33,318 nucleotides of DNA from Bacteroides sp. (GTDB lineage: Bacteria; Bacteroidota; Bacteroidia; Bacteroidales; Bacteroidaceae). Below are positions 1-33,318 of the stretch, piece after piece. The stretch spans positions 1-33,318 of the forward strand of contig JAGATY010000004.1 of assembly GCA_017621035.1 (NCBI GenBank), given 5' to 3'. The position numbers and the translations under genes are program-made. The notes below the pieces were generated by a model that was given only the letters and a program-made list of their open reading frames with translations, was not told the origin of the DNA and did not search any database. Every line of letters starts with the position of its first letter. Within the stretch, counting starts at the first letter, position 1.

Positions 1-10
1 GGGAATATGA

Positions 11-100
11 CGTATCTTTGGCATATTGAATATTTGAATGCCTAAAGATACGAAAACTTTAGGATATACCAAAGCCCTTGCTTGTGAAAGTAGGGGCTTT
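11..100. other. Two further hairpins at the left edge
   Basis: Two imperfect inverted repeats lie in the first 100 bases. In the first, cgtatctttggcat (11-24) pairs with the segment at 38-52, with one bulge. In the second, aaagccc near 71 pairs with ggggcttt near 93-100. Neither has a convincing T-run. They may belong to the 3' region of a gene outside the window. No coding region is seen in 1-185. Confidence 0.4.
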
Positions 101-111
101 GTGATAAAAAA

Positions 112-141
112 TGAGGGCGTGCCGATTTTTGACACACCCTC
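112..141 (-). terminator. Rho-independent terminator of the fimbrillin genes
   Basis: Read on the minus strand, a stem of gagggtgtg paired with cacgccctc (one wobble) closes a loop of about 11 nt and is followed by a T-rich tail (attttttat). It lies about 45 bp past the stop of the minus-strand gene ending at 186, the expected place for its terminator. Confidence 0.7.
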
Positions 142-185
142 CATCAGTATGTATTGAAATATCTTTCTCATTTTCTTTTCCTCCA

Positions 186-1070
186 TTAGATTAAGTCTGT
201 TTCAGAATCATTGTCCCAACCGTTACCAAACGGATTGCCGATGTTGTCCGTTATTACTTGCCCGATAGTCACCTTGTTCTTGCCTACCTTGAGGCTGAAT
301 GTGTAGTGGGTGCCGGCTGTGAGGGTAAGGTAATTATCCTCGGACATCTTTGCTTCCAACCTTTTGTCTCCGGTAAATTCACCGATGTCGATTTTGACAA
401 ACGTATCTCCTAACGTGTAGGTACCTGCCGGGATGTATGCGCTACAGTCATAGTGATAGTCAGCGTTGCTGTCGGCGGTAGAACAGTAGGCTGTCACTTC
501 GGGAATAGAGCTGTCTTTTGTCATCACATAGAGGTCGGTGATGGGGGTTTGTTCCGTTCCCGTTCCCTTCTGGAACTCGCCGTCGAGATACACTTTGAAA
601 GTCACCTTGGCAAAATGGTGCTTGAAGTTGAGCGAGAGCGACCCGTCTGTGGCAACCGTGCCGGTAGCTGTCATAACATCGGCAGCATTGAAAGCGTCCA
701 CGTCGCTCTGGTCTTCGGTGAGCGCCACAGAGTAGTCGGTGGCTGAGGTGAAGGTGACGGTCTCTCCCCTGTGTGCCAAAGCGGTGACATTTGTTCCCAG
801 TTTATCCACCTTGACAGCATTCCACCCTGTACTCTCAGTGTAGGTCATTTGGTGGGTGGTGTGTACTCCGTCGTTCCACAGCTCCAGGGTAAAGTCACCG
901 GTAAAGGTTTCGGTGTTCGTTGCCTCTTCTCCCTCAGTGGCGGTGCGTGTCAGGATAGTGATTTCCTTTTTGTCGCCATCGGGTGCCATGGGGTCATCCT
1001 CGTTGCTGCACGCCGTCAGTGTGAGGGCGAGGGCTGCCAGCAGGCAGGCTAATGTTTTGTTCTTTCTCAT
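186..1070 (-). CDS. Fimbrillin-family (Mfa1/FimA-like) lipoprotein
   Basis: A 294-residue secreted lipoprotein. The first 21 residues form a lipoprotein signal peptide (basic MRKNK, a Leu/Ala-rich core, lipobox LTAC with Cys21). The Ser-Asn-Glu-Asp-Asp after the Cys fits the acidic Bacteroidetes signal for surface export. The mature part is rich in Thr, Asp and Gly with short beta-strand-like stretches, as in fimbrillin-family proteins that serve as pilus subunits or surface adhesins. No catalytic motif is visible. It lies 29 bp downstream of a second lipoprotein of the same type, so the two are probably co-transcribed, ending at the hairpin at 112-141. The family call rests on overall character, lipobox and pairing; the exact subfamily (stalk, tip or anchor) cannot be told from sequence alone. 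Confidence 0.7.
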   Translation of the reverse strand: MRKNKTLACLLAALALTLTACSNEDDPMAPDGDKKEITILTRTATEGEEATNTETFTGDFTLELWNDGVHTTHQMTYTESTGWNAVKVDKLGTNVTALAHRGETVTFTSATDYSVALTEDQSDVDAFNAADVMTATGTVATDGSLSLNFKHHFAKVTFKVYLDGEFQKGTGTEQTPITDLYVMTKDSSIPEVTAYCSTADSNADYHYDCSAYIPAGTYTLGDTFVKIDIGEFTGDKRLEAKMSEDNYLTLTAGTHYTFSLKVGKNKVTIGQVITDNIGNPFGNGWDNDSETDLI

Positions 1071-1099
1071 ATAGTCTTTCGTTTTACTGTTATTCCTAT

Positions 1100-2011
1100 T
1101 TATTCTGTTTTAAGGTCGTCACCCTCTGTTGAACTCCATTTGTCGGCGGTGATGCCACCCATCTCTACGATGGCGTTGTTCAGCAGGTAGGCTTTGCCGG
1201 CGGTGAGGGTCAGCGGGTCGTCGGAGGTGGCAGTGTAGCTGGTCTTTCCGGTGCGGTCGCTGCGGGTGATGGTGAAGGTGCCGGTCGGGGCGGTGCCATC
1301 CATCGGGGCGGTGGTGCTGCCGTAGAAGTAGGCATTTCCGTCGGCATCGGTCGTGGCGGTGTAGGTGTCGGCCTGGAATCCGTCGGCGGGAGCGTAGTTG
1401 CTTCCGGCAGTGAGGGTAATGGTGACGTCCGGTATACCGGTGTAGACACGCAAGCGTGCCTGCTCCGTCTTCCAGGCGGGAGTGGCTGCGGTGCCGGAGA
1501 GGGTCCACAGCTCGGGGGCGCTGGTGCGGGCATCGGTGCAGGGGGCGAGGGTGTTTCCGGTGGTGGTGTCCCACTGCAGCTCGGGGGCGTAGTAGAGGAC
1601 GGCGGTGGAGCCTACGTCGGTAGCCAGTTCGTCAATCACCAGGCTGGCGTTGAGCTGTCCGCTACTGTTCAGGGAGACGTCGGGATGACTGCTGCTCCAC
1701 GCCGAGCCGTCGTAGGTCAGCGTGGCATAGATGTCGGCACTCTTCTCTGCCGCATCCAGGGTGTAGGTGAAGTGGGCGTGCAACATCACGCGGTCGCCAC
1801 CGGCCCAGGCGGAGCCGGCTTCGGCATTGGCGCGTGTCTGTCCGCCGCCGCCCCCATCGTCCTGTTCTCCACTATCGTTTTCATGGAACGACGGCCGCGC
1901 ATGGAGCGAGATGCCCAGCGGCACCGTGGTTCGGCAAGGGGTTAATGACTGCTCCTCGGCGCAGGAGGCGAAGAGGAGGGCTGCGAGGGGGATGAGATTC
2001 TTTAGTTTCAT
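1100..2011 (-). CDS. Fimbrillin-family lipoprotein, first gene of the pair
   Basis: A 303-residue predicted lipoprotein. Signal peptide MKLKNLIPLAALLFASC with lipobox Cys17, followed by Ala-Glu-Glu. A low-complexity acidic and Gly-rich linker (about residues 45-57, including five consecutive Gly) leads to a Thr/Ala/Gly/Asp-rich beta-type domain. Its ending (LTLTAGKAYLLNNAIVEMGG) resembles the segment close to the C terminus of many fimbrillin-like proteins (LTAGTHYTFSLKV in the neighbour). It is the promoter-proximal gene of the two. No clear TAnnTTTG box was found upstream; a near match with one extra base (TATTTTTTG on the minus strand) lies near 2058-2066. The gene is GC-rich, so several shadow frames are open. 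A surface-adhesin or pilus role is inferred from the family. Confidence 0.62.
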   Translation of the reverse strand: MKLKNLIPLAALLFASCAEEQSLTPCRTTVPLGISLHARPSFHENDSGEQDDGGGGGQTRANAEAGSAWAGGDRVMLHAHFTYTLDAAEKSADIYATLTYDGSAWSSSHPDVSLNSSGQLNASLVIDELATDVGSTAVLYYAPELQWDTTTGNTLAPCTDARTSAPELWTLSGTAATPAWKTEQARLRVYTGIPDVTITLTAGSNYAPADGFQADTYTATTDADGNAYFYGSTTAPMDGTAPTGTFTITRSDRTGKTSYTATSDDPLTLTAGKAYLLNNAIVEMGGITADKWSSTEGDDLKTE

Positions 2012-2183
2012 ATCCGATTTCTATTTATGGTTGTAAACATCGTACACTAATCGGGTACAAAAAATACATATTTGTGAAATAAAACAAAATGATTTGGAAA
2101 AGAAATGCTGGGATTGTGCAAGAAATATTCAAAGAGAAGTGAAATTTTCCTGTCAGTATGTTCACGATTTCCGCAAAACCCTG

Positions 2184-2191
2184 TATCTTTG
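2184..2191 (+). promoter_or_regulatory. Promoter -7 box (TATCTTTG) for the amidophosphoribosyltransferase-carAB unit
   Basis: TATCTTTG matches the Bacteroides -7 consensus TAnnTTTG. It is the only strong match in the gap between the divergent fimbrillin genes and the ATG at 2322. No clear -33 TTTG box is seen. It would give a leader of about 125 nt that contains the hairpin at 2263-2304. Confidence 0.5.
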
Positions 2192-2262
2192 CCGCCGAAA
2201 CCAATGCAACTAAGACAAATGGGTACGAAGAGGTACGCACAGAAGAATACAGAACTCGGAAG

Positions 2263-2304
2263 AGGCTTCGCACGGAACGGGTGTTCCGCACGGAGCCTTT
2301 TTTT
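2263..2304 (+). terminator. Hairpin plus T-run in the leader: candidate attenuator
   Basis: The arms at 2263-2278 and 2283-2298 pair over 16 positions (13 Watson-Crick, one G-T, two mismatches) around a tight GGGT loop and run straight into seven T's. This is a canonical intrinsic terminator, but no plus-strand gene precedes it in the window, and it ends only 17 bp before the ATG at 2322. It therefore looks like a terminator inside the 5' leader. A short open frame from ATG 2219 runs through it and ends at 2341 inside the gene, so a leader-peptide mechanism is conceivable but unproven. Confidence 0.6.
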
Positions 2305-2321
2305 ATATAATATAATGTGTC

Positions 2322-4184
2322 ATGGAACAACTGAAGCATGAATGCGGCGTGGCGATGATTCGCCTGCTGAGGCCGCTGGAGTATTACGAGCAGAAGTATG
2401 GCTCGCGGATGTACGGGCTGCACAAACTCTATCTGTTGATGGAGAAGCAGCACAACCGCGGACAGGAGGGCGCCGGCATGGTGTGCGTCAAGCTGGACGC
2501 CCGTCCGGGTGAGGAGTACATGTTCCGCGAGCGGGCACTGGGAGCAGGCGCCATCACGGAGATTTTCGACCGCCTGCAACTGCCCACCGCCTGCGAACTC
2601 TACATGGGACACCTCCGGTACAGCACTACCGGGAAGCGTGGCCTTTCTTATGTCCATCCCTTCCTCCGCCGCAGCAACTACCGCGCCAACAACCTCGCCC
2701 TGTGCGGCAATTTCAACATGACCAACGTAGACGAAACCTTCCATCGCATCACCGACGAGGGGCAGCATCCGCGACAGTATGCCGACACCTACATCATGCT
2801 GGAACAGGTGGGACATCGCCTGGACCGTGAGGTGGAACATCTCTACGACGCCTGCCGCGCCCGGGGACTGAAGGGCATGGAGGCCACGGCCTACATCGAA
2901 GCCCACATCGACCTGGCCAACGTGTTGCGCACGGCCAGCCGTGATTGGGACGGAGGTTACGTGATGTGTGGCGTGACGGGAAGCGGAGAGAGCTTTGCCC
3001 TGCGCGACCCCTGGGGCATCCGTCCGGCCTACTGGTACATGGACGACGAGGTGATGGTGCTGGCCTCCGAACGACCCGTCATCCAGACGGTGCTGAACGT
3101 GACGGCCGAGCGCGTGAACGAACTGCAGCCCGGACAGGCACTACTCCTCAGTAAGGCGGGACAGCTGCGGTTAGAGCAAATCAATCCCGCCCGGGAGAAG
3201 CGGGCATGCTCCTTCGAGCGCATCTACTTCAGCCGGGGAAGTGACGTGGATATATATAAGGAAAGGAAACTGCTGGGCGAGAAGCTGGTGGCACCCGTGC
3301 TGGAGGCCATCGGCGGAGACATTGCCCACACGGTCTTCTCCTTCATCCCCAACACCGCCGAGGTGGCCTTCTACGGACTGCTGGAGGGATTCGACAACTA
3401 CCTGAACGAGCTGAAGGTGCGCCAGATAGAGGCACTGGGCCACAACCCCGACCACAACGAGCTGGAGCGCATCCTCTCCCTGCGCATCCGCAGCGAGAAG
3501 GTGGCCATCAAGGACATCAAGCTGCGCACCTTCATCGCCGAGGGGAACAGCCGCAACGACCTGGCCGCCCACGTCTACGACATCACCTACGGAAGCCTCC
3601 GAGCGGGGGTGGACAACCTGGTCGTCATCGACGACAGCATCGTGCGCGGCACTACCCTCCGGCAGAGCATCATCGGCATACTGGACCGCCTCGGGCCGAA
3701 GAAGATTGTCATCGTCAGCTCCTCGCCGCAGGTGCGCTACCCCGACTACTACGGCATCGACATGGCCAGCATGGAGCAGTTCATTGCCTTCCGTGCTGCC
3801 ATCGCCCTGCTGAAGGAGCGGGGCAGGGAAGACATCATCACCTCGGCCTACCGCAAGGCCAAGGCACAGGAGGCTCTCCCCAAAGAGCTGATGCAGAACC
3901 CCGTGAAGGACATCTACGCCCCCTTCACCGACCGGGAAATCTCCGCCAAGATGGTGGAACTCCTCACCCCGCCGGGCACACGGGCGCAGGTGGAGATTGT
4001 CTACCAGACGCTGGACGGCCTGCACGAGGCCTGCCCCAACCACACGGGCGACTGGTACTTCAGCGGAGACTATCCCACACCGGGCGGAGTGAAGCTGCTG
4101 AACAAATCGTTTATAGAATACATTGAAACCACATGGCACGCAGATGACGCAGATGCGGCAGATTTGCGCGGATTGAAAATATAA
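2322..4184 (+). CDS. Amidophosphoribosyltransferase, long divergent PurF-type
   Basis: A 620-residue PurF-like enzyme, predicted to make phosphoribosylamine from PRPP and glutamine (first step of purine synthesis). The N-terminal class II glutaminase begins at Cys8 (HECGVAM), implying removal of a seven-residue propeptide to expose the nucleophile; RGQEGAG and the FALRDPWGIRP stretch are typical of the domain. The PRPP-binding loop VVIDDSIVRGTT is at residues 434-445. Between them a segment of roughly 100 residues is unlike standard PurF: the usual PDSG motif is replaced by SFIPNTAEVAF, and the protein is about 130-150 residues longer than ordinary PurF. A separate purF may exist elsewhere in the genome, so no symbol is given. 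It is followed by carA in the same unit. The last 15 residues (606-620) and the stop codon come from a palindromic repeat (4136-4221). Confidence 0.85.
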   Translation: MEQLKHECGVAMIRLLRPLEYYEQKYGSRMYGLHKLYLLMEKQHNRGQEGAGMVCVKLDARPGEEYMFRERALGAGAITEIFDRLQLPTACELYMGHLRYSTTGKRGLSYVHPFLRRSNYRANNLALCGNFNMTNVDETFHRITDEGQHPRQYADTYIMLEQVGHRLDREVEHLYDACRARGLKGMEATAYIEAHIDLANVLRTASRDWDGGYVMCGVTGSGESFALRDPWGIRPAYWYMDDEVMVLASERPVIQTVLNVTAERVNELQPGQALLLSKAGQLRLEQINPAREKRACSFERIYFSRGSDVDIYKERKLLGEKLVAPVLEAIGGDIAHTVFSFIPNTAEVAFYGLLEGFDNYLNELKVRQIEALGHNPDHNELERILSLRIRSEKVAIKDIKLRTFIAEGNSRNDLAAHVYDITYGSLRAGVDNLVVIDDSIVRGTTLRQSIIGILDRLGPKKIVIVSSSPQVRYPDYYGIDMASMEQFIAFRAAIALLKERGREDIITSAYRKAKAQEALPKELMQNPVKDIYAPFTDREISAKMVELLTPPGTRAQVEIVYQTLDGLHEACPNHTGDWYFSGDYPTPGGVKLLNKSFIEYIETTWHADDADAADLRGLKI

Positions 4185-4221
4185 TCTGCGGTCATCTGCA
4201 CAATCTGCGTCATCTGCGTGC
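4136..4221. repeat. Palindromic repeat, gcagatgacgcagat type, across a gene end
   Basis: Arms at 4136-4174 and 4183-4221 are inverted copies matching at about 32 of 39 positions, including 19 consecutive bases at the outer ends. The left arm encodes HADDADAADLRG at the C terminus of the amidophosphoribosyltransferase, the loop holds its stop codon (4182-4184), and the right arm ends 26 bp before the carA start. Each arm is itself made of near-repeats of gcagatgacgcagat. The transcript could form a long hairpin between the two genes. Confidence 0.8.
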
Positions 4222-4247
4222 TACTAATAAACAAGGAGACAACAACA

Positions 4248-5381
4248 ATGAAGAACGTAACATTGATTCTCGACGACGGCACCCGCTTCACGGGCCGCTC
4301 GTTCGGGTACGAAAAGGAGGTGGCGGGCGAAGTGGTGTTCAACACCGCCATGACGGGATACCCCGAGAGCCTGACCGACCCCTCGTATGCCGGTCAGCTG
4401 ATGGTGCTGACTTACCCGCTGGTGGGAAACTACGGCGTGCCGCCCTGCACCACCGGAGCCGACGGACTGCCCACCTATCTGGAGAGCGGCCGCATCCATG
4501 CCGACGCCATCATCGTGAGCGACTACAGCGAACGCTTCAGCCACTGGAACGCGGCCGAGAGTCTGGCCGACTGGCTGAGGCGCGAACACATCCCCGGCAT
4601 CACGGGCATCGACACCCGCGCACTGACGCAAATCCTCCGCGAGCGGGGCGTGATGATGGGGAAAATCTTGTTTAATGAAGAAGATTTCCAAACACAGAGA
4701 CACAAAGACACGGAGGAAACCATCTCTGTGTCTCCGTGTCTCTGTGTTCCCAACTATGGCAGCATCAACTACGTGGACCGAGTCTCCTGCAAGGAGATTA
4801 TCCGCTACAACGAGGGCGCCGGAAAGAAGGTTCTTCTCGTGGATTGCGGCGTGAAAGCCAACATAATAAGGTGTCTGCTGAAGAGGGGCGTCGAGGTCAT
4901 CCGCGTGCCGTGGAACTACGACTTCAGCGGGCTGCAGTACGACGGGCTCTTCATCAGCAACGGGCCGGGCGACCCCGATACCTGCGATGCCGCCGTGCAG
5001 AACATCCGCCGAGCCATGACCGACCCCTCGCTCCCCATCTTCGGCATCTGCATAGGCAACCAGCTGCTGGCCAAGGCCGCCGGAGCCTCCGTCTACAAGC
5101 TGAAGTACGGACACCGCAGCCACAACCAGCCCGTGCGGAGGGTGGGCACCAACCGATGCTTCATCACCAGCCAGAACCACGGCTATGCGGTGGACGCCGA
5201 CACGCTGCCCGCCGACTGGGAACCGCTCTTCGTCAACATGAACGACGGCTCCAACGAGGGCATCCGCCACCGCACCAACCCCTGGTTCTCCGCCCAGTTC
5301 CACCCCGAGGCGTGCAGCGGGCCTACCGACACGGAGTTCCTCTTCGACGAGTTTGTCCGCCTCGTGGCTCCGAAATCTTAG
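4248..5381 (+). CDS. carA: Carbamoyl-phosphate synthase, small (glutaminase) subunit
   Basis: 377 residues from the ATG at 4248, preceded by aaggag at 4233-4238. It hydrolyses glutamine and channels ammonia to CarB for carbamoyl phosphate, the precursor of pyrimidines and arginine. The N-terminal CPSase small-subunit domain (about 1-140) has FNTAMTGYPESLTDPSY and GIDTRALTQILRERG; the class I amidotransferase domain (about 193-377) has nucleophile Cys268 in GICIGNQ and His352/Glu354 in FHPEA. An in-frame palindrome at 4691-4748 encodes residues 149-167 (QRHKDTEETISVSPCLC), in the linker between the domains, so the fold is probably intact. The next gene is carB, separated by a minisatellite and another copy of the same palindrome. 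A TTG/ATG 30 bp upstream could extend the frame, but the repeat lies there and the SD supports 4248. Confidence 0.95.
   Translation: MKNVTLILDDGTRFTGRSFGYEKEVAGEVVFNTAMTGYPESLTDPSYAGQLMVLTYPLVGNYGVPPCTTGADGLPTYLESGRIHADAIIVSDYSERFSHWNAAESLADWLRREHIPGITGIDTRALTQILRERGVMMGKILFNEEDFQTQRHKDTEETISVSPCLCVPNYGSINYVDRVSCKEIIRYNEGAGKKVLLVDCGVKANIIRCLLKRGVEVIRVPWNYDFSGLQYDGLFISNGPGDPDTCDAAVQNIRRAMTDPSLPIFGICIGNQLLAKAAGASVYKLKYGHRSHNQPVRRVGTNRCFITSQNHGYAVDADTLPADWEPLFVNMNDGSNEGIRHRTNPWFSAQFHPEACSGPTDTEFLFDEFVRLVAPKS
4691..4748. repeat. Palindromic repeat, acacagagacac type, inserted in frame in carA
   Basis: Arms at 4691-4715 and 4724-4748 match as inverted copies at 22 of 25 positions around an 8-nt loop. 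The same element recurs in noncoding DNA at 5827-5906 and 23791-23846, so it is a dispersed repeat and not native carA sequence. Here it is translated, giving residues 149-167 of CarA with no stop codon. Confidence 0.88.
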
Positions 5382-5385
5382 CCGA

Positions 5386-5795
5386 AGAACCTTTCGGAGC
5401 GGTACGAAAGGGTGAAAAACCACTTCGACACCGCCACGAAGCGGTACGAAACGGCTACGAAGCACTTCGAAGGCACCTCGGAGCGGTACGAAACGGCTGC
5501 GAAGCACTTCGACGACGCCTCGGAGCGGTACGAAATGGCTACGAACCCCTTCGACGGCGTTTCGGAGCGGTCGACGGCGGTGCCGAACCACTTCGCAGGC
5601 TTCACGGAGCAGTACGAGGCGGTGCCGAACCACTTCGCCGGCGTCACGGAGCGGTCGGCGGCGGTGTCGAAGCACTTCGGCGGCATCTCGGAGCGGTCGG
5701 CGGCGGTGCCGAAGCACTTCGGCGGCACTTCGGAGTGGTACGAAACGGTGCCGAACCCCTTCGCCGGCATTTCGGAGCGGTACGAAGCCCCCTTG
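5386..5795. repeat. 42-bp minisatellite between carA and carB
   Basis: Eight full 42-bp units begin at 5421, 5463, 5505, 5547, 5589, 5631, 5673 and 5715, flanked by partial units from about 5386 and from 5757 to about 5793. Each unit starts cacttcg or cccttcg, has a central cggagcggtacgaa-type core, and ends cgaag or cgaac, so each junction is a small dyad (cgaag-ca-cttcg). Because 42 is a multiple of three and units lack stops, at least two plus-strand and two minus-strand frames stay open throughout, including a GTG-started frame at 5412-5819 that would encode a 14-residue repeat peptide (HFGGTSERYETVPK-like). I see no convincing start signals and treat it as a noncoding array. Confidence 0.88.
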
Positions 5796-5826
5796 CAATT
5801 AAAATTTGTATGGATTTAATATTCTT

Positions 5827-5906
5827 AGAACACAGAGACGCAAAGACACGGAGTCTTTGTATTTATAGATAAGTTTTTTCTCTGTGTCTCCGTGTCTCTG
5901 TGTTCT
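5827..5906. repeat. Palindromic repeat, acacagagacac type, upstream of carB
   Basis: Arms at 5827-5853 and 5880-5906 match as inverted copies at 23 of 27 positions, with a 26-nt AT-rich loop. This is the same family as the insert in carA, but with a longer loop and in noncoding sequence, ending about 50 bp before the carB start codon. Confidence 0.85.
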
Positions 5907-5957
5907 GAAAATACATTTAAAAACAATCTCTTAGGATTTAACCCAAAACTCAGCATT

Positions 5958-8900
5958 ATGCAAGAAAAACAGATAAAGAAAGTGCTGCTCCTCGGCTCGG
6001 GCGCACTGAAGATAGGCGAAGCCGGCGAGTTTGACTACAGCGGCAGCCAGGCGCTCAAGGCGCTCAGAGAGGAGGGCATCACCTCCGTCCTCATCAACCC
6101 CAACATCGCCACGGTGCAGACCTCGGAGGGCGTGGCCGACCAAATCTACTTCCTCCCCGTCACCCCCTACTTCGTGGAGAAGGTCATCGAGAAGGAACGC
6201 CCCGACGGCGTGCTGCTCTCCTTCGGCGGACAGACGGCGCTGAACTGCGGCGTGGCCCTCTATCAGGCAGGCGTGTTCCGGAAGTACGGCGTCCGTGTGC
6301 TGGGCACCCCCGTGCAGGCCATCATGGACACCGAGGACCGTGAACTGTTCGTCCGCAAGCTGGACGAAATCGGCGTGAAGACCATCAGGAGCGAGGCCGT
6401 GGAGACGCTGGCCGACGCCCGCCGTGCCGCCCGCGAGCTGGGCTACCCCGTCATCATCCGCGCGGCATACGCCCTGGGCGGACTCGGCTCCGGCTTCTGC
6501 GACAACGAGGCGGAGCTGGACGCGCTGGCCGAGAAGGCCTTCTCCTTCTCCCCCCAGGTGCTGGTGGAGAAGAGCCTCAAGGGCTGGAAGGAGGTGGAGT
6601 ATGAGGTGGTGCGCGACCGCTACGACAACTGCATCACCGTGTGCAACATGGAGAACTTCGACCCGCTGGGCATCCACACGGGCGAGTCGATAGTCATCGC
6701 CCCCAGTCAGACCCTCTCCAACACCGACTACCACAAGCTGCGCGAGCTGGCCATCCGCATCATCCGCCACATCGGCATCGTGGGCGAGTGCAACGTGCAG
6801 TACGCCTACGACCCGCAGTCGGAAGACTACCGCGTCATCGAGGTGAACGCCCGCCTCAGCCGCTCGTCCGCCCTGGCTTCCAAAGCCACCGGCTACCCCC
6901 TGGCCTTCGTCGCCGCCAAGCTGGGTCTGGGCTACGGCCTGTTCGAGCTGAAGAACTCCGTCACCAAGACCACGAGCGCCTTCTTCGAGCCGGCGCTGGA
7001 CTATGTGGTGTGCAAAATCCCCCGCTGGGACCTCGGCAAGTTCCACGGCGTGGACCGCGAGTTGGGCAGTTCGATGAAGTCGGTGGGCGAGGTGATGGCC
7101 ATCGGCCGCACCTTCGAGGAAGCCATCCAGAAGGGTCTCCGCATGATAGGGCAAGGCATGCACGGCTTCGTGGAGAACAAGGAGCTGGTCATCCCCGACA
7201 TCGACAAGGCCCTGCGCGAGCCGACCGACAAGCGCATCTTCGTCATCAGCAAAGCCCTCCGTGCCGGCTACTCCGTGGACCAAATCCACGAGCTGACCAA
7301 GATTGACAAGTGGTTCTTGTATAAGCTGGAAAATATTATGGAGACGAGTAAAGAACTGAGAGGCGGACCCTCCCCCGACCCCTCCACAAGGGAGGGGAGT
7401 GGAATGTCCTGCAACGGTATCTACTCCTTCCCCTTGGGGAAGGCCGGGATGGGGTCCGTGTCCGCCCTGCTCCGCAAGGCCAAAGTCCAAGGCTTCTCCG
7501 ACTTCCAAATCGCCCGTGCCCTCGGCCTCGAAGCCACGATGAGCGGCGAGGAGGCCTCGATGCTCGTCCGCCAATGGCGCAAGCAGCTCGGCATCCTCCC
7601 CGTGGTGAAGCAGATAGATACCCTCGCGGCGGAGTATCCGGCGCAGACGAACTACCTCTACCTCACCTATCAGCAGACCCACCTAAATCCTCCCTGTGAG
7701 GGAGGACTTGCGGATAGTCGGAGTAACTTATCTCCCTCCCTCACAGGGAGGGCTGGGGTGGGTCTCGAGGGCAATCTATCTCCCTCCCTCACAGGGAGGG
7801 CCGGGGTGGGTCCCGAGGGGCTTGTGGGTCTCCCTTCCATCATCGTCCTCGGCTCCGGCGCCTACCGCATCGGCTCCTCCGTGGAGTTCGACTGGTGCGG
7901 CGTGCAGGCGTTGAACACCATCCGCAAGGAGGGATGGGAGAGTGTCATGATCAACTACAACCCCGAAACCGTCTCCACCGACTACGACATGTGCGACCGC
8001 CTCTACTTCGACGAGCTGACCTTCGAGCGCGTGATGGACATCATCGAGGTGGAGAACCCCTACGGCGTCATCGTCTCCACCGGCGGACAGATTCCCAATA
8101 ACCTCGCCCTCCGCCTCGACGCGCAGGGCGTGAACATCCTCGGCACCTCGGCCCGGAGCATCGACAATGCCGAAGACCGCGACAAGTTCTCCGTCATGCT
8201 CGACCGCATCGGCGTGGACCAGCCCGAGTGGAGCGCGCTCACCTCGATGGAGGACATTCACCGCTTCATCGACAAGGTGGGCTTTCCCGTGCTGGTGCGC
8301 CCGTCGTATGTGCTGAGCGGTGCGGCCATGAACGTCTGCTCCAACGAGGAGGAGCTGGAACGCTTCCTCAAGCTGGCCGCCAACGTGAGCAAGAAGCACC
8401 CCGTGGTGGTGAGCCAGTTCATCGAGCACGCCAAGGAGGTGGAGATGGATGCCGTGGCCCGCAACGGCGAAATCATCGTCTACGCCATCTCGGAACACAT
8501 CGAGTACGCCGGCGTACACTCGGGCGACGCCACCATCCAGTTCCCCCCGCAGAAGCTCTATGTGGAGACCGTCCGCCGCATCAAGCGCATCACCCGCCAG
8601 ATAGCCAAGGAGCTGAACATCTCCGGCCCCTTCAACATCCAGTTCCTGGCGCGCGACAACGACATCAAGGTCATCGAGTGCAACCTCCGTGCCTCGCGCT
8701 CCTTCCCCTTCGTGAGCAAGGTGCTGAAGATAAACTTCATCGAGTTGGCCACCCGCGTGATGCTCGGTCTGCCCGTCGAGAAGCCGGAGAAGAACCTCTT
8801 CGACCTCGACTATGTGGGCATCAAGGCCAGCCAGTTCTCCTTCAACCGCCTGCAGAAGGCCGACCCCGTGCTGGGCGTCGACATGGCCTCCACCGGCGAA

Positions 8901-9383
8901 GTGGGCTGCATCGGTCAGGACACCTCGTGCGCCATCCTCAAGGCGATGCTCTCCGTGGGCTACCGCATTCCCGACAAGGAGAAGGGCATCTTGCTCTCCA
9001 CCGGCAACGCCAAGCAGAAGGCCGATATGCTGGACGCCGCCCGTCGCTTGCACAAGCAGGGCTACCGGCTCTATGCCACCGGCGGCTCGTCCCGCTTCCT
9101 CACCGAGAACGGTGTGCCGAATACCCTCGTCCATTGGCCGAGCGAGGATGCGCAGCCCCAAGCCCTCGACCTGCTCCACCGCAAGGAGATTGACCTGGTG
9201 GTGAACATCCCGAAGAACCTCACCAGCGGCGAGCTGACCAACGGCTACAAAATCCGCCGTGCCGCCATCGACCTGAACATTCCGCTCATCACCAACGCCC
9301 GCCTCGCCAGCGCCTTCATCAGCGCCTTCTGCTCGATGACGGTGGATGATTTGGCGATAAAGAGTTGGGGGGAGTATAAGTAG
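5958..9383 (+). CDS. carB: Carbamoyl-phosphate synthase, large subunit
   Basis: 1141 residues from the ATG at 5958 (MQEKQIKKVLLLGSGALKIG). Longer frames start in the upstream repeat and lack homology. It makes carbamoyl phosphate from bicarbonate, two ATP and ammonia from CarA. Two ATP-grasp synthetase halves begin at KVLLLGSGALKIGEAGEFDYSG and, near residue 626, SIIVLGSGAYRIGSSVEFDWCG; an MGS-like allosteric domain occupies roughly 1005-1130. Family members have about 1070 residues, and the roughly 68 extra are explained by two in-frame repeat insertions: residues 470-500, within the oligomerisation domain, and about 574-620, just before the second half. Both fall in probable surface or linker positions, and reading frame and domain motifs are preserved, so the enzyme is probably active. 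The gene is strongly GC-rich. It ends in another repeat-type hairpin (9395-9437). Confidence 0.96.
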   Translation: MQEKQIKKVLLLGSGALKIGEAGEFDYSGSQALKALREEGITSVLINPNIATVQTSEGVADQIYFLPVTPYFVEKVIEKERPDGVLLSFGGQTALNCGVALYQAGVFRKYGVRVLGTPVQAIMDTEDRELFVRKLDEIGVKTIRSEAVETLADARRAARELGYPVIIRAAYALGGLGSGFCDNEAELDALAEKAFSFSPQVLVEKSLKGWKEVEYEVVRDRYDNCITVCNMENFDPLGIHTGESIVIAPSQTLSNTDYHKLRELAIRIIRHIGIVGECNVQYAYDPQSEDYRVIEVNARLSRSSALASKATGYPLAFVAAKLGLGYGLFELKNSVTKTTSAFFEPALDYVVCKIPRWDLGKFHGVDRELGSSMKSVGEVMAIGRTFEEAIQKGLRMIGQGMHGFVENKELVIPDIDKALREPTDKRIFVISKALRAGYSVDQIHELTKIDKWFLYKLENIMETSKELRGGPSPDPSTREGSGMSCNGIYSFPLGKAGMGSVSALLRKAKVQGFSDFQIARALGLEATMSGEEASMLVRQWRKQLGILPVVKQIDTLAAEYPAQTNYLYLTYQQTHLNPPCEGGLADSRSNLSPSLTGRAGVGLEGNLSPSLTGRAGVGPEGLVGLPSIIVLGSGAYRIGSSVEFDWCGVQALNTIRKEGWESVMINYNPETVSTDYDMCDRLYFDELTFERVMDIIEVENPYGVIVSTGGQIPNNLALRLDAQGVNILGTSARSIDNAEDRDKFSVMLDRIGVDQPEWSALTSMEDIHRFIDKVGFPVLVRPSYVLSGAAMNVCSNEEELERFLKLAANVSKKHPVVVSQFIEHAKEVEMDAVARNGEIIVYAISEHIEYAGVHSGDATIQFPPQKLYVETVRRIKRITRQIAKELNISGPFNIQFLARDNDIKVIECNLRASRSFPFVSKVLKINFIELATRVMLGLPVEKPEKNLFDLDYVGIKASQFSFNRLQKADPVLGVDMASTGEVGCIGQDTSCAILKAMLSVGYRIPDKEKGILLSTGNAKQKADMLDAARRLHKQGYRLYATGGSSRFLTENGVPNTLVHWPSEDAQPQALDLLHRKEIDLVVNIPKNLTSGELTNGYKIRRAAIDLNIPLITNARLASAFISAFCSMTVDDLAIKSWGEYK
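7365..7457. repeat. G/C-rich palindromic repeat inserted in frame in carB (copy 1)
   Basis: Inverted arms at 7365-7400 and 7423-7457 (ggaccctcccccg paired with cgggatggggtcc at the outer ends). Each arm also folds on itself, for example ccttccccttggggaagg at about 7426-7443. It is translated without stop as residues about 470-500 of CarB (PSPDPSTREGSG and SFPLGKAGMGS), unlike flanking CarB sequence. Confidence 0.85.
7676..7820. repeat. G/C-rich palindromic repeat inserted in frame in carB (copy 2, right arm duplicated)
   Basis: The left arm (7676-7706, gacccacc to ggagga) is inverted relative to two right arms at 7733-7764 and 7781-7812. The right arm lies in a 48-nt unit repeated twice, read as LSPSLTGRAGVG-LEGN and LSPSLTGRAGVG-PEGL. 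Arms fold internally (ccctgtgaggg; ccctcacaggg). The insert is open in the CarB frame and gives residues about 574-620. Confidence 0.87.
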
Positions 9384-9394
9384 AAGGCGAAGTA

Positions 9395-9437
9395 GACCCT
9401 CCCAAACCCCGCCCCAAAGGAAAGGGCTGGGGAGGGC
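9395..9437. repeat. G/C-rich hairpin after carB, same repeat type; possible terminator
   Basis: gaccctcccaaacccc faces gggctggggagggcc in a single hairpin 11 bp past the carB stop. The ends resemble the outer arms of the two carB inserts, so it is probably a half or reduced copy. It could end transcription of the carAB unit, but there is no T-run. Confidence 0.65.
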
Positions 9438-9794
9438 CTCTTCGATGACGCCATTGGCTACTCCTCACAGTTTTCGTGCTCATTCATAAAAGTAGCACTT
9501 TGTTCTAAGATGAGTTGCTATACCATCGGTGAAGAGAAGAAGTATGCACCAGTCTCTTTGCAACTATCCCTATTTTATCTTGCCGTTTTCCCACCAACTT
9601 CTCTTTTTGACGTTTTGTCATTTTGATATTCAAACCGCCTGAGAATCGCGTATTTTCGGGCGAGGGGAGGGGTGGTGGAGAATTTTAAAGTGAAAAGTGG
9701 TTATCTTGTTGACTGCTAGATATATCGCGAAATGTTTACAGAAATTCTAGAGAAAATCAGAGGGGAAAATGGGGGGATTTGCTCCTTCTTGGAG

Positions 9795-10010
9795 GAAGAT
9801 TAAGACCTTTGGGGCGGAAGATTTAATGCTTTAGGCCGGAAGTCTTATACTTTTGGGGCAAAAGAATAAGAGTTTTGGCCTCCGAAACACCGACTGTTTT
9901 GCCCGAAAGTGCGGACTTTTCATCGAAAAGTCTCGGTGTTTTGCCGAAAAGTCTCACTGTTTTGGCCGTGAAGTGCTCTTTCTAGCCGGAAATCTCCGCT
10001 AGATTGAGCA
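9795..10010. repeat. Degenerate tandem array, period about 22 nt, upstream of proS
   Basis: About ten units of 20-23 nt share the pattern gaagtctnnnnnttttggccg. Unit starts are near 9795, 9817, 9839, 9861, 9884, 9906, 9926, 9947, 9969 and 9989. The clearest neighbours are 9926-9946 and 9947-9968 (aaaagtctc...tgttttg-ccg in both). Units have diverged by substitution and small indels. It lies in the 863-bp gap between carB and proS; elsewhere in that gap (9438-9794 and 10011-10190) I see no gene or RNA. Confidence 0.7.
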
Positions 10011-10192
10011 TTTTTGTTGAAGTGTCGGTTAGCAAAAGTCGGCTTTTCTTTCTCTTTTGTTACAAAAATGGTGCTGTTTGCTTGCAATGTGTTAATCGGA
10101 TTTCGGCGTTGAAATGGCTCGGAAGGGATAATAAAGGTGGCTTCCTCTTAAAATAGTAAGGTGTAATGCAGATATCTTTCTTATAAATTTTG

Positions 10193-10200
10193 TACTTTTG
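10193..10200 (+). promoter_or_regulatory. Promoter -7 box (TACTTTTG) for proS
   Basis: TACTTTTG fits TAnnTTTG and lies 46 bp before the proS ATG. No clear -33 TTTG box was found at the expected 19-21 bp upstream. Confidence 0.55.
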
Positions 10201-10246
10201 CACCTTGTTTGAAAATAACCGGTATAAACTTAAAAACGAAATAAAA

Positions 10247-11740
10247 ATGGCAGTAGAACTTAAAGATCTGACCAAGCGCAGTGAGAATTACTCACAGTGG
10301 TACAACGAGTTGGTGGTGAAAGCCGACCTTGCCGAGCAGTCTGCCGTACGCGGCTGTATGGTGATTAAACCTTACGGATATGCTATTTGGGAAAAGATGC
10401 AACGTCAATTGGACGATATGTTCAAGGCTACGGGGCACGTTAATGCTTACTTCCCCTTATTGATACCGAAGTCTTTCCTCAGTCGCGAGGCCGAGCACGT
10501 AGAAGGCTTTGCCAAAGAGTGTGCAGTGGTGACCCATCACCGTCTAAAGAATGCGCCTGACGGCAGTGGGGTAGTGGTTGACCCCGAAGCTAAGTTGGAA
10601 GAGGAATTGATTATTCGTCCTACCTCCGAGACTATTATCTGGAACACTTATAAGAACTGGATTAACTCTTATCGTGACCTTCCCATCCTCTGTAACCAAT
10701 GGGCTAACGTGATGCGTTGGGAAATGCGCACCCGTCTTTTCCTGCGTACGGCCGAGTTCCTCTGGCAGGAAGGTCATACGGCTCATGCTACCCGCGAGGA
10801 GGCTGAAGAGGAAGCTGTTAAGATGCTGAACGTGTATGCCGAGTTTGCCGAGAAATACATGGCCGTGCCGGTAGTTAAAGGTGTGAAGAGCGCCAACGAA
10901 CGTTTTGCCGGAGCACTGGATACTTACACCATCGAAGCTATGATGCAAGATGGTAAGGCATTGCAAAGCGGTACCTCACACTTCTTGGGACAGAACTTTG
11001 CCAAAGCGTTTGATGTGCAGTTTGTCAATAAGGAAAACAAGCTGGAGTACGTATGGGCGACCTCATGGGGTGTGTCAACTCGTCTGATGGGTGCACTTAT
11101 CATGACCCACTCCGATGACAACGGCTTGGTTCTTCCTCCGCATCTTGCCCCCATCCAGGTAGTAATCGTACCTATTTATAAGAACGCAGAGATGTTGGCA
11201 AAGATTGATGAAAAGATTGCCGGCATCGTTGAGAAACTGAAGGCCATGGGCATTAGTGTGAAGTATGACAATGCTGATAACAAGCGTCCGGGCTTTAAGT
11301 TTGCCGACTACGAAGTGAAAGGCGTTCCTGTTCGCTTGGTAATGGGTGGTCGCGACCTGGAAAACAACACAATGGAGGTAATGCGTCGAGACACACTGGA
11401 GAAAGAGACTCGCTCTTGCGACGGTATCGAGGAGTATGTAAAGAATCTGCTTGAAGAAATCCAGGCCAATATCTATAAGAAGGCACTTGACTATCGCAAC
11501 AGCCGCATCCGTGTGGTAGATACGTATGAAGAGTTCAAGGAAAAGATTGAAGAAGGTGGTTTCATTCTGGCTCACTGGGACGGTACGGTTGAGACAGAGG
11601 AGAAGATTAAGGAGGAAACCAAAGCAACCATTCGTTGCGTTCCGTTTGATGCCTTCTATGAAGGCGATAAGGAACCCGGCAAGTGTATGGTAACCGGCAA
11701 ACCGTCGAAGTGCCGTGTAATCTTTGCCCGCTCTTATTGA
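10247..11740 (+). CDS. proS: Prolyl-tRNA synthetase, archaeal/eukaryotic type
   Basis: 497 residues from the ATG at 10247; the longer upstream frame would begin within the promoter box, so it is rejected. It charges tRNA-Pro with proline in the cytoplasm. The class II catalytic core includes RPTSETIIW and the motif 2 stretch starting at Arg157 ([21 protein letters not shown]), then an anticodon-binding domain and the C-terminal zinc-type domain ending [10 protein letters not shown] final Tyr and absence of the bacterial editing insertion mark the short archaeal/eukaryotic-type ProRS, which is usual in Bacteroidetes. It appears monocistronic: own promoter, long upstream gap and a hairpin at 11802-11843. 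Its GC content is moderate, unlike carAB. Confidence 0.96.
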
Positions 11741-11760
11741 TGAAATAGGGAATACACCTT

Positions 11761-11804
11761 ATTTATATTATAGGAAAGCAAGATTTATATTATAGGAAAC
11801 CAAG
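11761..11804. repeat. 22-bp tandem direct repeat after proS
   Basis: Two adjacent copies at 11761-11782 and 11783-11804 begin atttatattataggaaa and differ by one base (gcaag or ccaag). They lie 20 bp past the proS stop, directly before the terminator hairpin. Confidence 0.8.
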
Positions 11805-11843
11805 AAGCGGTGGCCGTCTGTAGTAGATGTGCTACCGCTTCTT
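11802..11843 (+). terminator. Hairpin between convergent proS and tamB
   Basis: aagaagcggtggc (11802-11814) pairs with gctaccgcttctt (11831-11843) with one mismatch. The tail is only moderately T-rich (agttatttt), so termination of proS, and possibly tamB from the other side, is inferred. Confidence 0.55.
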
Positions 11844-11879
11844 AGTTATTTTATCTGCTTATTTCAGTTTGCTGTCAGG

Positions 11880-14800
11880 CTATTGTGCCCTTTTCTCTTT
11901 GGCTCTGGCCGTTTGTTGAGTGGGGGCAGGTTCGGTTTGCTCGGTGGCTTCACGCTTTGGTTGTGACTGTTTCTTTTCCAATCGGCGTAACTTCCATTTG
12001 TTCCAGAAGAGCAAATCGCTCCACTTGTTGAACTCCTTCTTAAAGATGATACCAATGCCCTGAGTGGTAAGATTGGTTTGGGTATAGTAACGGTCGTTGG
12101 TTTCATTGTAAGCTTTCAGTCGAATGTCACCGGAGCGGGTAACCAACCATTCGGCTTCGAAGTCGCCCACAAAGTTGGTATTGGCCATCGGGTTCTCCCG
12201 ATAACCAAAGTTACCGTTAATGAGCAGGCGGTTATTAAGCAGTTGGCCGGACAACATGCCGGCAAATTCCATATCGTTCCAACCTTCGCCGGTACTAAGA
12301 TTTGTGCCAATGTTCCAGTTGTTGCTATTGATAACTTGCGACAAAGCATTGTTCAGCTGTCCGGAAAGAGTAGAGGAGAGCACGCTGGACATCATGTTTG
12401 AATTCTGTGTGGCCTCTACATTTTCCGGTGTATAGAACTTTCCGATGCCCAGCAGATAGAGTATTTGCATGTTCATCTGTTCGTCTGTCGGGATGTAGTT
12501 GCGTACCAAAGCCTGCACTTCATCGCGTTCGTTCGGCAACTCCAAGCCCAGTTTGACGGTAGGAGAGGTCAACTGCCCGCTGATGCCCATGGTACAATTT
12601 ACCTTTACGCTGGTTTGGGTGACATACTCGCTGGCATTGGGCATCAGGTCGTTAAGCGAGGCAGAGTTTACGGTGTAAGCGGCCTGAATGTCGAGGTTTG
12701 CATCTTCCGGTGCTCCACTAAAGGAGATGGTACTGCCGTCGCTGATGTTAAAGTCCTTTCGGATTACTTCTTGCAGGCTGAATTTGTAGACTCCCTGACT
12801 GAGACGATAGTTACCAAACATCTTGAAGTCGCCCTTATTGTAGAACTCAGCCCGAATGTTACCGGTTCCTCGACCGCTGATGTAGTCGCCCGCAATAGGA
12901 TCCATGATGATTCTCATGGTAGCGTCGGGAGTTGCTTCCAGCTGAAGGTTCAGGCGTAAGTCGCTATCGCCTTCATCGTCTTGCTGCTTGATTTCTTTCT
13001 GTGCAAGCTCGAAGATGGAGAGTTGCACGGAGTCTTGTACGGCACGTCGGGGTGTCTTGTCCACGAAACGAATAAACTGATTGCTGGTGGCCGTGGTTAC
13101 ATTGTCTTTAATATAGGTAAAGACGGAGTTGCGATTGGTTGACAAGGCAAGGTCTACGTTTAACCCATCTCGTGCGTTACCCGACAAGGTAACGTTGCCT
13201 GTACCGTACACAGTTCCGTAGAAAGGATAGTCGGGAGACTCTTGTGTATTCATCACCAGCATGTTGTTCAGGTTAAAGTTGAACTGATAGCGCATGTCTT
13301 TAAAGTGGTTGTAACGCAAGTAACCACTCATTCTGCCCTGACGTCCTACTTCGTCGAATACACGATTGTTGTTGAAGGTAAGTCCGTCCGGTTCAATCAG
13401 AATACTGTCTTTCACGTTGAACATAGTATTAAGCATGGCAATCTTCAACGAGGCATCGCCCAGTACACGGCCTTGCATGGTGAGTGCCTTAAACTTTCCG
13501 TAGAGATGAACGTCACCCGTGACGCGGGCTTTAAACTCAGGAGTGATGTCTTCTAAGAAGTTGTGTATAAACTTTAAGTTGGTGTTTTGGGCTTTAATCT
13601 GTAAGTCCAGCGCACTGGTAGGTTTGATGGGGTAGACAAAGCCATACACATTGGTTTGGGAGAGATTCTCTTCTTCGATGTGGGCATCCAGCAAGATTCC
13701 TTTTACGTCGTGGTGCCATTCGCCATGAATGTTGGCATTACCCAGGGGACCTCCAAACAGTCCGAAGTTGCGGATGGATAAGTCGGTCTGCATAACAGGT
13801 TTATCCAACACGCCACTGGCTAAGGCCGGGCCGGTGGCTTCTCCCTGAAAACTTACGCCAAGGTCGGCAATGTCGAAGATGTAACCGATATTGATATCTT
13901 TCAAATCTAGGCGTACGGTGTCTTCCGGCAATTTGGAAAGTGTGCCGTTGACACGTAAGTGCCGGCGGTTCTCATGGCTGAAATAGAAGTTGTTGATATG
14001 GACTTTGCCGGAGTCGATAACCACCTGCGAGGGGTGTACTTCCCATAGTGTATCGCTCAAGATGATTTGAGTCGGCAGAATGTCGACGGTGGTTTTCAGT
14101 GCTCCTCGCTCTGCTTTCTTGTTTTTGTTGCGGAAACGTTTCTGTTTGGAAGCTTGCCCGTCGCTCTCTTCTGCTCTTACAAAGTTAGTCAGGGCAGAGA
14201 GTCTGCCTCCGTAAGTCAGTGCACTGCTATTGCCCCAGTTAACGGTTGTGCTCAGGCGGTCTTCTTTGGCTTCGGTTTCCACGGCTAAGTTGATGGCTCC
14301 ATCTTTCTTACGATTGTTGAAGCGGAATTTGGCTTGAATGCGGTCGCCGGAGTTCTCACAAAGCAATACTCCGGACTCGATGAACTTATCTTTGTAAAGC
14401 AAACGGGGGAAGTAGCCTTCTACACGCAGACGTTCCGCTTTGTCGTTTACATATCCTTTTATTGTGGAGTGTGCATAGACCTTGAGCGGAATCTGAAGGA
14501 CATCGTAAAGCAGGTCGGTATTGTGTACATGCAAATCGAATCGGAAGTTGTTTTCTGTCTTTATCTTGCTATCATTGGCTTCGATAAGTGCCGGCAAATA
14601 GCGATGCAAGATGTTTTGTATGCTGGTTGGCAAGGTTTTGTAAGAGTAGTCGCCCTCAATCTTTCCTTGCAGGAAGTTGGAAGCGATGTGCAGGCTCTTC
14701 TCGTGCTTGTTTTTGCGGATAGCGGTAATCTTTAGGTTGTCCAGCAGATATTGGTTGTCCGGAGAAGTGACTTGCAGGCTGTCTATATTGATTTCACCGT

Positions 14801-16448
14801 TCATTTCATCGATAGAACCACCGGTAAAGTTGGCTCTGAGCTTAATGGACATTTCGGTATCTTCATATGCCGGAGTTAGTTGCAGGTCGTGAGGGCGGAA
14901 GTTGGCTAAGGCAGCCGTGAAATTGAAAGTGGGAGTGTGAGCAACAGTATTGAACATGCCGTTCAGGGCAAAAGTACCGTTGGGGTCGTTCAGAAACAGA
15001 CTTCCGGCAAATCCTCCTTGCTGATATTTACCATCCAAGTTGATGCTTTCGTAAGTGTAACCGCTGTAATCAACAGATGCAATGAGTCCTTTAAGGTTGA
15101 TGTCGGGGTATTGTTCCTTGATGTGTTTGCCATCTACTTTCAGGTTGAATGTGATTTTGCCTAACTTATCGTTGGCCAAAAGCTTATTCAGGTCGAAATT
15201 TTCTGTTTCGATGTCGCCCAAGTAGGCAAAGACTCCTTTCTCTTTGTTGGAGGTAAGCATCACGTCGGTATGAATACTTCCAACATCGCTGCGTATCTTT
15301 CCGTAAGTAACCAAATCAGTGAAGTAACCGGAAATCTGGCCATTGAAAGATACGGTTCCTAAGTGTTGTAAGATGGGAGGTACTCCCGTGTATTGCTTGC
15401 TTAGGTTACGTACAAAGAATGCAATGCCATCTTGATTGGCATACAAACTGTTGAGGTTACCCATGACATAAGCATTTTGTGGACTGGAAAGGTCTTGGAA
15501 AGAGACGTCACCTTTTAAATGGAAAGAACGTCCGGCTGTCAGTGAGAGCTTGGAACAGTTTAAGTTATTCAGGGTTCCTCCGGTTTCAATCTCGAGTTCT
15601 ATTTTATCTTTGAAGGAGGATAGAGCCGGAATGAAAGGGGAGAGGTCTTTTAAAACAATGTGTGACGGTTGCAGATGGAAAGCAAAACGAACATTCTGGG
15701 CAAAGTTGTCAAAAGCACTCAGACTGTCGTACTCCATATGAATCGTATCCATTTTTAAAGAGGTGTTGGCCAAATCAATGCCAAAGTTTTCTATTTTGGT
15801 GCGCTGTTTGTTGCCAACGACTTTGAGGCTGAGTTTCTTTAGCTCAAATCCGGACTCGGCTTCTTCTATACTCATGCGTTTGATGGCCGCATTCACTGAG
15901 TCTTTTTGTAGTGCTTTTAGGGAGATGTTTGCAATGATGTTCTTGAGTTGGATGTGTTGTGGATTGAACTTACCGGGAGTCTTCGGCTCGGATAATACGT
16001 TGTACGACATCTTTCCTCGGCGTATCAGCAAGGAGTTGATACGCAAATCCAGGTTACTTTCCTTTTTGACAGTGTCTTTGGAAGCAAATGCATCGAGTAC
16101 AAATTGAAAATTAGGCTTATCGGTCGGAGTGGCTTTCTCGATGTTGATGTTAAAGCCAAACAGCTGAATATTGCTAATTGAGATTTTTCCTTGTAACAAT
16201 GGCAATAGGTCGAACTTGGCGGAGAAACGGGTTATTTTTAACATCTCCTTGCCGGTTTGGTCGTGAAGCTGGAGGTTGTCGATAATGATGCGGTTAAGCA
16301 TTCCGATATTGACCTGGCCGATGGTTAAATCGCTGTGAAGAACGCTTGTCAACTCTTTGGAGACAAGTATGGATAGTTGGCGTTGGATTGCAGGAACGTT
16401 CAACAATAAAATAGTGCTGATATACATTCCCAGAATGATACCTAACAC
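11880..16448 (-). CDS. TamB-like translocation/assembly module (DUF490), inner-membrane anchored
   Basis: A 1522-residue AsmA/TamB-superfamily protein. An N-terminal transmembrane anchor (LGIILGMYISTILLL) is followed by more than 1300 residues of repetitive beta-strand sequence and a DUF490-like C-terminal region (about 1000-1440), then a charged Lys/Arg/Glu/Gln-rich tail. Family members bridge the inner and outer membranes, in outer-membrane protein assembly or lipid transport. The assigned start is GTG at 16448. The frame stays open upstream for 11 more codons and would add IKRIKKIVRW, a basic stretch typical before a signal anchor, but no ATG, GTG or TTG is present before the stop, so the true start is uncertain. 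The gene is divergent from tsaD, with a candidate minus-strand -7 box at 16505-16512. Confidence 0.85.
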   Translation of the reverse strand: MLGIILGMYISTILLLNVPAIQRQLSILVSKELTSVLHSDLTIGQVNIGMLNRIIIDNLQLHDQTGKEMLKITRFSAKFDLLPLLQGKISISNIQLFGFNINIEKATPTDKPNFQFVLDAFASKDTVKKESNLDLRINSLLIRRGKMSYNVLSEPKTPGKFNPQHIQLKNIIANISLKALQKDSVNAAIKRMSIEEAESGFELKKLSLKVVGNKQRTKIENFGIDLANTSLKMDTIHMEYDSLSAFDNFAQNVRFAFHLQPSHIVLKDLSPFIPALSSFKDKIELEIETGGTLNNLNCSKLSLTAGRSFHLKGDVSFQDLSSPQNAYVMGNLNSLYANQDGIAFFVRNLSKQYTGVPPILQHLGTVSFNGQISGYFTDLVTYGKIRSDVGSIHTDVMLTSNKEKGVFAYLGDIETENFDLNKLLANDKLGKITFNLKVDGKHIKEQYPDINLKGLIASVDYSGYTYESINLDGKYQQGGFAGSLFLNDPNGTFALNGMFNTVAHTPTFNFTAALANFRPHDLQLTPAYEDTEMSIKLRANFTGGSIDEMNGEINIDSLQVTSPDNQYLLDNLKITAIRKNKHEKSLHIASNFLQGKIEGDYSYKTLPTSIQNILHRYLPALIEANDSKIKTENNFRFDLHVHNTDLLYDVLQIPLKVYAHSTIKGYVNDKAERLRVEGYFPRLLYKDKFIESGVLLCENSGDRIQAKFRFNNRKKDGAINLAVETEAKEDRLSTTVNWGNSSALTYGGRLSALTNFVRAEESDGQASKQKRFRNKNKKAERGALKTTVDILPTQIILSDTLWEVHPSQVVIDSGKVHINNFYFSHENRRHLRVNGTLSKLPEDTVRLDLKDINIGYIFDIADLGVSFQGEATGPALASGVLDKPVMQTDLSIRNFGLFGGPLGNANIHGEWHHDVKGILLDAHIEEENLSQTNVYGFVYPIKPTSALDLQIKAQNTNLKFIHNFLEDITPEFKARVTGDVHLYGKFKALTMQGRVLGDASLKIAMLNTMFNVKDSILIEPDGLTFNNNRVFDEVGRQGRMSGYLRYNHFKDMRYQFNFNLNNMLVMNTQESPDYPFYGTVYGTGNVTLSGNARDGLNVDLALSTNRNSVFTYIKDNVTTATSNQFIRFVDKTPRRAVQDSVQLSIFELAQKEIKQQDDEGDSDLRLNLQLEATPDATMRIIMDPIAGDYISGRGTGNIRAEFYNKGDFKMFGNYRLSQGVYKFSLQEVIRKDFNISDGSTISFSGAPEDANLDIQAAYTVNSASLNDLMPNASEYVTQTSVKVNCTMGISGQLTSPTVKLGLELPNERDEVQALVRNYIPTDEQMNMQILYLLGIGKFYTPENVEATQNSNMMSSVLSSTLSGQLNNALSQVINSNNWNIGTNLSTGEGWNDMEFAGMLSGQLLNNRLLINGNFGYRENPMANTNFVGDFEAEWLVTRSGDIRLKAYNETNDRYYTQTNLTTQGIGIIFKKEFNKWSDLLFWNKWKLRRLEKKQSQPKREATEQTEPAPTQQTARAKEKRAQ

Positions 16449-16504
16449 CCAGCGTACTATTTTTTTTATTCTTTTGATAGGCGGTTAATTTTGTATTGAG
16501 CCAA

Positions 16505-16512
16505 CAAAAATA
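16505..16512 (-). promoter_or_regulatory. Candidate -7 box (TATTTTTG) for tamB
   Basis: caaaaata on the plus strand reads TATTTTTG on the minus strand, matching TAnnTTTG, about 57 bp before the GTG start. It faces away from the tsaD promoter in the same short divergent gap. Confidence 0.42.
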
Positions 16513-16546
16513 TGAAATAATAAGTTACCAATCCTACTTTTATCAC

Positions 16547-16554
16547 TACTTTTG
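16547..16554 (+). promoter_or_regulatory. Promoter -7 box (TACTTTTG) for tsaD
   Basis: TACTTTTG matches TAnnTTTG and lies 24 bp before the tsaD ATG at 16579, giving a short leader. Confidence 0.55.
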
Positions 16555-16578
16555 TGGCGTTTAAACGTAAAAAAATAT

Positions 16579-17598
16579 ATGAGTACAATAATATTAGGCA
16601 TAGAATCTTCTTGTGATGACACTTCGGCAGCTGTAATCAAGGATGGTTATTTACTCTCAAATGTGGTTGCAAGTCAGGCAGTTCATGAGTCTTATGGTGG
16701 TGTGGTGCCGGAGTTGGCATCTCGTGCACATCAGCAAAACATTGTACCTGTGGTACATGAGGCTTTGAAGCGTGCCGAAGTTGCAAAAGAAGAGTTGTCG
16801 GCTGTAGCTTTTACCAGAGGTCCCGGACTTATGGGATCGTTGTTGGTCGGAGTCTCTTTTGCAAAAGGCTTTGCACGCTCTTTGGGTGTTCCGATGATAG
16901 ACGTTAACCACTTGAGTGGACATGTGTTGGCTCATTTTATTAAATCAAAGGATTCAGAATCGAAACAGCCGGACTTCCCTTTTCTCTGTTTGTTGGTTTC
17001 AGGGGGTAATTCGCAAATCATTTTGGTAAAGGCTTACAATGACATGCAAATCTTGGGACAAACGATTGATGACGCTGCCGGTGAGGCTATTGATAAGTGT
17101 TCCAAGGTAATGGGATTGGGCTATCCGGGCGGTCCTATCATTGATCGTTTGGCCAGACAAGGAAATCCGAAGGCTTTCTCATTTAGTAAACCTCATATAC
17201 CGGGCTTGGACTATAGTTTCAGTGGGTTGAAAACGTCGTTTTTATACTCTTTGCGGAATTGGTTACAAGATGATCCGGACTTCATTGAACACCATAAAGA
17301 GGACTTGGCCGCTTCGTTGGAAGCTACTGTTGTAGAGATTTTAATGGATAAACTCAGAAAGGCCGTTAAGCAATATAACATTAAGCAGGTGGCTGTTGCC
17401 GGAGGTGTATCGGCCAACAATGGCTTGCGTAATGCGTTTTATGACCATGCCAAACGTTTTGGTTGGGAAGTTTTCATCCCGAAGTTTGGCTATACAACCG
17501 ACAATGCAGCAATGATAGCTATGGCCGGTTACTTTAAATATCAGGATAAGGAGTTTTGTCCGATAGAGGCTCCGGCATACTCTCGCGTAACTTTATAG
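16579..17598 (+). CDS. tsaD: tRNA N6-threonylcarbamoyladenosine transferase catalytic subunit
   Basis: 339 residues. It transfers the threonylcarbamoyl group to A37 of tRNAs decoding ANN codons, with TsaB and TsaE as partners. It starts at ATG 16579 (MSTIILGIESSCDDTS); a frame from 16552 would start inside the promoter. The metal-binding pair is His111 and His115 (NHLSGH), and the ASKHA-fold signatures SGGNSQ, YPGGPIIDRLA and AVAGGVSANNGLR are present. Length and motifs are normal. Seventy-eight bases separate it from a CinA-C gene; that gap contains a small hairpin (caaggat/atccttg, 17631-17653) and no clear promoter, so the two may be co-transcribed. Confidence 0.97.
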   Translation: MSTIILGIESSCDDTSAAVIKDGYLLSNVVASQAVHESYGGVVPELASRAHQQNIVPVVHEALKRAEVAKEELSAVAFTRGPGLMGSLLVGVSFAKGFARSLGVPMIDVNHLSGHVLAHFIKSKDSESKQPDFPFLCLLVSGGNSQIILVKAYNDMQILGQTIDDAAGEAIDKCSKVMGLGYPGGPIIDRLARQGNPKAFSFSKPHIPGLDYSFSGLKTSFLYSLRNWLQDDPDFIEHHKEDLAASLEATVVEILMDKLRKAVKQYNIKQVAVAGGVSANNGLRNAFYDHAKRFGWEVFIPKFGYTTDNAAMIAMAGYFKYQDKEFCPIEAPAYSRVTL

Positions 17599-17676
17599 TT
17601 CTGTTTGCGGACTGGATTAAGACTTTGACAAGGATGATGGTGGAATCCTTGCCTATATATATAAATAAGGTGTAGA

Positions 17677-18168
17677 ATGCAATTGGAAGAAAAAATAGGA
17701 AGAGTACTGACTGAACAGGGACTAACTCTTTCCACCGCAGAGAGTTGTACAGGAGGAGGAATAGCTGCATTGCTGACTTCTGTTCCGGGAAGTTCTGCTT
17801 ACTTCAAAGGAGGTATTGTTGCGTACTCGAATGAAATAAAAGAATCGTTACTTCACGTGTCACAAAAAACGATTGAAAAGTTTGGAGTTGTGAGCGAAGA
17901 AACGGTGTGTGAGATGGCAAAAGGTGCGATGAAAACGCTAAAAACTAATTGTTCCATAGCAACGTCGGGAGTAGCCGGACCGGGAGGGGGAACAAAGGAA
18001 ACTCCTGTCGGAACGATTTGGATAGCAGTTGCCTATAAAAATGAAATTGTCACCAATAAGTTGGACGGCGACGAAGGAAGGAATCGGAACGTACAAAAAG
18101 CAATTCAAAAAGCCCTTTTTATACTTTCCAATCTTCTTGAAAATGGGAAAAATACTATTCTACAATGA
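17677..18168 (+). CDS. CinA C-terminal domain protein (nicotinamide-nucleotide amidase type)
   Basis: A 163-residue stand-alone CinA-C/PncC domain, predicted to deamidate nicotinamide mononucleotide to nicotinate mononucleotide in NAD salvage. Signature segments are [22 protein letters not shown] near the N terminus, [13 protein letters not shown], and [23 protein letters not shown]. No N-terminal molybdopterin-like domain is present, so it is the short form. It begins at ATG 17677 and ends 98 bp before rpmB. Enzyme activity is inferred from the family. Confidence 0.87.
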
Positions 18169-18188
18169 ATTATTTGGAGAAAAACTTG

Positions 18189-18216
18189 TTTGGTAACGAT
18201 AAAAGTACTTACTTTG
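18189..18216 (+). promoter_or_regulatory. Possible promoter for the L28-L33-DUF4295 genes
   Basis: TTTG at 18189-18192 is followed 17 bp later by TACTTTG (18210-18216), one base short of the TAnnTTTG consensus. It sits 50 bp before the rpmB ATG. Confidence 0.35.
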
Positions 18217-18266
18217 CGCTCTGTTTGAAATAGGCATAAAAAGAAAACTATAAAATTAAGATAGAA

Positions 18267-18527
18267 ATGTCAAAGATTTGTCAAATTACCGGAAAGAAGG
18301 CCATGATTGGCAACAACGTTTCACACTCAAAAAGAAGAACAAAGAGAACTTTCGATGTGAACTTGTTTAATAAGAAGTTCTATTACGTAGAGCAAGATTG
18401 CTGGATTACTCTTAGCATCTGTGCTAACGGTTTGCGCGTGATTAATAAAAAAGGCTTGGACGCTGCTTTGAAAGATGCAGTAGCGAAGGGTTATTGTGAT
18501 TGGAAAAACATTAAAGTGATTGGTTAA
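18267..18527 (+). CDS. rpmB: Large-subunit ribosomal protein bL28
   Basis: An 86-residue basic protein beginning [21 protein letters not shown] and containing [19 protein letters not shown], the recognisable bL28 core. It is a structural component of the 50S subunit. It is the first of three closely spaced ribosomal genes (21 bp to rpmG, then 12 bp to the DUF4295 gene), followed by a terminator. Confidence 0.97.
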
Positions 18528-18548
18528 AACTAAAGGAGAATACCGATT

Positions 18549-18737
18549 ATGGCAAAGAAAGCAAAAGGTAACAGAGTACAAGTGATTCTGGAATGCACAG
18601 AACACAAGGATAGCGGTATGCCGGGAACTTCTCGTTATATTACAACGAAGAATAGAAAGAATACCACCGAAAGATTGGAGTTGAAGAAATATAACCCGAT
18701 TCTGAAGAGAGTAACAGTACATAAGGAAATTAAATAA
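18549..18737 (+). CDS. rpmG: Large-subunit ribosomal protein bL33
   Basis: A 62-residue bL33 with [42 protein letters not shown], including the usual core ending LKKYNP. The zinc-binding Cys pairs of some L33s are absent (a single Cys remains), so this is the zinc-independent form. It lies between rpmB and the DUF4295 gene in one unit. Confidence 0.96.
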
Positions 18738-18749
18738 TAATAGTATAAC

Positions 18750-18908
18750 ATGGCAAAGAAAGCTGTAGCAACCTTGCACGAAGGCTCTAAAGAAGGTCGT
18801 GCTTATACCAAGGTTATCAAGATGGTAAAGTCTCCGAAGACAGGTGCTTACATCTTCGATGAACAAATGGTTCGTAACGAAGAAGTTCAAGATTTCTTCA
18901 AGAAGTAA
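18750..18908 (+). CDS. DUF4295 family small protein, probable ribosomal protein (bL38 type)
   Basis: A 52-residue basic protein (MAKKAVATLHEGSKEGRAYT at the N terminus, ending VQDFFKK) running from the ATG at 18750 to the TAA at 18906. DUF4295 proteins are confined to Bacteroidetes and sit next to L28 and L33. From memory, a Flavobacterium johnsoniae ribosome structure named a small Bacteroidetes-specific 50S protein bL38, and I believe it corresponds to this family; that link was not checked. The start MAKKA resembles that of rpmG. The gene is followed 33 bp later by a strong terminator. Confidence 0.85.
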   Translation: MAKKAVATLHEGSKEGRAYTKVIKMVKSPKTGAYIFDEQMVRNEEVQDFFKK

Positions 18909-18939
18909 AAACTGATTATACAGTTATAAAAGATAGAAA

Positions 18940-18973
18940 GAATCCCCTTATTGGTTATCCGATAAGGGGATTT
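18940..18973 (+). terminator. Terminator after the ribosomal protein genes
   Basis: aatccccttat (18941-18951) pairs with ataaggggatt (18962-18972) around a 10-nt loop, followed by a modest T-rich tail. It separates the ribosomal genes from the promoter of ftsY. Confidence 0.7.
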
Positions 18974-19028
18974 CTTGTGTAATGTGTAATAAAACAATAC
19001 TATAAGACAGTAAAACGAAAGTTGTACT

Positions 19029-19058
19029 TTTGTAATTGTTAGTTTTGTTATATCTTTG
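19029..19058 (+). promoter_or_regulatory. Promoter for ftsY-rimO (TTTG, 18 bp, TATCTTTG)
   Basis: A -33 TTTG at 19029-19032 and a -7 TATCTTTG at 19051-19058, 18 bp apart, are close to the Bacteroides consensus. The ATG of ftsY follows 35 bp later. Confidence 0.65.
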
Positions 19059-19093
19059 TGGCATAATCTATTATATACATAAATAAGTTGCTT

Positions 19094-20050
19094 ATGGGAT
19101 TTTTTAGCTTTTTCTCCAAAGAAAAGAAAGAAACGTTAGATAAGGGATTGTCCAAAACAAAAGAGAGCGTGTTTGGAAAGATTGCCCGTGCCATTGCCGG
19201 TAAGTCGAAGGTAGATGATGAGGTATTGGATAATCTGGAAGAAGTGCTTATTACTTCTGATGTGGGTGTGGAGACAACTTTGAAGATTATTGAACGAATC
19301 GAGAAGCGTGCTTCTACCGATAAATACATGAATGCAAACGAGTTGAATCATATCCTTAGAGACGAGATTGCTTCCCTGCTAATGGAGAATAATACAGGTG
19401 ATGTAGATGATTTTGAAGCACCAATCAAGCAGAAACCTTACGTTATAATGGTGGTTGGCGTGAATGGAGTGGGCAAAACAACCACTATCGGCAAGCTGGC
19501 TTATCAGTTTAAGAAGGCCGGGAAGTCTGTTTACCTCGGTGCGGCAGATACTTTTCGTGCGGCAGCAGTAGAACAATTGGTTATTTGGGGAGAGCGTGTG
19601 GGCGTACCTGTCATTAAGCAAAAGATGGGCTCAGACCCTGCTTCTGTAGCTTATGATACCCTGAGCTCTGCCGTAGCAAATAATGCCGATGTGGTAATTA
19701 TTGATACAGCAGGACGTCTTCATAACAAAATCGGCTTGATGAACGAGCTTACCAAGATAAAGAATGTAATGAAGAAGGTGGTTCCTGATGCTCCCAATGA
19801 GGTGTTGCTGGTATTGGATGGCTCTACTGGACAGAATGCTTTTGAGCAAGCCAAGCAGTTTACATTGGCAACAGAAGTGACCTCTATGGCGGTAACAAAG
19901 CTGGATGGTACGGCCAAAGGCGGAGTTGTAATCGGTATTTCAGACCAATTTAAGATTCCGGTGAAGTACATTGGGCTGGGAGAAGGTATGGAAGACTTGC
20001 AAGTGTTCCGTAGAAAAGAATTTGTAGATTCTTTGTTTGGAGATAACTAA
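19094..20050 (+). CDS. ftsY: Signal recognition particle receptor FtsY
   Basis: 318 residues from the ATG at 19094; a TTG two codons earlier is less likely. It is the SRP receptor GTPase that docks ribosome-nascent chain complexes at the inner membrane. After a short N domain (about 1-110), the G domain shows the P-loop GVNGVGKTT (122-130), DTFRAAA, DTAGR (204-208) and TKLDGTAKGG (from 268). The acidic A domain of E. coli FtsY is absent; a short amphipathic N terminus (MGFFSFFSKEKK) may serve as the membrane contact. Its stop overlaps the start of rimO by one base, indicating translational coupling. Confidence 0.97.
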   Translation: MGFFSFFSKEKKETLDKGLSKTKESVFGKIARAIAGKSKVDDEVLDNLEEVLITSDVGVETTLKIIERIEKRASTDKYMNANELNHILRDEIASLLMENNTGDVDDFEAPIKQKPYVIMVVGVNGVGKTTTIGKLAYQFKKAGKSVYLGAADTFRAAAVEQLVIWGERVGVPVIKQKMGSDPASVAYDTLSSAVANNADVVIIDTAGRLHNKIGLMNELTKIKNVMKKVVPDAPNEVLLVLDGSTGQNAFEQAKQFTLATEVTSMAVTKLDGTAKGGVVIGISDQFKIPVKYIGLGEGMEDLQVFRRKEFVDSLFGDN

Positions 20051-21348
20051 TGAAACGCAATACAATCGATATCATTACACTAGGTTGTTCTAAGAACCTG
20101 GTGGATTCAGAACATTTAATGCGCCAACTGGAAGAGGCAGGTTATAAGGTGGAGCATGATTCAGAAAATCCCAAAGGAGAAATAGCCGTCATCAATACCT
20201 GTGGATTTATTGGCGATGCTAAGGAAGAGTCAATCAACATGATTCTGGAGTTTGCACAAGCTAAAGAAGAGGGGCGACTGAAGAAGCTCTTTGTAATGGG
20301 CTGCTTGTCCGAGCGTTACTTGAAAGAACTTTCTGTTGAGATTCCACAAGTGGATAAATTCTATGGAAAGTATAACTGGAACGATCTTCTGAAGGACTTG
20401 GGAAAGGCTTATCAGGAAGAACTCCATATCCAACGCACCCTCACAACCCCTAAACACTATGCTTACTTAAAGATATCCGAAGGTTGTGATAGAACCTGTT
20501 CCTATTGTGCAATCCCTATTATAACCGGTCATCATGTCTCTCGTCCGATGGAAGAAATATTGGACGAGGTACGTTATTTAGTAAGCCAGGGGGTGAAAGA
20601 GTTTCAGGTGATAGCACAAGAACTTACCTATTACGGGGTCGATCTCTATAAAAAACAGATGCTTCCTGAACTTATCAGACAGTTTTCTGCCATTCCCGGA
20701 GTGGAGTGGATACGCTTACACTATGCCTATCCGGCTCATTTCCCCAAAGAATTGTTTCAAGTCATGCGCGAGTCTCCTAACGTTTGCAAGTACATGGATA
20801 TTGCTTTGCAACACATCAGCAACACTGTTTTGAGCAAGATGCGTAGGAATGTTACCAAGGAGGAAACCTACCAACTAATAGAGATGTTCCGAAAAGAGGT
20901 ACCCGGTATTCATCTGAGAACCACGTTGATGGTTGGACATCCTGGCGAAACGGAGGAAGATTTCGAAGAGTTAAAGGAGTTTGTCCGCAAGGTTCGGTTT
21001 GATAGAATGGGCGCCTTTGCCTATTCCGAAGAAGAAGGTACGTACTCGGCCGATCACTATACCGACGATGTTCCTTTTGAGGTAAAACAAACTCGTTTGG
21101 ACGAACTGATGCAAATTCAGCAGGAAATAGCTGCAGAACTGAGTGCAAACAAAGTTGGCAAGCAGTTTAAAGTAATGATTGATAGGCTGGAAGGAGAGTA
21201 TTACATCGGCCGTACCGAGTTTGATTCTCCCGAAGTCGACCCCGAAGTACTGATAAAGGCAGATGAGGGAGAGTTGGCTGTAGGAAACTTCTATCAGGTA
21301 GAAGTGCTGCGAGCCGAAGACTTCGACTTGTATGCCAAAGTACTTTGA
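20050..21348 (+). CDS. rimO: Ribosomal protein uS12 methylthiotransferase
   Basis: A 432-residue radical-SAM methylthiotransferase that adds a methylthio group to the conserved Asp of ribosomal protein S12. The N-terminal UPF0004 domain starts MKRNTIDIITLGCSKN with Cys13; the radical SAM cluster is Cys146-x3-Cys150-x2-Cys153 (GCDRTCSYCAIP); the C-terminal TRAM domain lies after about residue 370. The sequence GCSKNLVDSEHLM favours RimO over MiaB. It overlaps ftsY by one base (taATG) and is followed after 39 bp by an HU gene. Confidence 0.96.
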   Translation: MKRNTIDIITLGCSKNLVDSEHLMRQLEEAGYKVEHDSENPKGEIAVINTCGFIGDAKEESINMILEFAQAKEEGRLKKLFVMGCLSERYLKELSVEIPQVDKFYGKYNWNDLLKDLGKAYQEELHIQRTLTTPKHYAYLKISEGCDRTCSYCAIPIITGHHVSRPMEEILDEVRYLVSQGVKEFQVIAQELTYYGVDLYKKQMLPELIRQFSAIPGVEWIRLHYAYPAHFPKELFQVMRESPNVCKYMDIALQHISNTVLSKMRRNVTKEETYQLIEMFRKEVPGIHLRTTLMVGHPGETEEDFEELKEFVRKVRFDRMGAFAYSEEEGTYSADHYTDDVPFEVKQTRLDELMQIQQEIAAELSANKVGKQFKVMIDRLEGEYYIGRTEFDSPEVDPEVLIKADEGELAVGNFYQVEVLRAEDFDLYAKVL

Positions 21349-21387
21349 TTTACTTTTTGAAAGAATTTAACTTGAAAAGATATTACC

Positions 21388-21660
21388 TTGAATAACAAAG
21401 AGTTTACTTCAGAATTGGCCCGTAGATTGGAACGCTCACCTAAGGAAATCTCCGATTGGACGGCTTCGTTACTGACTATCATGACGCAACAATTAGGAGA
21501 AGCGAATCCCATTTCTGTGCAAGGATTCGGCACTTTTGAGGTGAAGAAAAAGGTTGAACGTATATCTGTTAACCCCACCACCAAGCAACGGCTACTTATT
21601 CCACCTAAGTTGGTACTTAGTTTTAAGCCCAGTTCCTTGTTGAAAGAAAAGTTTAAATAA
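21388..21660 (+). CDS. HU/IHF-family DNA-binding protein
   Basis: A 90-residue HU-fold protein: helices NKEFTSELARRLERSPKEI and WTASLLTIMTQQL, then the GFGTFEVKKK strand and a variable beta arm with VNPTTKQRLLIPPK, ending SSLLKEKFK. Usual HU length. The start is TTG at 21388; the next in-frame ATG would delete helix one, so TTG is preferred. The conserved RxGRNP arm motif is modified (RISVNP), suggesting altered DNA contacts. It is followed 35 bp later by a second HU-type gene, so the two products might pair. Confidence 0.85.
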   Translation: MNNKEFTSELARRLERSPKEISDWTASLLTIMTQQLGEANPISVQGFGTFEVKKKVERISVNPTTKQRLLIPPKLVLSFKPSSLLKEKFK

Positions 21661-21695
21661 CCTTCTCTATCCCAAACAATTATCAGCTGCTTGCC

Positions 21696-22733
21696 ATGAA
21701 CGAAAAGCAAAATATACAACATCTTATCACCTACTTCCAAGAGAAGCACGCACTTCCTCGGAAGGAGGCAGAGGCTTTTGTCAAGACCTTCTTCCAACTG
21801 ATTGCAGAGGGACTAGAGAAAGATAAGTATGTAAAGGTAAGGGGATTAGGAACGTTCAAGTTAATAGACGTAGATAGTCGCGAAAGTGTAAACGTGCATA
21901 CCGGCACCCGCATCCAAATTCAGGGGCATTCAAAGATAGCTTTTGCTCCGGAAAATAGTCTAAAAGAGATTGTGAATAAGCCGTTTGCCCACTTCGAAAG
22001 CGTTGTTTTGAATGACGGAGTCTTCTTTGAAGATGATCCGGAAACGTCCGCAGAAGAGGTTTCCGAAACAGAAGCTTCTCAGCCGAAACCCGTTGAAACT
22101 CAAGAAACTTCAGCTTTCGAACCGGAACCTTTGCCCACCGAACCGCTTCTAGAAACTACTGAATCGTCTTTTCCTTTGCAGGAGAAGGAAGAAAAACATC
22201 CGGTATCGGCCGGACCTTGTACCGAGAATAGGAAAACAAAAGGAAGTAAAAAGTGGCTTTGGGCATCGTTGGCAGCTCTCCTTCTGCTAGTTGGAGCTGC
22301 AACTGCATACTTTCTTAGAGAACCCAACGCTCAGGAATTTCCCCGTATAATCCCCCTGAGAGAAAGACCTCTTAAGCAACAGAAACTGTCTCAGAAAGCC
22401 GATTCGTTGCCTAAACGTCGCGACACGTTACCCGCTTCAAAGCCTTCCAATCCGACTCCGGCAGTGGAAAAGGTTCAGAAAGTCATACCTCAGGCTCGTC
22501 AAACGGCAGCTACTCCTTTCGTTCCGGACTCCACCAGCTACCGCATAATCGGTACCCGAGCCACTCACACTATAAAAGAGGGTGAAACTTTGACCCGGGT
22601 TGCCTTGAAGTATTACGGAACTAAAGCACTGTGGCCTTACTTAGTGAAGCACAATCCCAACGTAATCAAAAATCCGAATAACGTCCCCTATGGAACGGTT
22701 ATTCAGATACCGGAATTGACCAAGAAGCAGTAA
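21696..22733 (+). CDS. HU-domain membrane protein with C-terminal LysM domain
   Basis: A 345-residue composite protein. Residues about 1-92 resemble an HU fold (AEAFVKTFFQLIAEGLEKDKYVKVRGLGTFKLID, then a short arm). Residues about 110-180 are Glu/Pro/Thr-rich and probably disordered. A basic stretch (KTKGSKK) precedes one transmembrane helix at about 187-206 (WLWASLAALLLLVGAATAYF). A Lys/Pro-rich linker leads to a LysM domain at about 291-340 (HTIKEGETLTRVALKYYG to TVIQIPEL). The positive-inside rule puts the HU part in the cytoplasm and LysM in the periplasm, so it could connect DNA or an HU partner to peptidoglycan. Function is inferred from domains only. It ends in a strong terminator (22722-22754) overlapping its stop codon. 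Confidence 0.85.
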   Translation: MNEKQNIQHLITYFQEKHALPRKEAEAFVKTFFQLIAEGLEKDKYVKVRGLGTFKLIDVDSRESVNVHTGTRIQIQGHSKIAFAPENSLKEIVNKPFAHFESVVLNDGVFFEDDPETSAEEVSETEASQPKPVETQETSAFEPEPLPTEPLLETTESSFPLQEKEEKHPVSAGPCTENRKTKGSKKWLWASLAALLLLVGAATAYFLREPNAQEFPRIIPLRERPLKQQKLSQKADSLPKRRDTLPASKPSNPTPAVEKVQKVIPQARQTAATPFVPDSTSYRIIGTRATHTIKEGETLTRVALKYYGTKALWPYLVKHNPNVIKNPNNVPYGTVIQIPELTKKQ

Positions 22734-22754
22734 CTCTTACTGCTTCTTTTTTTT
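22722..22754 (+). terminator. Rho-independent terminator after the HU-LysM gene
   Basis: aagaagcagta (22722-22732) pairs perfectly with tactgcttctt (22738-22748), followed by eight T's. The stem includes the stop codon of the preceding gene. Confidence 0.9.
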
Positions 22755-22877
22755 GCGGTCACCTTTTGCTTGCAGATGCATGTTAACTCTGACAGAAGGA
22801 ATTAAATGACAGTCCCAATGTAAAGAAAAAACTTTGAGGCTAAATGCCTAATAAACTACACGATTCATAACAATCCA

Positions 22878-23759
22878 TTATATTCTCTCCAGCACTCGTT
22901 CTATCAGGCCGTCGATACTGTTCTTATAGTTGGTATTGGCCTCGAGGGCGCGGCGGTTGGCGATAACCATGCAGACGGTGGTGGCACGGTGACCCATCAG
23001 ACGGGAGAGGCCGGCAAGGGCAGAGCTTTCCATCTCGAAGTTGGTGATACTGCGACCGTCGGCGGTGAGAAAACTTTCGATTTTAGCGTTCTGGTCGGGG
23101 TCGGCCAGGGGAACACGCAGCTTGCGGCCTTGGGGACCGAAGAATCCTCCGGCGGCGATGGTGATGCCGGGTACCATGTCTGTGCCGGCGATGCGGTGGG
23201 AGAGGGTAGTGTCGGCATCAATGACGTAAGGGTGAGGCTGACATTGGCTACCCGTCCAGCCCATATGGCTCAGGAAGTCAGCCTCAAGTGTGAGGTCGCA
23301 GACGCTGTTGCGCCCGTCGTAGAAGTTCAGCAGACCGTCGAAACCGATGGAGGTGTACGAGCAGATGTAGGTACCCACTGGTGTGTGGGGTTGTAGTCCG
23401 CCGCAGGTGCCGATGCGCACGATTTCAAGGGAGCGTAGGGTGGGTTTCTCGTGGCGGGTCTGGAAGTCAATGTTGACCAAGGCGTCCAGCTCGTTCATCA
23501 CGATGTCGATGTTGTCGCATCCGATGCCGGTGGAGAGTACGGTGATGCGTTTGCCCTGGTAGCTACCGGTGATGGAATGAAATTCGCGGCTCTCAACCTC
23601 GCACTCCACGTTGTCGAAGTGGGAGGCAACAAGAGATACGCGCCCTGGGTCGCCCACGAGGATGACCTTGTCGGCCAGCTGTTCGGGACGGAGGTGGAGG
23701 TGGAATACAGAGCCGTCAGGATTGATGATGAGTTCAGAGGGAGGGAAGTAAGTGGTCAT
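22878..23759 (-). CDS. Nucleoside phosphorylase, uridine-phosphorylase type
   Basis: A 293-residue member of the PNP/UDP phosphorylase family, predicted to split a nucleoside with phosphate into base and ribose-1-phosphate for salvage. Signature motifs include ILVGDPGRV near residue 34, VLSTGIGCDN, RIGTCGGLQPHTPVGT and the C-terminal NFEMESSALAGLSRLMGHRA, where the Met-Glu pair binds ribose. The TSIGFDGLLNFY stretch and total length favour a uridine-phosphorylase-like subgroup, but substrate cannot be fixed. It is the last gene of a minus-strand run, separated from floA by 102 bp that hold two repeat elements. Confidence 0.88.
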   Translation of the reverse strand: MTTYFPPSELIINPDGSVFHLHLRPEQLADKVILVGDPGRVSLVASHFDNVECEVESREFHSITGSYQGKRITVLSTGIGCDNIDIVMNELDALVNIDFQTRHEKPTLRSLEIVRIGTCGGLQPHTPVGTYICSYTSIGFDGLLNFYDGRNSVCDLTLEADFLSHMGWTGSQCQPHPYVIDADTTLSHRIAGTDMVPGITIAAGGFFGPQGRKLRVPLADPDQNAKIESFLTADGRSITNFEMESSALAGLSRLMGHRATTVCMVIANRRALEANTNYKNSIDGLIERVLERI

Positions 23760-23760
23760 G

Positions 23761-23790
23761 ATAATTATGGATTATGAATTTTGAATTATA
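23761..23790. repeat. AT-rich repeat (ttatgaattttgaat type), copy 1
   Basis: A stretch of attatgaattttgaattata shares a 15-nt core (ttatgaattttgaat) with 24882-24896. It sits immediately 5' of the nucleoside phosphorylase start codon and adjoins the palindrome at 23791. Confidence 0.65.
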
Positions 23791-23846
23791 ACACGGAGAC
23801 ACAGAGACCCGGAGGAAAAAACTCTGTGTCTTCGTGTCTCTGTGTC
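23791..23846. repeat. Palindromic repeat, acacagagacac type, between floA and the phosphorylase gene
   Basis: Arms acacggagacacagagac... (23791-23814) and ctctgtgtcttcgtgtctct... (23823-23846) face each other around an 8-nt loop. This is the third copy of the family found in carA and before carB, here in noncoding DNA. Confidence 0.85.
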
Positions 23847-23861
23847 TGTCTAAGGAGCTCC

Positions 23862-24863
23862 CTATTTATTCAGCGGCTGGGAAGTTGTACCGGTAGTGGG
23901 CTTGGCGATGGTTTCGCGCATGGAGGTATCGGCCTCAATATTCTTCATGCGGTAGTAGTCCATGATGCCGAGATTGCCGCTACGGAAAGCTTCGGCCATG
24001 GCGCGGGGCACTTCGGCTTCAGCCTCAATAACCTTAGCGCGGGCTTCCTGTGCCTTGGCTTTCATCTCCTGCTCCAGGGCGACAGCCATAGCACGACGCT
24101 CTTCTGCCTTAGCCTGGGCAATGTTCTTGTCAGCGTTGGCTTGGTCTATTTGTAAGGAGGCACCGATGTTTTTACCTATGTCGATGTCAGCAATGTCGAT
24201 GGAGAGAATCTCAAAAGCGGTGCCTGCATCCAACCCTTTACGTAGCACAAGCTTGGAGATGGAGTCTGGGTTTTCGAGTACCGACTTATGGTTCTCACTG
24301 GAGCCGATGGAAGAGACGATACCTTCGCCTACACGAGCCAGTACGGTATCTTCACCTGCACCACCCACCAACTGGCGGATGTTGGCGCGAACTGTGACGC
24401 GCGCCTTAGCGATAAGCTGAATACCATCCTTGGCTACGGCAGTAACGGGAGGTGTATCAATTACCTTGGGATTGACGGACATCTGCACGGCTTCAAAAAC
24501 GTCACGTCCGGCCAGATCGATAGCTGTGGCCATCTGGAAGGGTAGCTCGATATTGGCCTTTGAGGCAGAAACGAGGGCGTGAACTACCTTCTCGACATGA
24601 CCACCGGCCAAGTAGTGAGCCTCCAGTTCGTCGCGTGTGATGTTGCTCAGTCCTGCCTTGTGCGCCTCAATCATAGCAGGAACGATGGTGTAGGGCGGCA
24701 CGTTTCGGATGCGCATCAGGAACAGTTGTACCAGCGAGATGCTGACACCGGATACTTTAGCAGATAGCCAAAGGAAAAAGGGTACATAGTGAAAGAATAG
24801 TACCACAAGCACAATACCTCCGATGACGAGGGCGATTGGCAAATACATTGAAATGGGATCCAT
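23862..24863 (-). CDS. floA: Flotillin-like protein FloA
   Basis: 333 residues. An N-terminal hydrophobic segment (about 8-34) anchors it in the membrane; a flotillin/SPFH-type domain follows (about 40-220, including [20 protein letters not shown]-type sequence), then a long Ala/Glu/Lys-rich coiled coil (about 235-310, [19 protein letters not shown]). FloA forms oligomeric scaffolds in membrane microdomains. The upstream neighbour encodes NfeD, the usual partner of flotillins, 18 bp away, which supports the call. The C terminus is short and Thr/Ser-rich. Confidence 0.94.
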
Positions 24864-24865
24864 GG

Positions 24866-24896
24866 AATTATGAGTTTTGAGTTATGAATTTTGAAT
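24866..24896. repeat. AT-rich repeat copy 2, supplying the nfeD stop codon
   Basis: Contains the 15-nt core ttatgaattttgaat shared with 23772-23786. Read on the minus strand, it encodes the last four residues Ile-Gln-Asn-Ser and the TAA stop of NfeD, then fills the gap to the floA ATG. Confidence 0.65.
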
Positions 24897-25379
24897 GAGG
24901 GCTGAGGTTTCTTTTCCCTCTTTTACTACAAATACAGTTCCGTTGCTGATACGCACCACACAGACGGGTGTCTTCTCGTCGATGAAACCGTCGGCAGAGC
25001 GTACTTCAATGATGTGGTCAGAGAAGATGGCATGGCCGATGAGGGCAAGTCGGGTGGTTGTGATACCGGTGTCGCCCACCTTCAGGTACTTGTCATTGCG
25101 CTCGGTGGCAGCCCCTTTGATTTCTTTCTTCAGAGCAATCTTGTCCAACGTTTTCGAGCGCATGAATAGTACCAGCGAAGCGATACATCCCACAACGGTG
25201 ATGCCCAGTGTGATGAATCCGCCTGTGTCACCTAAGTGGGCAAAGGCATAGTAATTGGCATAGAGTGCACAGCCCCCGGCCAGGAATCCGGCAATACTGA
25301 TGCCCGGCAGCAAAAACAACTCAGCCAGAAACAGCAGCACGGCTACAATGAGCAGGATGGTAATGATGAGTATATCCAT
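24882..25379 (-). CDS. NfeD-family membrane protein (short form)
   Basis: 165 residues with three to four hydrophobic segments in the first 90 (IITILLIVAVLLFLAELFLLPG; SIAGFLAGGCALYANYYAF; FITLGITVVGCIASLVLFM), followed by a C-terminal soluble OB-like NfeD domain (about 105-160, KVGDTGITTTRLALIGHAIF). The protease domain of long NfeD proteins is absent. NfeD1b-type proteins are encoded beside flotillins and are thought to act with them in the membrane, as seen here with floA 18 bp downstream. The C-terminal residues IQNS come from an AT-rich repeat. Confidence 0.88.
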   Translation of the reverse strand: MDILIITILLIVAVLLFLAELFLLPGISIAGFLAGGCALYANYYAFAHLGDTGGFITLGITVVGCIASLVLFMRSKTLDKIALKKEIKGAATERNDKYLKVGDTGITTTRLALIGHAIFSDHIIEVRSADGFIDEKTPVCVVRISNGTVFVVKEGKETSALIQNS

Positions 25380-25397
25380 AGCGGTATATTTAACGGG

Positions 25398-26819
25398 TTA
25401 TTGTTTCTCAAGTCGGCGAATCTCAATACACGTTTGCTCCAACTCTTTAGCTAGCTGTAGAACGTGGGCTTCGAGGTCTAGGATGGCCGCATTCATCTTA
25501 ACTCGGTCCTTTTCCTGAGCGCGTGCATACCAGGTACGCTGCCCATCCAGCTTGTTGGACTGTTGCTTGTAGCTCTTTTCCAGTTGAGCATATTTCTCAT
25601 AGAGTGCTTTGGCTTGCGGCGAACGGAAGTCTGCCAGCTTGTGATAAGTAGTGTTGTCGTCTATGATGAAACTGAAATCATAACCTTTTTTTACCTCCTT
25701 CTCCTCTTGCATGGAATTCTTTAGTCGTGCCTTAGCATCCTTTACAGCCTCCATATCTCTCCAGGTATCTTTGATGGCATGCAAACTGGCCAGCCGGACA
25801 AGCTTTTGTTTGTCCATACTCTCATAGTCATACACCTGTTTCGAGGCATTGGGGATGAAGACATAGACGCAGACTTTCCCCTCCGGTTGGTTGCGGTCAG
25901 AAGAGAACCAACCCAGATTATTGAACTCGTCGATAACGTAGAGGTAGTCATTGGCCGAGGAGTTAAAAGGCATCCCCAGATTCTCAGGTGTCAGATAGCT
26001 GTCACTGGCTGAGTTATAACGGGTCACAAAAATGTCGTAGCCTCCCATTGAGCCTTCGCCGTCAGCAGCATAATAGATGGTCAGACCATCGGTCATCACA
26101 TAGGGATAACCACTGTTCCGGTCACCGTTGATGTTCTCCGGAAGCTCGATACCCCGACTCCAGTTGTTCATAAGCTTGTTGCGCGACATGATGCTGTACT
26201 TACCATTTTTCTGCTTTACACTATAGTACACCTTGTTAGCCATCTCTGTCTCATAAACGGTACCGGTCTGTGGCCCGTTCACGTCAAAGTATTGATTGAA
26301 AGTATAGAGCACACCCGATTCTGGACTGATTCGGTAGGCTTCCAAAAACGATGCTTTGTCCACCACGAAGCTATCGATGACGCAAACCTCCTCTACACCT
26401 TTCAGCATTCGTAGGTTGGCACGGCTCTTCTCCAGCAGAGCTTCTGCTTTTTCGGTGGAACGTTTTCGCTTCTCCAGCTCAGAGATGTACTCTTCATAAG
26501 TCTCTATGGCTTCCTCATAGCGGTAAAGGGCATCATAAGTTTGTGCCAAATAGAGCTGACCGCTAGTGATGCGCTTCTTTACAGCAGTCTGTACATACTT
26601 CAACGCCACCTCCGGCTCACCTGTTTTCAGACAGCATACACCGTACCACAGGCAGTAGTTGCCATTGGATGGCTGGCTCTTTACAAAACGCTTGAATACA
26701 GGTTTGGCCTTAGCGTATTCCCCTTTTTGGTAGTACACTTTTGCCTGTGCCAGCGTCTGTGCAGAAACCTCACTCGCTATGGCCAGCACGAATAGTAAGA
26801 AGAGATATATCCTTTTCAT
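25398..26819 (-). CDS. Secreted TPR and PD40 beta-propeller protein
   Basis: 473 residues. Signal peptide MKRIYLFLLFVLAIASEVSA, probably cleaved before Gln21. TPR-like helices at about 22-150 (AKVYYQKGEYAKAKPVFKRFVKS and similar pairs). A PD40-type propeller segment at about 190-330, including SYPYVMTDGLTIYYAADGEGSMGGYDIFVTR-type repeats. A charged coiled coil at the end (about 390-473). The architecture resembles the OmpA-linked TPR/PD40 proteins of Bacteroidetes but lacks the C-terminal OmpA domain. The periplasmic location is inferred; partners are unknown. First gene of the minus-strand run with nfeD, floA and the phosphorylase (18-bp gap to nfeD); probable promoter at 26903. Confidence 0.8.
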   Translation of the reverse strand: MKRIYLFLLFVLAIASEVSAQTLAQAKVYYQKGEYAKAKPVFKRFVKSQPSNGNYCLWYGVCCLKTGEPEVALKYVQTAVKKRITSGQLYLAQTYDALYRYEEAIETYEEYISELEKRKRSTEKAEALLEKSRANLRMLKGVEEVCVIDSFVVDKASFLEAYRISPESGVLYTFNQYFDVNGPQTGTVYETEMANKVYYSVKQKNGKYSIMSRNKLMNNWSRGIELPENINGDRNSGYPYVMTDGLTIYYAADGEGSMGGYDIFVTRYNSASDSYLTPENLGMPFNSSANDYLYVIDEFNNLGWFSSDRNQPEGKVCVYVFIPNASKQVYDYESMDKQKLVRLASLHAIKDTWRDMEAVKDAKARLKNSMQEEKEVKKGYDFSFIIDDNTTYHKLADFRSPQAKALYEKYAQLEKSYKQQSNKLDGQRTWYARAQEKDRVKMNAAILDLEAHVLQLAKELEQTCIEIRRLEKQ

Positions 26820-26902
26820 TTGTTGCTTTCCTTTTCCCGGGTACTCAGATGCAGAGAAGAAAAACTCAGCCCCTTTCTCTCCCGGACTTTATTTACAAGG
26901 TT

Positions 26903-26910
26903 CAAAAGTA
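26903..26910 (-). promoter_or_regulatory. Promoter -7 box (TACTTTTG) for the TPR/PD40-nfeD-floA run
   Basis: caaaagta on the plus strand reads TACTTTTG on the minus strand, 84 bp before the ATG at 26819. No clear -33 box. Confidence 0.5.
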
Positions 26911-26983
26911 CGAAAATCCTGCGAAAAGCTTCTCTTTCTCTCTTTCTATTGTGTTAATTCTTCTTTAATTGCCGCTTTTCTGC

Positions 26984-26991
26984 TACTTTTG
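26984..26991 (+). promoter_or_regulatory. Promoter -7 box (TACTTTTG) for ttcA-like gene
   Basis: TACTTTTG matches TAnnTTTG, 23 bp before the ATG at 27015. The divergent promoter at 26903 lies about 80 bp away. Confidence 0.55.
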
Positions 26992-27014
26992 CACCCGAAA
27001 TCAAAGGAAATTGT

Positions 27015-27824
27015 ATGCCGAAGTTTACAGAAGAAGACAAATTGCTCCGCCGTATTGAGAGGCGTTTTGCTAAAGGTGTGGTGGAGTATGAACTGATAGA
27101 AGAGGGTGACCGCATCCTTATCGGATTGTCGGGGGGCAAGGACTCACTTGCTTTACTTGAACTATTGGCTCGTCGCTCGCGCATCCATAAACCTCATTTC
27201 TCGGTAGTGGCAACCCATGTGGTAATGAAGAACATCCCTTATCAGAGTGATGTGGAGTATCTGCGGGACTTTTGTGCCAATGCCGGCGTGGAGCTAATCC
27301 TTCATGAGGCAGAGTTTAATGCCTCTACTGACAACCGTAAGTCTCCCTGTTTCCTTTGTTCCTGGAACCGGCGGAAGGCACTCTTTACCGTGGCCAAGGA
27401 ACAGGGCTGCAACAAAATTGCCCTAGGGCATCATATGGATGACATTCTTGAAACGCTTTTGATGAACATCACCTTCCAAGGAGCATTCGGTACCATGCCT
27501 CCCAAACTTGTGATGAAGAAGTTTGACATGACCATTATTCGTCCCCTCTGCTTGGTACACGAATCAGACCTATTGCAACTGGCCGCCTTGCATGCCTACC
27601 GTAAACAGGTAAAGAATTGTCCCCATGAGCATGAGTCACATCGTACCTCCATGAAAGGCATCTTGCAACAACTGGAAGCTATGAATCCTGAAGCCCGCTA
27701 CAGCCTCTGGGGAAGTATGACCAATGTACAGGAAGAATTGCTACCTACCCCTCAGAATCCGGAAAATCAGAAATCCAAAATCAACAATCAAAAATCAGAA
27801 ATCCAAAATCAACAATCTATATGA
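27015..27824 (+). CDS. TtcA-like tRNA 2-thiocytidine synthase
   Basis: A 269-residue PP-loop ATPase, predicted to thiolate C32 of certain tRNAs. The PP-loop is SGGKDS at 39-44; the iron-sulfur ligands expected for TtcA are visible as Cys112-x2-Cys115 (CFLC) and Cys202 (KNCPHE). GHHMDDILET is the second family motif. The body ends near MTNVQEELLPTP (about 247); the last 20 or so residues (Asn/Gln/Lys/Ser-rich, NQKSKINNQKSEIQNQ) are encoded by a duplicated AT-rich repeat at 27763-27817. Its stop overlaps the start of the next gene (ATGA). I leave the symbol blank because sulfur-carrier paralogues share this fold. Confidence 0.86.
   Translation: MPKFTEEDKLLRRIERRFAKGVVEYELIEEGDRILIGLSGGKDSLALLELLARRSRIHKPHFSVVATHVVMKNIPYQSDVEYLRDFCANAGVELILHEAEFNASTDNRKSPCFLCSWNRRKALFTVAKEQGCNKIALGHHMDDILETLLMNITFQGAFGTMPPKLVMKKFDMTIIRPLCLVHESDLLQLAALHAYRKQVKNCPHEHESHRTSMKGILQQLEAMNPEARYSLWGSMTNVQEELLPTPQNPENQKSKINNQKSEIQNQQSI
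27763..27817. repeat. Tandem 28-nt AT-rich repeat in the 3' end of the ttcA-like gene
   Basis: Two identical 27-nt copies (27763-27789 and 27791-27817), starting aaaatcagaaatccaaaa and ending tcaacaatc, are separated by one A. They are translated as an Asn/Gln/Lys-rich tail. The 28-nt period changes frame, so the two copies read differently. Confidence 0.85.
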
Positions 27825-28189
27825 AAGTATTTTACACCATTCTCCTTCTCATCGTCTCCAACATCTTCATGACATTTGCTTGGTATGGGCACCTGAAGTT
27901 GCAGGAAATGAAGGTCTCTACCAACTGGCCTCTTTACGGTGTCATCCTCTTCTCCTGGATGATAGCTTTGGCCGAGTATGCCTGCCAAGTGCCTGCCAAC
28001 CGCATCGGTTTCATGGGTAATGGCGGTCCTTTCTCACTGATGCAACTTAAGGTAATTCAGGAAGTTATCACACTTATCATCTTCACAGTCTTTACCACTG
28101 TACTGTTCAAGGGAGAGTCTCTCCATTGGAACCACTTTGCAGCCTTCATCTGCCTGGTGTTGGCTGTCTACTTTGTCTTCTATAAGTAG
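27821..28189 (+). CDS. DUF486 (DMT-like) small membrane protein
   Basis: A 122-residue protein with four predicted transmembrane segments: YTILLLIVSNIFMTFAWYG, WPLYGVILFSWMIALAEYA, VITLIIFTVFTTVLF and FAAFICLVLAVYFVFY. Sequence and size match the DUF486/DMT-like family, of unknown substrate; the PANRIGFMGNGGPFSLMQLKVIQE loop is typical. It starts at ATG 27821, overlapping the stop of the ttcA-like gene by four bases. It converges on apbE with only 14 bp between their stops. Confidence 0.88.
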   Translation: MKVFYTILLLIVSNIFMTFAWYGHLKLQEMKVSTNWPLYGVILFSWMIALAEYACQVPANRIGFMGNGGPFSLMQLKVIQEVITLIIFTVFTTVLFKGESLHWNHFAAFICLVLAVYFVFYK

Positions 28190-28203
28190 TCGGGAGATTC
28201 CTG

Positions 28204-29226
28204 CTATTCTTCCTGCAGGAAACGCTTCATGCCGCTTGTGGCATAGGTCTGTAACTTACCCTCTTCGTCAGAGTAGATGAAGTAAGCTTCTATGTCTGGA
28301 TGACGGTTTGCCAGCGTTTCAGCCTTCTCCAGCCCCATCACCATGAAGGCTGTGGCATAGGCATCTGCTGTCATGCAGTCGGCAGCAACAACGGTAGCCG
28401 AGAGTAGGGAGTGCTGTACAGGATAACCGGTGCGTGGATCCACTGTGTGTGCATACTTCTTGCCATCCTTGTAATAGTAGTTACGGTAGTTGCCTGATGT
28501 GGCAATGCCCACATCTTTAATATGAAGTATAGTCTGAAGCTCCTTGTTTTGTGAGAGGGAGTCATCCACCGGCTTGTTGATGCCGATGCGCCACGACTGA
28601 TTTTTCGGGTTCATGCCATGCACCACCACTTCGCCACCGATGTCTACCATGAAGTTCTCGACACCTTTTTTCTTCAACAATTCGGCTACGATGTCTACGG
28701 CATACCCCTTGGCAATAGCACTGCAAGTCAGCATGATACGCTCATCTTCTTTTACCACTCGTCCTTCATCGGTCAACTTAATCTTCTTGTAACCGGTGAA
28801 TTGCAGCAGACTGTCCACCATCTTACTGTCGGGAAACGTCCCTTTTTTGAAGCCGAATCCCCAGGCATTGATAAGGGGGGCAATGGTGATGTCAAAAGCC
28901 CCCTCTGTATCTTCCGACACAGCCATACTGCGCTGGAACACATTGGCAAAGAGGGTGTCTACCACCACCTTCTCATTACGATTCACCTTACTGATGACTG
29001 ACGTGTCGTTAAAGGGGGACAATGAACCGTCAAACCGTTTCAGTTCAGCGTCAATCTCAGCCTTCAGATTCTCATTTGACTGATAAGTAATGCTGTACAT
29101 CGTTCCGAAAATCAGGCCTTTATCAATCTGATAGGGAGCCGGACGATTGTTGCGTGCTAATATTAACACGGTGCCAAGTATCAGGAAGGCAATCCAAAGC
29201 AGGTTGTGAGAGTTTTTCTTATTCAT
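28204..29226 (-). CDS. apbE: FAD:protein FMN transferase
   Basis: 340 residues from the ATG at 29226. A longer frame from 29277 overlaps mntP and lacks a signal-like start, so it is rejected. It attaches FMN to Thr/Ser of flavoproteins such as NqrB/C or RnfG outside the membrane. An N-terminal membrane anchor (LLWIAFLILGTVLILA, residues about 8-23) lacks a lipobox Cys. Family motifs: GTMYSITY, FDGSLSPFNDTSVIS, AFDITIAPLINAWGFG, NFMVDIGGEVVVHG, HTVDPRTGYPVQHSLLSATVVA and CMTADAYATAFMVMG. It is the last gene of a six-gene minus-strand run, 10 bp after mntP. Confidence 0.93.
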   Translation of the reverse strand: MNKKNSHNLLWIAFLILGTVLILARNNRPAPYQIDKGLIFGTMYSITYQSNENLKAEIDAELKRFDGSLSPFNDTSVISKVNRNEKVVVDTLFANVFQRSMAVSEDTEGAFDITIAPLINAWGFGFKKGTFPDSKMVDSLLQFTGYKKIKLTDEGRVVKEDERIMLTCSAIAKGYAVDIVAELLKKKGVENFMVDIGGEVVVHGMNPKNQSWRIGINKPVDDSLSQNKELQTILHIKDVGIATSGNYRNYYYKDGKKYAHTVDPRTGYPVQHSLLSATVVAADCMTADAYATAFMVMGLEKAETLANRHPDIEAYFIYSDEEGKLQTYATSGMKRFLQEE

Positions 29227-29236
29227 AATAATCCGG

Positions 29237-29818
29237 TTAGCTGAAGAACAAGTGTTCAATAAGTATCTTAACACCAATGAGTATGAGGATGATGCCTCCC
29301 CAGAGTTCCGCTTTCAGTCTGCGGGCTATGCCACAACCGAAGCGGATGCCAAACAGCAAGCCTACCAGTGAGAGTGCAAACGACACGAAACCTATGATGC
29401 CGATGGAGGGAAGTATATCCAGGTATGTTTTATACCCCATAAAAGCAAAGCTGATTCCTACAGCCAATGCGTCTATGCTGGTGGCCACGGCCAAGGTGAG
29501 TACCACTTTCAGGCAGGTAGGGTCATAGTTCTGCTTACACTCTTCCTCTTTGAAAGATTCAACCACCATGCGTCCGCCCAGAAAGGCCAGGATGCCGAAA
29601 GCCACCCAGTGGTCTATTTCCTCTATCAGGTGACTAAACAGGCTGGCGCCAATCCACCCGCCCAGTGGCATTACAGCTTGAAACAACCCAAAGAAAAATG
29701 CCATCTTCAGCATAGGCCGGAGCCTTATCTTTCTCAACAGAATACCGCTTGCGATGGATACGGCAAAGCAATCCATTGCAAGCCCCACGGCCAATAACCA
29801 AATTTCCAGTGTACTCAT
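29237..29818 (-). CDS. mntP: Manganese efflux pump MntP
   Basis: A 193-residue inner-membrane protein with six predicted transmembrane helices arranged as an internal duplication. The paired motifs AMDCFAVSIASG (Asp16) and TSIDALAVGISFA carry the conserved acidic residues of MntP. GGWIGA and the final LIGVKILIEHLFF helix are typical. It exports excess Mn2+. No MntR or yybP-ykoY riboswitch is seen upstream, since it sits mid-run 5 bp after the DUF6048 gene; it is probably expressed with its neighbours. Confidence 0.92.
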   Translation of the reverse strand: MSTLEIWLLAVGLAMDCFAVSIASGILLRKIRLRPMLKMAFFFGLFQAVMPLGGWIGASLFSHLIEEIDHWVAFGILAFLGGRMVVESFKEEECKQNYDPTCLKVVLTLAVATSIDALAVGISFAFMGYKTYLDILPSIGIIGFVSFALSLVGLLFGIRFGCGIARRLKAELWGGIILILIGVKILIEHLFFS

Positions 29819-29823
29819 TGCTG

Positions 29824-30582
29824 TCAGAGTGGTAATTTATAGATAATGGAATAGCTGACCCCCATGGTGTTAGAGCCATACTTGCCGAAGCCGGGAACAT
29901 ACCACGGGTCGCCAAAGGTGTCGGTTGAGGCTGATAACTTGTATTTCAGTCGCAATCCCCATCCCATGTAGATGGATTTCCAGACATGGGCACGGATACC
30001 TAAGCAGATTTCCAGCCACTGCATAGACCCCTTTAAACCCTTATGATTGTAGGGTACGCTACCCCCGTAAATGTCATCCTCTATATTAGGATTAAGGCTG
30101 CCCCCATAAATCGGGTCGTCAAGCCCGGGTGAGGCAATGTCATACTTGAAACTGCTGGCTCCGTAACGCAGGCCGACCAGCAACATATGCCCGTGTGCCT
30201 TCTTATATAAGGTGTTATAATCAAAGCCTAGGCGGAAGTAGGGAGCACCACTTTTATAGTGGATGCCATTGTCGTTCCACTCATCTGTCTTGCCATAGCC
30301 CAGCTCTAGGGTGGGGAAGAAACGGTGCTTCAAGTCAACGGTGGCAGAGACTTCTGTACTGAAGAAGTCACCCCCCAGCAGCTTACTTCCCGGCCCCCAT
30401 AGGTCGATGCCTATGCCCACCCCATTGAAGAGGGGATATTCCACCTCAGGGGGCGTCTTCTCTTTCTCCTTCTTCTGGGCAACCGGCCGGTTGGAGTTTT
30501 GGCTTTGTTGTGCATTTACCGGCAGCACCAGGCAGAGACAGAGCAACAGACTAATAGAAAAGCTTGATATTCTCTGTGCCAT
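29824..30582 (-). CDS. DUF6048 family secreted beta-barrel-like protein
   Basis: 252 residues from the ATG at 30582 (MAQRISSFSISLLLCLCLVL), which begins a clear signal peptide ending near VNAQ; the longer frame from 30645 lies in the upstream gene and is rejected. A Lys/Glu/Pro linker (about 30-45) leads to alternating beta strands rich in Gly and aromatics (GIGIDLWGPGSKLLGGDFF, VGLRYGASSFKYD, GWGLRLKYKL), ending SIIYKLPL, consistent with an outer-membrane beta barrel. Function unknown. Its start lies 32 bp inside the end of the DUF6452 gene, so the two are probably translationally coupled and may work together. Confidence 0.78.
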   Translation of the reverse strand: MAQRISSFSISLLLCLCLVLPVNAQQSQNSNRPVAQKKEKEKTPPEVEYPLFNGVGIGIDLWGPGSKLLGGDFFSTEVSATVDLKHRFFPTLELGYGKTDEWNDNGIHYKSGAPYFRLGFDYNTLYKKAHGHMLLVGLRYGASSFKYDIASPGLDDPIYGGSLNPNIEDDIYGGSVPYNHKGLKGSMQWLEICLGIRAHVWKSIYMGWGLRLKYKLSASTDTFGDPWYVPGFGKYGSNTMGVSYSIIYKLPL

Positions 30583-31036
30583 AGATGCCAGCTTCTTTGT
30601 TTCGTACATAGATGGAGTCCAGCAGATGACGGGTGTATTGTACACCGGTAAGTGCCTGTTTCATCTGATAACCGCAATCCATACTCAGGAAATAGGGAGT
30701 ATTCTCGTGGAAAAAGACCACGGTGTCACTCAAACCTTCCGGATAGTGGAACACCAGTGCCGTGGAATCTGCCGTGTAGCGTAAGGGTAGAGAGAGGTCC
30801 TGCACCTTTTGCTGGTTGTTGATGATGACGGTATCATTCACCAATGCAGTGACGGTAAGCGTCTCCAGGGTATCTTTGTCTACATTGCCATCTTCCGAAT
30901 TGACCGTGTAGAGATAGCATTGCAACATGGGGCGTGCCGTACCCGAGCAGTCGGCCTCTTCCGAGCAGGCTGCCACACCTCCCGCTAAGGAGGTAAGTAG
31001 GGCAATTATCATCAAGAGTCTCAATAAATTCTTCAT
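30551..31036 (-). CDS. DUF6452 family lipoprotein
   Basis: 161 residues. Lipoprotein signal peptide MKNLLRLLMIIALLTSLAGG with lipobox VAAC (Cys24), followed by Ser-Glu-Glu-Ala-Asp, an acidic stretch suggesting surface export. The mature part is a small beta-rich domain with additional cysteines (CSGTARPMLQCY, MDCGYQ). Function unknown. It begins 3 bp after the glycosyltransferase stop and overlaps the DUF6048 gene by 32 bp; pairing of these two DUFs is familiar in Bacteroides. Confidence 0.78.
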   Translation of the reverse strand: MKNLLRLLMIIALLTSLAGGVAACSEEADCSGTARPMLQCYLYTVNSEDGNVDKDTLETLTVTALVNDTVIINNQQKVQDLSLPLRYTADSTALVFHYPEGLSDTVVFFHENTPYFLSMDCGYQMKQALTGVQYTRHLLDSIYVRNKEAGIYGTENIKLFY

Positions 31037-31039
31037 TGC

Positions 31040-31993
31040 TTATAAAATTTGTTCAATTTGATAGTTGTTGCGCTCGGGAGCGTTGCGAGAGATGAGTTCT
31101 CCCAGAAAGCCGGCCACAAACAGTTGGGTACCGATAATCATGGATGTCAGTGCCAAATAGAAGTAGGGCGAGTCGGTTACCAGGCGGTAGGGAAGTCCTT
31201 CCGACATGGCATAGAGCTTGCTGGCACCCACTATCACCACGGCAATGAAACCGAAAATGAACATTAGCGAGCCTAACAATCCGAAGAAGTGCATAGGTTT
31301 CACTCCGAAAGTACCTATGAACCAGAGAGAAATCAAATCCAGATAGCCATTGACAAAACGGTTCAATCCAAACTTTGTCTTGCCATACTTGCGTGCCTGG
31401 TGGTGTACCACCTTTTCGCCAATCTTCTTAAAACCGGCATTCTTGGCCAGGTAGGGGATGTACCGATGCATCTCACCATACACCTCAATGTTCTTTACCA
31501 CCTCCTTACGGTAGGCTTTCAATCCGCAGTTGAAGTCATGCAGGTTCTTGATGCCGGACACCTTGCGTGCCGTAGCGTTGAACAGTTTGGTGGGGATGGT
31601 TTTTGAAAGTGGGTCGTAGCGCTTCTGTTTCCAGCCGGAAACCAGGTCGTAGCCCTCTACAGTTATCATGCGATAGAGTTCGGGTATCTCATCCGGACTG
31701 TCCTGCAGGTCGGCATCCATCGTAATGACCACATCGCCTTGTGCTTTCTCAAAACCACAGTAAAGCGCGGGTGACTTGCCATAGTTGCGGCGGAACTTGA
31801 TGCCCTTCACCACATCAGGTGCCTGCTTCTGCAAACTTTCAATCACTTCCCACGAGCGGTCAGTGCTTCCGTCATTCACAAAAATCACTTCCCACGAGAA
31901 TCCATTGGCCTGCATCACACGGGCTATCCACGCGTAAAGCTCAGGCAATGACTCTTCTTCATTGTATAAAGGTACGATAACTGATATATCCAT
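31040..31993 (-). CDS. GT2 glycosyltransferase, DPM1/GtrB-like
   Basis: 317 residues. An N-terminal GT-A domain (about 1-230) has VIVPLYNEEESLPELY, FVNDGSTDRSWE and the metal-binding DADLQD; two C-terminal transmembrane helices (about 236-260 and 272-296) anchor it. This layout is that of polyprenyl-phosphate glycosyltransferases that load a sugar on undecaprenyl or dolichyl phosphate, as in lipid modification. Donor and acceptor cannot be told. It follows a DUF4199 membrane protein (51 bp) and precedes the DUF6452 gene by 3 bp. Confidence 0.88.
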   Translation of the reverse strand: MDISVIVPLYNEEESLPELYAWIARVMQANGFSWEVIFVNDGSTDRSWEVIESLQKQAPDVVKGIKFRRNYGKSPALYCGFEKAQGDVVITMDADLQDSPDEIPELYRMITVEGYDLVSGWKQKRYDPLSKTIPTKLFNATARKVSGIKNLHDFNCGLKAYRKEVVKNIEVYGEMHRYIPYLAKNAGFKKIGEKVVHHQARKYGKTKFGLNRFVNGYLDLISLWFIGTFGVKPMHFFGLLGSLMFIFGFIAVVIVGASKLYAMSEGLPYRLVTDSPYFYLALTSMIIGTQLFVAGFLGELISRNAPERNNYQIEQIL

Positions 31994-32044
31994 TGTATGC
32001 TGAATTTGGTCGTTGGTGAAAATGTTGCTTGAAATATTCTCTCT

Positions 32045-32572
32045 TTAGGCGACTCTCTTTTTCATGACAAACAGTGCTGTAGGAATAGCCAGCAGCATAC
32101 CACAGAAGACGTTGGTGGTGAGCAGTTGCATGGTAATCTCTATAGGTGTCATGCCTCGTAACAGTCCTACCGCCTCCCGATAGTTGGCTACATAAGTTTC
32201 TATGCCGGGAATCTCACTTTGCACCAACAGGTTCAACTGCTCCTCTATGGTATTACAGATGAAGCCTTGGTCGATAAACCGGAAATAGATGTAGTGAGCT
32301 ACCGCCGTCAGCAGGGCAGCAAACATGTACATAAACAGGGTGAAACTCCAAGCATGACCAAAACTGATGGCACCTCCACAAAGGCGTTCGCGATACATCT
32401 TGGCATAGTAATATCCCATGAATGGTACACATAGCGTGAGGATAATGAATAGTAACGACAAGAAAGGTGTCGTCATCCCCAAGGGAAACAAAATGAACTT
32501 CAGAATCCAGAAGCCTCCCATATAGGTGCCAAACAACATGGCTGTGCGGTGAAGAAATATTCTACTCTCCAT
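32045..32572 (-). CDS. DUF4199 family membrane protein
   Basis: A 175-residue protein with four transmembrane segments (about 12-30, 34-54, 71-95 and 149-168), a pattern and loop sequence (ALLTAVAHYIYFRFIDQGF) characteristic of DUF4199. Function unknown. First gene of the minus-strand run that goes on with the glycosyltransferase; a well-formed promoter lies about 105 bp upstream. Confidence 0.82.
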   Translation of the reverse strand: MESRIFLHRTAMLFGTYMGGFWILKFILFPLGMTTPFLSLLFIILTLCVPFMGYYYAKMYRERLCGGAISFGHAWSFTLFMYMFAALLTAVAHYIYFRFIDQGFICNTIEEQLNLLVQSEIPGIETYVANYREAVGLLRGMTPIEITMQLLTTNVFCGMLLAIPTALFVMKKRVA

Positions 32573-32676
32573 TGAAATCTATCTTTTAATCTGAATTCGA
32601 ACTGGGGACTGAAAGGCCGAATAGCAAGGCCACTTTCAGACCATCTGTCGAATCGACATTATTTAATAAGGTGGCG

Positions 32677-32708
32677 CAAAGATAGTATAAACCAAGTTTT
32701 GCGGCAAA
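32677..32708 (-). promoter_or_regulatory. Promoter of the DUF4199-to-apbE run
   Basis: On the minus strand, TTTG (plus-strand caaa at 32705-32708) is followed after 20 bp by TATCTTTG (caaagata, 32677-32684), fitting the Bacteroides consensus. The leader to the ATG at 32572 is about 95 nt and includes a hairpin (ctgaaaggcc at 32609-32618 with ggccactttcag at 32628-32639). Confidence 0.65.
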
Positions 32709-32860
32709 TTTTATGGAATAAAAGACCGAGTAGGGAAAAGGAAGGAATATTGCTAGAGGAGATAATGGTTGATGAAAGAGGATAAAAGTTGATTATTTCC
32801 CTTTATCTACCCATGCTTCCCTTTCCTATCTTCCCCCAATCCTCCTCGTAATCTCTTTTA

Positions 32861-32952
32861 TATCCATTCAATATTGCTTCGATATGTCTATGATAAAGTG
32901 CTGGTTTTCTAAGGAGATATCAATGAAATATCGAAGCAATATTGAATGGATA
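32861..32952. repeat. Perfect 25-bp inverted repeat with 42-nt spacer
   Basis: The arms at 32861-32885 and 32928-32952 are exact reverse complements (tatccattcaatattgcttc... and its mirror). The 42-nt spacer has no open frame of note and no clear promoter. It lies in the 746-bp gap right of the DUF4199 gene. The rest of that gap (32573-32676 leader, 32709-32860, 32953-33318) shows no supported gene. Confidence 0.9.
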
Positions 32953-33318
32953 ATGGAGAGGGTTCCTGGTTGGTTGCGCGAGAATAGCTTCTTTGTACTC
33001 TTTCCGTTCCCTAAATCCGGAACCTGTTTTGATTCTATTTCTGCATTCTTTTAAGTAGGCTTTTCGGGGATATTTTTCTTCTCTTTTGAGGAGTATTGCG
33101 GGCTATGTGGCAAAGAAGAAAAGAAAAAGAGACCGAAAAGGAGCTTCAAAAAAGCAGAGAAAAACCTTTTGAAGGAGATTTAGTAAAATGTAAAAAATAA
33201 CCTGCATCACTTTAAGCATAAAATCAAGCGGCCATCAAATGATGGTTTTGCCGTCTGAATTCAAACCCCAAAGGGACTTGAATACGCTTCCGTGATAAGG
33301 TGCAAAATATTTGTTTAA

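Follow-up and report, generated by a model that had tools for sequence, protein, structure and literature searches.

The carA gene of this Bacteroides genome contains, in the linker between the two domains of its product, a 58-bp palindromic element that keeps the reading frame. We consider it probable (about 0.78) that this feature is a non-autonomous, hairpin-forming dispersed repeat that was inserted in the interdomain linker and is read in frame. Directly supported are the near-identity of the element with tens of genomic copies, the intact frame, the interdomain position and the absence of the insert from the parsed relatives. The window, i.e. the whole stretch of DNA that was analysed (33,318 nt), corresponds to contig C80 of the genome, a draft that is 91% complete and totals 2,635,508 bases over 93 contigs. 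The features around carA, and the further copies of its element in the window, are as follows.

4248..5381, plus strand: carA, carbamoyl-phosphate synthase small subunit, 377 aa, containing the translated palindrome (ORF, Pfam)
4691..4748, plus strand: 58-bp palindromic element, open in all six frames, coding for residues 149-167 (repeat scan, folding, translation)
4691..4715, plus strand: left arm, three near-tandem 8-mers, A-ACACAGAG-ACACAAAG-ACACGGAG
4724..4748, minus strand: right arm, the 8-mers as an inverted copy
5829..5905, plus strand: second copy, in the carA-carB intergenic region, 26-nt loop (repeat scan, folding)
23790..23846, plus strand: third copy, between two minus-strand ORFs, 7-nt loop (repeat scan, folding)

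The earlier note on this DNA had described a palindrome at 4691-4748 coding for CarA residues 149-167, and coordinates, arms and translation all agree with that description. The 25-nt arms are 88% complementary and enclose an 8-nt loop, and the RNA is predicted to form a hairpin of -39.1 kcal/mol (z -7.9 versus shuffles). The element spans residues 148-167, with TQRHKDTEETISVSPCLCV corresponding to residues 149-167, and the insert region includes the peptide stretches QRHKDTEE and ISVSPCLCVPNYG. The frame is kept through the palindrome, as had been claimed, being open from the ATG at 4248 to the stop at 5381. Both further copies were recovered at nearly the positions given before (5829-5905 for 5827, 23790-23846 for 23791), the first of them having an exact 27-nt repeat in common with the carA element. 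With at most one mismatch allowed, ACACAGAGACAC occurs 10 times in the window, while 100 shuffles gave 0.10 occurrences on average. A separate array, with many short inverted motifs and a tandem period of 42 nt, covers the last part of carA and continues into the carA-carB intergenic region (5353-5823).

The Pfam domains CPSase_sm_chain (residues 6-140) and GATase (196-371) flank residues 149-167, placing the palindrome between the two CarA domains, where the earlier note had put it. Both halves of CarA on either side of the insert match relatives, and C268, H352 and E354, which we take to be the catalytic residues, are among the columns invariant across a 21-sequence alignment. The linker, measured from DTR to VSCK, has 61 aa in the window versus 45 aa in most of the relatives parsed (78 of 80). 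A gap of about 19 residues at the repeat edges had been predicted; the alignment does reveal an insertion relative to relatives, but the net gain is 16 residues, TQRHKDTEETISVSPC, not 19. About three residues of the original linker thus appear to have been lost to the element, and an insertion that is not clean in this way counts against the insertion reading. The palindrome-encoded residues are absent from all parsed relatives (78 of 80; 31 of 33 genus loci), and thus no parsed orthologue has the same 19 residues, which keeps the earlier claim standing; human CPS1 (chain 5dot_A) is gapped at the insert position. We infer from the sequence that the element is translated as extra linker residues.

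A search of the own genome with the element gave 116 matches, many of them half-elements; the absence of other genomic copies, which would have told against the earlier claim, was thus not what we found. The ACACAGAG family comprises at least 74 arms (defined by at most 6 mismatches to a 24-mer; two arms on C67 are poor) at at least 40 loci, and forms 29 head-to-head pairs with loops of 7-47 nt. These counts of arms and loci are lower bounds, because the scan covered only stretches around the matches (115,595 nt). For the exact ACACAGAG pattern the own genome has 43 matches, and for its reversed control 0. The 40 loci represent fewer than 40 independent insertions, since some copies are segmental duplicates with shared flanks: those on C12, C13 and C63 share long flanks, and those on C40 (both ends) and C46 do likewise. 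Copies also lie about 300-400 nt from the ends of C12, C13, C40, C46 and C63, and these ends share a repeat of at least 54 nt. At gathering score, Rfam gave no family for 8 own-genome loci and L192.

The copies lie mostly between genes, and by eye the carA copy alone is clearly within a real gene (1 of the 40 loci), the 12 other overlapping ORFs (at least 100 aa) looking antisense, spurious or like over-long N-termini. The proposal that the family may have spread through genes is therefore not supported by the genome-wide view. All six frames are open in only 2 of the 29 full copies (carA and 23790), which are those with the shortest loops. Six-frame openness was rejected as a selected property, because 70 of the 74 arms (95%) are open versus 86% of shuffled arms, i.e. 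openness of the arms is mostly explained by composition.

An assembly artefact, in which repeat-bearing contigs were joined inside carA, could in principle mimic such an insertion; the genome is a draft, the carA element has its exact 27-nt repeat in common with the neighbouring copy, and repeats lie near several contig ends. We consider this very improbable, given that the insert leaves the frame unbroken, that both CarA halves match relatives and that insertions at the same linker are present in other genomes. Somewhat less remote, but still improbable, is that the element is functional in carA mRNA or DNA (through stability, pausing or attenuation) and is selected rather than tolerated. Strong hairpins are predicted both here and for the relatives' CarA repeats (DNA view of the window and 10 loci), and the mostly intergenic location of the own-genome copies would also suit a function. 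Most parsed relatives, however, have the insert-free 45-aa linker, and the repeat type at the CarA site is not conserved. Covariation of the arms was not found within the ACACAGAG family (3.38 mismatches within a copy versus 3.27 between copies), nor was a T-run found 3' of the carA element.

Under the preferred reading, insertion of a dispersed repeat, a hairpin-forming copy would have entered the carA linker by copying or transposition, and would have survived there because its loop is short, no frame has a stop codon and the linker accepts a change of length. Some copies suggest how the repeat may move. Seven have a common loop, and most of these, together with one more, also have common flanks, giving a form of about 130 bp with outer imperfect inverted ends like AGAATCTGTTTGGATTTTATT. 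The AGAATCTGTTTGGATTTTATT-type end pattern (at most 3 mismatches) has 23 matches versus 1 for the reversed control; 5 of the 23 adjoin ACACAGAG pairs, and similar ends also cap five palindromes of about 175 bp with different content. As some copies have this MITE-like form with outer inverted ends, a trans-acting transposase would be the most likely mover of the long form. The carA copy is the core alone, without these outer ends, and core-only copies such as this one would derive from the long form, which is the weakest step of the scheme. No target-site duplication was evident by eye in the ACACAGAG copies compared. No match to PF01797 was present in the own genome, which is 91% complete (the control was positive in 5 of 14 genomes), and the one own-genome match to PF01609, on contig C86, has no evident link to the element. 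A palindromic MITE-like element of about 175 bp, with ends like AGAGTCTGTTTTGATTTTATT, was seen at L191, L192, L194 and L195.

In a set of 61 genomes drawn from among relatives, the ACACAGAG pattern was present in 5 (43 matches in G000, 18 in G034, 3 each in G018 and G027, and 1 in G015; reversed control 0); the 24 members of the set that lie outside the genus all lack it. An even draw across the phylum gave the pattern in 3 of 395 genomes, own genome included, the other two belonging to other families (five matches in G318, one in G272); the reversed control gave one match, in G240. Taken together, 5 of 61 and 3 of 395 indicate a patchy distribution with strong amplification in few genomes. 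In G318, a distant genome within the phylum, ACACAGAG arms occur as direct repeats with 73-nt spacing (C18:145314-145483).

The genes on both sides of carA carry palindromes as well.

5958..9383, plus strand: carB, 1141 aa, with two other palindromic insertions (ORF, Pfam, comparison with relatives)
7365..7457, plus strand: a different palindrome within carB, CarB residues 470-500
7675..7845, plus strand: palindromic insertion within carB, CarB residues 573-630 approximately, right edge approximate (arms 7675-7705, 7735-7765, 7783-7812)
4136..4221, plus strand: another multi-copy palindrome, of GCAGATGAC type, over the stop codon (4182-4184) of the 620-aa gene upstream of carA

The segment of CarB with the first insertion has 73 aa versus 47-56 aa in most correctly cut relatives, and the Pfam CPSase_L_D3 match stops inside this insertion, at residue 472 (profile position 56 of 80). 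The segment with the second has 68 aa versus 27 aa in most parsed relatives, seven of which have 35-44. The idea that the CarB insert 7665-7825 belongs to a high-copy family was dropped, since besides the query it had one partial match of 34 nt (E at most 0.01), and the word 'dispersed' is therefore unsupported here for this insert. Repeat-like insertions at the first CarB site were also seen at L052 and L072, including the segment SERSEES...HFVRND, presumably a widespread translated repeat. The palindrome at 4136-4221 has 40 genome matches, itself included. The 620-aa protein was compared with 61 relatives, many of which have YQF as their last residues, level with its residue 606; the window tail TTWHADDADAADLRGLKI, coded largely by the left arm of the palindrome, is present in none of the 61 relatives listed, and the palindrome rewrites the C-terminus of this protein. 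With carA, carB and the upstream gene each bearing a palindrome, three adjacent genes would have palindromes read as protein.

The relatives' CarA genes have repeats of other kinds at the same linker, and these bring in a different explanation, in which, instead of transposition, ectopic recombination or template switching with a repeat elsewhere exchanged an earlier linker repeat, and one arm is copied from the other during replication, which keeps the arms complementary. We regard it as a serious contender, though one that falls short of even odds. Of 115 CarA regions, 98 were parsed, the anchor motifs having failed in the other 17, and the 98 yielded 85 distinct segments. Under a simple motif rule, which counts a few degenerate arrays as 'neither', the linker (site 1) is of GAATGAA type in 8, CAATTGA type in 5, ACACAGAG type in 1 (the window) and neither in 71. 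GAATGAA arrays translate there as NEELRMKNEE and CAATTGA arrays as AIDNGQLTIDN. A second site, directly before KKVVLVDCG, is long in 27 of the 85 and often holds the inverted counterpart (DSSFLIPHSSL, NCQLSIVNCQL). The CarA linker is a place where, within the genus, such repeats recurrently land or turn over. An array of heptamer-like AAAATCA units, in style akin to the relatives' CarA heptamers, was also seen in the window at 27763-27817.

Where the two sites pair, the aligned arms measure 28-41 nt (nine cases) and enclose 93-181 nt of CarA coding sequence (eight cases measured). The summed score of within-species pairing was 415 versus 262 for shuffled pairing (sd 24; 0 of 20000 shuffles as high), a permutation test that ignores relatedness, and this limits what it says for recombination or copying. 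In 10 species pairs, which were hand-chosen and are non-independent, a species' own pairing was better than swapped pairing 9 times. At L161 and L064 the complementarity between the sites extends past the heptamers. On the CarA core tree, L073 (CAATTGA) groups as sister to L060 (GAATGAA; support 99/74) and differs from it in type at both sites, and L126, with no repeat, is the sister of L169 (CAATTGA; support 100/95). Some close relatives show a joint switch of repeat type at the two CarA sites. The differing repeats at these two sites, matched arms within species and the switch between tree neighbours all favour recombination or copying, and these two-site pairs point to replacement more directly than to transposition. 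The window fits in one respect: its right linker flank, NYGSINYVDRVSCKEII, by eye resembles the type of the repeat-bearing relatives.

Other results weigh against replacement by recombination or copying. Inverted-repeat alignment of sites 1 and 2 scored at least 16.5 in 13 of the 27 CarAs with a long site 2, but the other 14 scored at most 13; they pair poorly with site 1 and include L163 and L166, which have an array at site 2 only. At L055 no pairing was found across the two sites, although the linker holds its own inverted copy. In the ACACAGAG family itself complementarity is no better within than between copies. Repeat type requires 12 changes on the tree (four states) versus a shuffled mean of 13.6, a value as low being reached in 10 of 200 shuffles; repeat types are thus weakly clustered, which speaks against this explanation, and since 12 is hardly below 13.6 the repeat label turns over fast. 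The window CarA sits on a long branch with unsure placement. Transposition, as in the preferred reading, and replacement of repeats by recombination or templated copying are non-exclusive.

Tentatively, and at less than even odds, we suggest that the CarA linker and the second loop may form a shared cassette, in which unrelated hairpin repeats replace each other as matched pairs with essential coding sequence in the loop. If true, an unrecognised process would copy the arms onto each other or swap both as a unit, and would repeatedly enlarge core enzymes (CarA, CarB and the upstream gene) in Bacteroides. Because related species have different repeats or none at one site, carA is a natural experiment, offering a chance to ask whether transposition, inter-repeat recombination or hairpin-templated copying is at work. 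The results extend translated palindromic repeats to a common gut genus and to a core enzyme of pyrimidine and arginine synthesis, and they caution that repeat traffic, and not protein function, can lie behind the linker length of such proteins.

Several known systems resemble the carA element in part. RPEs (Rickettsia palindromic elements) are described in the available text of PMC3733652 as dispersed palindromes lying in frame inside ORFs that likely code for functional proteins; the available parts of PMC2635572 and PMC12306157 give further context on RPEs and REPs, while those of PMC5771137 have no bearing on the subject. The carA family is likewise palindromic and multi-copy, with one copy in frame giving extra residues, but its host belongs to another phylum, its arms are made of 8-mers and 1 of 40 loci is clearly intragenic, the likeness being one of description. 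The analogy with Rickettsia drawn in the earlier note is sound in the sense of 'works like', and fails as a statement of membership. REPs are small palindromes, mostly intergenic, with some inside ORFs; different REPs lie at about one recB site in two Xanthomonas species, and CGTC repeats are present in Bacteroidetes, among five phyla (PMC3733652, available text). The carA family shares the small size and the occasional location in ORFs, and recB is a precedent for differing repeats at one site. It differs from REPs in its arms of about 25 nt made of tandem 8-mers, in stem ends without GTAG/CGTC and in that a Y1 transposase (RAYT), such as is reported for REPs of the GTAG type, was not found. 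The carA copy has no GTAG/CGTC tag, and by eye none stands at the stem ends of the 29 pairs, such motifs being scattered in few loops and flanks only. As both the tag and PF01797 are missing, membership of the REP/RAYT system was rejected.

PMC9769881 is listed as a paper on a MITE of Cardinium. The subset of ACACAGAG copies with outer imperfect inverted ends, about 130 bp in all, resembles MITEs; the carA copy differs in being core-only, as does the family in that target duplication is not evident by eye. Cyanobacterial STRR repeats are scattered arrays of short tandem units. TAACTGA-type heptamer direct repeats, mainly intergenic, are described from genomes that include five Bacteroidetes (PMC4679880, available text). 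The arrays at the relatives' CarA sites are likewise scattered and built of short tandem units, but they are translated and often form inverted pairs, in contrast to the mainly intergenic, direct arrays in the available text of PMC4679880. Among the top-ranked matches of a literature search whose scope lay mostly outside subscription journals, there was no report of translated palindromes in Bacteroides. Translated palindromes as such are already known, from the RPEs of Rickettsia and from intragenic REPs; with no REP-type transposase found here, what is new is an untagged form whose arms are built of 8-mers.
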